From: Selenomonas dianae
GTDB lineage: Bacteria > Bacillota > Negativicutes > Selenomonadales > Selenomonadaceae
Assembly: GCF_030644225.1 (NCBI RefSeq)
Contig: NZ_CP128650.1
Location: 754,001-818,000, forward strand
Reading direction: 5' to 3'
DNA: 64,000 nucleotides
Shown here piece after piece: positions 1 to 64,000 of the stretch. Each line of letters begins with the position of its first letter. The stretch's first letter is position 1. The position numbers and the translations under genes are program-made. The notes beneath the pieces are model-generated. The model was not told where the DNA came from, made no database searches, and worked only from the letters and a program-made list of their open reading frames with translations.

Positions 1-84
1 GAGCGCGTCGAGGTTGCGACGATTGTGCCGGAGGCGAAGCTGATGATGGAAACGCTGCGCCGCATTTCGCAGGAAAAGGCATAG
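1..84 (+). CDS. C-terminal end of an unidentified protein (partial)
   Basis: The first 84 bases read as 27 codons and a TAG stop in frame 1, ending in the residues LRRISQEKA. The codon use is GC-rich like the neighbouring core genes, so this is probably the end of a real gene starting outside the window. The fragment is charged and helix-like, but too short to assign to a family. Confidence 0.5.
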   Translation, partial: ERVEVATIVPEAKLMMETLRRISQEKA

Positions 85-133
85 CCCGCACGATACCGCC
101 ATGAACATTCTCAATTAGTTTTTCATCTCTATA

Positions 134-162
134 GAAAAAAGATGTACACTGTGCTATACTAT
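134..162 (+). promoter_or_regulatory. Putative promoter of the fur-family gene
   Basis: A TATACT -10 hexamer at 157-162 has a weak TAGAAA -35 at 134-139 with a 17-base spacer, in AT-rich sequence between the preceding stop and fur. Just downstream, around 165-182, is an AT-rich stretch with partial resemblance to a Fur box (CAATGAGAAT on the minus strand), which would allow autoregulation. That last point is only suggestive. Confidence 0.45.
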
Positions 163-223
163 TCTCATTGATTGTGATTATATATTGGAGAGTTATCCTG
201 CAATAACACATGGAGGGAAAAAT

Positions 224-706
224 ATGGCAGAGACCTACACAATGGAGGATCTGAAAAAACGTCTGCAGGCAACGCAGCGCAAGATGACACCGCAGCGGCA
301 GATCGTCCTGCAGGTGATCCTCGATCATCCGAGCGAGCATCTGAGCGCGGAGAAGATCTATGACATCCTGCGCGGCACAGAGTCGGAGATCGGCCTTGCG
401 ACCGTGTACCGCAGCCTTGAGATTCTCGTGTCGCTCGGAATTCTGCAGAAGATCGAATTCGGCAAGGAATTTGACAAGCGCAATAAGGGTTCGTACTCCT
501 ACGAGCTGAACCCGATTGATCCGAATCAGCATTTTCATCATCATCTCATCTGCACGGAGTGCAAGGAGATCTCGGAGTTCGAGGAGGATATGCTCGACCA
601 TCTCGAAGAGGACATCTTTAAGAAAACGGGCTTCAAGGTGGAGAACCATCAGGCGAAGTTCTTCGGGATCTGTAAGAAATGTCAGGAGCAGCAGAAAAAG
701 GCGTGA
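224..706 (+). CDS. fur: Fur family transcriptional regulator
   Basis: A 160-residue metal-dependent repressor of the Fur superfamily. The N-terminal half is a winged helix (about residues 10-80, with the family pattern around AEKIYDILR and LATVYRSLEIL). The C-terminal half carries the HFHHH metal-binding motif at 103-107 and two zinc cysteine pairs, C110/C113 and C150/C153. The ATG at 224 was chosen because a GGAGGG Shine-Dalgarno lies 7 bases upstream; the TTG at 185 has none. The next gene overlaps its stop by a GTGA junction. The sequence fits iron-type Fur better than Zur or PerR, but subfamily sorting by eye is not reliable. Confidence 0.9.
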   Translation: MAETYTMEDLKKRLQATQRKMTPQRQIVLQVILDHPSEHLSAEKIYDILRGTESEIGLATVYRSLEILVSLGILQKIEFGKEFDKRNKGSYSYELNPIDPNQHFHHHLICTECKEISEFEEDMLDHLEEDIFKKTGFKVENHQAKFFGICKKCQEQQKKA

Positions 707-2208
707 AAATCCGGTCGCTCACAATTAACAGCAGCGCCGAGGTCATTGTCAAAATCGTCCGCGAGGTATTGACGCTCTTCAAGGTGGAGATCGTCGGGCG
801 GACAGGGGAGGCGGATTACGCCCAGCTGTCGGTGGTGAATCGGCAGTCGGGCTGTGAGCCGCCTTCTGTCATGACAGAGGTATTCCTCTTTGCCAATGAC
901 GGTGCGTGTGAGAAATTCGTATTTTCCGCAGACGGCAAGGCGGACGAAATGCCGCGTGCTGCTGTACATCGCGGCATCAAGCGAAATGTCTACGCATTCT
1001 TTCGCACGCGTTTCGCTTTGGCACCTGCGCCGTGGGGCATTCTCCACGGGGTGCGTCCGACGAAGATTGTCCACCGCTGGCTGCGTGCGGGGATGATCCC
1101 CGAGGAAATCGTTGCGCGTCTCAGCGAGGACTACGATTGCAGCGCGGGTAAGGCACGGCTCATCACGGATGTTGCCGTCCGTCAGCTGCCGTTTCTCGCG
1201 CACAGCGATGCGCGAACGGTGAGCATCTATGTCGGTATTCCGTTCTGCCTCTCGCGCTGCCTCTACTGCTCCTTTCCGTCGAATCTGCTCCCGTCGGAGA
1301 AGAAGCTGCGCACCTTTATGGATGTGCTTGCGCGTGACCTTGCCGCGGCGGCAGAGGATGTGCGGTCACTCGGGCTGACGGTCGAGAGTATTTACATCGG
1401 CGGCGGCACGCCGACCAGTTTGCCGCATGATTTTTTTGCCGAAATGCTCAAAATGGTATATAATGCCTTTTATGGGTCAACGGTTGCGGAGTTCACGGTA
1501 GAGGCAGGTCGCCCCGACAGTATGAGCGCGGAGAAGATTGCAGCGATGAAAGAGCACGCGGTGACGCGCGTGAGTGTCAATCCGCAGTCGATGCAGGCAA
1601 AGACGCTGGAGCGCATCGGGCGGAATCACACACCCGATGATGTTGTGCGTATGGTGCATGAGATCCGCGCGGCATTCGATGTACACATCAATATGGATGT
1701 GATTCTGGGACTGCCGGGGGAAACGGCGGCGGATGTGGCACGGACGATGGCGGCGGTGACGGCACTTGCGCCCGATGACATCACGGTTCATGCACTTGCC
1801 CTCAAGCGCGGCTCGAATCTCAGGCGCAGGATGGAGACGGAGCACGTCGCGCTGCCCTCGGATGCGGAGACCCTGCGCATGAGTGAGGTCGCCGTACGTG
1901 CTGTGGAGGCAGCGGGTTACCGCCCGTACTATCTCTATCGGCAGGGCTATATGAGCGGCGATCTTGAGAATGTCGGCTATGCCCGCGCAGGTGCCGAGAG
2001 CATCTACAACATTCAGATCATGGAGGAGCAGCAGACGATCATCGGCATCGGCGGCGCCGCTACGACAAAGGTGCTCGGCATCCGCAGCGGTCGTATGCAC
2101 GCGGTGTTCAACGCAAAGGATCTCGTGACCTATCTGCGCGATATTGACATCTATATGGAAAAACGCCGTGCGCTCCTGCGTGCGGAGTACGAGGAGGAAA
2201 CGCCCTGA
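703..2208 (+). CDS. hemZ: Coproporphyrinogen dehydrogenase-like radical SAM protein HemZ
   Basis: A 501-residue radical SAM enzyme of the HemN/HemZ group, which acts in oxygen-independent haem synthesis or on a related tetrapyrrole substrate. The cluster motif CLSRCLYC supplies C182, C186 and C189 when counted from the GTG at 703. It is followed by the YIGGGTPTSL glycine motif. About 170 residues precede the radical SAM core, as in B. subtilis HemZ, which is of similar length. The GTG start overlaps the fur stop as GTGA; an upstream ATG at 679 lacks a ribosome site. It overlaps hisS by a TGATG junction, so the block is probably cotranscribed. The exact substrate is not proven by sequence. Confidence 0.85.
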   Translation: MKIRSLTINSSAEVIVKIVREVLTLFKVEIVGRTGEADYAQLSVVNRQSGCEPPSVMTEVFLFANDGACEKFVFSADGKADEMPRAAVHRGIKRNVYAFFRTRFALAPAPWGILHGVRPTKIVHRWLRAGMIPEEIVARLSEDYDCSAGKARLITDVAVRQLPFLAHSDARTVSIYVGIPFCLSRCLYCSFPSNLLPSEKKLRTFMDVLARDLAAAAEDVRSLGLTVESIYIGGGTPTSLPHDFFAEMLKMVYNAFYGSTVAEFTVEAGRPDSMSAEKIAAMKEHAVTRVSVNPQSMQAKTLERIGRNHTPDDVVRMVHEIRAAFDVHINMDVILGLPGETAADVARTMAAVTALAPDDITVHALALKRGSNLRRRMETEHVALPSDAETLRMSEVAVRAVEAAGYRPYYLYRQGYMSGDLENVGYARAGAESIYNIQIMEEQQTIIGIGGAATTKVLGIRSGRMHAVFNAKDLVTYLRDIDIYMEKRRALLRAEYEEETP

Positions 2209-3473
2209 TGCTGACGAATGCGCCACGGGGAACAAAGGACATACTGCCCGATACGGTGGGTGCGTGGACACATGTGGAGAACGTCATCCGCGATCTCTGC
2301 GCCCGCTATGGCTACCACGAGATCCGTACGCCGGTCTTTGAGCACACGGAGCTGTTTCAGCGTGGGATCGGCGACGGTACGGATGTCGTGGACAAGGAGA
2401 TGTATACCTTTACCGACCGCGGCGACCGCAGTCTGACACTGCGCCCGGAGAATACGGCATCCGCCGTGCGCGCCTATCTGCAGAACAAACTCTATGCGGA
2501 TGGGGGGCTGCAGAAGCTCTTTTACATCGGCTCGATGTTTCGCTATGACCGCCCGCAGGCGGGGCGTATGCGCGAGTTTCACCAGTTCGGTGTGGAGGCA
2601 ATCGGCGGAGAGAGTCCTGCCGTGGATGCCGAGGCGATTCTGCTCGCGTACGATTTCCTCACGACACTTGGTCTAAAGGGGCTGACGCTCAAGCTGAACT
2701 CCGTCGGCTGTCCGAACTGCCGCCCCGTCTATCGGGAGCGTTTGCAGGCGTATTTCAAGGAGCATTTGCCCGCGCTCTGCGGCGATTGTCAGGATCGCTA
2801 CACGCGAAGCCCTCTGCGGATTCTCGACTGCAAGGCGGACGCAGACAAGCCGTTTATGGCGGGCGCACCTGCGATTACGGACTGCCTGTGCGCGGAGTGC
2901 TCCACACATTTTGAGGCGGTACAGGCGCATCTGACGAATGCGGGTGTGACGTACGAGCTTGATCCACGTCTCGTGCGCGGTTTGGACTATTACACGCGGA
3001 CGGCGTTTGAGATCGCCTATCCGCCGCTCGGTGCGCAGAGTGCTGTTGCGGGCGGCGGTCGCTATGACGGGCTTGTCGAGGAGCTCGGCGGCAGTCCGAC
3101 GCCTGCGGTCGGATTTGCGGCGGGATTGGAGCGCGTGCTGCTCGCACTGGAGCAGCAGCATCTCCTGCCGGAGCCTCCCCCTGCGGCGGATGTCTTTCTC
3201 ATCGCGCTCGGGGAGACTGCGGCAGCGGCTGCGTTCCCGCTGCTGCACGATCTGCGGCAGGGCGGTGTATGTACTCTGATGGACTATGCGGGGCGCAGCA
3301 TGAAGGCGCAGATGAAACAGGCGAACAAGTCCGGTGCACGCTATGCCGTTATTCTCGGCGAGGATGAACTCGCGAGGCATGAGGCAGTTGTGCGGGATAT
3401 GATGGAGAGCACGCAGGAGACATATTCTCTTGACGATATGGTAAAACGATTGATTTCTGAGGTGAAGGGCTGA
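2208..3473 (+). CDS. hisS: Histidyl-tRNA synthetase
   Basis: A 421-residue class II aminoacyl-tRNA synthetase that charges tRNA-His. It has the class II motif 2 region (FYIGSMFRYDRPQAGR), the histidine-specific LVRGLDYYTRTAFE motif, motif 3 (VGFAAGLERVLL) preceded by GGGRYDGL, and a C-terminal anticodon-binding domain of about 90 residues. Length is normal for bacterial HisRS. It is followed one base later by aspS, the common Firmicutes hisS-aspS pair. Confidence 0.97.
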   Translation: MLTNAPRGTKDILPDTVGAWTHVENVIRDLCARYGYHEIRTPVFEHTELFQRGIGDGTDVVDKEMYTFTDRGDRSLTLRPENTASAVRAYLQNKLYADGGLQKLFYIGSMFRYDRPQAGRMREFHQFGVEAIGGESPAVDAEAILLAYDFLTTLGLKGLTLKLNSVGCPNCRPVYRERLQAYFKEHLPALCGDCQDRYTRSPLRILDCKADADKPFMAGAPAITDCLCAECSTHFEAVQAHLTNAGVTYELDPRLVRGLDYYTRTAFEIAYPPLGAQSAVAGGGRYDGLVEELGGSPTPAVGFAAGLERVLLALEQQHLLPEPPPAADVFLIALGETAAAAAFPLLHDLRQGGVCTLMDYAGRSMKAQMKQANKSGARYAVILGEDELARHEAVVRDMMESTQETYSLDDMVKRLISEVKG

Positions 3474-3474
3474 G

Positions 3475-5283
3475 ATGGAAACGATGCAGGGACTCAAACG
3501 GACACATGACTGCGGTACGCTCCGCAAGGAGCAGGTCGGCGGGGAGGTAACGCTGTGCGGCTGGGTGTCGCGCCGCCGCGACCACGGCGGGCTGATCTTT
3601 GTCGATATGCGCGATCGCTCGGGCTTTGTGCAGATCGTCTTTGACGAGGCGGCGATGGCAGAGGGCACGTTCCACGAGGCGGAGATGCTGCGCTCGGAGT
3701 TTGTCATCTGTGTGCGCGGCACGGTGCGTGCGCGCAGTGCGGAGACGGTGAATCCGAATATGGCGACGGGTGAGATCGAGATCGTCGTCAGCGAGCTGCG
3801 GATTTTGAACAAGGCAAAGACCCCGCCGTTCTACATTCAGGACGGCATCGACGTGGACGAGATGATCCGTCTGCGCTATCGCTATCTCGATCTGCGCCGT
3901 CCCGAGATGCAGGAGAATATCATGCTGCGCCATCGTGTGACGAAGATCATGCGCGACTTCTTTGACCGGAACGGCTTCCTTGAGATCGAGACACCGATGC
4001 TCTGCAAGAGCACGCCCGAGGGCGCACGCGACTTCCTTGTGCCGAGCCGCCTCAATGCGGGCGAGTTCTACGCGCTGCCGCAGTCGCCGCAGATCTTCAA
4101 GCAGCTCCTCATGGTTTCTGGCTTTGAGAAGTATTTCCAGATTGTGCGCTGCTTCCGCGATGAGGATCTGCGTGCCGACCGTCAGCCCGAGTTCACGCAG
4201 CTTGATATTGAGATGTCCTTCATGGATCAGGACTCCATTCTCACGCTGATGGAGGAGATGGTGAAGGATCTCTTCGAGAAGAGTATGGGCGTGAAGGTTG
4301 ACACTCCGCTGCGCCGGATGTCGTGGGACGAGGCGATGGAGCGTTTCGGCTCGGACAAGCCCGATCTGCGCTTCGGTATGGAATTGCAGGACATCACGGA
4401 CTACGTCGGTGGCTCGGAGTTCAAGGTGTTCAATGCCGTCATGGAGGCGGGCGGCCGCGTCAAGGTCATCAACGTTGAGGGTTACGCGAACATTCCGCGC
4501 CGCGAACTGGACGGACTTGTTTCCTACGTGCAGGGGTACGGGGCGAAGGGGCTCGCGTGGATTCAGTACACGGAGGAGGGCGTAAAGTCGCCCTTCAAGA
4601 AGTTCTATTCGGATGAGACGTTCGAAACGATCAAGAACGCCGTCGGGGCAAAGACGGGCGATCTCCTGCTCGTCGTCGCCGATCAGCCCGCTGTCGTGGC
4701 ACAGGCACTCGGCGAACTGCGCCTTGAAATGGGTCGCCGGCGGGGGCTGATTGACCCCGACGCATTGTCCTTCCTCTGGGTCGTGGACTTCCCGATGTTC
4801 GAGTACAGTGCGGAGGAGAAGCGTTACAAGGCTATGCACCATCCGTTCACCGCGCCGCGCGACGAGGACATTCCATTGCTCGCGACCGACCCGGGACGCG
4901 TCAAGGCGAACGCCTATGACATGGTGCTGAACGGCGTTGAGATCGGCGGCGGCAGTCTGCGTATTTACCGCAGCGATCTGCAGGAGCAGGTCTTTGAGAC
5001 GCTGGGCTTTGCGCCCGAGGAGGCGCGTGAGCGCTTCGGCTTTATGATGAATGCGTTCGAGTACGGCACGCCGCCGCATGGCGGACTTGCGTTCGGTCTG
5101 GATCGCCTCGTCATGATTATGGCGAAGCGCCGCAGTATCCGCGATGTCATTCCGTTCCCCAAGACGCAGAGCGCATCGGATGTCATGTGCGAAGCACCGT
5201 CGCCGGTTGACGAGAAGCAGCTGCGCGAACTCTACATCCGCACGGCTGTACCGAAGAAAAAGACGGAAAATGCCGCGCAGTAA
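3475..5283 (+). CDS. aspS: Aspartyl-tRNA synthetase
   Basis: A 602-residue bacterial-type AspRS with an N-terminal OB-fold (CGWVSRRRDHGGLIFVDMRDR), class II motif 1, motif 2 (FRDEDLRADRQPEFTQLD), a mid-protein GAD insertion domain (about 290-420) and motif 3 (GGLAFGLDRLVMIM) near the C-terminus. Length matches the family. It starts at the first ATG after the hisS stop and ends 63 bases before the next gene. That gap contains an imperfect GC hairpin followed by four T residues, possibly a weak terminator. Confidence 0.97.
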   Translation: METMQGLKRTHDCGTLRKEQVGGEVTLCGWVSRRRDHGGLIFVDMRDRSGFVQIVFDEAAMAEGTFHEAEMLRSEFVICVRGTVRARSAETVNPNMATGEIEIVVSELRILNKAKTPPFYIQDGIDVDEMIRLRYRYLDLRRPEMQENIMLRHRVTKIMRDFFDRNGFLEIETPMLCKSTPEGARDFLVPSRLNAGEFYALPQSPQIFKQLLMVSGFEKYFQIVRCFRDEDLRADRQPEFTQLDIEMSFMDQDSILTLMEEMVKDLFEKSMGVKVDTPLRRMSWDEAMERFGSDKPDLRFGMELQDITDYVGGSEFKVFNAVMEAGGRVKVINVEGYANIPRRELDGLVSYVQGYGAKGLAWIQYTEEGVKSPFKKFYSDETFETIKNAVGAKTGDLLLVVADQPAVVAQALGELRLEMGRRRGLIDPDALSFLWVVDFPMFEYSAEEKRYKAMHHPFTAPRDEDIPLLATDPGRVKANAYDMVLNGVEIGGGSLRIYRSDLQEQVFETLGFAPEEARERFGFMMNAFEYGTPPHGGLAFGLDRLVMIMAKRRSIRDVIPFPKTQSASDVMCEAPSPVDEKQLRELYIRTAVPKKKTENAAQ

Positions 5284-5346
5284 GAATTGAAAACAGGAGG
5301 GCGTCGGTATGGCGCTCTCTTTTCACGATGCAGGAGGAAGTGTTCC

Positions 5347-6072
5347 TTGGCTAAGCGGGTTAATATTTTAGGTGTCGAGGTCGATGCGGTCACGATGGCG
5401 GAGGCGGTTGCCGCCGTGCGCTCCTATATGGACGCGCGTGCGAATGTGATGATCGCCACGGCGAACGCGGAGATGATCATGCGTGCGACGCATGACAAGG
5501 AACTCTGTACAGTTCTCAATGCGGCGGCACTTGTTGTGCCGGACGGTGCGGGGACGGTCTGGGCGGCACGCCATCTGGGGTTCGCGATGCCCGAGCGCGT
5601 TGCGGGTTATGACCTCGCACAGGAACTGATGCGCGGCGCACCTGCCGAGGGGCGGCGCGTCTACTTCTTCGGCTCTGCGCCCGGCGTTGCGGAGAAGGCG
5701 AAGGCAAAGGCGGAGCACCTGTACCCCGGCATTGAGATCGTCGGTGTGCGTAATGGCTTCTTCAAACCGGAGGACAATGCGGCGATCATTGCGGCGATTC
5801 GTGCGGCAAAACCGGATCTCCTGCTTGTCGCGCTCGGCGTGCCAAAACAGGAGAAGTGGATCGCCGCGCATCTGGCGGAGCTCGGCGTGCCCGTTGCGAT
5901 TGGTGTCGGCGGGACACTCGACGTGATGGCGGGCGTGATGAAGCGCGCGCCGCACTGGATGCAGAAGGCAAAACTCGAATGGCTCTTTCGCGGGATGCTT
6001 CAGCCGAAGCGTGCGGGGCGATTGCTTGCACTGCCGAAATTCGTGTGGAAGGTACACGCCTCGCGAAAATAA
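5347..6072 (+). CDS. WecG/TagA/CpsF family glycosyltransferase
   Basis: A 241-residue family GT26 transferase. Relatives add an N-acetylmannosamine-type sugar to an undecaprenyl-linked acceptor in teichoic acid, enterobacterial common antigen or capsule synthesis. Family patterns visible are TANAEMI, VVPDGAGTVWAARHLG, the YFFGSAPGVAEKA loop and the LLLVALGVPKQEKW motif. The TTG at 5347 was chosen because AGGAGG lies about 11 bases upstream and the protein then begins with the conserved RVNILGVEVD strand. The acceptor polymer cannot be named from here because no other polymer genes adjoin. Confidence 0.88.
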   Translation: MAKRVNILGVEVDAVTMAEAVAAVRSYMDARANVMIATANAEMIMRATHDKELCTVLNAAALVVPDGAGTVWAARHLGFAMPERVAGYDLAQELMRGAPAEGRRVYFFGSAPGVAEKAKAKAEHLYPGIEIVGVRNGFFKPEDNAAIIAAIRAAKPDLLLVALGVPKQEKWIAAHLAELGVPVAIGVGGTLDVMAGVMKRAPHWMQKAKLEWLFRGMLQPKRAGRLLALPKFVWKVHASRK

Positions 6073-6137
6073 AAGCCGTATCTGTGGACAAAGAATAGGC
6101 TTTCCATTATAATTGGAGAAGCATAATGTGCAGGATT

Positions 6138-6295
6138 GTACTCCAAAGCAAACCCTAGTGAAGCAAGCGGGAAAAGTACACGTTCTGCCCCCTGCGGATT
6201 TCTTTCGTTCAAGCGAAGCGCGTTTAAGAAGTCCGCAGGTATTTAGGCAGATAAGTGTACGACCGCTTGCGTAACGAGGTGGTTGCGTGGAGTAC
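6138..6295 (+). repeat. 158-bp palindromic repeat, copy A
   Basis: First of four copies of a long quasi-palindrome. The outer arms are GTACTCCAAAGC and the complementary GCGTGGAGTAC end. Inner stems include AAGCGG/CCGCTT, GTACAC/GTGTAC and CTGCGGATTTCTT/AAGAAGTCCGCAG around a central loop. It fills most of the gap between the WecG/TagA gene and psd. Short open frames inside it differ from copy to copy and are not credible genes. Confidence 0.85.
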
Positions 6296-6344
6296 AATAT
6301 GAAACATGAAAATCCTCAGAGTTTTTATAAGGAGGCGGATGCGC

Positions 6345-6977
6345 ATGGTCATTGTAAGCGAGGGCTATAAGTTTATCGGCGCGGCGCTTATTTTGGCTGT
6401 TATTCTCGGATTCTTTGCACATCCGTACGCGGCGATTCCGTTTGTCGTGCTCGCGTGCTACTTTGCATATTTCTTCCGCAGTCCTGCGCGTGAGATCGTG
6501 CAGGACGTGAACCACATTCTCTCCCCCGCAGACGGAACGGTCACGGAGATTTCGCCCGTCGGGATGGACGACTTCGTGGGCGAGCGGTGCAACAAGATCG
6601 TCATCTTTATGTCGGTGTTCAACGTACACGTCAACCGCAGTCCCATCAATGGGGAGATCAAGCTGCAGAGATACTACTGTGGACGATTTCAGCCCGCATA
6701 TAAGGACGAGGTCGGCTTTGAGAACGAACACCACTTGATCGGTATTGATCGCGGGGATCTGCGCATTACGGTGAAGCAGATCGCGGGCATACTCGCACGC
6801 CGCATCGTTTCGTGGGTGACGCTCGATGATCAGCTGCGGCAGGGGGACATCTACGGCATGATTCGTTTTGGCTCGTGCCTTGAGATCGTTATGCCCGAGC
6901 GTGCAGCGATCTTAGTGAAAAAGGGCGAAAAGGTGCAGGGCGGCAAAACCGTTCTGGGGAGGCTTGAAAGCAAATGA
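6345..6977 (+). CDS. psd: Phosphatidylserine decarboxylase, short family
   Basis: A 210-residue pyruvoyl-dependent decarboxylase that converts phosphatidylserine to phosphatidylethanolamine at the membrane. One or two membrane segments lie at about residues 8-45. The conserved SPADGTV and FMSVFNVHVNRSP blocks follow. Self-cleavage is expected at the Gly-Ser of RFGSCLEIVMP near the C-terminus. The ATG at 6345 has GGAGG 9 bases upstream; the ATG at 6306 would add 13 basic residues without a ribosome site. The stop overlaps pssA by ATGA, which fits coupled synthesis of both lipid enzymes. Confidence 0.93.
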   Translation: MVIVSEGYKFIGAALILAVILGFFAHPYAAIPFVVLACYFAYFFRSPAREIVQDVNHILSPADGTVTEISPVGMDDFVGERCNKIVIFMSVFNVHVNRSPINGEIKLQRYYCGRFQPAYKDEVGFENEHHLIGIDRGDLRITVKQIAGILARRIVSWVTLDDQLRQGDIYGMIRFGSCLEIVMPERAAILVKKGEKVQGGKTVLGRLESK

Positions 6978-7687
6978 ATTACAGACGGTTTCTGCCGAAT
7001 CTGTGTACGGCGATGAATCTTGTCTTTGGTATGTGCTCCATCCTCGCGACGGTGGAGGGACATCTCGACTGGGGCGCGCTCTTTATTTTCTGTGCGCTCA
7101 TCGCGGATGGACTGGACGGGCGTATTGCCCGCGCGTTCGGCGTGTCGAGCGAGTTCGGCAAGGAGATGGATTCCCTCTGTGACCTCGGCTCGTTCGGCGT
7201 TGCCCCCGCGCTTCTCGCGTGGTCGCTCGCCCTGCACAACTATGGTGCTCTCGGCGCTCTTGTGACGATCTTCTTTGCGGTCTGCGGGATGTGGCGGCTC
7301 ACGCGCTTCAACGTGAATGCGGGCGTGGTACACGGTTACTTTATGGGGCTTGCGATTCCGGCGGGCGGCAATCTCATCGCCATGTCGACGTGGCTGTTCC
7401 TCGAACTCGGTATCAATCCGACGGCATTTGGGCTTGCCTATCCCGTCGTTGTTGCACTGACGGCGTATCTGATGGTCAGTCATGTACACTATCCCGACTT
7501 CAAGGGCGGTGGGGAGAAAATCTATACGGCGTCGAAGCTCTTTGCACTTGCAGTTTTTGTTGGGATTCTGTACGTTGGCAGCGCGGCACCGCTTCCCGCC
7601 GTCTTTGCGGGGATCTTCGCGACCTATGCGCTCTTTGGGATTGTCAATCACACAATTGCCTTTATGGCGGGTGCAAAGGAAGGCTGA
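6974..7687 (+). CDS. pssA: CDP-diacylglycerol-serine O-phosphatidyltransferase
   Basis: A 237-residue integral membrane CDP-alcohol phosphatidyltransferase that makes phosphatidylserine from CDP-diacylglycerol and serine. The catalytic signature is visible as DGLDGRIAR, an 8-residue spacer, then GKEMDSLCD with the three aspartates. About seven hydrophobic segments follow. It directly feeds psd, encoded just upstream with a 4-base overlap, so the pair forms a complete route to phosphatidylethanolamine. Confidence 0.94.
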   Translation: MNYRRFLPNLCTAMNLVFGMCSILATVEGHLDWGALFIFCALIADGLDGRIARAFGVSSEFGKEMDSLCDLGSFGVAPALLAWSLALHNYGALGALVTIFFAVCGMWRLTRFNVNAGVVHGYFMGLAIPAGGNLIAMSTWLFLELGINPTAFGLAYPVVVALTAYLMVSHVHYPDFKGGGEKIYTASKLFALAVFVGILYVGSAAPLPAVFAGIFATYALFGIVNHTIAFMAGAKEG

Positions 7688-7693
7688 AGCCGC

Positions 7694-8968
7694 ATGACTG
7701 AGTTCATTCAACTTGTCTCGTCCCATCTGCCGACACATGTCTTTGACATTGTTATGGTGCCCATGCAGATCATCATTTTGCTCTTTACCCTCTATTTCTT
7801 CTGCATCGGCTTCTGCTGTCTTTGGCGGCGCAGGGAGAAAAAGATCCTGACCCCCGAAAAGACATTTGCCGTCGTGGTCGCCGCGCACAACGAGGCGGCG
7901 GTCATTGGGCAGCTGATCGAGAATCTGAAACGCCTCGACTACCCCGAGGAACTGTATGATATATTTGTCATTGCAGACAACTGTACGGACGAAACGGCAC
8001 AGATCGCGGGAGATGCGGGGGCGATTGTCTGTGAGCGCACGCATCCGACGAAGAAGAGCAAGGGCTTTGCACTTGAGTGGATGTTTGAACGCCTCTTCGA
8101 GATGGATAGGGAATATGACGCGATTGCGATCTTCGACGCGGACAACCTCGTTCATCCGAACTTTCTCAAGGAGATGAACAACCGCCTCCTCAAGGGGGAT
8201 AAGGTCATTCAGGGCTTTCTCGATGCGAAAAATCCCTATGATACATGGGTTGCGGGTACATTTGCCATCGCGTTCTGGGTCATTGACCACATCTCCCATC
8301 TCGCCAAGACGAACATCGGGCTTTCGGCGTGTCTCGGCGGCACGGGCATGTGCATTACGACAGACGTGTTGAAACGGCACGGTTGGCGTGCGACCTGTCT
8401 TACGGAGGACATGGAGTTCACGATGAAGCTGCTCGCGGAGGGGATTAAGACGACGTGGGCGCACGATGCCATTGTTTACGATGAGAAACCGCTGACGTTC
8501 AAACAGGCGTGGAATCAGCGCCGCCGCTGGGCACAGGGGCAGTTTGACGTGGCGCACCGCTTCATCCCGACGATGCTCCGCGAGGGATGGAAGCGGCGCG
8601 ACATCCGCATCTGGGACGGCTGCATCTATCTGCTTCAGCCGCATTTTCTGATGATCTCTACGTTTTTTATCATCATCAGCTATGTGCAGCTTGCCTTCCC
8701 GCCGTTTTACACGAGCATCTACAAGTTCCTGCCGTCGCAGCTCATGACCGCCATCATGATCGGGCAGTACGTCCTGCCCATGATCATCCTCATCAAGGTG
8801 CGTGCAAAGCTGAAGGCATGGTTCTATCTGCTGCTCTATCCCGTGTTCATCTACTCGTGGATTCCGATCATCTTCCTCGGATTCATCCACCGCAACGAGC
8901 ACGAGTGGAGCCATACGAAGCATACACGCGCCATGAGCATGGACGAGGTCATGAGCGACGTGAAATAA
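7694..8968 (+). CDS. Membrane-bound family 2 glycosyltransferase
   Basis: A 424-residue GT2 protein with an N-terminal membrane helix (about 20-40), a cytoplasmic catalytic domain and three or four C-terminal helices (after about 315). Catalytic features are the DNCTDET start of the nucleotide-sugar site, the DADN metal-binding motif, the TEDMEF acid/base region and QRRRWAQGQ (QxxRW), as in processive cellulose/hyaluronan-type synthases. It follows pssA by 6 bases and ends at a terminator, so it is probably cotranscribed with the phospholipid genes. The product could be a glycolipid or a polysaccharide; substrate unknown. Confidence 0.85.
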   Translation: MTEFIQLVSSHLPTHVFDIVMVPMQIIILLFTLYFFCIGFCCLWRRREKKILTPEKTFAVVVAAHNEAAVIGQLIENLKRLDYPEELYDIFVIADNCTDETAQIAGDAGAIVCERTHPTKKSKGFALEWMFERLFEMDREYDAIAIFDADNLVHPNFLKEMNNRLLKGDKVIQGFLDAKNPYDTWVAGTFAIAFWVIDHISHLAKTNIGLSACLGGTGMCITTDVLKRHGWRATCLTEDMEFTMKLLAEGIKTTWAHDAIVYDEKPLTFKQAWNQRRRWAQGQFDVAHRFIPTMLREGWKRRDIRIWDGCIYLLQPHFLMISTFFIIISYVQLAFPPFYTSIYKFLPSQLMTAIMIGQYVLPMIILIKVRAKLKAWFYLLLYPVFIYSWIPIIFLGFIHRNEHEWSHTKHTRAMSMDEVMSDVK

Positions 8969-8970
8969 CA

Positions 8971-9002
8971 AAAGGCTGCTGCATAAGTGCGGCAGCCTTT
9001 TC
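8971..9002 (+). terminator. Rho-independent terminator after the glycosyltransferase
   Basis: AAGGCTGC and GGCAGCCTTTT form a GC-rich hairpin with a T tract, three bases after the TAA stop. queD begins 18 bases later with its own ribosome site. Confidence 0.85.
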
Positions 9003-9019
9003 CATAAAAGGAGAACACT

Positions 9020-9400
9020 ATGTATACATTACGCGTCGAAGGCGCATTCGAGGCGGCGCACCGCGTCGTGAACTATCCCGGCAAATGCGACCGCCTGCAC
9101 GGACACAACTGGGTGGTCGAGGCGACATTTCAGGGCACGCGGCTCGATGAGCTCGGTATGCTGATCGACTTCAAGATTGCAAGAAAAGCGCTTGCCGAAA
9201 TATTGGACGGCTTCGACCACTACTATCTGAACGACTTCCCCCCGTTCAACGAGGGGGTAAACCCCACGGCGGAAAATCTGGCGCGCATTATCTACGAACG
9301 GCTTGCGGCGTGTGCGGAGGTGCAGGCATCCCCTGCGGAGCTGACTGCGCTGACCGTCTGGGAGTCGCCGAAGTCCTCCGTCACCTATACGAAGGATTGA
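9020..9400 (+). CDS. queD: 6-carboxytetrahydropterin synthase
   Basis: A 126-residue QueD/PTPS-family enzyme that converts 7,8-dihydroneopterin triphosphate to 6-carboxytetrahydropterin in queuosine synthesis. Zinc ligands are seen as the early AAHRVV histidine and the HGHNW pair. The catalytic Cys is in YPGKCDRLHGH and the pterin-anchoring Glu near the C-terminus in TVWESPKSS. It is preceded by AAAGGAGAA and followed one base later by queE. Confidence 0.95.
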   Translation: MYTLRVEGAFEAAHRVVNYPGKCDRLHGHNWVVEATFQGTRLDELGMLIDFKIARKALAEILDGFDHYYLNDFPPFNEGVNPTAENLARIIYERLAACAEVQASPAELTALTVWESPKSSVTYTKD

Positions 9401-9401
9401 T

Positions 9402-10133
9402 ATGGGCGAGAACATCATCGAGATCTTCTCCTCCATACAGGGCGAGGGGAAATACGTCGGCTGCCGGCAGGTGTTTGTGCGCCTTGAGGGGTGCAATCTC
9501 AACTGTACCTACTGCGATACGGAGAATGAGATCGGACGGCATCCCGTCTGCATGGTTGAGGAGCAGGCGGGGACGCACGAACTCGTTTCATACGAAAATC
9601 CGCTTTCCGCACAGCAGGTGGCGGAGATTGTCGCGCATCTTGCGGGCGATGTCCCGCACCACTCGCTCAGTATCACGGGCGGTGAGCCGCTGCTTCATGT
9701 GCCGTTTATCAAGGAACTTGCCGCGCATATCGACCTGCCCATTTTCCTTGAAACAAATGGAACGCTCGATAAGGCACTCGCGGAGTGCATTGACTGCATT
9801 TCGCACATCAGCATGGATCTGAAACTTCCCGATGTCCTGTCCGCGCCTGTCTGGGATGCGCACGCACGATTTCTCGAAGCTGCACGCGCCGTGGATGTCT
9901 ATGTGAAGGTTGTTGTCGCGGCACAGACGTGCGCAGAGGATGTGGAGTATGCGGCGCGTCTTGTCGCCGCGATCGCACCCGAGACACTTCTCATCCTCCA
10001 ACCCGTCACGCCCTACGGCGGCTGTACTGCGCCCACGCCCGCACGCCTCCTCGAACTCCAACGCATCGCCCTGCGTCACATTTCCGATGTCCGCATTATC
10101 CCGCAGACCCACCGAATGATGGATTTGCTGTGA
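9402..10133 (+). CDS. queE: 7-carboxy-7-deazaguanine synthase
   Basis: A 243-residue radical SAM enzyme that forms 7-carboxy-7-deazaguanine, the next step after QueD. It shows the typical QueE start (IFSSIQGEGKYVGCRQVFVRLEGCN), the cluster motif CNLNCTYC, and TGGEPLLH in the SAM-binding region. It follows queD directly, so the two are cotranscribed. The later pathway genes queC and folE2 lie about 14 kb downstream. Confidence 0.95.
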   Translation: MGENIIEIFSSIQGEGKYVGCRQVFVRLEGCNLNCTYCDTENEIGRHPVCMVEEQAGTHELVSYENPLSAQQVAEIVAHLAGDVPHHSLSITGGEPLLHVPFIKELAAHIDLPIFLETNGTLDKALAECIDCISHISMDLKLPDVLSAPVWDAHARFLEAARAVDVYVKVVVAAQTCAEDVEYAARLVAAIAPETLLILQPVTPYGGCTAPTPARLLELQRIALRHISDVRIIPQTHRMMDLL

Positions 10134-10224
10134 AACATTGTTTCATTTATCACGAAAAACTATTGACGGATATGGTAAACTAAACAGAAAGTGATACGTA
10201 GTTACTATAAGAAAGCGAATATAT

Positions 10225-11046
10225 ATGAAGATCATTGACGCTCATCTGCACTTTGGCAGAGGGGAGTATTTTGATACGGCGGCACGGACGGCGGGACACG
10301 AGAATACGGAGGAGGCGCTGCGCCGTGACTTCCGTGCGTCCGGCATCGTCCACGCCATCATCATGGGCAATCTGCCTGTGGAGGAAACGAATCCGAACTA
10401 TCCCGATATTTTTCACTATTGCGTCGGCATTGGCGGCGACGGTGTGACGGAGATCGCGCAGGGGCGCATCGAAAAGCTCTTGCCCGCACTCGAACAACAT
10501 CTAAAAAAGGAACGGTGCGTCGGCGTCAAGCTCTATCCGGGTTATCATTATTTCTATATCTATGACGATATGCTTGCGCCTGTCTACGAACTCGCCGCGC
10601 AGTACCAGAAGTCCGTCGCCGTACACACTGGGCTGACGGCGACGGAGAAGGCACTGCTGAAATACGCGCACCCGAATGTGATGGATGAGGCGGCGACGAA
10701 GTTCCGTGATGTGCATTTCGTCATGTGTCATTTGGGTGAACCGTATTTCACGGACGCCGTCGCTGTGATGGAGAAGAATCCGAATGTGAGTGCCGATCTC
10801 TCGGGGATGCTTGCGGGTAAAATTCAGGATTTTGCGTTATTCTGTACGCGCAAGAAGTTCTACATCGAGCAGCTGCACGGCTGGCTCGCTTATCTCAATG
10901 CCTATGACCGTCTGATGTTCGGGACGGATTGGCCGCTTGCGAATTTTGATGACTACATCGCGTTCACAAAGCTGCTCATCCCCGAGGAGTATTGGAATGC
11001 GGTGTTCTATGACAATGCTGTGCGAATCTACAATTTACAACTATAA
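10225..11046 (+). CDS. Amidohydrolase family protein
   Basis: A 273-residue metal-dependent hydrolase of the amidohydrolase-2 type (TIM barrel). Metal-binding features are the N-terminal DAHLH motif, the VAVHTG histidine, the FVMCHLGEP histidine and the late FGTDWP aspartate. Relatives are decarboxylases or hydrolases of small cyclic acids; the substrate is unknown. It stands after an 91-base gap from queE and its stop overlaps an ATG just upstream of def. Confidence 0.8.
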   Translation: MKIIDAHLHFGRGEYFDTAARTAGHENTEEALRRDFRASGIVHAIIMGNLPVEETNPNYPDIFHYCVGIGGDGVTEIAQGRIEKLLPALEQHLKKERCVGVKLYPGYHYFYIYDDMLAPVYELAAQYQKSVAVHTGLTATEKALLKYAHPNVMDEAATKFRDVHFVMCHLGEPYFTDAVAVMEKNPNVSADLSGMLAGKIQDFALFCTRKKFYIEQLHGWLAYLNAYDRLMFGTDWPLANFDDYIAFTKLLIPEEYWNAVFYDNAVRIYNLQL

Positions 11047-11066
11047 TGCAGAGTAAGGGAAAATCT

Positions 11067-11537
11067 ATGGCGATACTGGAAATCAAAAAGGCGGGCGATC
11101 CCGTTCTGAAGCAGGTGGCAGAACCGATTGAGCGGCTTACAAAGCGGCATCGGCAGCTGCTCGACGATATGGCGGAGACGATGTACTCCGCCGACGGGGT
11201 GGGGCTTGCCGCGCCGCAGGTGGGGAAATCCCTGCGCATTGTGGTGATCGACGTGCAGGACGAGCATGGGCTGCTCGAACTCATCAACCCCGTCATTACG
11301 ATGCGCGAAGGCTCTGTGGTGGATTCGGAGGGCTGTCTTTCCGTACCGCAGGTCTACGGTGATGTGGAGCGTGCGGAGCGGGTGACGGTGGCGTATACGG
11401 ATCGGCGCAGCCGCCGGCGGACTCTGACGGCGGAGGGGCTTTTGGCGCGCTGTATTCAGCACGAGTGCGACCATCTCGACGGCAGACTCTTTATCGACAT
11501 TGCGGTGAGCCTACGCAAGGCGGAAGAAAAGGAGTGA
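11067..11537 (+). CDS. def: Peptide deformylase
   Basis: A 156-residue metalloenzyme that removes the formyl group from nascent proteins. All three signature motifs are present: GVGLAAPQVG, EGCLSVP and QHECDHLDG. The ATG at 11067 is preceded by TAAGGG; the in-frame ATG at 11046 would add seven residues before the usual start. It sits directly before fmt, the enzyme whose formyl group it removes. Confidence 0.96.
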   Translation: MAILEIKKAGDPVLKQVAEPIERLTKRHRQLLDDMAETMYSADGVGLAAPQVGKSLRIVVIDVQDEHGLLELINPVITMREGSVVDSEGCLSVPQVYGDVERAERVTVAYTDRRSRRRTLTAEGLLARCIQHECDHLDGRLFIDIAVSLRKAEEKE

Positions 11538-11542
11538 CGAGG

Positions 11543-12490
11543 ATGCGTGTCGTCTTTATGGGGACGCCGGATTTCGCCGTCCCGACACTCGCGGCGATTG
11601 CGGCGCGACCCGATCTCGCGGAGGTCGTTGCCGCCGTCACGCAGCCCGACCGCCCACGCGGGCGCGGCAGGAAACTCAGCCCGTCGCCCGTCAAGATGTG
11701 GGCAGTGGAGCACGATATTCCCGTGCTTCAGCCCGAGCGTGCGCGTGATGCGGCATTTGTCGCGCAGCTGCGGGAGCTGAATCCGGATGTGGCGGTTGTG
11801 GTAGCGTTCGGTCAGATCCTCTCGCAGGAGGTGCTCGATATTCCCGTGCGTGGCTGTATTAACGTACACGCCTCGCTCTTGCCGAAGTATCGCGGTGCTG
11901 CGCCGATTCAGCACGCGATCATGGCGGGCGAAACGGTGACGGGGATTACGACGATGCAGATGGATGCGGGGCTTGATACGGGCGATATGCTCCTGTGGAG
12001 AGAAGTGCCGATTCATGCGGATACCACGTACGGGCAGCTTCATGACGCGCTGATGGAGACGGGGGCAGACCTTCTCGTTGAGACATTGGCACAGCTTGCA
12101 GCGGGGACGCTCGTGCGCACGCCGCAGACGGGCGCATCCTGCTATGCCGCGCGCATTACACGTGAGACGGCAGTGATCGATTGGACAAAAAAAGCAGAGG
12201 ATATTGATGCGCTTGTGCGCGGTTTGAATCCGACCCCATACGCGCAGACGAATCTTGATGGCATAGTCTATAAAATTGGGAAGATAATTCCTTCCTCAGA
12301 AGAAAAGGCGAAGCCCTATCCTGCCGGAACGATTGTCCGCGCATCCGCTGTAGCCGGCCTTTTGGTTGCTGCGGGGGATGGCACTGTGGTACAGATCATG
12401 GAAATTCAAGCCCCCGGCAAGAAGATGATGGACGCAAAAGCCTTTTTGAACGGGTATACGCTTCCCGTCGGTGCAAGGTTTTCGCCATGA
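11543..12490 (+). CDS. fmt: Methionyl-tRNA formyltransferase
   Basis: A 315-residue formyltransferase using 10-formyltetrahydrofolate to formylate initiator Met-tRNA. It has the N-terminal VFMGTPDFAVP strand, the INVHASLLPKYRGAAPI catalytic block and the QMDAGLDTGD segment, then the C-terminal tRNA-binding domain. The start at ATG 11543 has GGAG upstream and gives the normal N-terminus MRVVFMGT. The stop overlaps the next gene by ATGA. Confidence 0.97.
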   Translation: MRVVFMGTPDFAVPTLAAIAARPDLAEVVAAVTQPDRPRGRGRKLSPSPVKMWAVEHDIPVLQPERARDAAFVAQLRELNPDVAVVVAFGQILSQEVLDIPVRGCINVHASLLPKYRGAAPIQHAIMAGETVTGITTMQMDAGLDTGDMLLWREVPIHADTTYGQLHDALMETGADLLVETLAQLAAGTLVRTPQTGASCYAARITRETAVIDWTKKAEDIDALVRGLNPTPYAQTNLDGIVYKIGKIIPSSEEKAKPYPAGTIVRASAVAGLLVAAGDGTVVQIMEIQAPGKKMMDAKAFLNGYTLPVGARFSP

Positions 12491-13329
12491 GTGTGCAGAC
12501 CTTGATGGTGAACGGCAAGACGGCGGGCGAGAAAAAAACCATCGCCCTCCCGTCGCGCCCGAAAAAGCGACTTTTCATCGGTATGCTGCTCCTCGTGACG
12601 TGGCTTACGGCGATGCTCCTCTTTGGGATCTGGTACATTGGCGTACCGGGGCTTGCGCGGATTCAGCCGGCTCTGCCGTGGGCGCTTGGGGGAGCACTGA
12701 TGCTCCTTGTTCTCATTTCGTTTTTTGGTATTTTCAATATGGTGTTGGCGGTTGCAGGGCTTCCGTACCTCCCGTGGATGAAGCGACAGACCTACGAACT
12801 CATCAATCTGCTCTTTCCCGCAGCCGTACGCCTCGGTGCTGTCTTTGGTGTGAAGCGGCGCAGGCTTGAGGGATCGTTTATCGCCGTGAGCAATCTGCTC
12901 TTTCACCGTATGCACATCCGTGTGCCCGCGAACCGTCTGCTTGTCGTCACGCCGCATTGCCTGCAGCTTGCAAGCTGCCCGCACAAGGTGACGCGCGACC
13001 CGAACAACTGCAAGCGGTGCGGCGGCTGCAACATCGGCGACCTCGTCGCACTCGCCGACGAGATGGGCTTTCACTTTTTCGTGGCGACAGGAGGTACGCT
13101 TGCCCGCCAGATCATCTACAATATGCGCCCGAAGGCGGTGCTTGCGATTGCGTGCGAGCGCGATCTGATGAGTGGGATACAGGACGTTTTCCCTCTGCCG
13201 GCCGTCGGCGTGCTGAACATCCGTCCCAATGGGCCGTGCTACAATACGAGCGTGGATATGAACGAGGTGCGCCGCCAGTTGGAGGAGATCATTGAGCCGG
13301 CATTGGGCGATACGAGGAAGGGCGCATAA
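12487..13329 (+). CDS. DUF116 family membrane-associated protein
   Basis: A 280-residue protein of the DUF116 family, usually found in this position in Firmicutes (between fmt and rsmB), with no established function. Two hydrophobic segments are seen at about residues 32-52 and 62-85. The C-terminal domain has a cysteine cluster (CPHKVTRDPNNCKRCGGC) that could bind a metal or an Fe-S cluster, then a conserved GGTLAR and VLAIACERDL region. It overlaps both neighbours by one to four bases, so translational coupling is likely. Confidence 0.85.
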   Translation: MSVQTLMVNGKTAGEKKTIALPSRPKKRLFIGMLLLVTWLTAMLLFGIWYIGVPGLARIQPALPWALGGALMLLVLISFFGIFNMVLAVAGLPYLPWMKRQTYELINLLFPAAVRLGAVFGVKRRRLEGSFIAVSNLLFHRMHIRVPANRLLVVTPHCLQLASCPHKVTRDPNNCKRCGGCNIGDLVALADEMGFHFFVATGGTLARQIIYNMRPKAVLAIACERDLMSGIQDVFPLPAVGVLNIRPNGPCYNTSVDMNEVRRQLEEIIEPALGDTRKGA

Positions 13330-14675
13330 TGCAGAAGTACCGTGAGGAAAAAATCGACCGCGTGCGGGACCTTGCGATGCAGGTGCTCCAAAAGGTGCAC
13401 GTCGCGGGCGCGTACGCGAATGTCGTACTTGTGGAAACGCTGCGCGAGGTGCAGCTGTCGGAGCGCGACCGCCGTTTTCTGACCGAACTCGTTTACGGCG
13501 TGACCAAGGCGGGGGCATCGCTTGACTATATGATCGGGCGCTATGTCGCCGACCTCCGCAAGGCACAGCCTGCCATCCGTGAACTCCTGCGGCTCGGCTT
13601 CTATCAGATCTTCTGCATGGATCGCGTGCCGCCCTCTGCCGCGTGCAATACGGCGGTGGAGCTTGCGAAAAAACATGGACGCAGGGGGGCGGAGTCCTTC
13701 GTCAACGGCGTTCTCCGCGCAGCACTCAGAGAGCCGGAGCGTGCGGCATTCCCCGATGGACGGGACGCACGTTCCCTTGCGCTCAGAACATGGCATCCGC
13801 AGTGGATGGTGGAACGATGGATTCGTACCTATGGATACGAGCGGACAGAGGAACTCTGCCGCTGCAACAATACGAGTGCACCGCTCTCCATGCGCGTGAA
13901 CACGCTGCGTACGAACCGCGACGCGCTGATGGAACAGCTTGCGGCGGCGGGAGCGCAGGTGCGTGCCTCCGCATGGGTGCCGGACGGCATTGTGCTCGAC
14001 GCACATGGCGCACTCGATGAACTCGCGGCTCTGCGTGAGGGATTGGCACAGGTGCAGGACGAGAGTTCGATGCTCGTCGCGCATATACTCGGCGCAGAGC
14101 CGGGCATGACGGTGATCGATGCCTGTGCCGCCCCCGGCGGCAAGACGACCCACATCGCGCAGCGCATGGAGAACCGCGGACGGATCCTCGCGTTCGACAT
14201 CTACGAGGAGAAGATTCGCCGCATCGAGCGCAATGCGAAACGGCTCGGCATCTCCATCATCGAGGCACATCTGAGCGACGCGTGCGAGATCGGTGCGGTG
14301 TATGCGGGGCAGGCGGATCGTGTGCTCGTCGATGCGCCGTGCTCGGGGCTTGGGGTTCTCAGACGCAAACCCGATGCACGTTGGAAGAAAAGCGCACGGG
14401 ATGCAAAGACACTGCCATCGCTTCAGCACGCCATTCTCGAAAGTGCCGCACAGACGGTAAAGAAGGGCGGGGTACTGGTTTACAGCACGTGTACGATGGA
14501 GGAGTGTGAGAATGCCGCTGTTGTCAACGCCTTTCTGGAGACACATACAGATTTTGCACTTGAGGAAACGGGGCGGTTCCTTCCCGTGCAGAAAACGGCG
14601 GAGCGCATGGTTCAGATCATGCCGGAGGCGGACGGTCCCGATGGCTTTTTTATCGCGCGTATGAGGCGCCTATGA
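13329..14675 (+). CDS. rsmB: 16S rRNA (cytosine-967-C5)-methyltransferase RsmB
   Basis: A 448-residue RNA m5C methyltransferase. The N-terminal NusB-like domain (about 1-150) is followed by the SAM-binding domain: VIDACAAPGGKTTHIAQ (motif I), the PCSGLGVLRRKPDARW motif with one conserved Cys, and STCTMEECEN with the catalytic Cys. Length fits the family. It overlaps rlmN by ATGA. Confidence 0.96.
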   Translation: MQKYREEKIDRVRDLAMQVLQKVHVAGAYANVVLVETLREVQLSERDRRFLTELVYGVTKAGASLDYMIGRYVADLRKAQPAIRELLRLGFYQIFCMDRVPPSAACNTAVELAKKHGRRGAESFVNGVLRAALREPERAAFPDGRDARSLALRTWHPQWMVERWIRTYGYERTEELCRCNNTSAPLSMRVNTLRTNRDALMEQLAAAGAQVRASAWVPDGIVLDAHGALDELAALREGLAQVQDESSMLVAHILGAEPGMTVIDACAAPGGKTTHIAQRMENRGRILAFDIYEEKIRRIERNAKRLGISIIEAHLSDACEIGAVYAGQADRVLVDAPCSGLGVLRRKPDARWKKSARDAKTLPSLQHAILESAAQTVKKGGVLVYSTCTMEECENAAVVNAFLETHTDFALEETGRFLPVQKTAERMVQIMPEADGPDGFFIARMRRL

Positions 14676-15712
14676 ATATCTTTGGATGGACAAAGGAACA
14701 GCTTGCCGCAGCCCTCAAAGAGCATGACATTCCCCGTTTCCGCGCGGATCAGATCATCCGATGGATGTATCAGCGCGGTGCGGTTTCTTTTCATGCGATG
14801 GATAATTTGTCCAAGCCCCTGCGTGCGCAGCTTGCGGAACAGTTCTCCATCGAACGCCCGAAGGTCATCTCGCGTCTCCATTCCGCCGACGGTGCGACGA
14901 TCAAGCTGCTCTATGAGTTCGCCGACGGGCAGACGGCGGAAACGGTGCTGATGCGTCATCCGTACGGGAACAGCGTGTGTGTCTCGACGCAGGCGGGCTG
15001 CCGCATGGGCTGTGCGTTCTGTGCCTCTACACTACATGGGCTGCAGCGCAATCTGACGGCGGGGGAGATCGCGGCGCAGGTGCTCGGGATGGCTGACTTC
15101 CTGCGGCAGGAGGGGGCGCGTGTCGATACGATTGTCGTCATGGGCTCGGGCGAACCGCTTGAGAATTACGATCATGTGATCGCGGCATTGCGTCTGCTGC
15201 ACGAAGAATATACGATCGGACTCAGCTATCGCAGCGTGACGCTCTCGACCTCGGGGATTGTGCCCGGCATCGAGCGGCTGGCGGAGGAGGGCATCCCCAT
15301 CTCGCTCTCGATTTCCCTACACGCGCCGACGGATGCACTGCGCTCTGAGATCATGCCCGTCAACCGTATGTATCCGCTTACCGATCTGCTGTGTGCGGCG
15401 CGGTTGTATGCACAGCGGACGAAGCGGCGCGTCACCTACGAGTACATTCTGATCCGTGATCTGAATGACGGCGTGCGTGAGGCGGAGCAGCTTGCAAAAC
15501 TCCTGCGTGGACAGCTTGCAAGCGTGAACCTCATCCCCATCAATCCCGTTGCCGAGCGGAATCTCTTTCGCCCGTGCAAAGAGGCGATCCGACGCTTTCA
15601 AAAGGTTCTTGAGGAGCGGCACATCACGGTGACGCTGCGGCGCGAGATGGGGACGGACATACAGGCGGCGTGCGGACAGCTGCGCAACCGTCTGATGGAA
15701 GCGGGACTATAA
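14672..15712 (+). CDS. rlmN: 23S rRNA/tRNA A2503/A37 C2-methyltransferase RlmN
   Basis: A 346-residue radical SAM methyltransferase. The cluster motif CRMGCAFC is followed by VVMGSGEPLENYD and the S-x-S-LHA block. The second catalytic cysteine expected near the C-terminus is present in GTDIQAACGQLR. The start overlaps the rsmB stop. This ends the translation/RNA-modification block before the FHA and kinase cluster. Confidence 0.97.
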   Translation: MNIFGWTKEQLAAALKEHDIPRFRADQIIRWMYQRGAVSFHAMDNLSKPLRAQLAEQFSIERPKVISRLHSADGATIKLLYEFADGQTAETVLMRHPYGNSVCVSTQAGCRMGCAFCASTLHGLQRNLTAGEIAAQVLGMADFLRQEGARVDTIVVMGSGEPLENYDHVIAALRLLHEEYTIGLSYRSVTLSTSGIVPGIERLAEEGIPISLSISLHAPTDALRSEIMPVNRMYPLTDLLCAARLYAQRTKRRVTYEYILIRDLNDGVREAEQLAKLLRGQLASVNLIPINPVAERNLFRPCKEAIRRFQKVLEERHITVTLRREMGTDIQAACGQLRNRLMEAGL

Positions 15713-15727
15713 AAAATTGTACTTTTA

Positions 15728-15736
15728 TGGTATGAT
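15728..15736 (+). promoter_or_regulatory. Possible extended -10 promoter upstream of the FHA/kinase cluster
   Basis: TGG-TATGAT reads as an extended -10 element 16 bases after the rlmN stop. No convincing -35 is seen 17 bases upstream. If used, the transcript would read through the 161-bp MITE-like element into fhaA. Confidence 0.35.
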
Positions 15737-15765
15737 ATAGAAGTTCGCGAAAACGATTTAGTTTA

Positions 15766-15926
15766 GGAATCGCTGATAAAATGAAGTCCGTCGGATTGGT
15801 GCAGATTTTTTGTCCTGTCAAGGAGACAAACCGGACGCATAGCATAGACTATGTGGAGGATTTGTCGACACAGACAGGGCGAAAAAGATGTGCTAAGACG
15901 GCGGTGCTGAATTTATCAGTGCTTCC
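15766..15926 (+). mobile_element. 161-bp MITE-like element, copy 1
   Basis: Bounded by imperfect terminal inverted repeats (GGAATCGCTGATAAAATGAA on the left; the right end reads GGAAGCACTGATAAATTCAG on the minus strand) and flanked by a TTTA duplication at 15762-15765 and 15927-15930. The second copy at 54266-54426 has the same length in the opposite orientation. No open frame is credible. It lies in the leader of the fhaA operon, ending 27 bases before the fhaA start, with the AAAGGAGAG ribosome site immediately outside it. Confidence 0.85.
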
Positions 15927-15953
15927 TTTATAACCAAAGGAGAGTATTGCACG

Positions 15954-16700
15954 ATGATGGATCGCGTGGAATCTTTTCTGGGAGATCATATCGAAGGTTT
16001 TTTCAACCGTAAGTTCAGCAGTCATCTTGAGCCTGTCGAACTCATCAAGGGGCTTGAGAAGGAGGCAAAGAAGCAGGGCGCGGGGAAGGGTCTGGCGAAC
16101 TCCTATCTCATCTCGCTTGGCACGGAGGACTATCAGCGTCTCTGCTCGCACCGCGTGGCGGATGAACTCGCTGTGGCACTCAAGAAATACATCATTCGTG
16201 CGGATCTCACAATGGAGGGGAAGCTGTGCATCTGTTTCACCCTCGATGAGGGGCTGCGTGCAGGCTCCTATCATCTTGCGGCACGGATGCAGCAGCAGTG
16301 TGTCCCCGTGCAGGGAGCGGAGGTTTCTCATGATACGATGGCACAGACCATTGTGCTTGAACGGCCTGCATTTACCGATCCGCGCTGCCTGAACCTGCCG
16401 CCCGAGCATGAGATTGCGACGATCACGGTGCTGAGCGGTGCGGATGAAGGTATCTCCATGCGTCTCGCCGAACGAAAAATCTACATGGGGCGTATGCCGC
16501 AGAGCGAGTTTATCCTGACGGATACGAATGTCTCGCGCGTCCACGCGTGGATCGCGTACGAGCAGCACCGCCATGTGATCTATGATGCCGAGAGCCGCAA
16601 CGGCACATTTGTGAACGGTGTCCGCATCACGTCGCAGCGTCTGCGTGACGGTGATGAGATCCGCCTCGGTACGACAGCACTGCGCTACGGGGTGCTCTGA
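15954..16700 (+). CDS. FHA domain protein with DUF3662 domain (FhaA-like)
   Basis: A 248-residue protein with an N-terminal DUF3662 domain (about 1-115, starting RVESFLGDHIEGFFNRKF) and a C-terminal forkhead-associated domain (about 155-240) with the phosphothreonine-binding pattern YMGRMPQ, NVSRVHAWI and SRNGTFVNG. FHA domains read threonine phosphorylation, so this is a likely reader or substrate of the PASTA kinase encoded downstream. The arrangement matches actinobacterial FhaA. It overlaps the next FHA gene by one base. Confidence 0.88.
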   Translation: MMDRVESFLGDHIEGFFNRKFSSHLEPVELIKGLEKEAKKQGAGKGLANSYLISLGTEDYQRLCSHRVADELAVALKKYIIRADLTMEGKLCICFTLDEGLRAGSYHLAARMQQQCVPVQGAEVSHDTMAQTIVLERPAFTDPRCLNLPPEHEIATITVLSGADEGISMRLAERKIYMGRMPQSEFILTDTNVSRVHAWIAYEQHRHVIYDAESRNGTFVNGVRITSQRLRDGDEIRLGTTALRYGVL

Positions 16701-17143
16701 TGCCGGCATTTGTACTTAAAATTCTGCGTGTGCTGCTCGAATACGGGGCGCTGCTCTGGCTCGCCTATGTTGTTGTTCGGCTCGGACGAACGATGTTTTC
16801 CACGCTGCGCACGGATCTCAAGGAGGCGGCGCGTCCGCCGCAGCCGTCTGCCGGAGCGGCATCTCTTGTCGCCATTGCGGGCGAGGGGCTTTCGGGGCAG
16901 CGGTTTCCTGTGGGACATGGGATCTCCATCGGGCGCAGTGCGGACAATGATATTGTACTTTCGGATAATTTTGTATCCCATCACCATGTTTCCATCTATC
17001 AGAGGGATGGTGTGTATATTGCGGAGGATCTTGGCAGCCGCAATCATACCTATCTGAATGATGGGGTTCTGACGGGGCGGGCGTATCTGCGTACGGGTGA
17101 TGTCCTGCGGATCGGCGCCGTTCTTCTGCGTTTTGAGAGGTAA
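16700..17143 (+). CDS. Membrane-anchored FHA domain protein (FhaB-like)
   Basis: A 147-residue protein with one N-terminal membrane segment (about 8-32) and a C-terminal FHA domain (about 65-147: ISIGRSADNDIVL, NFVSHHHVSI, LGSRNHTYLNDG). Same layout and gene position as actinobacterial FhaB/FipA, which acts at the division site and is a kinase substrate. A comparable role here is inferred from synteny. Confidence 0.87.
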   Translation: MPAFVLKILRVLLEYGALLWLAYVVVRLGRTMFSTLRTDLKEAARPPQPSAGAASLVAIAGEGLSGQRFPVGHGISIGRSADNDIVLSDNFVSHHHVSIYQRDGVYIAEDLGSRNHTYLNDGVLTGRAYLRTGDVLRIGAVLLRFER

Positions 17144-17147
17144 GCAC

Positions 17148-17861
17148 ATGATAGAGGTTTCGAGTGCGTCGGATATTGGGCGCGTGCGGACATCGAACGA
17201 GGACAGCTACGGCGTATTCTCTCCCTCCGTCTATGTTGTCGCTGACGGGCTCGGCGGTCATGCGGCGGGGGAGGTGGCGAGCCGTATGGTGGTTGCCGCC
17301 GTGCACGATATGGCAAACGAGGGGGGAGCGTTGGATACGGCGAGCCTCCAAAGCGCCATCCTGCGTGCGAATGCACAGGTGATTCGTGCTGCTGCGGACA
17401 ATTCCTCGTATGAGGGGATGGGCTCGACGGCGACGGTGCTCCACATCGACGAGGGTGCGGGGATGGCATACTATGCGCACGTCGGTGACAGCCGCCTCTA
17501 TCTCCTGCGGCACGGTACATTTCGTCAGGTATCGCGCGACCACTCCTATGTGGAGGAGCTCGTCGCACGCGGACAGCTCAGCGAGGCGGAGGCGCAGCAC
17601 CATCCGCGCAAAAATCTGCTCTTGCGCGCTGTCGGTGTTGAGGAGTACCTCCATGTGGACGGGGACTCCTTTCCGCTTGAGTCGAGAGATCGTTTGCTCC
17701 TCGCGACGGACGGTCTGACGAATATGGTGGAGGACGGGGAACTTGCGTCACTCCTCGGCGGCGACTTTACGGGGGTTGCGGAGCGCATGGCGGAGCGTGC
17801 CCTTGCGGGGGGCGGCAGTGACAATATCACGGTAATCGCCCTCGCGTATGAAATGCCATGA
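17148..17861 (+). CDS. PP2C-family Ser/Thr protein phosphatase
   Basis: A 237-residue PPM phosphatase (PrpC/PstP type) that would reverse phosphorylation by the PASTA kinase. Metal-binding and catalytic motifs are RTSNEDS, VADGLGGHAAGE, SRLYLLRHG, the RDHSYVEELV segment, ATDGLTNMV and a terminal GGSDNITVI. It has no membrane segment, unlike actinobacterial PstP, and resembles the soluble Firmicutes enzymes. ATG 17148 gives the usual N-terminus; its stop overlaps the SEDS gene by ATGA. Confidence 0.94.
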   Translation: MIEVSSASDIGRVRTSNEDSYGVFSPSVYVVADGLGGHAAGEVASRMVVAAVHDMANEGGALDTASLQSAILRANAQVIRAAADNSSYEGMGSTATVLHIDEGAGMAYYAHVGDSRLYLLRHGTFRQVSRDHSYVEELVARGQLSEAEAQHHPRKNLLLRAVGVEEYLHVDGDSFPLESRDRLLLATDGLTNMVEDGELASLLGGDFTGVAERMAERALAGGGSDNITVIALAYEMP

Positions 17862-19138
17862 CCGGCGGATTGAAAATTGCGCCCGTTGGGATTCTCCTCT
17901 GTGCACTCGGCGTTCTGCTTCTGAAACAGGGGGCAGGTACGCCGGGGTGGGTGTTTGACTGGCACGTACAGCTCGCATGTCTGCCGTGGCTTGCACTCCT
18001 CATCTGTGCGGGGGCGGCAAGCTATGGGATTGCGGCGCGGTGCCGATTGGACTGTGTTCTGCTCGCACTTGCCTATGTGCTTCTCGCTGTCGGACTTCTT
18101 GAGATGGCGCGGCTGAAACCCGCGCTTTTCACAGCGCAGCTGCGCTGGGCGTGCGTCGGCATCGTCCTCTGGTGCATCGTTGTGCTCTTTTGGAATCGCC
18201 TGCGCCGTATGCTCGACTATCCGTATGTGCTTGGACTTCTGACCACGCTTGTCCTCCTGCTCCCTCTGATCTTTGGCGTGAGCATCGGCGGCAACAAGAA
18301 CTGGATTGCATTCGGTTCGTTTTCTGTGCAGCCCTCGGAGTTTGGCAAGATTCTGCTCATCTTCTTCCTCGCGGCGTATCTCGCCGACCATCATGCCGTG
18401 CTGACGCTCCCCGCACGCCGTTTCCTCTTTCTTCATCTGCCGCCTGTGCGTTTTATCGCGCCGCTTATCGCGCTCTGGGGGCTCGCCGTGCTCATGTTTA
18501 TCATCGCGCATGACCTCGGTTCAGCACTGCTCTTCTTCGGAATGGCGGTGCTCATGACCTATATGGGGACGGGGCGCAAATCCTACGTTTTTCTTGCCGG
18601 TCTGTTTATCCTTGCTGCTGCGGCTCTCAGCTACGCACTGTTCGGACACGTTCGCGTGCGCTTTGACATCTGGCTGCATCCGTGGGCAGACCCGAACGGG
18701 ATGTCCTATCAGGTCGTACAGTCCCTCTTTGCCATTGGCTCGGGCGGCATCTGGGGGACGGGCTTTGCCGAGGGGCATCCGCTGCTCATTCCCGAGGTGC
18801 ATACGGATTTCATCTTTTCTGCGATTGCCGAGGAGTTCGGGCTGATCGGTGCGGTTCTCGTACTTATGGTTTATGCGCTGATCTTTTGGCGGGGCAGCCG
18901 CATTGCGATGGGGTTGCCGCGTGTGGAGGAGTCACTGCTGGCGGCGGGCTGTGCTGCGAGTATTCTCCTGCAGGCGTTCATCATCACGGCGGGCGTGACA
19001 AAACTCCTGCCGCTCACGGGCATTACGCTGCCCTTCATCAGCTACGGCGGCAGCTCGATGGCGGCGAGCTTCGTTCTTGTCGGCATCTTGACGGCACTGT
19101 CAAAGGAAGTCAAGGAGGCGGCGGATGGCAGATCGTAA
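17858..19138 (+). CDS. SEDS-family peptidoglycan glycosyltransferase (FtsW/RodA/SpoVE)
   Basis: A 426-residue polytopic protein with about ten membrane helices that polymerises lipid II together with a partner class B PBP. Family blocks include GGNKNWIAFGSFSVQPSEFGKI-type sequence around residue 145, the AHDLGSALLFFGMAV segment, the catalytic-loop aspartate region and the C-terminal LPLTGITLPFISYGGSS. The downstream PBP overlaps it by 14 bases, the expected SEDS/bPBP pairing. No other SEDS gene is in the dcw cluster of this window, so it could serve division, elongation or both. Confidence 0.92.
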   Translation: MTGGLKIAPVGILLCALGVLLLKQGAGTPGWVFDWHVQLACLPWLALLICAGAASYGIAARCRLDCVLLALAYVLLAVGLLEMARLKPALFTAQLRWACVGIVLWCIVVLFWNRLRRMLDYPYVLGLLTTLVLLLPLIFGVSIGGNKNWIAFGSFSVQPSEFGKILLIFFLAAYLADHHAVLTLPARRFLFLHLPPVRFIAPLIALWGLAVLMFIIAHDLGSALLFFGMAVLMTYMGTGRKSYVFLAGLFILAAAALSYALFGHVRVRFDIWLHPWADPNGMSYQVVQSLFAIGSGGIWGTGFAEGHPLLIPEVHTDFIFSAIAEEFGLIGAVLVLMVYALIFWRGSRIAMGLPRVEESLLAAGCAASILLQAFIITAGVTKLLPLTGITLPFISYGGSSMAASFVLVGILTALSKEVKEAADGRS

Positions 19139-20534
19139 CATCCGAAAACACATCGCTGTCGCGGCATTGTTTCTGCTTGCACTGATCGGCATTCAGATTC
19201 TCTACCTTGCAAAGCTGAGCGTTTGGGATGGCGACGAGCTTGCTGCGCACCCGCTCAATACGAGGACGGCACTCACGGAGCAGGGCATTGTGCGCGGACG
19301 CATCCTTGACTGTGCGGGGCGCGTGCTTGCGGAGAGCGCGGCCGATCATGTGCGATCCTATCCGTATGGGCGCATCCTTGCACCTGTGACGGGCTATCAG
19401 ACGGAACGCTATGGCGCGACGGGCGTGGAGCAGGTTGCGGGTTCGGCGCTCAGCGGCATTACAACGGATGTTGCACACATGGGGCCTCTGCGCAATCTCC
19501 TGCGTGCGGATGTGGGCTACGATGTGCGGCTGACCGTCGACGCGGAGCTTTCCGAGGCGGCGTGGAATGCGCTTGGGGCACATCGCGGCGCGGTCGTCGT
19601 CATGGATGCCGAGACGGGAGCTCTGCGTGCAATGGTGAGCAAGCCATCCTTTGACCCCGCCTCGGCGGAAGGGCAGTGGGATGAACTCACGGCACGCGCA
19701 GACAGTCCTCTGCTGAACCGTGCAGCGCAGGGGCTCTATCCGCCGGGGTCGACATTCAAGACGCTGATTGCGGATGCCGCACTTGAGGCGGGAGTGACAA
19801 ATCCCGACGAAGTGTTCACCTGCACGGGGGAACTTGCCATTGGTACGGACTATGTGCTGCATGAAAGCCATGGTGAGGTACATGGGAAGCTGCGTCTTGC
19901 GGATGCGCTGCGTGAGTCCTGCAATGTCACCTTTGCGACGCTGGCTTTGCGTCTCGGTACGAGCGGGCTCTCGTCCGCGTTTGAACGGTTCGGTATCGGG
20001 GCGGAACTTGCCGCTCCCGAGATTCCGATGGCGGCGGCGCATATACCCAACATGAAGATGCTCAGCGACGGCGAGACGGCGCAGCTTGGTATCGGGCAGG
20101 GGGAGCTCCTCGTGACACCCCTGCAAATGATGCTTCTTGCGGATGCGTTTGCAAACGGCGGGAAAGTCATGCAGCCGTATCTTGTGGATGCCGTGCTGAC
20201 GACAGGGGGCACGTCCCTCTATGGAGCAAGTCCTGCTGTCTGGAGGACGGCGACAACGGCGGAGCGTGCGGCGATCATCGACGGTTATATGGCGGATGTC
20301 GTCGCGGAAGGGACGGGGACGGCGGCAGATGTCACGGGCGTGCGCGTTACGGGCAAGACAGGGACGGCGGAGAACGCGAGCGGCACGGATCACGCGTGGT
20401 TCATCGGTTCGGCGGAGCGCGGCGGGCGCAAGATCGTCATGGCAATTCTCGTGGAGGAGGGCGGCTTTGGCGGGCATACTGCGGCAGGGATTGCACACAC
20501 AGTAATACAGCAATATTTTGAAGGGCTGCGTTGA
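19125..20534 (+). CDS. Class B penicillin-binding protein (PbpA-like transpeptidase)
   Basis: A 469-residue membrane-anchored transpeptidase with an N-terminal signal anchor (about 7-27), a short pedestal (TEQGIVRGRILDCAGRVLAES) and the transpeptidase domain. Active-site motifs are STFK, the SCN triad motif in LRESCNVTF, and KTGTAEN. It is short for a class B PBP and close to actinobacterial PbpA (about 490 residues). With the overlapping SEDS gene it forms a peptidoglycan synthase pair beside a PASTA kinase. Confidence 0.92.
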   Translation: MADRNIRKHIAVAALFLLALIGIQILYLAKLSVWDGDELAAHPLNTRTALTEQGIVRGRILDCAGRVLAESAADHVRSYPYGRILAPVTGYQTERYGATGVEQVAGSALSGITTDVAHMGPLRNLLRADVGYDVRLTVDAELSEAAWNALGAHRGAVVVMDAETGALRAMVSKPSFDPASAEGQWDELTARADSPLLNRAAQGLYPPGSTFKTLIADAALEAGVTNPDEVFTCTGELAIGTDYVLHESHGEVHGKLRLADALRESCNVTFATLALRLGTSGLSSAFERFGIGAELAAPEIPMAAAHIPNMKMLSDGETAQLGIGQGELLVTPLQMMLLADAFANGGKVMQPYLVDAVLTTGGTSLYGASPAVWRTATTAERAAIIDGYMADVVAEGTGTAADVTGVRVTGKTGTAENASGTDHAWFIGSAERGGRKIVMAILVEEGGFGGHTAAGIAHTVIQQYFEGLR

Positions 20535-20602
20535 AGTTGCCGCAGGATACCCTTTCTGAGATAGAGGCTTCGGCAGTGGCAGAGGCGTTAGGAGGAACGA
20601 AC

Positions 20603-22357
20603 ATGGTTGAGCGTGTCTTGGATGGACGCTACGCGCTGGAGACGCTGGTGGGCAGCGGCGGCATGGCGGATGTCTATCGGGCGAAGGATCGGCTCTTGGA
20701 GCGTACCGTCGCCGTCAAGATTCTCCACCGGCAGTATGAGAATGACACGGAGTTCATCGCACGTTTTCAGCGTGAGGCGAAGGCGGCAGCACGCATTACA
20801 CATCCGAATATCGTCAATGTATTCGATGTCGGCGTCGCAGAGGGGCGGCACTACATTGTCATGGAGTACGTTCCGGGGCGCACGCTGAAGGAACGGATCA
20901 AGGATGAGGGACCTGTGCCTCCCGCACAAGCACTGCACATCGCGCGTCAGATTGCGGGTGCGCTCGCACAGGCACACGCGAACAACCTCGTGCACTGCGA
21001 CATCAAGCCGCACAACATCCTCGTCATGCCCGACGGCAATGTGAAGGTCGCGGACTTCGGCATTGCGCGCGCAGTCACGGAGTCCACCATGACGTACAAC
21101 GACAACATCATGGGCTCGGTGCATTACTTTTCGCCTGAGCAGGCACGCGGGACGATCATCACGCCGAAGTCAGATGTCTACTCGCTCGGTGTTGTGCTCT
21201 ACGAGATGCTGACGGGGCGGATTCCGTTCGACGGAAATACGGCGGTGAGCATCGCACGCAAGCACCTTGAGGAGGAGCCGCAGTCCGTGCGCTCGATCGT
21301 TCCGAGCATACCACCCGTTGTAGAGGCTCTTGTGACGCGCATGATGGCAAAAGAGCCCGCACTGCGTCCCGACAGCCGTCTGCTCGTACAGGACATCACG
21401 CGTACGGAGCAGATGATGCGCGGCGATACGGCTGCGATGCACACGTTCGATCCCGATGCGACGCGTGTACTTTCCCCCGTGGAGGCGCAGGAGATCGGTG
21501 CCATCGCCGAGGCGGAGGAAGAAGAGAACGAGGCAGAGGAAAAGTCCTTCTTTCGCACGAGGAAATTCAAGTTTGGTCTTGTCCTTATCCTCATGCTCGG
21601 TTTCTTTACGGGATTCTTCCTGAGTTTCGGCAAGTTTTGGAGTTCCGTGGAGATTGCCGTGCCGGATGTGACGGGCAAGCAGCTCACGCTCGCACGTCAG
21701 ATTCTGGAGGATCAGCATCTGCGCGTGACGGTTGCGGAAACCTATGACGCATCCGTACCTGTGGGCATCGTCGTTTCACAGACACCGGAGGCGGGTACGA
21801 AGGTCAAGGAAGAACGTACAATCACCATCTATGTCAGCAAGGGCGGCGAGGAGCTTGAGATGCCGAATCTGCGTGGGCTGAAACAGGAGGATGCGCTCAA
21901 AAAACTACAGCAGATGGGGCTGCGCCTCGGCTCGTCCTATGAGACGTTCTCCGACGAAGACAGCGGCACGGTCATCTCGCAGGATCCGCGCAGCGGCACG
22001 CGCATCACAAAGGGGCAGTCGGTGGACATCACCGTCAGCAAGGGACAGAAGATCAAGAAGATCACGGTTCCCAATGTGAAGGGCGTGCCGGCGGATCGGG
22101 CGCATACGATGATCGAGGGCAGTGGTCTGAAGGTTGGCGGTACATCCGAGGAGGCAAGCACACAGGCGGCAGGAACGGTTGTCAGCCAGTCCCCTGCAGC
22201 GGGTACGGAGGTCGACAGCGGGACGGCGGTACAGGTTGTCGTTTCGAGCGGCAGCAAGGCAGCTTCTCCCTCAAAGGAAGGGGCGAAGAACAGCGAGCCA
22301 AAGAAAAACGACAAAGATCCCGCCGGTCGGCGTATCCAGACGGAAAAGACAGAGTAG
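20603..22357 (+). CDS. PASTA-domain Ser/Thr protein kinase
   Basis: A 584-residue eukaryotic-type kinase of the PrkC/PknB/Stk1 family. Order: kinase domain (about 8-275; GSGGMADVY loop, catalytic Lys39 in VAVKIL, HCDIKPHN catalytic loop, VADFGIA, and a Thr-rich activation segment TESTMTYNDN), an acidic juxtamembrane region, one membrane helix (about 322-342), and three extracellular PASTA repeats ending around residue 555. PASTA domains bind muropeptides or lipid II. The ATG at 20603 was chosen because TTAGGAGGA precedes it; an in-frame TTG at 20531 overlapping the PBP gene is less likely. The Cys in HCD (instead of HRD) is common in this family. Confidence 0.95.
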   Translation: MVERVLDGRYALETLVGSGGMADVYRAKDRLLERTVAVKILHRQYENDTEFIARFQREAKAAARITHPNIVNVFDVGVAEGRHYIVMEYVPGRTLKERIKDEGPVPPAQALHIARQIAGALAQAHANNLVHCDIKPHNILVMPDGNVKVADFGIARAVTESTMTYNDNIMGSVHYFSPEQARGTIITPKSDVYSLGVVLYEMLTGRIPFDGNTAVSIARKHLEEEPQSVRSIVPSIPPVVEALVTRMMAKEPALRPDSRLLVQDITRTEQMMRGDTAAMHTFDPDATRVLSPVEAQEIGAIAEAEEEENEAEEKSFFRTRKFKFGLVLILMLGFFTGFFLSFGKFWSSVEIAVPDVTGKQLTLARQILEDQHLRVTVAETYDASVPVGIVVSQTPEAGTKVKEERTITIYVSKGGEELEMPNLRGLKQEDALKKLQQMGLRLGSSYETFSDEDSGTVISQDPRSGTRITKGQSVDITVSKGQKIKKITVPNVKGVPADRAHTMIEGSGLKVGGTSEEASTQAAGTVVSQSPAAGTEVDSGTAVQVVVSSGSKAASPSKEGAKNSEPKKNDKDPAGRRIQTEKTE

Positions 22358-22364
22358 GGAGTGC

Positions 22365-23240
22365 ATGGTGGCAGAGCGCGGACGCATCCTGAAGGTCTAC
22401 AACAATGTGCTCCACGTCGCGGCAGAGGATGCGGTCATCCTCTGTCAGCTGCGCGGCAGGGTCAAGAAGGGGCGCAGCGACATGGGGCTTGTCCCCGGTG
22501 ACCTCGTTGCCTTGGAGCGTATATCCTCAGAGGAGGGGGTAATCGAACGCATCGAGGCTCGCACGAATCTCCTGCGGCGTCCGCGTGTGGCGAATCTCAC
22601 GCAGATCGTCATTACCGTTGCAGCGGCATCGCCCGACCCGCATCCGCTTGTTGTGAGCCGCTTCCTCGTGCTCGCAGAGCTCTCGGGGGTGAAAAAAATC
22701 ATCCTCTGTGTGAATAAGATGGATCTTTGTACGGGGGATCCTGCGGCGTTCCTTGCGGAATACGAGGCGGCGGGCTATCCCGTCCTGCGTGTATCGGCGG
22801 AACAGGGGGCGGGACTGGACGAACTGCGTGCGCGCCTCGCGGGTGAGATCACTGTGCTCGCGGGACCGTCGGGCGCAGGGAAGTCCTCGCTGCTCAACGC
22901 GATTCATCCGACGCTGGCGCTTGCTACAGGTGCGGTCAGCGAGAAGATCGGGCGCGGGCGGCACACGACGCGGCGTGCGGAGCTGCTTCCGTTTGCTGGG
23001 GGGTACGTCGTCGATACGCCCGGATTTACGCAACAGGAACTTACGGAGCTCATGCCCGAGGATTTGGCGCAGTGTTTTCCGGAGTTTTCCCATTATACGG
23101 GCTGCCGCTTCGCACCGTGCAGCCACAGCCATGAGCCGGACTGCGCCGTCAAGGCGGCGGTGGAGGCGGCAGAACTTTCACGAATGCGGTACGATGCTTA
23201 CATCGCACTGCTCGCGGAACTGAAATCAAAAAGGAAATAG
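22365..23240 (+). CDS. rsgA: Ribosome small-subunit assembly GTPase RsgA
   Basis: A 291-residue circularly permuted GTPase acting in late 30S assembly. An N-terminal OB-fold (about 1-65) is followed by the permuted G motifs: NKMDL (G4), GPSGAGKSSLLN (G1), DTPGF (G3). A C-terminal zinc knuckle ends the protein (CRFAPCSHSHEPDC). ATG 22365 is preceded by AGGGAG and gives the normal start. The prkC-rsgA-rpe order is standard in Firmicutes. Confidence 0.96.
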   Translation: MVAERGRILKVYNNVLHVAAEDAVILCQLRGRVKKGRSDMGLVPGDLVALERISSEEGVIERIEARTNLLRRPRVANLTQIVITVAAASPDPHPLVVSRFLVLAELSGVKKIILCVNKMDLCTGDPAAFLAEYEAAGYPVLRVSAEQGAGLDELRARLAGEITVLAGPSGAGKSSLLNAIHPTLALATGAVSEKIGRGRHTTRRAELLPFAGGYVVDTPGFTQQELTELMPEDLAQCFPEFSHYTGCRFAPCSHSHEPDCAVKAAVEAAELSRMRYDAYIALLAELKSKRK

Positions 23241-23250
23241 GAGAATCCCA

Positions 23251-23958
23251 ATGGCACACGAACATGAACACGAAGATGAAATGATGGAAGAAGAGCACAT
23301 TCACATCGAGCGCCCGACCATCATCGCGCCGTCCATCCTCTCGGCGGATTTTGCGAACCTCGGCGCGGATGTGCGCCGCGTGGAGGAAGCGGGTGCGGAG
23401 TACATCCACATTGATGTAATGGATGGGATGTTTGTGCCGAACATTACGCTCGGACCGTGCGTCGTGGAGAGTCTGCGCAAGGTTTCCAAGGCGGTCTTTG
23501 ACGTACATCTTATGGTGGAACACCCCGAAACACACATCGAGCCGTTCGCCAAGGCGGGCGCGGACATCATTACGTTCCATGTCGAGGCGACGCGCCACGC
23601 GCACCGCGTTATTCAACAGATTAAGGCGGCGGGCTGCAAGGCGGGCATTGCGCTCAATCCCGGCACGTCGATCTATACCCTTGAGGAGCTGATCGACGAT
23701 GTGGATATGGTGCTTCTCATGACGGTTAACCCCGGTTTTGGCGGGCAGAAGTTCATTGAGAACATGCTCGGCAAGATTCACGCGCTCTATCATACGGTTA
23801 TGGACAACGAACTGGATGTTGACATCGAGGTCGACGGCGGCATCAATGCAGAGACAGCGGAGTCCGTGCGCTCGGCGGGTGCGAACGTGCTCGTTGCAGG
23901 TTCGTATATCTATGGTGCGGCGGATGTACCTGCCGCCATCGCATCGCTGCGCGGATGA
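23251..23958 (+). CDS. rpe: Ribulose-phosphate 3-epimerase with a His/acid-rich N-terminal extension
   Basis: A 235-residue TIM-barrel epimerase of the pentose phosphate pathway (ribulose-5-P to xylulose-5-P). Conserved blocks are IAPSILSADFANLG, the HIDVMDG metal site, HLMVEHPE, VNPGFGGQKF and VDGGIN. Before the first barrel strand there is an extra segment of about 20 residues, MAHEHEHEDEMMEEEH followed by IHIERPT, made almost wholly of His and acidic residues. The ribosome site AATAGGAGAATCCC supports this start, so the extension appears to be translated. Confidence 0.94.
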   Translation: MAHEHEHEDEMMEEEHIHIERPTIIAPSILSADFANLGADVRRVEEAGAEYIHIDVMDGMFVPNITLGPCVVESLRKVSKAVFDVHLMVEHPETHIEPFAKAGADIITFHVEATRHAHRVIQQIKAAGCKAGIALNPGTSIYTLEELIDDVDMVLLMTVNPGFGGQKFIENMLGKIHALYHTVMDNELDVDIEVDGGINAETAESVRSAGANVLVAGSYIYGAADVPAAIASLRG

Positions 23959-23968
23959 GAGGGAAAAC

Positions 23969-24655
23969 ATGGGGGAAAAAGCGGTAATTCTGCTCTCGGG
24001 AGGGCTTGACAGCTGTACCTGCATGGCGGTCGCCCATGCAGCGGGCTATGAGCTCTATCCGATCAGCTTCGACTATCACCAACGCTATGATCGTGAGGTG
24101 GAGTGCGCGAAGCGGATCGCGGAACATTTTCACGCGGCGGAGCATCTTATCATCGAGACAAATATGGATGCGGTCGGCGGCTCTGCTGTGACCGATCTTT
24201 CGATTGATGTACCGGAGGGCGATCCGGATCGCACGGAGATCCCTGTGACATACGTACCCGCCCGCAACCTCATCTTTCTGAGCTATGCTCTGGGCTATGC
24301 GGAGCGTGTAGGGGCGGTACATCTCTACATCGGTGTGAACTCCGTCGACTACTCTGGTTATCCCGACTGCCGTCCCGAATTCATCGCCGCATTTCAGGCG
24401 GCGGCGGATGCTGCGACGGCAGCCGCTACCGAGCGCGGACGGCGCATCGTCATCGAGACGCCGCTTCAGCATCTCTCAAAGGGAGAGATTGTCAAACTGG
24501 GGACGAAGCTCGGTGCGCCGTATGAGCTGACGACGAGCTGCTATCGCGGCGGAGCGGAGGCGTGCGGTGTCTGCGACAGCTGCGTCCTGCGTTTGCGCGG
24601 CTTTGCCGAGGCGGGGCGGCGCGACCCGATCCCGTATGCGGCAGGAGTGCGATGA
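23969..24655 (+). CDS. queC: 7-cyano-7-deazaguanine synthase
   Basis: A 228-residue ATP-dependent enzyme forming preQ0 from 7-carboxy-7-deazaguanine. It has the PP-loop LLSGGLDSCT, the DYHQRYDRE segment, YVPARN, and the zinc site ending CGVCDSCVLR with the preceding CYRGG cysteine. ATG 23969 is the first start after rpe. Its stop overlaps folE2 by ATGA, so the queuosine steps here are coupled. Confidence 0.95.
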   Translation: MGEKAVILLSGGLDSCTCMAVAHAAGYELYPISFDYHQRYDREVECAKRIAEHFHAAEHLIIETNMDAVGGSAVTDLSIDVPEGDPDRTEIPVTYVPARNLIFLSYALGYAERVGAVHLYIGVNSVDYSGYPDCRPEFIAAFQAAADAATAAATERGRRIVIETPLQHLSKGEIVKLGTKLGAPYELTTSCYRGGAEACGVCDSCVLRLRGFAEAGRRDPIPYAAGVR

Positions 24656-25449
24656 TGTTGGATGTACAGAGCCGCGAGGACAGTCGCGGTATTGCCATTC
24701 AGCGCGTCGGTGTCAAGGAAGTGCGTCTGCCCTTCCTCATCAAAAAGCAGACAGGCGGCTATCAGCAGGTGCTCGCACGCATTGCATTCACCGTGTCCCT
24801 GCCGATGGAGTTCAAGGGGACGCACATGAGCCGCTTCCTCGAAATCCTCCTGCCGTGGAGCGAGAAACCGCTCGCCGAGGAGGAGATGGACGCGATGCTC
24901 ACGGAGGCACTGGATCGTCTTCACGCCGAGGCGGCCGAGGTTTCGCTTGCGTTCACCTATTTTCTCAAAAAAAAAGCACCCGTCAGCGGACGTACATCGC
25001 TGCTCGACCTCGATGCCTCCTTTACGGGGCGCAAGCGGCGTGGAGAATCGATGCAGTTTGAGTTGGGGCTCTCCATGCCGTTCACCTCGCTCTGTCCGTG
25101 CAGCAAGGAGATCTCTGCGTACGGAGCACACAATCAGCGTTCTGTGGCACGCGTGCGGCTCCGTTATCATGAGGGCGTGCCCTGCATCTATATCGAGGAT
25201 CTGGCGGCACTCTTGGAGCGGCAGGGCTCTGCGCCCATCTATCCGCTCTTAAAGCGTGCGGATGAGAAGTACGTCACCGAGGCAGCGTATGAGAATCCGA
25301 AATTCGTCGAGGACATTCTGCGCGACACCGTACTCGCCCTGCGTGCACTGCCGGGGCTTGCATACTTCTCGCTCGAATGTGAAAATGAGGAGTCCATTCA
25401 CAGTCACAATGCCTTTGCAGCGCATGAAGAGTATCTGAAGCAGAATTGA
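24652..25449 (+). CDS. folE2: GTP cyclohydrolase FolE2 (type IB)
   Basis: A 265-residue GTP cyclohydrolase IB that makes 7,8-dihydroneopterin triphosphate for folate and for queuosine (via QueD). Family features are the early VGVKEVRLPF strand, the CPCSKEIS motif with the metal-binding Cys, and the C-terminal ENEESIHSHNA segment. A second ATG follows at 24655; AGGAG lies 5-8 bases upstream. FolE2 differs from the zinc-specific FolE1 and can use other metals, as known for the family. Confidence 0.94.
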   Translation: MMLDVQSREDSRGIAIQRVGVKEVRLPFLIKKQTGGYQQVLARIAFTVSLPMEFKGTHMSRFLEILLPWSEKPLAEEEMDAMLTEALDRLHAEAAEVSLAFTYFLKKKAPVSGRTSLLDLDASFTGRKRRGESMQFELGLSMPFTSLCPCSKEISAYGAHNQRSVARVRLRYHEGVPCIYIEDLAALLERQGSAPIYPLLKRADEKYVTEAAYENPKFVEDILRDTVLALRALPGLAYFSLECENEESIHSHNAFAAHEEYLKQN

Positions 25450-25458
25450 AGTCATGTT

Positions 25459-25616
25459 GTACTCCAAAGCAAACCCTAGTGGAGCAAGCGGGAAAAGGGC
25501 ACGTTCTGCCCCCTGCGGATTTCTTTCGTTCAAGCGAAGCGCGTTTAAGAAGTCCGCAGGTATTTTGGCAGATAAGTGCCCGACCGTTTGCGTAACTAAG
25601 CGTTTGCGTGGAGTAC
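25459..25616 (+). repeat. 158-bp palindromic repeat, copy B
   Basis: Same orientation and length as copy A. One stem reads GGGCAC/GTGCCC where copy A has GTACAC/GTGTAC, a paired change that keeps the helix. It lies between folE2 and the flippase-like gene. Confidence 0.85.
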
Positions 25617-25664
25617 ACATACCTGAGAAATTTGTAACGTTCGAGAAAGGGGAGAGCGTAGAGC

Positions 25665-26645
25665 ATGAGTAAATTTGCGCGGCGCTTTCTCCTTCTTTTT
25701 GTGCTCGTGGTGGGCATCTCCTCCGCCGTCATCTATACGACGGTGGACATCAATACGCTCCATAACCTGACGCGTTTTCATTCGTGGTCGCTCCTCTTGG
25801 CACTCATCGCCGTCGGGCTTGGGATGTTTTTCGACGGCAGCCGCCTCATGCACCTCGTCAAAATCTCCAATGAAAAAATCACCTTGTACCAAGCGGTACA
25901 GGTGATCTTCGGCAATTATTTTCTCGCACTTCTCACGCCGGGCGCAACGGGCGGCGCGGTCGCACAGGTCATGTTTCTGCGCCATGCGGGCGTACCTACG
26001 GGAAAGGCGGCGGTGCTCGTCATCGTGCGGACGCTGCTCTCGATCTTTTTCCTTGCACTCTGTATGCCCTTCATCTTTCTGCATGACGAGGGCATCGTCC
26101 CCGGTGTATCGAACGATATTTTGATGGCAGTGACACTTGCGGCATTTCTTGGGATTGTATTCATCGTTGTGGGGGCGCGGCGCGGCTTCCTCGACTACAT
26201 CGTCGTCTGGATCGCACGCCGTCTGCGGGACAAGAAGCGGCATCAGCTCTTTGGGCTCTACCGCGATACAAAGAGCGCAATCTCGCTGCTCCTCGGTGCG
26301 CCGCGTCAGATGCTCGTCGTCTTTGCCGAGTCGGGGATGAACCTCCTCTGTATCTACGCCGTCGTTCCGTGCCTCCTGCTCGGGCTCGGCGTGACCGATG
26401 CGGACTGGTACACCGTCATGGGGCGTATGATCTTCCTCAATATGCTCCTCTACTTCAGTCCGACGCCGGGTGGCTCCGGCATTGCCGAGGGCGGTTTTGT
26501 CCTCCTCTTCGCCGCGACTGTTCCCGCGGGGACGGTCGGCATCGTCGCCGTCTGTTGGCGGCTTCTCGCCGAATACCTCCCGTTCCTCATCGGTTTCTAC
26601 TACACCGTCACCGTCTTTGGACGCGAGTTTCTACGGCGGTATTGA
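25665..26645 (+). CDS. Lysylphosphatidylglycerol synthase/UPF0104-type membrane protein
   Basis: A 326-residue polytopic membrane protein of the LPG-synthase transmembrane (AglD/MprF-like) family, with about eight helices and no soluble synthase domain. Family blocks include NYFLALLTPGATGGAVAQVMFL and a late FSPTPGGSGIAEGGF loop. Relatives act as lipid flippases or as accessory proteins in envelope glycolipid synthesis; the role here is unknown. AAAGGGGAGAG precedes the ATG, and a strong terminator follows. Confidence 0.82.
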   Translation: MSKFARRFLLLFVLVVGISSAVIYTTVDINTLHNLTRFHSWSLLLALIAVGLGMFFDGSRLMHLVKISNEKITLYQAVQVIFGNYFLALLTPGATGGAVAQVMFLRHAGVPTGKAAVLVIVRTLLSIFFLALCMPFIFLHDEGIVPGVSNDILMAVTLAAFLGIVFIVVGARRGFLDYIVVWIARRLRDKKRHQLFGLYRDTKSAISLLLGAPRQMLVVFAESGMNLLCIYAVVPCLLLGLGVTDADWYTVMGRMIFLNMLLYFSPTPGGSGIAEGGFVLLFAATVPAGTVGIVAVCWRLLAEYLPFLIGFYYTVTVFGREFLRRY

Positions 26646-26659
26646 GCATCGTCTATTGG

Positions 26660-26701
26660 GCTGCTGCACGAAGTTTTTCTGCTTTGTGCAGCAGCTTTTT
26701 G
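26660..26701 (+). terminator. Terminator before the prophage left end
   Basis: GCTGCTGCAC and GTGCAGCAGC form a perfect 10-bp stem followed by five T residues. It isolates the upstream core gene from the integrated element. Confidence 0.9.
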
Positions 26702-26736
26702 TATTCATTGCATAAAATGGCGGTCGTATCTGTCGG

Positions 26737-26758
26737 GTAGGAACTAAGTCCTTTTTTG
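26737..26758 (+). repeat. Left attachment core repeat (attL)
   Basis: GTAGGAACTAAGTCC followed by six T residues and G (22 bp), repeated exactly at 37958-37979. It lies 79 bases from the integrase stop codon, the usual position for an attachment site. Confidence 0.85.
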
Positions 26759-26812
26759 ACTGTGAAGTCCTCTCCCTTGAAATGACGGGCTTTGCGCTCC
26801 TGTGCGTGCCGA

Positions 26813-26848
26813 TTTGTCTACCGTTTGTCTACGGAATTACTTGTCTAC
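26813..26848 (+). promoter_or_regulatory. Arm-type integrase-binding sites, left
   Basis: Three direct copies of TTTGTCTAC (26813, 26824 and a variant CTTGTCTAC at 26840) lie between the core repeat and the integrase stop. Two more lie near the right end (37802, 37813). A similar triplet sits at the same place beside the second integrase (61331). Position and repetition suggest integrase arm sites. Confidence 0.65.
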
Positions 26849-28042
26849 AATCTGCGCGAAGAGAGCGGCGGTTGCACGCTGCATCTCTTCAGTATCATGC
26901 GCGTAGAGGTTCTGGGTAATGGAGACATCCGCATGACCGAGCCGGGCGGCAACATCGATAGGGTTTGCCCCCGCCTCAATGAGTTTGGTTGCGTGCGTAT
27001 GGCGAAAGCTGTGTGAGTTCAGCCCCAAGGAACGCAGCCGCCCGTGCAGAGCCATATAATAGATCGGTAGTCCGAACTTGTCCGTACAGACGAGCGGGCA
27101 AAGATGAAAACCTGTCGGCGGGGTTTCTATTTTCGGCGCGGTATAAAGACTGCGCTCGGCGGTTTCATAGACACGCTGGTAGGCATTGCCAAAACGAAGC
27201 TCGTTCTCTGTTTGCACCCGCTTCCAATGGGTGAGCTCTGTCATCAGGATCTCATCCATATAAATCTCGCGTGTGCTTGTTCGGGTCTTCGGATCAGCGA
27301 AATAGCACTGCCTCTTTGCGCCGACAGTTGCGAGCTGGCGACGGATGTAGATTCTTTGGTTCTGCATATCGACATCGTCCCACATAAGCCCGAGTACTTC
27401 ACCGATGCGTGCGCCCGTGTGATATGCAAGAATCAATGGTATATGGTACTTGTGTCCGCGTGGGAACTTTTCCATGAGCGCATGGAACTGTTCCCCCGTG
27501 ATGATGGTACGTTCTACAATTTTCGCAGGTGCTGATCGGGGGACACGGATATCGGTGCACGGGTTGCTGAGGATGAGCTCTGCCGGATAGACCGCGTATT
27601 TGAGTGCAAGGGATAAAATAGACTTGGAAAGGGAAAGTGATCTTTTGGAAAGCCCGCGTTTGGCAAGCCTTTTCATCCAGGTGTCGACATCGCGGGGGCG
27701 GATATCCTGCACGTGGAGATCGCCGAGGAGCGGGATGATCCGTACGCGGATCACAGAGCTATAGTTGTGATAGGTTCCGCGTGTCACATTCGGGCGCATG
27801 ACATTTTCAAGCCATGCGGTGAGATAGTCGCGCAGCCTCACCCGCTCGCTTGTGATGCCGATGTTGCCGGACTTCCAGTCTGCGTATGCGGCAACACCTG
27901 CGTCATACGCCTCCTGCTCCGTCGCATAGCCGCCCTTCTCGATGGCGCGGCGTTTGCCTGTGGTCGGGTTCTTTCCCGCGTCAAAGGAGTAGGAGTAGGT
28001 GCTGCCGCGTTTTCGCGTGCGGATCGTTGCTTTTTTCGCCAT
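26837..28042 (-). CDS. int: Tyrosine recombinase/integrase of the prophage
   Basis: A 401-residue phage integrase. An N-terminal AP2-like arm-binding domain is followed by a SAM-like core-binding domain (LRDYLTAWLENVM) and the catalytic domain with GARIGEV (Arg), HSFRHTH (His-x-x-Arg) and GHADVSITQNLYAHD (His and nucleophilic Tyr). The ATG at 28042 is preceded by GGAGGTG; an upstream in-frame ATG lacks one. It is a close paralogue of the integrase at 61355-62518, sharing an identical stretch around YADWKSGNIGITSERV. Confidence 0.95.
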   Translation of the reverse strand: MAKKATIRTRKRGSTYSYSFDAGKNPTTGKRRAIEKGGYATEQEAYDAGVAAYADWKSGNIGITSERVRLRDYLTAWLENVMRPNVTRGTYHNYSSVIRVRIIPLLGDLHVQDIRPRDVDTWMKRLAKRGLSKRSLSLSKSILSLALKYAVYPAELILSNPCTDIRVPRSAPAKIVERTIITGEQFHALMEKFPRGHKYHIPLILAYHTGARIGEVLGLMWDDVDMQNQRIYIRRQLATVGAKRQCYFADPKTRTSTREIYMDEILMTELTHWKRVQTENELRFGNAYQRVYETAERSLYTAPKIETPPTGFHLCPLVCTDKFGLPIYYMALHGRLRSLGLNSHSFRHTHATKLIEAGANPIDVAARLGHADVSITQNLYAHDTEEMQRATAALFAQIVDK

Positions 28043-28074
28043 AATAATACACCTCCGGAAATCATATGTGGAAT

Positions 28075-28181
28075 AATCCCCGAAGGTGTGATATACTTTC
28101 GCTTGAGAGTGCGGGCATATCTCCTCGGGGATTGCTTGCTTCACCGCTCACCGTGTTGGCGCACGGTGGGCGGTTTTTTTT
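28075..28181 (+). ncRNA. Two-hairpin structure with terminator opposite the integrase leader
   Basis: Stem A (AATCCCCGA 28075-28083 with TCGGGGATT 28125-28133) and stem B (CCGCTCACCGTG 28144-28155 with CACGGTGGGCGG 28162-28173, one wobble pair) are followed by eight T residues on the plus strand. A TATACT at 28092-28097 with a weak TGGAAT 17 bases upstream could start a short plus-strand RNA antisense to the integrase leader. Alternatively the structure acts in the minus-strand leader. The same layout precedes the second integrase. Confidence 0.5.
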
Positions 28182-28193
28182 ATTTCTGATGCG

Positions 28194-28406
28194 TCAATCC
28201 CAGTTAATATCTTCCATGAGCACTGCTCTGTCGTTCTCAAAGTCAGCGCGGGCACTCTCCAAATCCGCGCGCTCCATTGGCGTGAGCTTCGTGAAATCAG
28301 GATCCCATGCAAGAACAAGTTTCTTCATAAACGCGAGAGCGAAGTCCTGATCGACTTCCGGCAGGAAATTATAGAGACGCAGCATCTCTTGTTCGTTAGC
28401 CGTCAT
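28194..28406 (-). CDS. Probable antitoxin of a RelE-type module
   Basis: A 70-residue acidic protein encoded 12 bases downstream of a RelE-like toxin and ending in MEDINWD, a tail style common among small antitoxins of Bacillota. No DNA-binding domain is obvious. The assignment rests mainly on its position. Confidence 0.6.
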   Translation of the reverse strand: MTANEQEMLRLYNFLPEVDQDFALAFMKKLVLAWDPDFTKLTPMERADLESARADFENDRAVLMEDINWD

Positions 28407-28418
28407 GTCATAGCCTCC

Positions 28419-28712
28419 TTATTTGTAGATATCACCACGAGAACCGATATCGAGAATACGAAGGGTGTCTGATACGATTTCGTAAATGATACGATATTTT
28501 CCAATACGTAAACGATACACTCCCGTAAACTGCCCCTGCATTAGCTTTATATCGCCCTTGGGAGGGTGCTGCAGCAGCCCGTTAATGCCTTCTCTGATTC
28601 GTTGTTTTGTAACTCGATCCAGTGGATTAAGGGATTTCTGAGCCTCCTTAGAGAACTTAACTTCCAGTTGAGCCTCGCTCGCACGCGAATCGAACCATTT
28701 CGAAAACTCCAT
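28419..28712 (-). CDS. RelE/ParE-family toxin
   Basis: A 97-residue protein of the RelE/ParE superfamily. Recognisable features are VKFSKEAQKSLNPLD, the HPPKGDIKLMQGQFTGVYRLRIGKYRIIYEI-type core (basic strand plus R-x-R-I-x-Y pattern) and the terminal ILDIGSRGDIYK. RelE members cleave mRNA on the ribosome, while ParE members poison gyrase; sequence by eye does not decide. The toxin gene precedes the antitoxin gene, as in higBA modules. About 15 residues precede the usual start of the fold. Confidence 0.82.
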   Translation of the reverse strand: MEFSKWFDSRASEAQLEVKFSKEAQKSLNPLDRVTKQRIREGINGLLQHPPKGDIKLMQGQFTGVYRLRIGKYRIIYEIVSDTLRILDIGSRGDIYK

Positions 28713-28724
28713 ACAGATGCCTCC

Positions 28725-29657
28725 CTACAACGTCACATTATACATAACGACCTTACCGATCAGGCGAAGATCATCGCAATTATCATAGCTAAATACAATA
28801 TCCCGAAAGGAAGGATCGCTACTGTCCGGTCGAAAGACGTATTCTTCGTGTATCCTGTCATTGAAAAAGCGTTTCACAGAGTATTCTCCACAATTCTGGA
28901 TGACAACAATATCACCGTCTGTTACGGAGGAAGAATCACTGTTTTTTAACACCGCAATGATTGCACCATCCTCGATCACGTTATTCATGCTCTCGCCATT
29001 GACAGGCATGAGTATGATATTCGGATTACGTGCGTATCGTCCGAGCATCAGGTCTGGAACGGAAACGAGGGGGAGTTCTGCTATTGCCTCTACTTCCTCC
29101 AAAGCACCAGCGGAAACTCCATAAGGGACGTATTGATATAGGTAGGATTCTGTGTAGGGGGCACGGAGATTCTCTTGCATGGCGTCTTCGTCGCGTGCTT
29201 TTTTGAACTCCTCATATTTATCGACATCATCTCCGAATATTTCGGGGATTTCCTCGTCGTACATATCGTGGTCTAGATAAAATTGATAGATTGACTTGTC
29301 GTAGTAGTTACAAAGTTTTCTCAAAAGAAAGAAATTAATGGGCTCTATCCCAGCCTCATAGTCCTCGAGATCTTTCTCGGGGATTTTTGTTTCTTTCGAT
29401 AACTCACCAAGTGTTAGACCTGCCCATCGACGTTCGTCACCTAGTGCGCTCGCTATTCTGTCATCGGCAATGAGGTCGGAATCTGTGAGATAGTCTGTTG
29501 TCACTCTGTACTTAGATGCCATCTCTCTCAATAAAGGAATTGGAGGCTCACGCCGTTCACGCTCATAGTTGCTTAGCGTATTTTGGGGGATGCCGAGTTC
29601 TTTTGCAAAATCAATTTGATTAAGCCCGAGCATCTGTCTAAGCTGCTTTATTTTCAT
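28725..29657 (-). CDS. Phage repressor with two HTH domains and an S24 autocleavage domain
   Basis: A 310-residue CI/LexA-like repressor. First XRE helix-turn-helix at about 4-57 (LNQIDFAKELGIPQNTLSNY). A second HTH-like segment lies at about 78-125 (LTLGELSKETKIPEKDLEDY). The C-terminal S24 peptidase domain has the catalytic pair Ser223 (GESM) and Lys262 (YSVKRF). DNA damage would trigger self-cleavage and induction, as known for the family. The divergent promoter/operator region and the truncated cro gene lie just upstream. Confidence 0.92.
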   Translation of the reverse strand: MKIKQLRQMLGLNQIDFAKELGIPQNTLSNYERERREPPIPLLREMASKYRVTTDYLTDSDLIADDRIASALGDERRWAGLTLGELSKETKIPEKDLEDYEAGIEPINFFLLRKLCNYYDKSIYQFYLDHDMYDEEIPEIFGDDVDKYEEFKKARDEDAMQENLRAPYTESYLYQYVPYGVSAGALEEVEAIAELPLVSVPDLMLGRYARNPNIILMPVNGESMNNVIEDGAIIAVLKNSDSSSVTDGDIVVIQNCGEYSVKRFFNDRIHEEYVFRPDSSDPSFRDIVFSYDNCDDLRLIGKVVMYNVTL

Positions 29658-29734
29658 AGGGCATCCGCCTTTCGTAGGATGATTTTTCTTCATAATATCA
29701 CAAATAGCGATAAAGTCAAGAAAAATAAAATCCC

Positions 29735-29773
29735 ATATTGACTAATATCGCATATTGAGATATACTTTATATC
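29735..29773 (+). promoter_or_regulatory. Early lytic promoter with overlapping operators
   Basis: A near-consensus promoter, TTGACT (29738-29743), 17 bases, TATACT (29761-29766), points to cro. Three dyads cover it: ATATTGACTAATAT at 29735-29748 over the -35, AATAT-CGC-ATATT at 29744-29756 in the spacer, and GATATACTTTATATC at 29759-29773 over the -10. Repressor binding there would block the promoter. Confidence 0.8.
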
Positions 29774-29801
29774 ACAAAACGGGATATATGGAGGTGATAG
29801 T

Positions 29802-29884
29802 GTGAGAGAATATCTCGTAAAATTGCGTGAAAGTAGAGGGCTGACCCAAGTTGAAGCCGCGAAAAAGCTGCTGATTTCCCAAAG
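29802..29884 (+). pseudogene. Truncated Cro-like HTH regulator
   Basis: About 27 residues of an XRE-type DNA-binding protein remain (MREYLVKLRESRGLTQVEA, then a second-helix LLISQS). The frame then runs into sequence belonging to the DUF2815 gene, where a deletion has joined the two. GGAGGTGATAG precedes the start. Confidence 0.8.
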
Positions 29885-30256
29885 CTCGCCAATAAGAACG
29901 GCGTCGTCCCGAAGAACCTCAAGCTCCCACTGCGTGATGGTGATGAAGATCGTCCGGACGATGATGCATACGCCGGATGCTATTTCCTCAACGCCAACGC
30001 AAGCGCGGACCACCCGCCTAAGATCGTCGATCGCCGTGTTGAGCCAGTTATGGATCGCTCGGAGGTGTACTCTGGGTGCTACGCCAACGTCAGCGTCACG
30101 TTCTTCGCGTTCAACACGCAGGGCAATGTCGGCATCGGATGCGGGCTCGGCAACATCCAGAAGGTGCGCGACGGCGATCACCTGACAGGCGAACGCTCTG
30201 CCGACGAGGACTTCGAGGATCTCGGCAGCGACGATGACGACGATTTTCTCAGCTGA
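29882..30256 (+). pseudogene. 5'-truncated DUF2815 phage protein (ssDNA-binding type)
   Basis: The frame starting LANKNGVVPKNLKLPLRDGD and containing YSGCYANVSVTFFAF and GIGCGLGNIQKVRDG is the C-terminal two thirds of a DUF2815 protein, a phage family encoded beside the DNA polymerase. It ends in the acidic tail DDDDDFLS typical of single-strand-binding proteins. The N-terminal part was lost by the deletion at about 29880-29890. A late ATG at 30050 could start a 68-residue remnant. Confidence 0.8.
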
Positions 30257-30267
30257 TCGATAGAGCG

Positions 30268-30296
30268 GAGCCCGTGCGGAATATCCGTACGGGCTC
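30268..30296 (+). terminator. GC hairpin between the DUF2815 remnant and DNA polymerase
   Basis: GAGCCCGTGCGGA pairs with TCCGTACGGGCTC around a 3-base loop (one wobble). No T tract follows, so it may be a processing or stability element rather than a strong terminator. Confidence 0.5.
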
Positions 30297-30310
30297 TTAG
30301 AGGTATTCAG

Positions 30311-32284
30311 ATGATACTATCCATTGACATAGAGACCTACAGCGATCTCGACATTAAGAAGGTCGGAGGGTACAAATACGCCGAGAACTGTGAGGTGATG
30401 CTCTTCGCGTATGCGTGGGACGATGCACCCGTGCAGATCGTAGACTTCACAGCGGGCGAAGAGCTCCCTGCGGACGTTCTCGCAGCACTCACGGATAACG
30501 AGGTCATGAAATGCGCTTATAACGCGCAGTTCGAACGCACGGTGCTCAGTCATTTCCTGCACCGCCGTAGCCCTGACGTGCCGTTTCAGTTCCTCGACCC
30601 CGTCGGCTGGTCATGCACGATGGTACACGCCCTGACGCTGGGGCTTCCAGGAGGGCTTGAGGGCGTATCAAAGGCACTGCGCCTTGCAGACGATAAGGCA
30701 AAAATGAGCGTTGGCAAACAGCTCATCACGTATTTCTGCAAGCCATGCAAACCGACAAAGATCAACGGTGGTCGCGAAAGGAATCTACCGGAGCACGCGC
30801 CGGAGAAATGGGCGCTGTTCAAGGAGTACTGCGTGCGCGACGTTGTAGCAGAGCGGGAGATCCGTAAACGCTTCGCGAGCTATTCGCTGAGTGACCGCGA
30901 AAAGCGGCTTTGGGAGCTCGATCAACGTATCAACGATCGCGGTGTCCGCATCGATGCGCAGCTTGTGTCCGAGGCGATTGCGTTTGACGCGGACTTCAAA
31001 GGGCGCGTTATCGCACAGGCGGCAGAACTTACGGGGCTGCCGAATCCCGCGAGCGGCGAACAGCTTCGACGTTGGATTTATAGGGAAGAGGGCTTCGCCC
31101 CGGAGTCCCTCGCCAAAGATGTTCTGCCGGATGTGATCAAACGGGCACAAAAGCCCGCAGTCAAAGAGATGCTGCGACTCAAACAGCTCATGTCCAAGAC
31201 CTCCGTCAAAAAGTACGAGGCGATGCAGCGGGCACGCTGCGACGATGGCCGCGCGCACGGACTGCTCCAGTTCTACGGCGCGAATCGGACGGGGCGCTGG
31301 GCGGGGCGGCTCGTGCAGGTGCAGAACCTGCCGCGCAACTCGATGACAGAGCTTGACGATGCGCGGGCACTCCTTCGCAGTGGTGACGCGGACGCTCTTG
31401 AGATGATCTATGACCATCCGCTTGACGTTTTGTCACAGCTCATCCGTACCGCATTTGTTCCGCATAAGGGCTGCCGCTTCGTAGTTGCGGATTTCTCCGC
31501 GATTGAGGCGCGTGTGATCGCGTGGCTCGCCGGGGAAAAATGGCGCATGGAGGTCTTTGCCGAGGGCGGAGACATCTACTGTGCATCGGCATCCAAGATG
31601 TTCGGGGTGCCCGTCGAAAAGCACGGCATCAATGGGCATCTGCGGCAGAAAGGCAAGATCGCAGAGCTCGCCCTTGGGTATCAAGGCAGTATCGGCGCAC
31701 TCAAAGCGATGGGCGCGGATAAGCTCGGACTGAGCGATGAGGAGCTGCTGAAGATCGTTGACAGCTGGCGCAGGGCGAGCCCGCACATCAAGCAACTCTG
31801 GTATGACGTGGATGCGGCCGCCCTCGAGGCAGTCCGTGAGCGCAGGGCGGTGACACTGCATCACGGTGTCGCGTTCTCAACCCGTAAGGGCATCCTGTTC
31901 CTTCGGCTTCCGTCGGGACGCAGGCTTGCCTATGTGCGACCGATGACTGAGATCGAGCCCGCGTTTAACCGTGAGGGGATTACCTACGAAGGAGCGGAGC
32001 AGACTACGGGCAAGTGGGCACGTCTGCGCACCTACGGCGGCAAACTCGTCGAGAACATCGTCCAGGCAATCGCGCGTGACTGTCTCGCCGTTGCCATGAC
32101 GCGGCTTGAGGCGGCGGGATATCGGATCGTGATGCACATCCACGATGAGGTTGTGATCGAGTGTCCCGCCGATGCGTGTGACCTGACGGACGTATGCCGC
32201 ATTATGGGAGAGCCAATCGGATGGGCAAAGGGACTGATTTTGACCGCCGACGGCTACATCACGGACTACTACAAGAAAGACTAG
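30311..32284 (+). CDS. Phage family A DNA polymerase
   Basis: A 657-residue polymerase of the phage type paired with DUF2815/DUF2800 proteins. The N-terminal 3'-5' exonuclease domain begins with SIDIETYSDLDIKKVG (Asp/Glu metal ligands) and contains CAYNAQFE. The polymerase domain has ADFSAIEARVIAWLAG (motif A), RQKGKIAELALGYQGS (motif B/O-helix, Arg and Lys) and MHIHDEVVIE (motif C). It is full length and open while its neighbours are damaged. Upstream hairpin and AGAGGTATTCAG precede the start. Confidence 0.93.
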   Translation: MILSIDIETYSDLDIKKVGGYKYAENCEVMLFAYAWDDAPVQIVDFTAGEELPADVLAALTDNEVMKCAYNAQFERTVLSHFLHRRSPDVPFQFLDPVGWSCTMVHALTLGLPGGLEGVSKALRLADDKAKMSVGKQLITYFCKPCKPTKINGGRERNLPEHAPEKWALFKEYCVRDVVAEREIRKRFASYSLSDREKRLWELDQRINDRGVRIDAQLVSEAIAFDADFKGRVIAQAAELTGLPNPASGEQLRRWIYREEGFAPESLAKDVLPDVIKRAQKPAVKEMLRLKQLMSKTSVKKYEAMQRARCDDGRAHGLLQFYGANRTGRWAGRLVQVQNLPRNSMTELDDARALLRSGDADALEMIYDHPLDVLSQLIRTAFVPHKGCRFVVADFSAIEARVIAWLAGEKWRMEVFAEGGDIYCASASKMFGVPVEKHGINGHLRQKGKIAELALGYQGSIGALKAMGADKLGLSDEELLKIVDSWRRASPHIKQLWYDVDAAALEAVRERRAVTLHHGVAFSTRKGILFLRLPSGRRLAYVRPMTEIEPAFNREGITYEGAEQTTGKWARLRTYGGKLVENIVQAIARDCLAVAMTRLEAAGYRIVMHIHDEVVIECPADACDLTDVCRIMGEPIGWAKGLILTADGYITDYYKKD

Positions 32285-32296
32285 GAGGACTTACAA

Positions 32297-32605
32297 ATGA
32301 TTAAATCACAGATGGACCGGCAGCTCGGTGTGCTGAAGGAACTCGACGAGCTGATCGCACGGTCGGATGCAGAGGGGCAGACGGGTACGGCATCCGCCGA
32401 GGATGTGGATCACCTGCGCAGCTACGTCGCCGATATGCGGCGTGCGTGCAATGTCGCGATCGCGCTTGAGACGGCGCTGACACCTCCGAAGGAGGAGAAG
32501 AAAGCAGAGCCCACAGCGGAGGAGAAGAAGCCTGCAAAACGGAAGTCTCGTGCAAAGAAGGCAGAGCCGAAAACGGATGGCTTGACGAGGTGGCAACCGG
32601 GCTGA
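32297..32605 (+). CDS. Hypothetical phage protein with Lys/Ala/Glu-rich tail
   Basis: A 102-residue protein starting 12 bases after the polymerase, with AGGAGG upstream. A helical N-terminal part (DRQLGVLKELDELI) is followed by a low-complexity tail rich in Lys, Glu, Pro and Ala. Its end overlaps the next frame by 16 bases. Function unknown. Confidence 0.55.
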   Translation: MIKSQMDRQLGVLKELDELIARSDAEGQTGTASAEDVDHLRSYVADMRRACNVAIALETALTPPKEEKKAEPTAEEKKPAKRKSRAKKAEPKTDGLTRWQPG

Positions 32606-32892
32606 CTGCAGGCGCAAAGAAGCATCCGGGCGAAACGTGGCGGGGTATCCCTGCAGAAGAACACGCAGTACGGGCAATGCGCCATCTCTCGATGTGGCTT
32701 GCCGGCGATCGGAGTGACAGCCACATCATCAACGCGAGTATGCGCTGCATGATGGCGCGCGTAATGGAGAGGGAGGAGGATCAGAACTACGATCCCGAGG
32801 AGATTGATGCGCTCAGGGAGGAGAACAAGGCTCTGTGGGCAGAGTTGAGGAAGTATCGTCTGCGGGACTTGGAGGAGATGCGAATTGACTGA
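32590..32892 (+). CDS. Phage DUF5664-like (dATP/dGTP diphosphohydrolase-type) protein
   Basis: A 100-residue frame with the pattern GLTAGAKKHPGETWRGIP, EEHAVRAMRHL and SDSHIINASMRCMMA, as in small phage proteins annotated as dATP/dGTP diphosphohydrolase domain proteins. The GTG at 32590 is the only start offered. The same frame continues upstream as WLDEVA, suggesting the original gene began earlier and the junction with the preceding frame is altered. Activity is not established. Confidence 0.6.
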   Translation: MATGLTAGAKKHPGETWRGIPAEEHAVRAMRHLSMWLAGDRSDSHIINASMRCMMARVMEREEDQNYDPEEIDALREENKALWAELRKYRLRDLEEMRID

Positions 32893-32956
32893 CATAAAAC
32901 AGGTGCGGGCGTATCTCTGGCGTGTCCGCGACGCCGAGCGGGAGCTGAAACAGTGA
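32885..32956 (+). pseudogene. N-terminal fragment of a DUF1492/ArpU-like phage regulator
   Basis: A TTG-started frame of 23 codons, TDIKQVRAYLWRVRDAEREL, overlaps the previous stop and resembles the start of DUF1492-type late-operon regulators of phages. It ends at a TGA where the small terminase remnant begins. The resemblance is weak because the fragment is short. Confidence 0.4.
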
Positions 32957-33410
32957 ACGCTCGGCAAGAAGTATTGCGGGCAGGTTGTTGACAAAAGATA
33001 ACATTCAGCGTGAAATTTCGCGTCGTCAGAAAGACCTCCAAAGGCGAACGGAGATATCACAGGATCGTGTTGTCAGGGAGCTTGCACGGATTGCCTTTGC
33101 GGATGCGACGGACTATGCGCGGGTTGAGACGCGGATGATCGAAAAAGACGACGGCACCGAGGTCTCGTATCAGACGGTCACGCTCAAAAACACGGCAGAG
33201 CTATCGCCCGAGCAGCGTGCTGCGATTTCAGGAATCAAGCAGGGCGCGAACGGTATCGAGGTCAAACTCTGCGACAAGATCAAGGCCCTTGAGCTTCTGG
33301 GGAGCCATATCGGTATGTTTAACGACAAACTCGAGGTCAAGGCGACCGTTGATAATCCATTTGCAGGGCTTTCGACCGAGGAGCTGCGGAACGTGATCGA
33401 CAGTGGATAG
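32953..33410 (+). pseudogene. Small terminase subunit, 5' end damaged
   Basis: The frame from 32985 (LLTKDNIQREISRRQKDLQRRTEISQ region through VVRELARIAFADATDYARV to LSTEELRNVIDS) is the C-terminal two thirds of a phage TerS protein. A GTG at 32953 begins MNARQE, a typical TerS start, but that frame stops after 12 codons. About 45 N-terminal codons, including most of the DNA-binding HTH, are missing. Confidence 0.75.
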
Positions 33411-34797
33411 CAGGCTGATTCTTCAAGCAAAACTGGAACTTGCGCGGCGCGAGTTCTTTTTTTATTGCTGTCTGCGCGCGCCGGACTTCTACAAGCCAGA
33501 ACGCGACTATCTTCGTGAGCTCTGTGATGCGCTGCAGGCGTTCTACGAGGGCGAGGATGAGGTACTTGTCATCAACGAGCCGCCGCGTCACGGCAAGAGC
33601 CGCACGGCGGGGCTGTTCGTGGAGTGGATCCTCGGACGTAACCCGAAAGAGAAGATCATGACAGGATCGTATAACGAAACGCTCTCGACGGTGTTCTCGA
33701 AGAACGTGCGTAACAGCATCCAAGAGATCAAGGCGGATACCTAGCGCATCGTCTACAGCGACATCTTCCCCGGTGTCACGATCAAGGCGGGCGATGCGGC
33801 GATGAACCTGTGGAGCCTAGCAGGAGGGTATAACAGCTACCTCGCGACCTCTCCGACGGGCACAGCGACGGGTTTCGGCTGCTCGCTCATGATCATCGAC
33901 GACCTCATCAAGAACGCGGAGGAGGCATATAACGAGACGGTCAAAGAAAAGCATTGGGATTGGTTCACGAATACGATGCTCTCGCGTCTCGAGGAGGGCG
34001 GCAAGATCATTGTCATTATGACACGCTGGGCATCGGATGACCTCGCGGGCAATGTACTCAGACATTTCGCCGACCGTCGCATCCGGCACATCTCCATGAA
34101 GGCACTGCAGGACGACGGGACGATGCTCTGCGATGAAATTCTCTCGCGTAAGTCCTACGAGGACAAAGTGCGAGCGATGGGCGCGGATATTGCCTCTGCG
34201 AACTATCAGCAGGAGCCGATCGACATCAAGGGGCGGCTCTACAGCACGTTTAAGACCTACGATGATGTGCCGCGTGACGGTAGTGGGCATCCGCTTTTCA
34301 CATCGATCAAGGCGTATATCGACACGGCGGACACGGGCGAGGATTACCTGTGCACTATTGTCTATGGTGTCTACGCCAAAGAGGCGTATGTGCTCGACGT
34401 GCTCTACACGAAAGCCCCGATGGAGGAGACAGAGCCGTTGGCAGCGCAGATGCTCCACAAAAACGGCGTCAATATCGCGGATATCGAATCCAACTCCGGC
34501 GGGCGCGGGTTTGCGCGTTCGGTGGAGAGGCATCTGCGTGAGACGTTCGGCAGCAATAAGACCGTCATCCGCCCGTTTCATCAGTCGCGCAATAAGGCGG
34601 CACGGATCCTTTCCAATGCGACATGGGTGATGGAGCACATCTATTTCCCGACCAACTGGCGCGACCGTTGGCCGGAGTACTATGACGCCATGACGCGGTA
34701 TCAGCGCGAGGGCAAGAACAAGCACGATGACGCGCCCGATGCGACAACAGGCATTGCCGAGAAGATCGGCGCGGGTGATCTGTATAGTTTTGAGTAA
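33403..34797 (+). pseudogene. Large terminase subunit interrupted by a stop codon
   Basis: One reading frame covers a whole phage terminase large subunit except for a TAG at 33742-33744. Before it: INEPPRHGKSRTAG (Walker A region of the packaging ATPase) and MTGSYNETLS. After it: LMIIDDLIKNAEEA (Walker B), MTRWASDD (coupling motif) and the nuclease domain with DTADTGEDY. A single base change would restore the frame (465 codons). It overlaps the TerS remnant by 8 bases. Confidence 0.88.
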
Positions 34798-34809
34798 GGA
34801 GGTGGGGCA

Positions 34810-35375
34810 ATGTCCTTTATGGACGTGGTGCGGTTTATTATTCGTCGTGGTGCGGAATCCATCATGACCGAGGATGAATTTATCGAGGTTGAGACGGCTG
34901 CGTGGCTGGCATCCGAAAAACGCCGTCAGATGATGATCGGGCAGGCGTATGCGCGCGGTGAGCACGATGTACTCTACAAGACCCGCAGCGCGATCGGCGA
35001 CGGAGGCAAGAAAACCACGGTGCGGAATCTGCCGAATAATATCATCATCGACAACCAGTATGGCAAGCTCGTCAATCAAAAGGCAAGCTATCTGCTTGCG
35101 AAGCCCTTTGAGGTAAAGTCGGAGGACGAGGCATTCGGCGCACAGCTAAAGCCTGTGTTCAATCAGGGATTTCGCCGCACGCTGAAGCAGATCGGCGAGG
35201 ACTGCCTCAATACAGGCGTTGGGTATCTCTATCCGTACTTTGCGGATAACGAGCTGCGCTTTCGGCGATTCGCCCCCGAGGAGATTCTGCCATTCTGGAT
35301 GGACGATGCGCACGAGGAGCTCGCTTCATTCCTGCGCGTTTACACCCTCGAGTATTACGAGGGGCGCACGAAAAG
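34810..35375 (+). pseudogene. 3'-truncated portal protein
   Basis: The first 190 or so residues of an SPP1 Gp6-like portal protein: LPNNIIIDNQYGKLVNQKASYLL, FRRTLKQIGEDCLNTGVGYLY (internal part) and FAPEEILPFW. At about 35370 the sequence changes to holin-coding DNA in another frame. Full-length relatives are over 400 residues, so the protein is non-functional. Confidence 0.82.
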
Positions 35376-35644
35376 GCAGAGCATTTGTGCCGAAGATCCT
35401 CACCTATATTGGTGTCGTCGCGGCGGCGTTGACGTTGGATTTTATTCTGGTGAAGGCACACGCGCCCGCATTTGCCGCGACACTTGTCATCGGGTATCTC
35501 TCACTCACCGAGTTCATTTCAATCCTTGAGAATATGCAGAACGCGGGGATTGACGAGGCGGGGGCACTCGTTGAAATGGCACGCCGCAAAGGCGGCATTG
35601 GAAAGAGTACGGGCGAGAGCCCCAATGAGAAAGGAGAAAAATAA
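35376..35644 (+). pseudogene. 5'-truncated phage holin
   Basis: The frame containing KILTYIGVVAAALTLDF, LVIGYLSLTEFISILENM and a polar C-terminus matches the second half of a TcdE/Cp-1-type holin (membrane segments, then the EFISILEN pattern). A GTG at about 35388 could start an 85-residue product. The first membrane segment of a normal holin is missing. An amidase follows directly, the expected lysis order. Confidence 0.7.
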
Positions 35645-35645
35645 C

Positions 35646-36140
35646 ATGGAGCGCATTCCCATCGTAGAGACCTATCTGGAGATCGACCACAACCGGCTCA
35701 CCGCGCGGCGCGTGACCGACCAGATCGTCATCCACCACACAGGCAACGCGGTGGATGACGACCTCTCGGCGGCAGAGATTGACGCAAGTCACAAGGGGCA
35801 GGGGTGGACGTGCATCGGCTACCACTACGTCATCCGTAAGGACGGCACGGTGGAGCAGGGCAGACCGCACTGGACAGTGGGAGCGCACGCCTACGGACAC
35901 AACAGTCACACCATCGGGATTCATGTGTGCGGGAACTTCGAGGAGGCAGAGCCGACGGATGCACAGATCGAGAGCCTTGCCATGCTGCTCGCGAACCTCT
36001 GTACCGACTACGGGCTGCCGATTGACCGCGACCACATCGTCGGGCATCGTGAGCTGATGGCGACCGCGTGCCCCGGTGAGAATCTCTTTGCCGAGATGGA
36101 TACGGTTGTCGGAAAGGCGAACTTCTATGCCAACCAGTGA
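35646..36140 (+). CDS. N-acetylmuramoyl-L-alanine amidase (phage endolysin)
   Basis: A 164-residue amidase_2/PGRP-type zinc enzyme that cuts the bond between muramic acid and the stem peptide. Zinc ligands are the histidine in VIHHTG, the histidine in DHIVGHRE and the cysteine in TACPGENL; a Tyr in YHYVI is also conserved. There is no signal peptide and no separate wall-binding domain, so it relies on a holin for export. AAAGGAG precedes the ATG. It appears intact. Confidence 0.93.
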   Translation: MERIPIVETYLEIDHNRLTARRVTDQIVIHHTGNAVDDDLSAAEIDASHKGQGWTCIGYHYVIRKDGTVEQGRPHWTVGAHAYGHNSHTIGIHVCGNFEEAEPTDAQIESLAMLLANLCTDYGLPIDRDHIVGHRELMATACPGENLFAEMDTVVGKANFYANQ

Positions 36141-36331
36141 GGAGGAACATACGATGTTGGAACAAACAGGGTAAGACAGATACGGATAGAGAGCCGCAGA
36201 CTAATTGCTTGTGGAGGTTTGTGGTTCTCTATTTTATAACGGGGGAAAATAAAATGCTCCAGAAGACTTTACTAATTATTAAAAGGACGATAGAATTTGT
36301 TCGTAGATCAATCATCGTAAGGAGAGATACC

Positions 36332-36640
36332 ATGGACAATTTTACGCCAAACATACCTCACGATAAGCTTCCTGAAGAAATTAAACTTAAAATACAGAAA
36401 ACGTTGGAGGAAAGAGGGGCAATGCTCCCCTGTCCTAGGTGCGGTAACAATCGGTTTATACTGGCTGATGGGCTGATTGTTCCACCAATACAAACCGGTC
36501 TTAGTAATTTTATACTGGGCGGGAGTACGATACCATCCGCCGCTGTCGTTTGCAGTCGTTGTGGTTACTTGAGCCTACATGCAATAGGTATATTGGGGGT
36601 GATGGAAGAGTTGGAAAAGGCGGAGAAAGGTCATGAATAA
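36332..36640 (+). CDS. Small zinc-ribbon protein of unknown function
   Basis: A 102-residue protein with two Cys-x-x-Cys pairs, CPRCGNN at about 31 and CSRCGY at about 69, forming a probable zinc ribbon separated by a hydrophobic loop. AAGGAGAG lies 6 bases before the ATG; an in-frame ATG at 36254 would add a basic leader. Base composition is more AT-rich than the phage backbone. It overlaps the next gene by 8 bases, so the two are a unit. I do not recognise the family. Confidence 0.65.
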   Translation: MDNFTPNIPHDKLPEEIKLKIQKTLEERGAMLPCPRCGNNRFILADGLIVPPIQTGLSNFILGGSTIPSAAVVCSRCGYLSLHAIGILGVMEELEKAEKGHE

Positions 36641-37085
36641 GAATGTCCCGGAACAAGTTTTTTTTGCGAACGCGGAAGCGGAGTTAACAGTTCCCAAAGT
36701 GATGGGGCACTTTTCAGGTCAACCTTCTGAGTTTACTTATTTTAAGAATACCCAACAAAATATTATTATAATTCCGGAAGACCGCCTTACATTATATGCC
36801 AGAGATTTTGAGAAGGTCATAGAAAACAAAACAGGAATTGTTAGTAATTTAGGTTTGTCTATATCTATATTGCTTTCTTTATGCACTTCTGATTTTCATG
36901 ACTATTTCGGAGTACCCGCCGTGTGGATTCAAGGAGGATTCCTTGTAGTGTTTTCAATATCAACGTGGGTATTTATTTGGAAGGTGTTCAGATGTTTGCG
37001 TTTCTATTTTTGTAAATCAAAGTACCACATGAATACGCCTAAGGATTTTGTACGGCTATGCAGATTTAGGGAAACTGAGAAGTAG
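36633..37085 (+). CDS. Two-helix membrane protein of unknown function
   Basis: A 150-residue protein with a soluble N-terminal part (about 1-72) rich in beta-type residues (QNIIIIPEDRLTLY), two membrane helices (about 74-92 and 101-125) and a basic, Cys-containing tail. AT-rich like the preceding gene, which it overlaps. The position between endolysin and right attachment site is where prophages often carry non-essential cargo such as defence or exclusion genes. Function unknown. Confidence 0.6.
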   Translation: MNKNVPEQVFFANAEAELTVPKVMGHFSGQPSEFTYFKNTQQNIIIIPEDRLTLYARDFEKVIENKTGIVSNLGLSISILLSLCTSDFHDYFGVPAVWIQGGFLVVFSISTWVFIWKVFRCLRFYFCKSKYHMNTPKDFVRLCRFRETEK

Positions 37086-37097
37086 ATACCTTTTTGG

Positions 37098-37119
37098 GCA
37101 GCTCTAGGGCTGCTTTTTT
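37098..37119 (+). terminator. Terminator after the two-gene cassette
   Basis: GCAGC-TCTAGG-GCTGC followed by six T residues, 13 bases after the stop of the membrane-protein gene. Confidence 0.8.
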
Positions 37120-37142
37120 GTTACAAAGGATGGTGTGTAAAA

Positions 37143-37751
37143 ATGAAAGAAGTAATACTCCAATACAAAGCCCCCTTGCTGGTGATTCTGTGCTTCCTGC
37201 TCATCGGCATCGCCTATGCCGTCGGGCGGAACTCCGCAGAGGAGCAGACGGCGACGGAAAAGCCCGCTGTCATGACACAGGAGCAGACGCAGGACGTTAA
37301 GGCACTGCGGGCGCAGCTCGATATTTCCCATGCCAATGCGAATGCCCTGCAACAGCGTCTCACGGAGGTACAGTCAGCGCAGCGTGCGCCGACAACGACG
37401 TACTATGTGAGTGCGCCAACCGTCGAGCGGGCGGCGCAGGTCGTTGAGCGGCAGATACGGGAGGACGACCCGACACTACCGAGGGCGGCACGGGAGAAGT
37501 CTGACCGCACCGTTGTCACACCGATTACACAGTACAAGGATGGCAAGCAATTGCCAACTGAGAAGCAAAAAGTTGACATCTACAAGATCAACCTCCGAAA
37601 AGACCACCGAATCAAGGCGGGTGCGTCCGTCATTGACGGCAAGGCTCTGATGACCGTCGGCTACGAGCAAGGACGATTTGAGGCACTTGCACATTTCGAC
37701 GGCGGGCGCTACAAGGGCGCGACAGTGATGTATAACGTCGCTGAGTGGTGA
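37143..37751 (+). CDS. Hypothetical membrane-anchored prophage protein
   Basis: A 202-residue protein with one N-terminal membrane helix (about 10-30, VILCFLLIGIAYAVG) and an extracytoplasmic part with a helical Gln-rich stretch (about 48-85) followed by a basic region. AAAGGATGG precedes the ATG. It is GC-rich like the phage backbone, unlike the cassette before it. Function unknown; a lysis accessory (spanin-like) role would be guesswork. Confidence 0.6.
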   Translation: MKEVILQYKAPLLVILCFLLIGIAYAVGRNSAEEQTATEKPAVMTQEQTQDVKALRAQLDISHANANALQQRLTEVQSAQRAPTTTYYVSAPTVERAAQVVERQIREDDPTLPRAAREKSDRTVVTPITQYKDGKQLPTEKQKVDIYKINLRKDHRIKAGASVIDGKALMTVGYEQGRFEALAHFDGGRYKGATVMYNVAEW

Positions 37752-37763
37752 GAGAGTAAATGA

Positions 37764-37804
37764 ACAGAGGGGACGGCGCACGTTACGCTGTCCCCTCTGT
37801 TTTT
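37764..37804 (+). terminator. Strong terminator near the prophage right end
   Basis: ACAGAGGGGAC pairs with GTCCCCTCTGT, extended inside by GCG/CGC, and is followed by five T residues. It closes transcription of the prophage right arm before attR. Confidence 0.9.
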
Positions 37805-37822
37805 GTCTACAATTTGTCTACC
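37802..37822 (+). promoter_or_regulatory. Arm-type integrase-binding sites, right
   Basis: Two direct copies of TTTGTCTAC (37802 and 37813), matching the sites beside the integrase. Between them and attR lies AT-rich sequence without genes. Confidence 0.6.
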
Positions 37823-37957
37823 ATACCTACAAAAACCACTGAAAAATACTCAGATATTCTTTGTTGGCGAATCTCGTTGAAAATACTGCAATCCTGCGCC
37901 GTAATTGGGCGCGCCAATGTTTTCTATAATTGGGACACCACACCTGACTAACACCTA

Positions 37958-37979
37958 GTAGGAACTAAGTCCTTTTTTG
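37958..37979 (+). repeat. Right attachment core repeat (attR)
   Basis: Exact copy of the 22-bp repeat at 26737. It is followed by core-genome sequence leading to mraZ. The stretch 37823-38080 holds no gene beyond this site. Confidence 0.85.
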
Positions 37980-38080
37980 TATTTTTGGACAAGGGCGAGT
38001 GTTCCGTACACAGCCTTTTATGACGCGGGGTACGGGCTGTTTTAGAGATTGTATGCAAGGAAAAGGGAATGTCTGTTTTC

Positions 38081-38109
38081 TTGAAAAAGAAGGGCGTTTT
38101 TGTTATAAC
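38081..38109 (+). promoter_or_regulatory. Promoter of the dcw cluster
   Basis: TTGAAA (38081-38086), a 17-base spacer and TATAAC (38104-38109), both close to consensus, 75 bases before mraZ. No other promoter of this quality is seen before ftsZ. Confidence 0.8.
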
Positions 38110-38116
38110 TGTTAGT

Positions 38117-38156
38117 AAAAGTGGTGAAATGTGGCGCTAAGTGCCACGTTGTGGTG
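38117..38156 (+). promoter_or_regulatory. Probable MraZ operator: four 10-bp-phased boxes
   Basis: GTGGTG at 38121, GTGGCG at 38131, GTGCCA at 38141 and GTGGTG at 38151 stand exactly 10 bases apart, the first preceded by AAA. MraZ proteins are known to bind direct repeats of this type (TGGGN in E. coli, AAAGTG[G/T] in Mycoplasma) near their own promoter. The boxes start about five bases after the expected transcription start, well placed for repression. Confidence 0.75.
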
Positions 38157-38184
38157 ATGGAGTATCGAAGGGTGGTGCGGCAGG

Positions 38185-38628
38185 ATGTTTATGGGGGAGT
38201 ACACCCACAGCATTGATGCCAAGGGTCGCGTCATCCTGCCTGCGGATTTTCGGCAGGAACTCGGTGTTTCCTTCATCATCACGAAGGGACTGGACGGCAG
38301 TCTTTTTTTGTTTCCTCAGGCGGCGTGGGATGAGTTCGCGGCAAAGCTGCGCACGCTCTCGATCGCCGATCCGAATGCCCGTGCGTTTGCCCGTTTTTTC
38401 ATCGCAGGAGCACGTACGCTCGAATGTGACAAGCAGGGGCGTTTTCTCGTTCCCGCGAATCTGCGTGCCTATGCGAACATCGGGCTGAAGCAGGATGTCA
38501 TCCTCACGGGCGCGGATGCACGCATCGAGGTTTGGGATAAGGAGAAGTGGCTGCGCTATGCGGGTGAGGTCGATCCGAACATCACGGAGATCTCGACGCA
38601 GCTCGCGGGCTACGGGATTACGATATGA
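38185..38628 (+). CDS. mraZ: Transcriptional regulator MraZ
   Basis: A 147-residue MraZ with two SpoVT/AbrB-like halves, each carrying the DxKGR-type motif: SIDAKGRVILPADFR at about 9-23 and ECDKQGRFLVPANLR at about 79-93. It represses the dcw cluster in other bacteria. ATG 38185 gives the standard MFMGEY start. It overlaps rsmH by ATGA. Confidence 0.96.
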   Translation: MFMGEYTHSIDAKGRVILPADFRQELGVSFIITKGLDGSLFLFPQAAWDEFAAKLRTLSIADPNARAFARFFIAGARTLECDKQGRFLVPANLRAYANIGLKQDVILTGADARIEVWDKEKWLRYAGEVDPNITEISTQLAGYGITI

Positions 38629-39560
38629 GCGACTTTCATCATATCAGTGTTTTGCCTGAGGAAACGATCGAAGCCCTCGCCGTTCGTCCCGATGGAATCT
38701 ATGTGGACTGTACGCTTGGCGGAGCAGGTCATGCGGGGCAAATTGCGGCACGGCTTTCTCCCAAAGGGCGTCTGATCGGCATCGATCAGGACGAAATTGC
38801 GATTGCGGCTGCGCGCGAACGCCTTGCAGATGCAGTGTGTCAGATGTCGCTTGTACGCGACAACTTCCGCCATCTGCCCGATATTCTCGCAGCGGCAGGT
38901 GTTTCACAGGTGGACGGCGTACTCTTTGATCTTGGCATCTCGTCACCACAGATCGACACGGCGGAGCGCGGATTTTCCTATATGCAGGATGCACCGCTTG
39001 ATATGCGCATGGATCAGCGTGCCGCGCGAAGCGCCTATACTGTTGTCAATACATATACGGCAGAGGAACTGACGGAGATCTTCTATACCTATGGGGAGGA
39101 ACGTTGGGCAAAACGCATTGCCGCATTCATTGAAGAGGAACGAAAGTCCCGTCCCATTGAGACGACAGGGCAGCTTGTCGCCGTTATTGACCGTGCCGTA
39201 CCGAAGCAGGTGCGTGCGAGGGGGGGACATCCCGCCAAGCGCGTCTTTCAGGCAATCCGTATTGAGGTCAATGAGGAGTTGACGATTCTTTCAGATGCGC
39301 TCAGAGATGCGGTGCACGCACTCCGTACGGGCGGGCGGCTCGCGGTTATCACGTTTCACTCGCTTGAGGATCGCATTGTCAAAAGGGCGATGCAGGAAGC
39401 GGCACGCGGCTGTATCTGTCCGCCGCACACGCCCGTCTGCATCTGCGGGCATACGCCTGAGGTGCGCCTGATTGGCAAGGCACGTGCGGCAAGTGCCGCA
39501 GAATGCGCGGCAAACCCACGGGCGCGGAGTGCAAAACTGCGCGTCGCAGAGAAACTATAA
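38625..39560 (+). CDS. rsmH: 16S rRNA (cytosine-1402-N4)-methyltransferase RsmH
   Basis: A 311-residue SAM-dependent methyltransferase (formerly MraW). The N-terminal HHISVLPEE and CTLGGAGHAGQI (SAM site), LFDLGISSPQID and the C-terminal ITFHSLEDRIVK motif are all present. Length is normal. Second gene of the dcw cluster, as usual. Confidence 0.97.
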   Translation: MSDFHHISVLPEETIEALAVRPDGIYVDCTLGGAGHAGQIAARLSPKGRLIGIDQDEIAIAAARERLADAVCQMSLVRDNFRHLPDILAAAGVSQVDGVLFDLGISSPQIDTAERGFSYMQDAPLDMRMDQRAARSAYTVVNTYTAEELTEIFYTYGEERWAKRIAAFIEEERKSRPIETTGQLVAVIDRAVPKQVRARGGHPAKRVFQAIRIEVNEELTILSDALRDAVHALRTGGRLAVITFHSLEDRIVKRAMQEAARGCICPPHTPVCICGHTPEVRLIGKARAASAAECAANPRARSAKLRVAEKL

Positions 39561-39589
39561 GGAAGCAGAGACCAAGGAGGTGAGGGCGT

Positions 39590-39958
39590 ATGCCGGCACG
39601 TAAACTGTATCCCTACGAATACGAGGAGGCGTCAGTGCCCGCACCACCTGCGGAAATCCCCAAAGAACCGCTGATCCGGCGCGAGGTCAACACGAATCTC
39701 AGGAACTGTCTGCGTGCCATTTTCTTCCTCATTGCGCTCGGAGCGATGGTGGTGACACTGCTTGGCGGCATCGGTGCAAAGAACGGCTATACCTTGCTCG
39801 AAACGCAGCAGAATGCCGATCAACTGGAGCAGGAAAACGAGCGGCTCAAGATCGAGATTGCACAGCTGAAATCGCCCGCGCGTATCGAGGCGATTGCTGT
39901 GGATCAGCTGCATATGCAGGTGCCGCAGAATATGTATTTTTCGCATGAAGGGGAATGA
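39590..39958 (+). CDS. ftsL: FtsL-like cell division protein
   Basis: A 122-residue bitopic protein: proline-rich cytoplasmic N-terminus (1-40), membrane helix (about 43-65) and an extracytoplasmic coiled coil (about 72-100, QNADQLEQENERLKIEIAQL). Low sequence conservation is typical of FtsL, so the call rests on topology and position between rsmH and murE. AAGGAGGTGAG precedes the ATG. The ftsI gene that normally follows is missing here. Confidence 0.85.
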   Translation: MPARKLYPYEYEEASVPAPPAEIPKEPLIRREVNTNLRNCLRAIFFLIALGAMVVTLLGGIGAKNGYTLLETQQNADQLEQENERLKIEIAQLKSPARIEAIAVDQLHMQVPQNMYFSHEGE

Positions 39959-39964
39959 TGGCGC

Positions 39965-41449
39965 ATGATGAAGCGGTTGTCAGAGCTTGCCGCGCTCCTG
40001 AAGGATGCACGGATTTCGGGCGACGATGCCGAGATTACGAGCATTGAGCGGGACTCGCGCCGCGTGCAGGAGGGGGCGCTCTTTGTCTGCATCAGCGGTG
40101 CTCATGTGGACGCGCACAGCTTTATACCGAATGCGGCGCGGGCGGGAGCTCGCGCCATTTTGACGGAGCGGGAGACGGTGGATGTCCCCGATGGCATCAC
40201 CGTTCTCCATGTGGCGAATCTCCAAGAGGCTCTGGATGTCATTGTGCCGTATTTCTATGACTATCCCGCGCGTGCGATGCGCGTCATTGGGATTACGGGG
40301 ACGAACGGAAAGACGACGACGAGCTATCTCCTGCGTGCGGTTCTGCGCCATGCGGGGAAACGCGTGGGGCTCATCGGGACGATACAGGTCATGATGGAGG
40401 ACGAGGTGTTCCCGACGGCGAACACGACCCCCGATGTCATTGTCATGCAGCAGCTGCTCGACGAGATGCGTACGCGCGGGATGGATGCGGTGGTGATGGA
40501 GGTTTCCTCGCACGCGCTCGATCAGGGACGTGTCGCTGGCATTGAGTTCGACACGGCGGTGTTCACGAATCTGACGCAGGATCACCTCGACTATCACAAG
40601 ACGATGGAGAACTATGCGCGGGCAAAGGCACGGCTTTTTGAGTATGTGTCTGCGCAGGGGGCAAAGGCGGGAAAGACTGCGGTGCTCAACGCAGACGACG
40701 CGGCAAGTGAAATTATGCGTGCACACACGCACTGCCCTGTTATTTCCTACGGCGTGGAACACGATGCCGATCTGATGGCAAAGGGCGTTCATTTGGCGCA
40801 GGATGGCATGGAGCTGACCCTTGTGCATCATGGAGCTGAACTTCCTCGCCTCCACATCGGCATTACGGGGCTGTTCAATGTCTATAACGTGCTCGCGGCG
40901 ACGGCGGCGGCTCTTGCCGAGCATGTGCCTGCGGCGGATATTGCGGAAGCACTCACCGTGTTCACGGGCGTACCGGGACGCTTTGAGCTTGTGCGCGAAG
41001 GGCAGCCGTTCTCGGTTATCGTGGACTATGCACATACGCCGGACGGTATGGAGAATGTTCTGCGTACGGCGCGTGCAGTTACGGCGGGGCGCATCATCGC
41101 CGTGTTCGGGTGCGGCGGCGATCGCGATCGGACGAAGCGTCCCATCATGGGGCGCATGGCGGCGGAGCTGGCGGACATTGCCATTCTGACCTCGGACAAT
41201 CCACGCACGGAGGATCCGGCGGCGATTTTGGATGAGGTGGAGACGGGTGTTCTGCCCGTGATCGGTACGAAGCCGTATGAAAAGCTGGTGGATCGCCGTA
41301 CGGCGATTTTTCACGCAGTCGGGACGGCGCGGGCAGGGGACACGGTCGTCATTCTCGGCAAAGGGCATGAGAACTACCAGATTCTGAAGGACAAGACGAT
41401 TCATTTCGATGACCGCGAGACGGCACGCGAAGCAATCAGGGGGCTGTGA
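39965..41449 (+). CDS. murE: UDP-MurNAc-L-Ala-D-Glu: diamino acid ligase MurE
   Basis: A 494-residue Mur ligase adding the third stem-peptide residue. ATP site GITGTNGKTTTSYLL, central EVSSHALDQGRV and FTNLTQDHLDYH. The C-terminal DNPRTEDP motif is the meso-diaminopimelate-specific DNPR type, so the peptidoglycan should contain meso-DAP. Follows ftsL by 6 bases. Confidence 0.97.
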   Translation: MMKRLSELAALLKDARISGDDAEITSIERDSRRVQEGALFVCISGAHVDAHSFIPNAARAGARAILTERETVDVPDGITVLHVANLQEALDVIVPYFYDYPARAMRVIGITGTNGKTTTSYLLRAVLRHAGKRVGLIGTIQVMMEDEVFPTANTTPDVIVMQQLLDEMRTRGMDAVVMEVSSHALDQGRVAGIEFDTAVFTNLTQDHLDYHKTMENYARAKARLFEYVSAQGAKAGKTAVLNADDAASEIMRAHTHCPVISYGVEHDADLMAKGVHLAQDGMELTLVHHGAELPRLHIGITGLFNVYNVLAATAAALAEHVPAADIAEALTVFTGVPGRFELVREGQPFSVIVDYAHTPDGMENVLRTARAVTAGRIIAVFGCGGDRDRTKRPIMGRMAAELADIAILTSDNPRTEDPAAILDEVETGVLPVIGTKPYEKLVDRRTAIFHAVGTARAGDTVVILGKGHENYQILKDKTIHFDDRETAREAIRGL

Positions 41450-41450
41450 T

Positions 41451-42857
41451 ATGGAACTGACATGGAACGATGTGCTGGTAGCGACCAATGCCAAGGTGCA
41501 CAGCGGGAAGCTGCGCGGCAATGATGCCATCCCCAAGATCACGACGGATACGCGGAAAATCGAGACGGGAGACCTCTTCATCGCCCTGCGCGGGGAGAAC
41601 TTCGACGGTGCGGAGTTTGCGGCAGATGCGCTCCAAAAAGGAGCGTCGGCGGTTCTGGTCGGTGCGCCGCTTTCCAAGTCGGTGGAAAAGTTTCTGAAGA
41701 ATGCAAAGGGCGCAGTTCTTACGGTGTCCGACACCCTCGCCGCGTATCAGGCAATCGCACACGCGTGGCGCATGAAATTCGGCGTTCCCGTCGTCGCAAT
41801 CACGGGCTCGAACGGCAAGACGACGACGAAGGATCTGACGGCGGCGGTGCTCTCGGCACGCGGTACGGTCTGCCGTACGGCGGCGAACTACAACAATGAG
41901 GTCGGGCTGCCGCTGACCCTGCTCGGCATGACGGGTGGGGACGTTGCCGCCGTTGTGGAGATCGGTATGCGCGGGTTGGGGCAGATCGCTGCACTCGCAC
42001 CCGTTGCCGCTCCCTCAATCGGCATTGTGACGAATGTGTGCGAGGTGCACATGGAGCTGCTCGGCTCGATCGAAAACATTGCAAAGGCAAAGGCGGAGCT
42101 CGTGCAGGCGATTCCTGCGGGCGGGACGGTCATCCTCAATGCGGACGATGCGCGCGTTGTGGCGATGCGCTCCCTTGCGGCGGATGGTGTGCGCGTCCTG
42201 ACCTACGGCATCGGCGCAGACGCCGACGTGCGTGGCGAGGCACTGCGTCTGACATCGGACGGTTCACAGTTCATGGTGACGTGGAACAACGAGCGGCACG
42301 ACTACAGCATTCCACTTGTGGGACGGCACAATGTCAGCAATGCGCTCGCGGCGCTCGCGGCGGGCTTCGTCCTCGGCTATACGCCGCAGGAGATGCAGAC
42401 GGGGCTGCGGCGGCTCGCGGTGACCAAGATGCGCTATGAGGTGCATGAGGTCGGCGCATGGACATTCATCAACGATGCCTACAATGCAAGCCCGTCGTCG
42501 ATGGCGGCGGCACTTGAGACGACGGCAAATCTCTATGAGGGACGCAAAATTGCCGTGCTCGGTGATATGTTAGAGCTCGGCGATGCTGCCGAGGAGGCGC
42601 ACCGCAGGATTGGCCGCCGCGCGGCGGAGCTCGGTTTTGCGGCACTCGTGACCTATGGAGCGCAGTCCCGATGGATGCATACGGCGGCAGAGGCGGCGGG
42701 CTGTCCCGTCTGCCGTCACGCTGAGACACATGAGGCGGCGGCGGAGCATCTGCGCACGCTTCTCAGGGACGGGGACACGGTTCTTTTCAAGGGGTCGCGT
42801 GGCATGAAAATGGAAGCGGTCATTGCCCTCCTGACGGGTGAGGAAGCGGGGTACTGA
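41451..42857 (+). CDS. murF: UDP-MurNAc-tripeptide D-Ala-D-Ala ligase MurF
   Basis: A 468-residue Mur ligase that adds D-Ala-D-Ala. ATP site ITGSNGKTTTKDLTAAVL, the NNEVGLPLTLL segment typical of MurF, EIGMRGLGQI, and FINDAYNASPSSM in the C-terminal domain. ATG 41451 directly follows the murE stop. Overlaps mraY by TGATG. Confidence 0.97.
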   Translation: MELTWNDVLVATNAKVHSGKLRGNDAIPKITTDTRKIETGDLFIALRGENFDGAEFAADALQKGASAVLVGAPLSKSVEKFLKNAKGAVLTVSDTLAAYQAIAHAWRMKFGVPVVAITGSNGKTTTKDLTAAVLSARGTVCRTAANYNNEVGLPLTLLGMTGGDVAAVVEIGMRGLGQIAALAPVAAPSIGIVTNVCEVHMELLGSIENIAKAKAELVQAIPAGGTVILNADDARVVAMRSLAADGVRVLTYGIGADADVRGEALRLTSDGSQFMVTWNNERHDYSIPLVGRHNVSNALAALAAGFVLGYTPQEMQTGLRRLAVTKMRYEVHEVGAWTFINDAYNASPSSMAAALETTANLYEGRKIAVLGDMLELGDAAEEAHRRIGRRAAELGFAALVTYGAQSRWMHTAAEAAGCPVCRHAETHEAAAEHLRTLLRDGDTVLFKGSRGMKMEAVIALLTGEEAGY

Positions 42858-43843
42858 TGGAACATCTCTTAGACCTTCTATCGCCGCAGCTGCGCATTCT
42901 GCTGACCTTTGTGACGGCACTGGCGATGGTTCTCTTTAGCGGGGTCTACTTTCTCCCCATGCTGCACCGTCTGAAATACGGACAGAGCATCCGTGCGGAG
43001 GGTCCCGCGAGCCACCAGGCAAAGAGTGGAACGCCGACGATGGGCGGTGTGATGATCGTGCTCGCCGTGACAGCGGCGACGTTGCTCTTTGCGCCGCTCA
43101 CGGTGACGACGCTGCTCGCGCTCTTCATCTTCCTCGGGCATTTCCTGCTCGGCTTTGCGGACGACTACATCAAGGTGGTCAAGAAGCGCAATCTCGGGCT
43201 GCGTGCCTATCAGAAGCTGCTCGGGCAGCTCATCATCGCCTTTGTTACGATCTTCATCGGGAGTACGATGCTCGCCCACGATACGAGCGTGTGGATACCG
43301 CTCATGGGGGAGCGGATCGACATCGGCATCCTCTACTATGTGCTTGTCATCTTTGTGCTTGTCGGTACGTCGAACGCCGTCAATCTGACGGATGGGCTCG
43401 ACGGGCTCGCCTCGGGAACGGTCGCCGTGGCGGCACTTTTCTATGCGGTGCTGATGTACGGCACGGACAGCGGGCTGATGGCGTTTTCCACGGCGATAAT
43501 TGGTGCATGTATCGGTTTTTTGTGGTATAATCATCATCCGGCACGCATTTTTATGGGGGACACGGGCTCGCTTGCACTCGGCGGCGCACTCGCGGGTGTG
43601 GCGATTCTCTCGCACACGGAGCTGCTGCTGCCCATCGTGGGATTCGTATTCTTCTGCGAGGCACTGTCCGTGATTTTGCAGGTCGTTTCGTTCCAGACGC
43701 GTGGCAAGCGCATCTTTCGCATGAGCCCGATTCATCACCACTTCGAACTTGGCGGATGGAGTGAGACGCGCGTGGTCTATACGTTCTGGGCAGTCGGCGC
43801 GGCGGGGGCACTCCTCGCATGGATTGTGGTGCTGCTTTCGTGA
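42857..43843 (+). CDS. mraY: Phospho-MurNAc-pentapeptide transferase MraY
   Basis: A 328-residue ten-helix membrane enzyme that forms lipid I on undecaprenyl phosphate. Key motifs are the cytoplasmic FADDYIKV aspartates, NLTDGLDGLASG, FMGDTGSLALGG and the histidine loop SPIHHHFELGG. Length is normal for bacteria with a compact MraY. It is separated from murD by 220 bases holding palindromic repeat copy C. Confidence 0.97.
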   Translation: MEHLLDLLSPQLRILLTFVTALAMVLFSGVYFLPMLHRLKYGQSIRAEGPASHQAKSGTPTMGGVMIVLAVTAATLLFAPLTVTTLLALFIFLGHFLLGFADDYIKVVKKRNLGLRAYQKLLGQLIIAFVTIFIGSTMLAHDTSVWIPLMGERIDIGILYYVLVIFVLVGTSNAVNLTDGLDGLASGTVAVAALFYAVLMYGTDSGLMAFSTAIIGACIGFLWYNHHPARIFMGDTGSLALGGALAGVAILSHTELLLPIVGFVFFCEALSVILQVVSFQTRGKRIFRMSPIHHHFELGGWSETRVVYTFWAVGAAGALLAWIVVLLS

Positions 43844-43857
43844 AAGAATACACCTGC

Positions 43858-44015
43858 GTACTCTACGCAAACACCTCGTTACACAAGCGATCGTGTGCTT
43901 ATTCGCCTAAATACCTGCGGACTTCTTAAACGCGCTGCGCTTGAACGAAAGAAATCCGCAGGGGGCGAAACGCACACTTTACTCGCTTGCTCCACTAGGG
44001 TTTGCTTTGGAGTAT
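43858..44015 (-). repeat. 158-bp palindromic repeat, copy C
   Basis: Reverse orientation relative to copies A and B. Arms TTCGCC/GGCGAA, GTGTGC/GCACAC and CAAGCGA/TCGCTTG replace the A/B pairs with matching changes on both sides. It sits inside the dcw cluster, 15 bases after mraY, so it is transcribed with the cell-wall genes unless a break exists here. Confidence 0.85.
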
Positions 44016-44063
44016 CGCATGAATCCATTTTTTATACATCATATATAAGGAGGACACGGGGAA

Positions 44064-45446
44064 TTGTCCTATCACAATCAGTCTGCGCTCGTCATCGGGG
44101 CGGGCATCAGCGGTTTCGCGGCGGCAAAATACCTTGCGGCGGCGGGCGCGCGCGTGACGCTCTCGGATGCGAAGGATGAGGCGGACGCGGAAAAAGATGC
44201 GGTAACGCAGCAGCATATTGAGGCTTTACGGGCGCAGGGAATTTCCTGCGTCTTTGGTGCACAAAGGGAAGAACTTCTGGACGGTACGGATCTCATCGTC
44301 CTTTCGCCCGCCGTGCCCGAGCGCATCCCGCTCGTTTGCGCAGCGCGAGAGCGTGGCATCCGTGTCACGACAGAGGTGGAGCTTGCGGGTGAGATTGCGT
44401 CTGCGCCCATCTATGCCATCACGGGGACGAACGGCAAGACTACGACAACGACCTTGCTCGGGGAACTCCTGCGCGCACATTTTCCTGCGGTCGGTGTCGG
44501 CGGCAATATTGGCGTTCCACTGATCGACGTGGCTCAGGAAACTCCTGCGGACGGCGCAATCGCGGCGGAGATCTCAAGCTATCAGATGGAGGCGACTACG
44601 CATTTTCACGCGCATATCGTCGCTGAGTTGAACGTAACCCCCGACCACATCGTCCGTCACGGCTCGATGGAGGTCTATCAGGCGATGAAGGAAAAGCTCT
44701 TTGCCGCGCAGACGGCGGCCGACTTCCTCGTGCTGAACTATGACGACCCGCATACGCGCGGTATGGCGGAGCGTGCAAAGGGCAAAGTATGCTTCTTCAG
44801 CCGCCGTGAGGAACTGACGGAGGGGGCGACCGTGCGTGCGGACGGCATGATCGTCATCCGCTGGGACGGTGCGGAACACGTGCTGATTCGGACGGATGAA
44901 CTCGGCATTCCGGGCGGACACAACATCGAGAACGCGCTCGCGGCGGCGGCGATGGCATTTCTCGCTGGCGTGACGCCCGCCGAGATGCGTCCCGTGCTGC
45001 GCGCGTTCAAGAGTGTGGAGCACCGTATCGAGTTTGTGCGCACCGTGGACGGTGTCAGATATTACAACGACTCGAAGGCGACGAATACGGACTCGGCGAT
45101 CAAGGCACTTGAGGCGTTCGTCGGACATATCATCCTGATTGCGGGCGGCGACGACAAGCTGACCGATCTCACGGAGTTTATGGCACTCGTATACGCGCGC
45201 GTGGACGAGCTGATCCTTGTCGGGGACGCAGCGGAACGGTTCGCGGCGGCGGCATTGAAAGCCGGGATTGCAGCGGAGCACATTCATCGTGCGGGCTATC
45301 ATATGGAGGAAGCGGTGCGGATCGCGCATGACATTGCCGCAGTGCCGCAGACCGTCCTGCTCTCGCCCGCGTGTGCGAGTTTTGATATGTACGGTGGCTA
45401 CGAGGAGCGCGGGCGCGACTTCAAGAGGATCGTGAACGAACTATGA
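44064..45446 (+). CDS. murD: UDP-MurNAc-L-Ala: D-glutamate ligase MurD
   Basis: A 460-residue Mur ligase that adds D-Glu. N-terminal ALVIGAGISGFAAAKYL, ATP site ITGTNGKTTTTTLLGELL, EISSYQMEA, LNVTPDHIVRH and NDSKATNTDSAIKAL. The TTG at 44064 is used as start: AAGGAGGACA lies about 14 bases upstream and the protein then begins as expected. The ftsW gene that often follows murD is absent; murG overlaps by ATGA. Confidence 0.96.
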   Translation: MSYHNQSALVIGAGISGFAAAKYLAAAGARVTLSDAKDEADAEKDAVTQQHIEALRAQGISCVFGAQREELLDGTDLIVLSPAVPERIPLVCAARERGIRVTTEVELAGEIASAPIYAITGTNGKTTTTTLLGELLRAHFPAVGVGGNIGVPLIDVAQETPADGAIAAEISSYQMEATTHFHAHIVAELNVTPDHIVRHGSMEVYQAMKEKLFAAQTAADFLVLNYDDPHTRGMAERAKGKVCFFSRREELTEGATVRADGMIVIRWDGAEHVLIRTDELGIPGGHNIENALAAAAMAFLAGVTPAEMRPVLRAFKSVEHRIEFVRTVDGVRYYNDSKATNTDSAIKALEAFVGHIILIAGGDDKLTDLTEFMALVYARVDELILVGDAAERFAAAALKAGIAAEHIHRAGYHMEEAVRIAHDIAAVPQTVLLSPACASFDMYGGYEERGRDFKRIVNEL

Positions 45447-46555
45447 ACATCATCGTATCTGGCGGCGGGACGGGCGGACACATCTATCCCGCGCTCACGA
45501 TCATCCGTGCGATTCAGCGGCGCGAGCCGTCCGTACGCATCCTCTATGTCGGTGGAAAAAACGGACTTGAGGCGGATATTGTGCCGCGTGAGGGCATTGA
45601 CTTCATCGCGATGGATCTCGCAGGATTTCAGCGAAAACTGTCGCTTGAAAATGTCGGACGTGCGTGGCGTGCTCTGCGTGCGGTTGCGCGTGCACGCGGT
45701 ATTGTACACGGATTCCGTCCCGATGTCGCCATCGGGACGGGTGGCTATGTCGCGGGACCGATCCTGCTTGCGGCGAGCCTTGCGGGCGTGCCGACCCTCG
45801 TACAGGAGCAGAATGTCTTTGCGGGTGTGACGAACCGCATCCTCGCAAAATTTGCGACGGCAATCGCCGTGGGCATGGAGGATGCGCAGCGTGTATTTCC
45901 GAAGGAAAAGACGTATGTGACCGGCAATCCGATCCGCCCCGAGGTGCTGACAGCGACGCGTGCGGAGGGAGCAAGGGCGTTTGGTTTCGATCCGCTGAAA
46001 AAGACGGTGCTCGTTTCGGGCGGCAGCCGTGGGGCGCGTTCGATCAACCGTGCGATGGTCGAGGTCATCGCGCACGCGGCAGAGCAGCAGGAAGTGCAGT
46101 ACCTCCATGTGACGGGGGCGGACGAGCATGGGGACACGCTCGCACGCATTCGCAGGGCGGGTGTACGACTTGAGGAGCATCCGCATCTGCGTGTCCTGCC
46201 GTATCTCTACAATATGCCCGAGGCTATGGCGATGGCGGATGTCGCCGTCTTTCGCGCGGGCGCAACGGGGCTTGCGGAGCTTGCGGCACGGGGGGTGCCC
46301 GCGATCCTCATTCCCTATCCGTACGCAGCGGAGAACCATCAGGAGAAGAATGCGCGTGCGATGGAGGCGGCGGGCGCGGCAGAGGTCATCCTCAACCGTG
46401 ACCTGAGCGGAGATGTGCTCAGAGAGGCACTACGGAGGATGCTTGCGGACGATGCACGTCGCGCGGATATGGCGGCGGCGATGAGGAGTCTTGGAAAACC
46501 CGAGGCGGCAGAGGAAATTGCAGCGCTTGCGCTGCGGATTTGTAAAGAAGGGTGA
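45443..46555 (+). CDS. murG: UDP-GlcNAc: lipid I GlcNAc transferase MurG
   Basis: A 370-residue GT28 glycosyltransferase that completes lipid II. VSGGGTGGHIYPAL at the N-terminus, GTGGYVAGPILLAA, QEQNVFAGVTNR, VSGGSRGARSINRA and FRAGATGLAELAARG are the family motifs. It ends with a GTGA overlap into murC-ddl. Confidence 0.97.
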   Translation: MNIIVSGGGTGGHIYPALTIIRAIQRREPSVRILYVGGKNGLEADIVPREGIDFIAMDLAGFQRKLSLENVGRAWRALRAVARARGIVHGFRPDVAIGTGGYVAGPILLAASLAGVPTLVQEQNVFAGVTNRILAKFATAIAVGMEDAQRVFPKEKTYVTGNPIRPEVLTATRAEGARAFGFDPLKKTVLVSGGSRGARSINRAMVEVIAHAAEQQEVQYLHVTGADEHGDTLARIRRAGVRLEEHPHLRVLPYLYNMPEAMAMADVAVFRAGATGLAELAARGVPAILIPYPYAAENHQEKNARAMEAAGAAEVILNRDLSGDVLREALRRMLADDARRADMAAAMRSLGKPEAAEEIAALALRICKEG

Positions 46556-48891
46556 GAGCGTTGCTCAAGGATTTGAAGGGGATTCACAACATACATTTTG
46601 TCGGTATCGGCGGCGCAGGGATGAGCCCGCTCGCAAAGATTCTCCTCCTGCTCGGCTACAAGGTGTCCGGCTCCGATCAGGGGACATCGCCGATCATCGA
46701 GGAGCTTGTGCGTCTCGGCGCACGCGTATGGACGGACGGACAGCGTGCGGAGAATGTGCGCGGTGCAGATGCGATTGTTGTATCCACGGCGATTCCCTAT
46801 GACAATCCCGAGGTGATCGCAGCGTGGGATCTGCGCATTCCGAAGCTGCACCGTTCGGACATCAACGCCGCGCTCGTCAACGCGTATGACGGCATCGCGG
46901 TCGCGGGTTCGCACGGCAAGACGACGACCACTTCCATGATCGGCGTGACGCTCGACCGCGTGGGTGTGTCTCCGACCATCATTGTCGGCGGCGAGGTGCC
47001 TGACCTCGGCACGAATGCAAAGCTCGGCACGAGTCGCTATCTCGTTTCCGAGGCGGATGAGAGCGACGGCTCTTTCCTAAAGCTGCGCCCCCACGTCGCT
47101 GTGGTGACGAACGTCGAGGACGATCACATGGATCACTACGGCACAATGGAGAAGATCATCGAGGCATTCCGCACCTTCATCAATCAGGTGGATGAGGACG
47201 GGACGGCAGTTCTCTGCTTTGAAAATGAAATTTTGCGAACGCTTGCGGCAGAGACGAAACGGCGCGTGATCTCCTATGCCATCGATCAGGAGGCGGACTA
47301 TCGTGCAGCAGACATCGAGACGCACGGATCAATCATCTCCTTCACCGTATTCGAGCGCGGCGCGGAGCTGGGGCGTATCTCGCTCAACATCCCCGGGCGG
47401 CACAACGTCCTCAATGCGCTTGCGTGCATCGCCGTCGCACGCCTTGCGAACGTCGGCTTTGCACAGATACAGGACGCGCTTGCGGGCTTCCACGGGGCGA
47501 AACGCCGCTTCCAGACGAAGGGCAAGGAGCGTGGCGTCTGGGTCGTGGACGACTATGCCCACCACCCGACGGAGATCGCCGTGACGCTCACGGCGGCGCG
47601 TGCGACAAATCCCGCGCGGCTCATCTGTGTGTTCCAGCCGCACCGCTACTCGCGCACGAACCTCCTGCGTACGGAGTTCGGCGGATGTTTTGCCGCCGCT
47701 GACCTGCTCATCCTTACCGATGTCTATGCGGCGGGTGAGGCTCCGATCCCGGGCGTCAGCGGCGAGACGCTGATGGAGGAGGTCGCAAAGCAGACGGGAC
47801 AGGATGCGGTCTATCTGCCGGAGCGTGCCGACCTCGAACGCTATCTTGCACAGCATGTCCGTGCGGGCGATCTCGTCATCACCATGGGGGCGGGCAACAT
47901 CCTGGAGGTTGGGGAAACGCTTGTGGAGCAGCTGAAAAATGGGACGGCAGGCGCAGGGGAGCGGCCGATTGTCGTTGTTATGGGCGGCACATCCACCGAA
48001 GCGGAAGTTTCTCGCCGCTCGGGGGCTGCAATCCTTGAGGCACTGCGGGCGAAGGACTATCCAGCCATCGGCATGGAGCTCGTACCAACGACGTTTGCCG
48101 AGGAGATTCAAAAGCTGAATCCCGCGATCGTGTTCAACGCACTGCATGGGAAGTACGGTGAGGACGGTATTCTGCAGGGGACGCTCGATATGCTTGGCAT
48201 CCCCTACACGGGTTCGGGTGTCCGTGCAGCGGCACTTACCATGGACAAGCTGTCGGCAAAGCGCATCTTCCGTGCAGAGGGGATCAGAACACCGCGTTTC
48301 CTCTGTCTCCATGCGGGAGAGCGGGACGCGCGTATGACAGAGCGTGTGCGTGCCGAGTTTGATCTTCCTGTTGTTGTCAAAGCACCCGAGCAGGGGTCGA
48401 GCATCGGTGTCTACATCGTGACACGGGAGGAGGATTTGCAGCGCGCAATCGACGAGGCATTCTCCTACGGCAGCGAGGTGCTCATCGAGGAGTTTATCCG
48501 TGGGCGCGAGCTTACTGTTGTTGTTTGGGGTACATCGTCGGATGCACAGGCACTGCCCGTCATCGAGATCACAACGACCTCGGGACGCTACGACTACGCG
48601 AGCAAGTATACCCCGGGCGCATCGGCGCACATCGTGCCGGCACAGCTTTCACCGGAGTGCACGGCTGCCGTGCAGGAGCTCGCCGTGCGTGCGTTCCGTG
48701 CGTGTGGCTGCGCCGGGGTGGCGCGTCTGGATGTCATGCTGAGCGAAGATGGGCAGCCGTATGCGATCGAGGTCAATTCCGTGCCCGGCATGACGGCGAC
48801 ATCTCTGGTGCCCGATGCCGCGCGTGCGATCGGCATCGAGTTCCCCGAGCTCTGTGAGAAAATCCTGGCGATGGCAGGGTACCCCCGATGA
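46552..48891 (+). CDS. murC-ddl: Fused MurC ligase and D-Ala-D-Ala ligase
   Basis: A 779-residue bifunctional protein. Residues 1 to about 465 are a complete MurC (HFVGIGGAGMSPLAK, ATP site GSHGKTTTTS at 119-128, EADESDGSFL, HHPTEIAVTL), which adds L-Ala to UDP-MurNAc. From about 471 a complete D-Ala-D-Ala ligase follows (VVVMGGTSTEAEVSRRSG, FNALHGKYGEDG, KAPEQGSSIGV, EVNSVPGMTATSL). No stop or restart lies between them; the linker is about ten residues. A MurC-Ddl fusion is known from chlamydiae. No murB follows. GTG start overlaps murG; the stop overlaps ftsQ. Confidence 0.96.
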   Translation: MRALLKDLKGIHNIHFVGIGGAGMSPLAKILLLLGYKVSGSDQGTSPIIEELVRLGARVWTDGQRAENVRGADAIVVSTAIPYDNPEVIAAWDLRIPKLHRSDINAALVNAYDGIAVAGSHGKTTTTSMIGVTLDRVGVSPTIIVGGEVPDLGTNAKLGTSRYLVSEADESDGSFLKLRPHVAVVTNVEDDHMDHYGTMEKIIEAFRTFINQVDEDGTAVLCFENEILRTLAAETKRRVISYAIDQEADYRAADIETHGSIISFTVFERGAELGRISLNIPGRHNVLNALACIAVARLANVGFAQIQDALAGFHGAKRRFQTKGKERGVWVVDDYAHHPTEIAVTLTAARATNPARLICVFQPHRYSRTNLLRTEFGGCFAAADLLILTDVYAAGEAPIPGVSGETLMEEVAKQTGQDAVYLPERADLERYLAQHVRAGDLVITMGAGNILEVGETLVEQLKNGTAGAGERPIVVVMGGTSTEAEVSRRSGAAILEALRAKDYPAIGMELVPTTFAEEIQKLNPAIVFNALHGKYGEDGILQGTLDMLGIPYTGSGVRAAALTMDKLSAKRIFRAEGIRTPRFLCLHAGERDARMTERVRAEFDLPVVVKAPEQGSSIGVYIVTREEDLQRAIDEAFSYGSEVLIEEFIRGRELTVVVWGTSSDAQALPVIEITTTSGRYDYASKYTPGASAHIVPAQLSPECTAAVQELAVRAFRACGCAGVARLDVMLSEDGQPYAIEVNSVPGMTATSLVPDAARAIGIEFPELCEKILAMAGYPR

Positions 48892-49616
48892 GTTCACGCC
48901 GCATTCTGAGGGGGGCATTCTATCTCCTTGGTGCTGCTGCTGTAATCGCCGCCCTCATCTACTCGCCGCTCTTCACCTTTCAGCAACTCGTCGTGCACGG
49001 CAACGTGCATTTGGACGAGGCTGAGCTTTGCGAGATCGCACGCATTCGGTACGGTGCACGGCTCTTTGAGCTGCAGACGGATACCATGACGACGAATCTC
49101 CTTCATGATCTGCGTATTGAGTCTGCCGTTGTGCGGCGGCAGCTGCCGAACAAGATCGAGATGGAGATTGTTGAGCGCGTTCCTGTGGCGACGGTCGCCT
49201 GCGACTACGGTTATCTGGATTTTGACCGACAGGGCAAGGTTATCGCGAGCTATCGGTCGCTCAAGGGGGCGGATATTCCGATCATTACAGGGGTGCGGCT
49301 GCGGGATCTCTACATCGGGGATGACAACAACAATGCGCAGATCACATATGTGATTGCGTTTCTTGCCAAGATTGATCCGGCGGACATCGGGCAGATCTCC
49401 GAGGTCAATATCACCGTGCCGTCTGCCGTTGTCGCCTATACCAAGTCGGCTCTGCCGATTCGTCTCGGGCAGCTCGAACACATTCCCGAAAAGGCGGGGC
49501 TGACCCAGGATTTTTTGCAGGATCAAAAGACGACGCGTCATACGGTGGAGTATGTCGATTTCAGCTATGATGCACCGTTCATTAAACTCGCGGATAAGAT
49601 CACAGAAGGGAAATAA
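48888..49616 (+). CDS. ftsQ: FtsQ/DivIB cell division protein
   Basis: A 242-residue bitopic divisome protein: one N-terminal helix (about 8-28), a POTRA domain (about 29-98, FTFQQLVVHGNVHLDEAEL) and a beta domain. It bridges FtsL-type partners in the periplasmic space. Length and place in the cluster are normal. Confidence 0.92.
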   Translation: MSSRRILRGAFYLLGAAAVIAALIYSPLFTFQQLVVHGNVHLDEAELCEIARIRYGARLFELQTDTMTTNLLHDLRIESAVVRRQLPNKIEMEIVERVPVATVACDYGYLDFDRQGKVIASYRSLKGADIPIITGVRLRDLYIGDDNNNAQITYVIAFLAKIDPADIGQISEVNITVPSAVVAYTKSALPIRLGQLEHIPEKAGLTQDFLQDQKTTRHTVEYVDFSYDAPFIKLADKITEGK

Positions 49617-50318
49617 ATGAAACAATTTTGGCAGGGCGGGTGGCTTATCGCCCTCGTCTGTATCCTCATCGGCTTTATGATCGCCGTGCAGTTCCGGACG
49701 GCACGGGATGGAAAGGGAAGTCTTTCGCAGCAGCGCATTGAGGAGATTTCCGACCGTCTGCTCCAGACGGAGCATGAACGCGACGAGCTCGGTGAGGAAC
49801 TGCGCAAAATGCAGGCAGCAGCTGCGGACAAGGGAAATGTGCAGGATCAGGAGCTGCTGCGCTACCGTGCCGCACTTGTGCCTCTTGAGGGGGAAGGGGT
49901 GATCGTGCGCATGGACGACAGTGCAAAACCTGTCAAGGCGGGCGAGAATCCAAACCTCTACGTCATTCATGATGACGATCTCCTGCGCGTCATCAACGAA
50001 CTGCGTGCAGCGGGAGCGGAGGCGATCTCCGTCAACGGTCAGCGTCTCACGGGCATCTCCGAGATCCGCTGTGCAGGACCGACGCTCTCCGTGAACAATG
50101 TGCGCTCCTCCGCACCGTTCGAGGTGCGTGCCATCGGTGACAAAAAGTCGCTTGAGAACTCCCTGCGAATGCGCGGTGGTGTCGTTGAGACGCTAAGTGT
50201 CTGGGGCATCCAGCTCGATATAACGGCCAGTGATGATGTCTACATTCCGCCCTATCGCGGGAGCATCCGTCAGAGCTATGCACGTGAGACGGAAGAACGC
50301 GAGGAGGGAAGCAAATGA
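49617..50318 (+). CDS. DUF881 family membrane protein
   Basis: A 233-residue protein with an N-terminal helix (about 8-24), a coiled coil (about 36-72) and the DUF881 domain (GEGVIVRMDDSAKP, YVIHDDDLLRVINELRAAGAEAISVNGQRL, IRCAGPTLSVN). DUF881 genes are typically next to ftsQ/sbp in Gram-positive dcw clusters; the molecular role is not established. Starts immediately after the ftsQ stop. Confidence 0.9.
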   Translation: MKQFWQGGWLIALVCILIGFMIAVQFRTARDGKGSLSQQRIEEISDRLLQTEHERDELGEELRKMQAAAADKGNVQDQELLRYRAALVPLEGEGVIVRMDDSAKPVKAGENPNLYVIHDDDLLRVINELRAAGAEAISVNGQRLTGISEIRCAGPTLSVNNVRSSAPFEVRAIGDKKSLENSLRMRGGVVETLSVWGIQLDITASDDVYIPPYRGSIRQSYARETEEREEGSK

Positions 50319-50665
50319 TCTACATCGTCATGGTCAGTTTGATCATCGGTCTTGTCATTGGATATAACAGTCCGATCGTTATCCCGCTTGCCTACACGAA
50401 GCTCTTTTCTGTCGCACTCGTCGCCGCACTGGATGCGGCGTTCGGCGGCCTTCGGGCGGCTGTGGCGGAACGCTTTGACAAGCACGTTTTTGTCACGGGC
50501 TTCTTCTCGAATACACTGCTTGCGGCGGCGCTCGTCTTTATCGGCGACCGTCTCGGTATCGACCTCTACTACGTTGCGCTGCTCGCATTTGGCTTCCGTA
50601 TTTTCAAAAACCTTGCGATCCTGCGCCGCTATCTGCTCAAGGACTACCGTGACGGCGCACAATAA
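50315..50665 (+). CDS. sbp: Small basic protein Sbp (DUF1290)
   Basis: A 116-residue membrane protein with three or four helices and a basic C-terminus, of the DUF1290 family (B. subtilis Sbp), characteristically encoded between divIB/DUF881 and ftsAZ. Function unknown. It overlaps the DUF881 gene by ATGA. Confidence 0.88.
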   Translation: MIYIVMVSLIIGLVIGYNSPIVIPLAYTKLFSVALVAALDAAFGGLRAAVAERFDKHVFVTGFFSNTLLAAALVFIGDRLGIDLYYVALLAFGFRIFKNLAILRRYLLKDYRDGAQ

Positions 50666-50691
50666 ATTTATCGAAAAAACTCTGTCTGCTA

Positions 50692-50720
50692 TGGAAATAT
50701 ATTGATTTTCATGGTAAAAT
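50692..50720 (+). promoter_or_regulatory. Promoter of ftsZ
   Basis: TGGAAA (50692-50697), 17 bases, then TGG-TAAAAT (extended -10, hexamer 50715-50720), in an AT-rich 120-base gap. It would allow ftsZ to be made separately from the rest of the cluster. Confidence 0.6.
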
Positions 50721-50786
50721 ATGCGAGGATAATTATTGTTTTTTAATAGATCAGCATGATACAGACACGATATGGAGGCTGAAGCT

Positions 50787-52016
50787 GTGTTCGAAATGGA
50801 TGATAACTTTGAGGAACTCGCAAAGATCATCGTTGTCGGTGTGGGCGGCGGCGGCGGTAACGCGGTAAATAATATGATCGACTCCGGCTTGCAGGGGGTC
50901 GAGTTTGTTGCAATCAATACAGATGCACAGGCACTTCTGCAGTCGAAGGCTGCAATGCGCATTCAGATCGGTGAAAAGCGTACGCGCGGGCTCGGAGCGG
51001 GTGCACGTCCCGAGATCGGGGAGGCGGCTGCGACGGAGAGCCGTGAGAAGATTGTAGAGGCACTGCGCGGCGCAGACATGGTCTTTATCACTGCCGGCAT
51101 GGGTGGCGGCACGGGGACGGGCGCAGCTCCCGTTGTCGCGGAGTGTGCACGCGAGCTCGGCGCACTCACCGTTGCGGTTGTAACGCGGCCTTTTTCCTAT
51201 GAAGGGATGGCGCGTGCGCGCAACGCGGAGTCCGGCATTTCGAATCTGCAGCAGCATGTCGACACCATCATCACGATTCCAAACGACCGCCTCATGAAGA
51301 TCATCGACAAGAGCACGCCGGTCACCGAGGCGTTCAGCAAGGTTGATAATGTCCTCTGGCAGGGGGTCAAGGGCATCACCGACCTCATTACAAATCAGGG
51401 GGTTATCAACCTCGACTTTGCGGATGTCAAGACGACGATGTCGAATGGCGGTGCGGCGATCATGGGCATCGGCGAGGCGCGCGGCGAAGGTGCGTCCGTT
51501 GCGGCGGCAAAGGCGGCAATCGAGTCACCGTTGCTTGAGACGAGCATCGAGGGGGCGACCTCCGTCATTATGAACTTTACGGGTGCAAAGACGCTCAGTA
51601 TGCTTGAAGTCGGCGAGGCTTCGGATTGGCTCTCCAGCATGATTATGAACGCAACGAACGTCAGTCAGCCGAATATCATCTGGGGTGTTGCCGTTGATGA
51701 AAATCTTGAGGACAGTGTGCGTGTCACCGTCGTAGCGACGGGCTTCGGCCTCTCGGAGAGCGGTGCAGCCGGCAGTACGGATACAGGGCTAAGTGCGGAC
51801 TGGATCTCCATGCCGGGGATGAGCAGTGTTTCCGCCTCCAAGACCGCGGCAGCGCAGCCCGGTCAGTCGCAGCCGCAGGCACGTCCTGCCGCCGCAATCG
51901 TACCGCCGAACCTCGGCAGTGCGGCAAACAATCGTCGTATGAATGTCGTCGAGCCGAACACCGGAACGTCGGGGACGGACATCATCGATATTCCTGCATG
52001 GATGCGTCAGCGCTGA
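50787..52016 (+). CDS. ftsZ: Cell division GTPase FtsZ
   Basis: A 409-residue tubulin homologue forming the Z ring. GTP-binding [11 protein letters not shown], the tubulin signature [10 protein letters not shown], the T7-loop NLDFADVKT, a variable linker (about 325-390) and the C-terminal partner-binding peptide [15 protein letters not shown] 50787 is preferred because GGAGG lies 7 bases upstream; the ATG at 50772 would overlap that ribosome site. No ftsA is next to it. Confidence 0.97.
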
Positions 52017-52043
52017 ATGAACGTCCTTCCTGTCATATACAAT

Positions 52044-52074
52044 AAAAAAGCACCGTATCAACGGTGCTTTTTTA
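52044..52074. terminator. Bidirectional terminator between ftsZ and aroH
   Basis: AAAAAAGCACCGT and ACGGTGCTTTTTT form a perfect hairpin with A and T tracts on both sides, between convergent ftsZ (plus) and aroH (minus). Confidence 0.92.
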
Positions 52075-52080
52075 TTGCGT

Positions 52081-52440
52081 TCAGCTTTCCAGATCGGGGC
52101 GGAGTTTTGCCGCCTCCCGCAGATAGACGTGATGAATGTCCGCCTGTGCCGCATCCGTATTGACGAGGAGAAGGACGCGAATGCAGGACGGCAGACTGTC
52201 CTCGATGGCGCATTGACGTGCGTCAAAGAGCGGAACGAGATCGAAACCGGGGAGCCGACGCACGCCTGCCGTCGGAAATGCTGCCGTCAGTTCCTCGGTC
52301 GCGCTGAAAATCGCCGCGCCAATGTCTCCGGCGGTAATGGAATTTGCATGGAGGAGCTCGGTGATCAGTTCCTGTGCCGCCCGCCAGATTTCTTCCTTTT
52401 CATTGCGCCTGACTGTGATGGCGCCGCGTATACCGCGCAT
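52081..52440 (-). CDS. aroH: Chorismate mutase, AroH type
   Basis: A 119-residue monofunctional chorismate mutase of the trimeric AroH class, converting chorismate to prephenate for Phe and Tyr. Typical start RGIRGAITV, the SATEELTAAFPTAGVR segment and the CIRVLLLVNTD catalytic arginine region. It lies 3 bases downstream of the UbiB-like gene on the minus strand. Confidence 0.93.
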   Translation of the reverse strand: MRGIRGAITVRRNEKEEIWRAAQELITELLHANSITAGDIGAAIFSATEELTAAFPTAGVRRLPGFDLVPLFDARQCAIEDSLPSCIRVLLLVNTDAAQADIHHVYLREAAKLRPDLES

Positions 52441-52443
52441 ACT

Positions 52444-54039
52444 CTACACTCCCTTGTGAATGTCCCAGATGAGCCGAAGGCTTAAAATAAATGCGATGAG
52501 ATAGCCGAGGATACCGAGGAACGGAATGCCGCCGATCTGCGGCTTCATATCCGTCGTACAAATCGTACTCGATGCAATGAGAAGTGCAGCGCAGAGAAGG
52601 GCAATGATGAGTTTGTTGATCATCTTGTCAAGACGCTGAACGGGCTCCTCCGATCCGGTGAGATCGATGTTGAGCTTTGCCTGTCCGCTCATCGTCATCT
52701 TGAGGAGATCGGCGAGCTGCTCGGGAATCCGGGCGGATTTGCGCAGGAGCATGATGCCTTCCTGCCGTGCTTTTGCAAGTCCCTCGCGCCATGTCATTCC
52801 CTGTACGATGCTGAGTGAGAGGCTGCGTGCAAAGATCTCAAGGAAGCTGACCTCGGGAGCGCAGCGGCGCATGACGATCTCCACGGTCATGACACCGCGT
52901 GCAAACATGGCAAGTCCGCTCGGACAACCGATGTTGTGCACGCGCAGGATGCCGAGGATCTGATTCGTCAGCACGCCCATGTGTACGTCCGTGAAATCAA
53001 GAGTGCCGTACTGCTCCATCATTACGTCAATGTCCTGATAGAGCTGTGCGTGGTTGATGCGTCCCCGTACGATGCCAAGGGCAAGGACTGCAGCCTTCAT
53101 CTCAAATGTATCGTGCGTCGCAAGAGCGAGGATTGCACGGCGCAGTGCCGTACGGTCGCGGTTGCTGAGACGACCCATCATGCCGAGATCGAGCCAGACA
53201 ATCGTCCCGTTGCGCACGCGGATGTTGCCGGGATGCGGGTCGCCGTGGAAGAATCCGTCCTCGATGATCTGTTTGGCGTAGTTCTCGCCGAGTCTCCGAC
53301 CGATCTGCGTGACATTGATGCCAGCTGCGTGCAGGGCATCGGTCTGATCGAGGGGGATGCCGTCGATGTACTCCATCACTAGAATGTGCTGTGTGGAGAG
53401 ATCGCGCAGGACGCGCGGACAGGAGATGAAAGGATTGTCGCGGTTCAAATGCGCGAACTCCTCAATGTGACCTGCCTCGATGAGAAAGTCCATCTCCTGC
53501 TTTGCGATGTTCCACATCTCATCCATCAGCGTCCGAAAATCCACAACATCATCGCGGCTGACCAGCCGAATGATGGTCGCGGCACGCTTCATGAGGGTGA
53601 GATCCATGCGCATAATCTCGTGGATGCCGGGACGCTGCACCTTGATGACGACATCCTCGCCGTTTGCCAGACGCGCACGATGCGCCTGTGCGATGCTCGC
53701 AGAGCCGAGCGGTGTGCTGTCAATCGAGCGAAAGACCTTGTTCCATTCGCGTTCGTATTCCTGCTCGACGATGGAGAGGATGACGGGGAAGGGGAGGGGG
53801 CGTGCACCCGTTTGGAGCTTCATGAGTTCATCGCAGTACTCCGTCGGAAGAAAGTCGGGGCGCATACTCATGATCTGCCCGAATTTGACAAAGGTGGGAC
53901 CAAGATCCTCGAAGATGGCACGCAGTTTTACGGGGGTCAGACCGTGTACAATGTCATGACGGCGTAGAACGGTCACCATCTCGCGCAGACGCAGGGCGGC
54001 GTTTTTGTTCTCCGTGCCCTGTAAGAGTGTGCCAAGCAT
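52444..54039 (-). CDS. ABC1/UbiB-family atypical kinase
   Basis: A 531-residue UbiB/ADCK-type protein kinase-like ATPase. Family motifs: KFGQIMSMRPDFLP (the KxGQ motif), SIAQAHRARLANGEDVVIKVQRPG (Ala-rich loop and catalytic Lys), GFFHGDPHPGNI and LDLGMMGRL. Two C-terminal membrane helices (about 470-520). UbiB relatives support isoprenoid quinone synthesis or lipid transport; the exact role in an anaerobic Negativicute is unknown. GAGGGTGAG precedes the start. Confidence 0.9.
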   Translation of the reverse strand: MLGTLLQGTENKNAALRLREMVTVLRRHDIVHGLTPVKLRAIFEDLGPTFVKFGQIMSMRPDFLPTEYCDELMKLQTGARPLPFPVILSIVEQEYEREWNKVFRSIDSTPLGSASIAQAHRARLANGEDVVIKVQRPGIHEIMRMDLTLMKRAATIIRLVSRDDVVDFRTLMDEMWNIAKQEMDFLIEAGHIEEFAHLNRDNPFISCPRVLRDLSTQHILVMEYIDGIPLDQTDALHAAGINVTQIGRRLGENYAKQIIEDGFFHGDPHPGNIRVRNGTIVWLDLGMMGRLSNRDRTALRRAILALATHDTFEMKAAVLALGIVRGRINHAQLYQDIDVMMEQYGTLDFTDVHMGVLTNQILGILRVHNIGCPSGLAMFARGVMTVEIVMRRCAPEVSFLEIFARSLSLSIVQGMTWREGLAKARQEGIMLLRKSARIPEQLADLLKMTMSGQAKLNIDLTGSEEPVQRLDKMINKLIIALLCAALLIASSTICTTDMKPQIGGIPFLGILGYLIAFILSLRLIWDIHKGV

Positions 54040-54073
54040 GATCTCACCCTCTCAGTTTAGAATTTATGCCGAT

Positions 54074-54231
54074 GTGCTCCACGCGAACGCCTCGTTGCGT
54101 AAGTGATCGTGCGCTTGTACGCTTAAATACCGTCGGACTTCTTAAACGCGCTTCGCTTGAACGAAAGAAATCCGACGGAGCGTACCGCGCACTTTACTCA
54201 CTTACTTCACTAGGGTTCGCTTAGGAGCAAC
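54074..54231 (-). repeat. 158-bp palindromic repeat, copy D
   Basis: Most divergent copy. It has CGTCGGA/TCCGACG where the others have TGCGGA/TCCGCA pairs, GCGAAC/GTTCGC at the outer arm, GTACGC/GCGTAC and GTAAGTGA/TCACTTAC, all paired changes. It lies in the 395-base gap upstream of the UbiB-like gene, whose only other content is the MITE-like copy 2. Confidence 0.85.
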
Positions 54232-54265
54232 ATACGGCATGTTTCCGATCTGTTTCCTGTATTAA

Positions 54266-54426
54266 GGAAGCACTGATAAATTCAGCGCCGCCATCTTGAC
54301 GTATCTTTTTTGCTCGCACTGTGTCGGCAAATCCTCCACATAGCCCTTGCTATGCGTCCGGTTTGCCTTCTTGTTCGGACGAAAAATCTATGCCAATCTG
54401 ACGGACTTCATTTTATCAGCGATTCC
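54266..54426 (-). mobile_element. 161-bp MITE-like element, copy 2
   Basis: Reverse-oriented copy of the element at 15766-15926, same length, with the same terminal inverted repeats, flanked by TTAA at 54262-54265 and 54427-54430. It ends 8 bases from the stop codon of the ABC-F gene. Confidence 0.87.
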
Positions 54427-54434
54427 TTAAGGAA

Positions 54435-56078
<1,644 letters not shown>

Positions 56079-56849
56079 CTAGTTGCGCAGGATTGCGCGG
56101 AACATCGACAGGATGCTCTGACCGTACGAGTCGCCGGGAACTGCCCAGCGTCCGTTGAGATCCTGCCAGTTTCCAAGTGTATTCGTGCCGTAGACCGTGC
56201 GGACGAGATTGTATCTGGGGTCGACGACGGGCTGCACGGGTCGGCGTGTCGACGCATAGGCGAGCAGGTGCTGGATGTGCGCACGCACGCCGATCTGTGA
56301 GGTGGCAAAGTATGCGCCCTTGACCGTCGCACTTGTTGTGCCGAGTCCGCAGTAGTTGTTCTGATCGGGGGTCACCGTTCCGCCGTAGCGGAAGAATCCG
56401 GTTTCCTTGAGTGCCTGTGCAAACGCGACATCGGGGCGGATGCCCTCGCGTGCACCCTCCTCGTAGTAGTAGGAAACAAGTTCGCGCGGCGTGACCGAGA
56501 TCGCAGGGTGGGGATTCACACTGAGGAGATAGTTGACACACTGCTCCTGACTTGCGAGCGGCGTACCGATGATGGCAGTGTCGTACTCCGAAAGTGTCTT
56601 TGGAACGCTGAACAGTGGTTCATGGGGGCGGTTCTGCTCCGTTTCCGCCGCTTTTGCTTCCCTCATAAGTTTGTCGATGCGCGCACGGAAATCAGTATTT
56701 CCCATCTCCGTCGATCCGTGCTCTGTGCGTATCTTTGTATTCGTGTCGGGAGCGTACGCATGACGTGCACCCGCCTGTGCCGTCGTCAGAATGAAAAGCC
56801 CCGAGAGGGCTGCGGCAAGCGTGCCGCGCAAAACCTTGTCCTTTCGCAA
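56079..56849 (-). CDS. Secreted glucosaminidase (GH73 peptidoglycan hydrolase)
   Basis: A 256-residue exported protein with a signal peptide (basic MRKDKVLRG, hydrophobic LAAALSGLFILTTAQA) and a C-terminal GH73 glucosaminidase domain: EGIRPDVAFAQALKETGFF with the catalytic Glu, NNYCGLGTT, and DPRYNLVR. It would cut the glycan strand of peptidoglycan. TTG 56849 is preferred because GGGAGG lies 8 bases upstream; an ATG at 56870 overlapping the permease stop is the alternative. It lies 18 bases upstream of the ABC-F start. Confidence 0.85.
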   Translation of the reverse strand: MRKDKVLRGTLAAALSGLFILTTAQAGARHAYAPDTNTKIRTEHGSTEMGNTDFRARIDKLMREAKAAETEQNRPHEPLFSVPKTLSEYDTAIIGTPLASQEQCVNYLLSVNPHPAISVTPRELVSYYYEEGAREGIRPDVAFAQALKETGFFRYGGTVTPDQNNYCGLGTTSATVKGAYFATSQIGVRAHIQHLLAYASTRRPVQPVVDPRYNLVRTVYGTNTLGNWQDLNGRWAVPGDSYGQSILSMFRAILRN

Positions 56850-56866
56850 AAGAGAAACCTCCCATA

Positions 56867-58126
56867 TCATAAAATCCATTTGAGCAGAAAAAAAAGAGAA
56901 AAGAATGCCGTCAGTGCGCCTGTCATACGCGGTACTTTTTCTCCGCGCACGGTCGTGAGCAGCGTCCAGAGAAAAAGTGCAAGTGTAAGCCCTGTTTTAA
57001 TATCATATGCCGTGAGGACAAATGCGGCAACGACGGCACCTTCACGCAACGTAAAGTTCGTGGTACATTTCAGCATCTGCATCCCGCGCATCAAGAGCAG
57101 CAGCCCCATGACAGCGAGGGCGACCGCAGACATGGCAGGAAAATCTGCAAGTGCCTGCATCAGTATAGCGCAGGGCAGGAGAAATGCCAGGAGCAGTGCA
57201 AAGAGTACCGCTGTGAGCGGTATACCCTCCTTGTGGTGCGCCTCGTATTCCGTCTCAATGGAGGCAGAGATTGGCGCAATTGTCAGTGGGAATGCACCGA
57301 GCAGGCTCATGCAGCCGCTCACGGTAAAGAGCCGCGCCAGCGACAGGTGCGCCGCATCGTCATTTTTTACCATGAGCACAGCCATGCTCTCAGCGGAAAG
57401 GGCGATCAGCAGCGTTCCCCCGAGTGTTACAGCCGCACACAGGTCAGATGGTACAACCATGAGAGCGAAAGCCGTCCCTTCAAGATCCGGGATGAGAAAC
57501 GGTGCACTCGGAATCTCCCAGAATCCCTCCACCCATGTGAGTACACCGATCAGTATGATCCCGAGCGGAAGAGCTGCACGCGGCATCCGCTCATGCAACA
57601 GAAGCACAAGCAGAATGCCCATGAGTGTGAAATAGGTGAGTGGATCGCTGAGCGTGCCGCTCATCGTGAGTGCCCACGGCGAGGGAAGCAGCACGCGTGC
57701 ATAGAGTGCTGCTGTCTGAAGCATCGTGAGTCCAAGACCCAGGACGAGTCCCGTACGGAGTATCGGCGGCAATGCACTCGTCAAGCTGTGGAGGTATCTT
57801 GTGCGTGCAAGCAGCGCCCCCGCGCAGGAGACTGCCGCCGCGATCCCAAGAATTTCCTGCCAGGAAAAACCATGCGCGATGATCTCCTCACAAACCAGCC
57901 AACTGACAATGGCGGGGGAGGGGAACGCGATGCGTGTTCTTCCGGCACGCGAAACAGCCAGCGTCCCGCATATGCACGCAAGAACCGTCACCGTGTATGC
58001 CGCAGCGAACGGCATTCCCACGCGTGTGAGCAGCAATGCCGTCAGAATGAGTGCCATAGACGTACCCGTGACCAGTACGAACGCAGTCCCAAGGGAGGCA
58101 ATCATACCGTTCTTCTCACCGTCCAT
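56867..58126 (-). CDS. NCS2-type nucleobase permease-like membrane protein
   Basis: A 419-residue protein with about twelve hydrophobic segments. The blocks GAFPLTIAPISASIETEYEAHHKEGIPL and ALAVMGLLLLMRGM resemble the NCS2 xanthine/uracil/adenine permeases, though typical substrate-site residues cannot be confirmed by eye. ATG 58126 has GGGAGGG upstream. First gene of the operon with the glucosaminidase and ABC-F genes, an odd combination with no obvious common pathway. Confidence 0.65.
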   Translation of the reverse strand: MDGEKNGMIASLGTAFVLVTGTSMALILTALLLTRVGMPFAAAYTVTVLACICGTLAVSRAGRTRIAFPSPAIVSWLVCEEIIAHGFSWQEILGIAAAVSCAGALLARTRYLHSLTSALPPILRTGLVLGLGLTMLQTAALYARVLLPSPWALTMSGTLSDPLTYFTLMGILLVLLLHERMPRAALPLGIILIGVLTWVEGFWEIPSAPFLIPDLEGTAFALMVVPSDLCAAVTLGGTLLIALSAESMAVLMVKNDDAAHLSLARLFTVSGCMSLLGAFPLTIAPISASIETEYEAHHKEGIPLTAVLFALLLAFLLPCAILMQALADFPAMSAVALAVMGLLLLMRGMQMLKCTTNFTLREGAVVAAFVLTAYDIKTGLTLALFLWTLLTTVRGEKVPRMTGALTAFFSLFFLLKWIL

Positions 58127-58236
58127 GCACACCCTCCCGAAACATCCCAAAACATTTTTATTCTATCACAAAATAAGTGATTTAGAAAGAGCTCCTTTAA
58201 TTTCAAGGGTTTAGAAGTGTAGGATTACAATAGATA

Positions 58237-59256
58237 TGTTACACAAGTAAATAAAAAGAGAAAGCCCATTTGTGTTATGCTCTATCTAGCAAAACAAACC
58301 ACACACAAAGGAGGCTTTCTCATGAAAAGCATAACACAGGACATCAAGTATTATCAAGCGATTCTTTCCTATGCAGATCAGCATGGCGTCACAAAGGCTG
58401 CCATTAAGTACCGCACTTATCGCCAGTTCATCTATCGACTGCGTAATCGCTACGATGGTACACCCAAATCCCTCGCACCAAAGTCGCGACGCCCCCATCA
58501 TCACCCCAACGAACACTCCGATCAAGAGATTGCCCTCATTCGGCGGATGCGCAAACGTCGTCCCAATACGGGTCTTGTCCGCTTCTGGGTGCGCCTGCGT
58601 AAAAAGGGGTATACACGCTCCATTGCCGGTCTTTACCGCTGCATGAAACGTCTGGGGCTTAAAACAAGCAAGCCCAAGAAACCTGTATATCAGCCAAAAC
58701 CATATCAGCAGGCAACCTTCCCCGGAGAAAAAGTTCAGATTGATGTCAAAGTCGTTCCCTCCGCCTGCATTGTCGGACAGGCAAAAGAGCAGGGCGAGAA
58801 GATGTACCAATACACAGCGATTGACGAATGTACACGCTTTCGCTTTATTGCGGCATTTAAGGAGCAATCAACATATTCATCCATGCTTTTCCTGCAGCAG
58901 CTCATCCGTCGTTTCCCGTTCAAGATACATAAAGTACAGACAGATAACGGGGCGGAGTTTACCAAGCGTTTCCAAGCGGCGGATGAAGAAAATCTAACGC
59001 TGTTTGAAAAGGAGTTAAAGCGTCTTGGCATTGCACACCAGAAGATTCGCCCCTATACACCGAGGCATAACGGTAAGGTAGAGCGTTCCCACCGAAAGGA
59101 CAACGAGGAGTTTTACGCCACGCATACGTTTTACTCGTTTGAGGATTTCAAGGTGCAGCTTGCACGGAGAAACAGGGAGTATAACAATTTTCCGATGCGT
59201 CCCCTCGGATGGAAGTCTCCTCGTGAGACTCTTTCTCTGCTTCTCTCTTGTGTAAC
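58237..59256 (+). mobile_element. IS481-like insertion sequence (about 1.02 kb)
   Basis: Inverted ends TGTTACACAAG (58237-58247) and CTTGTGTAACA (59246-59256) enclose one transposase gene. Both ends carry ATAT, read either as a 14-bp inverted repeat or as a 4-bp target duplication. TG...CA termini and a single unframeshifted gene fit the IS481 group. Confidence 0.85.
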
Positions 59257-59266
59257 ATATGATTGA
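58322..59266 (+). CDS. IS481-like DDE transposase
   Basis: A 314-residue transposase: N-terminal helix-turn-helix (about 12-45), basic linker, and an RNase H-fold core with D141 (VQIDVKVV), D208 (VQTDNGAEF) and E254 (GKVERSHRKDNE). AAAGGAGG precedes ATG 58322. The stop codon lies 8-10 bases beyond the right inverted repeat, so the last residues are encoded by flanking DNA. It appears intact. Confidence 0.92.
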   Translation: MKSITQDIKYYQAILSYADQHGVTKAAIKYRTYRQFIYRLRNRYDGTPKSLAPKSRRPHHHPNEHSDQEIALIRRMRKRRPNTGLVRFWVRLRKKGYTRSIAGLYRCMKRLGLKTSKPKKPVYQPKPYQQATFPGEKVQIDVKVVPSACIVGQAKEQGEKMYQYTAIDECTRFRFIAAFKEQSTYSSMLFLQQLIRRFPFKIHKVQTDNGAEFTKRFQAADEENLTLFEKELKRLGIAHQKIRPYTPRHNGKVERSHRKDNEEFYATHTFYSFEDFKVQLARRNREYNNFPMRPLGWKSPRETLSLLLSCVTYD

Positions 59267-59301
59267 CAAACCTACAAAAACAAACACCGGTTTCTTTGAT
59301 A

Positions 59302-59363
59302 CAAATTGCATTTCCAACCACGTCGAAATCGACCGGTTTAACCGTGTCGGATGCGAGGCGGTT
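59302..59363 (+). repeat. 62-bp direct repeat, left copy
   Basis: Matches 62655-62716 at 56 of 62 positions, including GTCGAAATCGACC and GTTTAACCGTGTCGGATG. The two copies flank the 3.3-kb block with the type I locus, DUF4258/YgiT, hicAB and integrase. No gene is evident in it. Confidence 0.8.
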
Positions 59364-59391
59364 AGACCGTATAGCGGAATGATCTGAACTA

Positions 59392-59400
59392 TGGTATACT
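59392..59400 (+). promoter_or_regulatory. Promoter of the small hydrophobic peptide
   Basis: TGG-TATACT is an extended -10 element; no clear -35. Transcription would begin near 59407, just before a CCTCCT (59411-59416) able to pair with the ribosome site AGGAGG (59433-59438). Confidence 0.6.
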
Positions 59401-59448
59401 GGATGCGTTGCCTCCTCCATACCGGCACGGGAAGGAGGTGTGTCAAGA

Positions 59449-59523
59449 ATGATCGATTCGTTTATGCTCTCCGTTTTGGCGGGGATAGTCTGCCACTATC
59501 TCTGCAAATGGCTTGACGGATGA
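59449..59523 (+). CDS. Small hydrophobic peptide, candidate type I toxin
   Basis: A 24-codon gene: polar MIDS, hydrophobic core FMLSVLAGIVCHYLC and charged end KWLDG, the layout of membrane-acting type I toxins such as Fst. A very strong Shine-Dalgarno AAGGAGGTG lies 8 bases before the ATG. The start region (59438-59463) is a 23/26 match to a second copy at 59609-59634, which is transcribed in the other direction as the proposed antisense RNA. Fst family membership is not claimed because the hydrophobic core differs. Confidence 0.65.
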   Translation: MIDSFMLSVLAGIVCHYLCKWLDG

Positions 59524-59574
59524 GAAAAAGGCAACAAGCCTAGGTGTTAAACCCTGCCTGCAATATGGGAACAG

Positions 59575-59607
59575 AAAAGCCCCCAAGCTGGAATCTTGGG
59601 GGCTTTT
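59575..59607. terminator. Bidirectional terminator of the type I locus
   Basis: AAAAGCCCCCAAG and CTTGGGGGCTTTT form a perfect 13-bp inverted repeat with A and T tracts, usable from both sides by the peptide mRNA and the convergent RNA. Confidence 0.9.
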
Positions 59608-59637
59608 CGTGTGTCAATTATGATCGCTTCGTTTGCC
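59575..59637 (-). ncRNA. Candidate antitoxin RNA convergent with the small peptide gene
   Basis: A minus-strand promoter, TTGCAT (plus-strand 59668-59673), 18 bases, TGA-TATAAT (hexamer 59644-59649), would start an RNA near 59637. It ends at the 13-bp terminator hairpin 59575-59607, giving about 63 nucleotides. Its 5' half is complementary to the toxin start region through the direct repeat. Size and layout match RNA II of the Enterococcus par locus. Confidence 0.6.
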
Positions 59638-59684
59638 AAGCACATTATATCACAAGTCCCCGATGATATGCAAGTGATATGTTT

Positions 59685-59720
59685 CCGCCTACGATGGCGG
59701 CTTTTTATGCCATTTTTGCG
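59685..59720. repeat. Module-boundary hairpin repeat R1
   Basis: CCGCC-TACGAT-GGCGG followed by CTTTTTATGCCATTTTTGCG. One of four similar units (R1-R4) separating the modules of this island. R1 lies upstream of the candidate antitoxin RNA promoter and downstream of the YgiT-like gene. Confidence 0.75.
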
Positions 59721-59764
59721 GCAGCGATAGAGGAGGATGTTCATGCAGCCTTTTTCGGCGTGTG

Positions 59765-59998
59765 TTATCCAGCAGGGCGATGCTCATAGTTCACAACAGA
59801 CATTTCCGTCGGAGCGTGGCGTAGGGATTCGACAATCTGTTCAAGCACACGGGCAACCTCATCGCTATAGGTGGTATCCCCACACTGGGAGCAGACGTAG
59901 GAAGGAACGTCCTTGATGATAATGATGTGATCTCCGAGGTCAACCATGAACGTGGTTTTTTTCTCCTCAAGCGATCCTTTGCACATAAAGCAGTTCAC
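59765..59998 (-). CDS. YgiT/MqsA-type zinc-finger antitoxin
   Basis: A 77-residue protein with two Cys-x-x-Cys pairs (CFMCKG and CSQCGD) forming the MqsA-type zinc domain, ending in a helix and the tail EHRPAG. The C-terminal DNA-binding HTH of full MqsA is absent. GTG start overlaps the stop of the upstream DUF4258 gene (GTGA). It would neutralise that partner as antitoxin. Confidence 0.82.
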   Translation of the reverse strand: MNCFMCKGSLEEKKTTFMVDLGDHIIIIKDVPSYVCSQCGDTTYSDEVARVLEQIVESLRHAPTEMSVVNYEHRPAG

Positions 59999-60348
59999 TG
60001 TGTTTTCTCCTTTTGTGTCTTTCCGTCGGATTCCCAACGTTCGGGATCCGGATAATAGGCGGTGATGAGATGAAGAGCATCGATGCCGATGCCGCAAACA
60101 ACATGAAGCCATGCATTCTTTACCGTCACGCCGAAGATCAGATAGCTTGGATGTGGATAGTCTTCGGGATAACGCTCGATAATTTCGCCCGTTTCAAGCG
60201 CGTGCGTCACATCGTCGATGGATACGCCGCGTTGAAAGAGACGCAGAAGTATGTGATTCGTCCATTGGAGGTTATGCGTGGAACATCGCTCTTGAATCGT
60301 TTTCAGTATGGCGGTATCTTTTGCACGGTCAAAGTCGAATATGTCCAT
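59995..60348 (-). CDS. DUF4258 protein, probable MqsR-like toxin
   Basis: A 117-residue DUF4258 protein with the pattern WTNHILLRLFQRGVSIDDV, a central IIERYPEDYPHPSYLIFG and LHVVCGI. DUF4258 proteins paired with YgiT zinc fingers are annotated as RNase-type toxins; the His of TNHILLR is a plausible active-site residue. First gene of the pair. AAGGAAG precedes the ATG; repeat R2 lies just upstream. Confidence 0.8.
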   Translation of the reverse strand: MDIFDFDRAKDTAILKTIQERCSTHNLQWTNHILLRLFQRGVSIDDVTHALETGEIIERYPEDYPHPSYLIFGVTVKNAWLHVVCGIGIDALHLITAYYPDPERWESDGKTQKEKTQ

Positions 60349-60363
60349 ACCGCTTCCTTCCTA

Positions 60364-60390
60364 CCGCCTACGATGGCGGCTTTTTATGCC
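60364..60390. repeat. Module-boundary hairpin repeat R2
   Basis: CCGCC-TACGAT-GGCGG then CTTTTTATGCC; lacks the final ATTTTTGCG of the other units. It separates the DUF4258/YgiT pair from hicAB. Confidence 0.75.
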
Positions 60391-60420
60391 CTCCAACCAT
60401 CCGAGAGAAAGTGGTGCACA

Positions 60421-60831
60421 TCAAGACTGGACAGAAAGCCTCTCGCGCAATGCAGTTTGCAGAATCTGTGAGAAATTGAGCCGCTGACGCTCGGCAAGTT
60501 CGTTGAGATACCACGGGATTGTCAGCGTCTTTTTCACGGGGCGGTTGTTCATCTCGGCGCGCATGGAAAACATATTCGCATCAAGGAGACAGAGAACATC
60601 GCCCTGCTTCGTTGAAAGTGTGTCAAATGCGCTGGGCTGCGGGATGGTCTCGCCGTCCTGCTCGATTCCCCAGAGATGCAGAGCAAGCCCCTCTTTTGCG
60701 GCGGCAAAGGCTTCGTCTGCGGTCGCTCCTGTTGCAATGCAGCCGGGCAGGTCGGGGAAGTACACACCGTAATGTCCGTTTGTCTTTTGCAGAATAGCGG
60801 GGTAGGTATAGCTATCGGGAAGATGTGCCAT
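60421..60831 (-). CDS. hicB: HicB-family antitoxin
   Basis: A 136-residue antitoxin with the HicB RNase H-like domain (GHYGVYFPDLPGCIATGATADEA, about 17-60) and a C-terminal ribbon-helix-helix-type DNA-binding part (TIPWYLNELAERQRLNFSQIL). It binds HicA and represses the operon. ATG 60831 has AAGGAGG upstream. Lies 13 bases after hicA. Confidence 0.93.
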   Translation of the reverse strand: MAHLPDSYTYPAILQKTNGHYGVYFPDLPGCIATGATADEAFAAAKEGLALHLWGIEQDGETIPQPSAFDTLSTKQGDVLCLLDANMFSMRAEMNNRPVKKTLTIPWYLNELAERQRLNFSQILQTALRERLSVQS

Positions 60832-60844
60832 TGTATATACCTCC

Positions 60845-61045
60845 TTAACGGTCAAGTAATCCTGCTTGCGTCAAAATGGATTTCTCTATGTCGGGGGAAA
60901 CATCATCACTCTCACGATGTCCCGAGATCGTGACGCGTCCCGGTTTTGTCGGATGCTTGAATTGGCGATGTGAACCTCTTTGCGCAACGAGTTTCCAACC
61001 ATCTGCTTTGATGATGCATAAAAGATCACGCACTTTTCTCGGCAT
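60845..61045 (-). CDS. hicA: HicA-family mRNA interferase toxin
   Basis: A 66-residue toxin with the double-stranded RNA-binding-like fold. The catalytic histidine is in GSHRQFKHP, with the typical start RDLLCIIKADGWKL and the VTISGH segment. AGGAGGA precedes the ATG. Toxin first, antitoxin second, the usual hicAB order. Confidence 0.93.
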   Translation of the reverse strand: MPRKVRDLLCIIKADGWKLVAQRGSHRQFKHPTKPGRVTISGHRESDDVSPDIEKSILTQAGLLDR

Positions 61046-61060
61046 AAGGATTCCTCCTAC

Positions 61061-61090
61061 ATAATACTACACGTAGAAAGTACGTGTAAA
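61061..61090 (-). promoter_or_regulatory. hicAB promoter with internal operator
   Basis: On the minus strand TTTACA, 18 bases, TATTAT. The spacer contains a perfect dyad ACACGTA-ctttc-TACGTGT (61069-61087) that also touches the -35, well placed for repression by HicB. Confidence 0.75.
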
Positions 61091-61099
61091 TAGATCCAA

Positions 61100-61136
61100 C
61101 CGCCTACGATGGCAACTTTTTTATGCCATTTTTGCG
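61100..61136. repeat. Module-boundary hairpin repeat R3
   Basis: CCGCC-TACGAT-GGC (stem weakened by two changes), then CTTTTTTATGCCATTTTTGCG. It lies upstream of the hicAB promoter. Confidence 0.7.
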
Positions 61137-61231
61137 GCGGCGTTTCCAGAGGAGGAGGCTGACGCAGCCTCTTTTTCTGCGATGAGTTCGGCACGATAGG
61201 CGGCTACGTCAGCTTCGATTTCCTCAAAGCT
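61121..61231 (-). pseudogene. C-terminal remnant of an unidentified gene
   Basis: A minus-strand frame without start reads SFEEIEADVAAYRAEL, then an Ala/Ser-rich tail ending NAAAKMA and TAA inside R3. A degraded version (SSSIAAAKMA with an upstream stop) precedes R1, and R4 also begins with AKMA-stop. These look like tails of a once-shared gene carried with the repeat. Confidence 0.4.
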
Positions 61232-61280
61232 TTATAATTAGCACTTGCTAAAAGTCAAAAAAACAAATAAAACAGAACGA

Positions 61281-61311
61281 AAGCCCTTGAACCCTTGAGA
61301 TACAAGGGCTT
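61281..61311 (-). terminator. Hairpin downstream of the second integrase
   Basis: AAGCCCTTG and CAAGGGCTT form a 9-bp stem; on the minus strand T-rich sequence follows at a distance. It may be the integrase terminator and/or part of an attachment region. No second copy was found in the window. Confidence 0.5.
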
Positions 61312-61330
61312 ACAGAACTGCATTTATGGA

Positions 61331-61367
61331 TTTGTCTACCGTTTGTCTACCGTATCACTTGCCTACA
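61331..61367 (+). promoter_or_regulatory. Arm-type site triplet beside the second integrase
   Basis: TTTGTCTACC at 61331, TTTGTCTACC at 61342 and a variant CTTGCCTAC near 61358, the same spacing and order as the triplet at 26813-26848. Confidence 0.6.
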
Positions 61368-62518
61368 ATGCCGTCGAAGATACGCGCAGTCTCTCTCTTC
61401 ATATTGTCTGTATCATGCGCATAGAGATTCTGCGTAATGGTTGCATCCGCATGACCGAGACGCGCTGCGACATCAACGGGCTTCGCGCCGGCTTCGATGA
61501 GACGGGTTGCGTGGGTATGGCGGAAGCTGTGTGAATTCAGATGGAGCGGCTGCAAGATTCGCTTGATGTGATCGTAGCGATAGGGCACGCCGTTCGGTTT
61601 GAGACAGACAAGTGTGCGGCGGATATAACCTGCAGGCGGAGGCAGCTTCTTCGGCAGAAGAACAAGGCTGCGCCTGTCCCGTGTATCCTCGTAGGCGAGC
61701 TGATACGCCTCACCGAGACGCATCTCATCCGCCGCCTGTACTGACTTGAGCGTGCGCAGATAGGCGAGAAGAACAGAATCCGCATAGAAGGTGCGCTCAC
61801 TCGTATCCGTTTTTGGTGTCTCAAAATAGCTGGTGTAGAGAAGTTGACGCTCAATGGAGATTTCCCCCGTCGAAAGGTTAATATCGTCCCATGTGAGACC
61901 GAACACCTCGCTGATTCGCATCCCCGTGTGATACAGAATCTTGAGCGCGCCGTAGTATTTGCAGGTTGGCGGGATGGCGGCGAACTGCTCCGAGGAGATC
62001 ACCGTACGCATCCTGACCTTACGCGGGGCGCTCTTTGGGATAGAGATCCCCGTTGCCGGATTCGCTGAGATAAGCTCAGCAGGATAGACGGCGTACTTCA
62101 TCGCCATAGAGAGAATCGCCTTTGCAAGGTGAATCGTCTTATAGGCGTAGCCCTTCTTTGCGAGTTCACGCAGCCATACATCCACATTGCGCGGTCGGAT
62201 GTCCTGCACATTCAGATCACCAAGGTAGGGGAGAATGCGTGCGCGGGCGGTGCTCTCGTATGAGCTATAGGTGCTGCGCTTGAGATTCGCCTGCATGACA
62301 TTTTCAAGCCATGCGGTGAGATAGTCACGCAGCTTCACGCGCTCCGACGTGATACCAATATTGCCGCTTTTCCAGTCGGCATAGGCTTTGATACCTGCCT
62401 CTCGTGCATCCTTTTCGTTGACATAGCCTCCTTTCTCCTTCATGCGGCGTGGGTTTCTTCCAATCTCGAAACTGTACGAGAATGTATTTCCACGCTTGCG
62501 TATGCGTATCTTGGACAT
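61355..62518 (-). CDS. Second tyrosine integrase
   Basis: A 387-residue integrase closely related to the prophage enzyme: arm-binding domain, LRDYLTAWLENVM core-binding segment, catalytic GMRISEV (Arg), HSFRHTH and GHADATITQNLYAHD (Tyr). ATG 62518 follows AAGGAGG, which can pair with an upstream CCTCCTT. No att repeat pair or phage genes accompany it in the window, so it may belong to an eroded element or a small integrative island. Confidence 0.93.
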   Translation of the reverse strand: MSKIRIRKRGNTFSYSFEIGRNPRRMKEKGGYVNEKDAREAGIKAYADWKSGNIGITSERVKLRDYLTAWLENVMQANLKRSTYSSYESTARARILPYLGDLNVQDIRPRNVDVWLRELAKKGYAYKTIHLAKAILSMAMKYAVYPAELISANPATGISIPKSAPRKVRMRTVISSEQFAAIPPTCKYYGALKILYHTGMRISEVFGLTWDDINLSTGEISIERQLLYTSYFETPKTDTSERTFYADSVLLAYLRTLKSVQAADEMRLGEAYQLAYEDTRDRRSLVLLPKKLPPPAGYIRRTLVCLKPNGVPYRYDHIKRILQPLHLNSHSFRHTHATRLIEAGAKPVDVAARLGHADATITQNLYAHDTDNMKRETARIFDGIVGK

Positions 62519-62536
62519 AAATAAAACCTCCTTGTG

Positions 62537-62637
62537 TTTACAAAGGAGGCGAATCATGGTAGTATGTAAGTGCAATAGGGCATGATTCGCGTCATGTCTG
62601 CCGCTCGGTGTTGGTAGCACCGAGCGGCTTTTGTTTG
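62537..62637 (+). ncRNA. Two-hairpin structure opposite the second integrase leader
   Basis: A perfect 10-bp dyad GCGAATCATG (62549-62558)/CATGATTCGC (62581-62590) is followed by CCGCTCGGTG (62601)/CACCGAGCGG (62618) and CTTTTGTTT. A plus-strand promoter TTTACA (62537), 17 bases, TAGTAT (62560) could start a short RNA near 62572. The layout parallels 28075-28181, though the sequences differ. Confidence 0.5.
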
Positions 62638-62654
62638 CATTTTGCCGACGTTGG

Positions 62655-62716
62655 CAAATTGCATTTTTAACCTCGTCGAAATCGACCAGTTTAACCGTGT
62701 CGGATGTGAGGCAGTT
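62655..62716 (+). repeat. 62-bp direct repeat, right copy
   Basis: Partner of 59302-59363. It lies just upstream of the integrase leader structure and next to the end of the small exported protein gene. Confidence 0.8.
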
Positions 62717-62719
62717 CGG

Positions 62720-62941
62720 TCACGGCTCACAAACACCACAGGGTTCATAACCGTCGGCAATAGCCTCATCACGCGAACCGTAGTGAACAAAGTGCGGCGC
62801 ATCGGGGTGTTTGATCGTACGGCAATCCGCATAGTGGAACTTGCCCGACTTTGTGTTTGCGAGGTAATCTGATGCAAGCGTGGGCGTGGCGATGGACAGA
62901 GCCATAGCCGCGACAGTTGCGAGGGCGATTTTTTTCAGCAT
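62720..62941 (-). CDS. Small exported protein with a Cys/His domain
   Basis: A 73-residue protein: signal peptide (MLKKIALATVAAMALSIA, cleavage likely after TLAS) and a mature domain of about 50 residues with FHYADCRTIKH and DGYEPCGVCEP. This is the small motif found in many secreted proteins and nucleases of Bacillota, with three cysteines and His residues that may bind metal. AGGAGG precedes the ATG. Function unknown. Confidence 0.75.
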   Translation of the reverse strand: MLKKIALATVAAMALSIATPTLASDYLANTKSGKFHYADCRTIKHPDAPHFVHYGSRDEAIADGYEPCGVCEP

Positions 62942-62999
62942 ATACAATCCTCCTAAAAATCTCGTACGGGAAGGACTCCGGCAAGAAAAACGATGAAAC

Positions 63000-63037
63000 A
63001 AATGACCCGTATGACGATAACGCCATACGGGTCATTT
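63000..63037. terminator. Bidirectional terminator-like hairpin
   Basis: AAATGACCCGTATG and CATACGGGTCATTT form a perfect 14-bp stem with short A/T tracts, between the MazF-like gene and the small exported protein gene. Confidence 0.75.
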
Positions 63038-63120
63038 CTTATGCTCTCGTGGAGCATGAATCAGATGTTGCGGCTCATGACCGCTTTGTATCTGCATTAT
63101 AACCCGTATAAACCACTTTG

Positions 63121-63723
63121 TCAATTTTCAAAGAACAACAACTGAATTTTATCCTGTATGGAGGTCATTGCAGAAGCGGATAAACATTCACCTGCCAAAT
63201 AATCCCTTGCCTTTGTTGGCGTAATGATTCGCATTTTGCTGATCGTACACATCTGTCCGACATCAGCAATCGTCTCATCGTACATATCGGCAGTGGTGTG
63301 GTTATGTCGGTTGAGAATATCCTTGACCTCTGTCCCGATATTGACCGTGTAGATGGAGAGATAGCGCGTATCTTTTCCCTTGTTGCTGCGCAGAGGGACA
63401 ACCGTCAGTTGATTGTTATGCTTTGAACTCCGTACATCCATCACAACCGCATAATGCGCCCCGCCAAGCTCACTGCCGATACGATAACCGAAATCGACGA
63501 GAATCACCTGACCGCGCCGATAGTTGATGTTATAGTTCGGGCGAAAACGCTGCTCATTCAGCTGATAGGAAAGATATTTACCGAGCCACAAGATAAAGAT
63601 GGCGGCTTTTTTGTAGTTGGATCTCAGTTGGTCATGGATATAATGATAGTATCGGCGCAGCGTCTGCGAACGCAGTCTTATGAGATGAACTCGATTGTTC
63701 GGGTCTTTATAGTCCATCATCAT
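63121..63723 (-). CDS. PemK/MazF-family toxin with N-terminal extension
   Basis: A 200-residue protein. The MazF-like fold starts at about 70 (RRGQVILVDFGYRIGSELGGAHYAVVM, then LTVVPLRS and a late MRIITPTKARD). About 65 residues of basic helical sequence precede it. MazF enzymes cut RNA at short sequences. No antitoxin gene is adjacent, a situation seen for this longer PemK-like subgroup. Three ATGs in a row (63723, 63720, 63717) follow AGGAAGG; the exact start is uncertain. Confidence 0.8.
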   Translation of the reverse strand: MMMDYKDPNNRVHLIRLRSQTLRRYYHYIHDQLRSNYKKAAIFILWLGKYLSYQLNEQRFRPNYNINYRRGQVILVDFGYRIGSELGGAHYAVVMDVRSSKHNNQLTVVPLRSNKGKDTRYLSIYTVNIGTEVKDILNRHNHTTADMYDETIADVGQMCTISKMRIITPTKARDYLAGECLSASAMTSIQDKIQLLFFEN

Positions 63724-63732
63724 TCCTTCCTA

Positions 63733-63769
63733 CCGCCTATGGGCGGTCTTTTTTTATGCCATTTTTGCG
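63733..63769. repeat. Module-boundary hairpin repeat R4
   Basis: CCGCC-TATG-GGCGG, then TC and T7ATGCCATTTTTGCG. It lies just upstream of the MazF-like gene, as R2 does for the DUF4258 gene. Confidence 0.75.
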
Positions 63770-63771
63770 TA

Positions 63772-63800
63772 TGGAAAATACGTCATGAAGGTGCTATAAT
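63772..63800 (+). promoter_or_regulatory. Promoter of a candidate small RNA
   Basis: TGGAAA (63772-63777), 17 bases, then TGC-TATAAT (hexamer 63795-63800), an extended -10 of consensus quality. Confidence 0.7.
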
Positions 63801-63806
63801 GAATTT

Positions 63807-63909
63807 GCACATACGGAGCATCTTCATGGTGTTTCGGCGGGCGGCGATATTGTCAGTATCGCTTGCCCATGTAAGACCGTTTGCGTTGTCAGCGCGGGCG
63901 GTCTTTTTT
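63807..63909 (+). ncRNA. Candidate small RNA of about 100 nucleotides
   Basis: From the promoter above to a terminator AAGACCG...CGGTCTT with six T residues (63873-63909). An internal GCGATA/TATCGC stem lies before it. A 41-codon frame starting at 63800 lacks a ribosome site, so a non-coding role or a leader is more likely. Confidence 0.5.
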
Positions 63910-64000
63910 ATTTTGTCAGGATAATGTGAGTGTCGCCGGATTTATCGGTGAACTTCCCAGTCATGAGCAGACGAAGAAATTCATCCTGTCGGCAAGTAAA
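63908..64000 (-). CDS. C-terminal end of an unidentified protein (partial)
   Basis: A minus-strand frame open to the window edge gives 30 residues ending RLLMTGKFTDKSGDTHIILTK and TAA (shown here only in part by its pattern: a Lys/Thr-rich beta-type tail). Convergent with the candidate small RNA, sharing its terminator. Too short to identify. Confidence 0.45.
   Translation of the reverse strand, partial: FTCRQDEFLRLLMTGKFTDKSGDTHIILTK

Follow-up and report, generated by a model that had tools for sequence, protein, structure and literature searches.

Within the window, a 64,000-nucleotide stretch of the Selenomonas dianae genome, a locus of about 280 bases (positions 59392–59673; 813392–813673 of the 2.39-Mb single-contig genome) raises two questions: is it a type I toxin-antitoxin system organized like par of Enterococcus, and does its peptide stand with Fst or in a family of its own? 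A preliminary description had proposed the par-like reading and, because the peptide core seemed unlike Fst, had suggested an undescribed type I family. Comparison with relatives strongly supports the first proposal, through co-diverging repeats, predicted duplexes, covariation and antisense promoters; the second did not hold. We consider it highly probable that the locus is a par-type type I system, in which a predicted antisense RNA blocks translation of a putative toxic membrane peptide, as in Enterococcus par. The signals and their co-evolution are established at the level of sequence; what they appear to compose is an intact-looking, so far unannotated locus of the already known par/Fst kind, in an under-annotated clade.

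Anatomy of the locus

From left to right, the first half of the locus consists of an extended −10 element, a GTTGCC arm, a CCTCC anti-Shine-Dalgarno sequence, the Shine-Dalgarno sequence, the first copy of a direct repeat and the toxin ORF. The ORF is followed by a GGCAAC arm, a AGCCTAGG-like stretch, a symmetric terminator, the second repeat copy and an antisense −10/−35 pair (Table 1). The elements on which the preliminary description relied are all in place: the hydrophobic 24-residue peptide with its strong Shine-Dalgarno sequence, the upstream CCTCCT that could mask this site (CCTCC pairs with GGAGG at 59434–59438 in the minimum-free-energy fold), a convergent promoter from which a ~63-nt RNA is predicted, the perfect terminator shared by both strands, and the direct repeat.

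Table 1. Predicted parts of the locus, in window coordinates.
Feature	Position	Strand	Basis
Toxin promoter, extended −10 TGG TATACT, no clear −35	59392–59400	+	sequence
RNA I, predicted toxin mRNA, ~200 nt	59405–59607	+	inferred from promoter and terminator
5′ arm of long-range upstream helix (5′-UH)	59407–59413	+	fold, covariation
CCTCC masking the Shine-Dalgarno sequence (5′-SL)	59414–59418	+	fold
Shine-Dalgarno sequence AAGGAGG	59432–59438	+	sequence
Direct repeat, toxin-start copy, spans the start codon	59438–59463	+	identity and cross-locus covariation
Toxin ORF, 24 codons, MIDSFMLSVLAGIVCHYLCKWLDG	59449–59523	+	sequence, dN<dS
3′ arm of the 5′-UH helix	59529–59535	+	fold, covariation
Shared bidirectional terminator, 14-bp stem, 7-nt loop CTGGAAT	59574–59608	.	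sequence, comparison
RNA II, predicted antisense antitoxin RNA, ~63 nt	59575–59637	−	inferred from promoter and terminator
Antitoxin copy of the direct repeat, where RNA II would pair with the toxin start	59609–59634	−	identity, comparison
Antitoxin promoter, −10 TATAAT (59649–59644), −35-like TTGCAT (59673–59668), spacer 18	59644–59673	−	sequence

The longest toxin reading frame opens at GTG 59440. Because this codon begins only 1 nt after the Shine-Dalgarno sequence, it was ruled out as the start, and ATG 59449 is the more likely one. At the place of the toxin −10 element, 20 of 21 loci from the genus have TATACT and one has TATACC (by eye), and no −35 element was recognizable for this promoter in the locus sequence. 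The terminator loop carries a YUNR element, CTGG, on the toxin strand.

The two copies of the direct repeat are identical at 23 of 26 positions. None of 300 letter shuffles of both segments reached 23 matches (the best had 17), and no other pair with at least 23/26 identity at a spacing of 100–300 occurs in the window, which rules out a chance repeat. A general promoter/terminator scan of the region revealed no excess of signals; it omits both the antisense promoter, whose TTGCAT has three of the six letters of the scan's consensus, and the terminator, with its T run of only 4. The case for the locus therefore rests on comparison with relatives.

RNA I folds at −75.2 kcal/mol (z −2.82), and the two 5′ helices and the terminator are recovered by folding alone; RNA II folds at −22.4 kcal/mol (z −4.21). 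The long-range upstream helix, present in the minimum-free-energy fold of RNA I, was absent from the preliminary description.

Co-divergence of repeats and conserved structure among relatives

The S. dianae genome itself contains five copies of the locus, and a search across the genus identified 21 loci in 10 of 14 genomes, S. dianae included; one of these genomes (G004) appears to be S. infelix, as three of its peptides are found again in loci of strain ATCC 43532 of that species. The preliminary description had regarded homologues lacking the paired direct repeats as evidence against its reading. Instead, the toxin start recurs in 19 of the 21 loci, its second copy starting 90–107 nt past the WLD codons. 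The aligned second-copy stretch is only 17 nt long in L012, and L019 has just 8 matching bases. The repeats change together from copy to copy: L001, L006, L007 and L015 carry a distinct version apiece, found at both places. For the five S. dianae copies, the predicted duplexes between toxin start and cognate RNA II range from −30.7 to −51.8 kcal/mol, versus −10.4 to −28.8 kcal/mol for the 20 non-cognate combinations. Between L001 and its paralogue L005, identity is 83–84% in the outer parts and the terminator, 68–75% in the ORF and leader, and 62% and 64% in the repeat copies.

One S. dianae copy, L004 (contig C1, ORF 2101856–2101921), had looked like an orphan toxin without antitoxin. This reading proved wrong: an insert of ~160 nt separates the ORF from the terminator, and beyond this insert come the terminator, the repeat and the antisense −10 region (the predicted cognate duplex is still strong, −41.8). 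The short-pattern search that the orphan reading had prompted returned 98 matches with at most two mismatches versus 93 in the reversed control, i.e. background.

Co-divergence was then assessed in a set of 122 loci with 117 distinct peptides, 19 from this genus and 103 from elsewhere. The set was reduced from 180 pattern matches by removing 6 long ORFs, 3 matches short of flank, 44 identical copies (whole or core), one sequence with N and four caught by other filters; related but non-identical loci were retained, and classic Fst peptides were excluded by construction of the pattern. Loci were treated as dissimilar if they shared less than 75% identity over the 38-nt start region. In 97 of the 122 loci, the cognate repeat after the terminator matched the toxin start better than the repeat of every dissimilar locus, against a mean of 1.84 and a maximum of 7 in 200 runs with permuted partners. 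The terminator hairpin scored at least 15 in 101 of the loci, and the cognate repeat was best in 89 of the 101 loci with a clear terminator and in 8 of the other 21. The 25 loci in which it was not best comprise 12 with and 13 without a clear terminator; L004 counts among the 13 for the sole reason that the range searched stopped short of its terminator and repeat. An antisense promoter matching at least 9 of 12 positions stands at the expected place in 87 of the 101 clear-terminator loci, whereas shuffles would yield 9.35. YUNR is found in the terminator loop of only 16 of these 101; according to Weaver's review, this U-turn motif in the loop of RNA I is not universal in the par family (PMC7472228). 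Recent conversion between the two repeat sites could mimic co-divergence within one locus. Across so many diverged loci, however, selection for pairing would be the simpler reading of the sequences.

Compensatory changes were examined in an alignment of 16 sequences from the genus, with columns numbered after L001. The upstream helix (helix 1) is paired in 96.4% of cells and has changes on both sides at four of its seven pairs; the main terminator helix is paired in 90.7%, with such changes at 6 of 12 pairs. In the Shine-Dalgarno-masking helix (helix 2), 83.8% of cells are paired and only one of five pairs has changed on both sides. For the whole structure, 51 cells changed on both sides, compared with 18.5 in shuffles, none of the 500 equalling the observed count, and no more than 25 when the structure was slid; the number of further pair types was not in excess (27 versus 28.0 in shuffles). 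A small helix 3 at alignment columns 18–27 was rejected as unsupported, with 37.5% of cells paired. The toxin ORF shows coding selection as well: across 13 loci of the genus and the 17 codons up to WLD, dN was lower than dS in all 52 usable pairs (of 78, with 26 dropped for saturated or undefined dS), a signal that may include constraint from RNA structure.

In the mechanism that we propose, RNA I would be transcribed rightward and would encode a 24-residue peptide, presumably spanning the membrane once. Its ribosome-binding site would be hidden by the local stem, and its 5′ end would be tied up by the long-range helix. RNA II (~63 nt) would be transcribed leftward, through the repeat's second copy and on into the shared terminator. 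Its pairing with RNA I would start at the terminator loop, extend next to the toxin start and so block translation. Should RNA II drop, because the element is lost or under stress, the peptide would be made and the membrane harmed. Since the repeats diverge together, the antitoxin of each copy would be specific to its own toxin, so that several copies could coexist in one genome.

Placement of the peptide relative to Fst, SpF66 and C. difficile toxins

In searches against Pfam and NCBIfam, the window peptide had no Pfam match and matched no Fst profile (PF13955, NF033608), which explains why it had seemed unlike Fst; over the whole S. dianae genome, the Pfam and NCBI Fst models likewise had no match. 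The view that the core is unlike Fst is nonetheless not supported, in the light of three observations: the Fst/Ldr register is kept, the locus matches SpF66, and one CKWLD relative scores high enough for the NCBI Fst model. As for the register, Weaver's review describes the Fst/Ldr superfamily as having a tryptophan between the membrane helix and a charged tail, most members with P/D/S/TxxxG (PMC7472228). The window peptide has SVLAG, eight residues and then W-L, with W21 as the conserved tryptophan. The pattern P/D/S/TxxxG-8-W-L fits 74 of the 122 loci strictly and 121 if A is allowed at the first and S/A/N/E at the last position, W-L having been part of how the loci were picked; similarly, invariance of the tryptophan in alignments A1 and A4 is no test because W stood in the patterns used to pick the peptides. 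At least two charged residues follow WL in 114 of the 122 loci. The window peptide ends in KWLDG, with one charged residue after WL, and is thus filed as a relative, not a proven member, of the Fst/Ldr superfamily. The CKWLD relative L198 reaches 27.7–29.1 bits with the NCBI Fst model, whose cut-off is 26; L026, which joins PIIAG to CKWLD, stays under it at 19.8 bits.

The DNA of the locus matches the Rfam family SpF66 (RF02442) from end to end at 36.3 bits, below the gathering threshold of 42. Its consensus encodes MSLILELVLTIIADVIAGIILYFVCKWLDGKE, with a CKWLD-type ending ...ADVIAGIILYFVCKWLDGKE, and this peptide in turn scores 18.9 bits against the NCBI Fst profile (cut-off 26). Among 299 genomes of the phylum, the SpF66 model had matches at E≤0.001 in six, none over its cut-off; the S. 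dianae genome is one of them, with four of its five loci. From its name, we infer that Rfam SpF66 is the published F66 of S. pneumoniae, which is the same as srn502 and Spd_sr109 (PMC4387999, PMC12323649). The literature gives Spd_sr109 as a toxin mRNA whose antitoxin is Srf-27, homologous to par and in the Fst family (PMC6212727, PMC9812572); that its peptide is SPV_2448 follows from the order of the published list. F66 presumably corresponds to the DxxxG pneumococcal clade mentioned in Weaver's review (PMC7472228). An undescribed family was rejected once the SpF66 match had been traced to this published Fst-family system.

F66 is among the closest known systems: its sequence-and-structure model covers the whole locus, and both peptides are of the CKWLD type; they differ in that F66 has DxxxG where the window peptide has SxxxG, and in that the F66 peptide is longer and streptococcal. 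With par of the E. faecalis plasmid pAD1, going by its description in the same review (PMC7472228), the locus shares convergent promoters, a bidirectional terminator and direct repeats at the toxin start, as well as the 5′-SL, the 5′-UH and the YUNR loop. Unlike the pAD1 peptide, that of the window has neither PxxxG nor the charged tail, and RNA II would be ~63 nt rather than ~40 nt long. Fst loci from the same bacterial family, retrieved with PF13955 or NF033608 (L035–L037, L192 and L194–L197, L193 being L035 again), have by eye the same order of Shine-Dalgarno sequence, ORF, symmetric terminator and, after it, a repeat copy; their peptides are instead of the APLIVG...YWLNH type, and a AGCCTAGG-like stretch after the ORF was not seen in them, again by eye.

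An unlikely alternative, which would differ in ancestry only, is an independent CKWLD family that has the par-like architecture without homology to Fst and perhaps stands closer to the type I toxins of C. difficile. It would accord with the missing Fst profile match of the window peptide, with the weak profile-profile score between CKWLD and five closely alike local Fst peptides (probability 12.7, E 0.0023), and with the 32 CKWLD peptides of alignment A4, of which 18 match NF047374 at E≤0.1 (best E 0.00028) and only 8 match Fst. Yet the motif register is shared with Fst and the profile-profile alignment is ungapped, L198 has CKWLD and scores 29.1 bits with the NCBI Fst model, L026 carries PIIAG together with CKWLD though below the cut-off, and the Fst-positive loci of the same bacterial family share the locus layout by eye. 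The C. difficile systems (CD2517.1-RCd8 and relatives), as reviewed in PMC6563280, have toxins of 50–53 residues and antisense RNAs with a long overlap along which they pair; neither bidirectional terminators nor direct repeats came up when that review was searched by term. Membership of the window peptide in the C. difficile family was rejected: its match to NF047374, over the membrane segment, has an E-value of 0.016 and 15.6 bits, with a cut-off of 60. The weak matches of the A4 peptides to this model may also point to a link of the C. difficile type I toxins to Fst/Ldr.

Genomic context, function and distribution

To the left, the locus adjoins a transposase gene (rve). On its right, on the minus strand, an ORF lacking any Pfam match is followed by DUF4258, HicB, HicA and a phage integrase, with PemK beyond them. 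The paralogue L005 is situated between a two-piece integrase and ORFs that resemble ImmA/IrrE and a phage repressor (by eye). Judged from context only, the likely role of the locus is to stabilize mobile or prophage DNA. The homology of L006, L007, L015 and L020 to the window starts at 59379–59386 and stops at 59674–59727; the module is therefore close to the predicted two-promoter unit. Other matches of these four copies to the window are separate pieces, e.g. an integrase fragment in L006. L005 is the exception, its match spanning 59302 to ~59714.

The peptide might instead be a small antisense-regulated membrane peptide that acts as a signal or regulator and is not toxic. We regard this as improbable, even though the toxin mRNA of the pneumococcal relative is reported to exceed its antitoxin RNA even without stress (PMC9812572): the regulatory anatomy of par is complete, the antisense specificity co-evolves, toxin-antitoxin genes are neighbours, the relatives are classed as toxins, and the apparent orphan L004 has its antisense part after all. 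That the locus is an inactive relic or a chance assembly of signals, as the adjoining transposase and repeated DNA and the unremarkable general scan could suggest, is scarcely credible given intact signals, dN below dS in every usable pair, a repeat that is unique at its spacing in the window and the same module in other genomes.

Several features of the surrounding DNA were recorded on their own account. The window contains a cluster of selfish or defence-type genes at 58277–63723 (transposase, DUF4258 with an adjacent ORF lacking Pfam matches, HicAB, phage integrase and PemK-like toxin). A 62-nt repeat, 90% identical between its copies, lies at 59302–59363 before the toxin cassette and at 62655–62716 beside the start of the phage integrase; a third genomic copy (C1:200010) precedes L005, between the integrase and the cassette. 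The repeat is possibly an attachment site or an integrase leader. No empty site was found for it; six other genomes of the genus share only the gene at ~62730–62943 with that end. A terminator-like sequence of 27 nt, CCGCCTACGATGGCGGCTTTTTATGCC, has exact copies at 59685–59711, 60364–60390 and C1:200392, with none elsewhere in the genome at up to three mismatches; two of the three stand just after type I cassettes.

Within the bacterial family, the A1 profile detected the clade at E≤0.001 in 97 of the 151 genomes searched. The NCBI Fst model matched 14 of these genomes, 7 over its cut-off, one of the 7 through the CKWLD peptide L198. It is this scale that is new: the clade in 97 of 151 genomes, versus 7 in which the NCBI Fst cut-off is reached. 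In a sample of the phylum the clade is uncommon (12 of 299 genomes at E≤0.01; Pfam Fst, 1 of 299). A collection of species genomes yielded at least 591 stretches fitting the pattern, at least 441 of them confirmed, and, judging by record titles, the 80 kept among the listed confirmed matches are mostly from Lachnospiraceae and other Clostridia. Viral contigs gave 113 candidates, of which 27 were confirmed. Peptide matches were found in 21 of 72,556 plasmid records, with no listed gene beneath any of the 21 in a gene table that is incomplete, and in 8 of 50,697 phage records, where three places are annotated as 'hypothetical protein', one as 'DNA binding protein', one is featureless and three records are unannotated. 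Within the open-licence literature, we found no pertinent paper on CKWLD peptides, type I toxin-antitoxin systems of Negativicutes, Fst of Selenomonas or Fst-like toxins of Lachnospiraceae.

We tentatively suggest, as a possibility short of an even chance, that CKWLD marks a large toxin clade of its own, little annotated, in Clostridia, Negativicutes and the phages of both, which travels as exchangeable cassettes of ~300 bp whose peptide and antisense address co-diverge. If this were true, genomes would carry mutually insulated type I modules, five here and four in tandem elsewhere. In any case, the co-diverging repeats supply ready-made series of cognate and non-cognate antisense pairs on which type I antitoxin specificity could be probed directly.

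Some arrangements among the relatives deserve separate mention. In L025/L150 (G208:C23), four CKWLD loci are arranged in tandem at intervals of ~400 bp, and all four have a terminator and a matching repeat of their own. In L022 (ORF at ~1677–1851), an intact cassette is followed by a second copy of the ORF tail (ICKWLDRDE) and terminator without the usual start, resembling the remnant of a partial tandem duplication. In L035 (G284:C10, positions 491–580 and ~1002–1076), a match to the skipping-rope RNA (56.4 bits; gathering threshold, 36.7) lies upstream of a KWLD-type ORF, and a classic Fst ORF comes ~400 nt after the latter.
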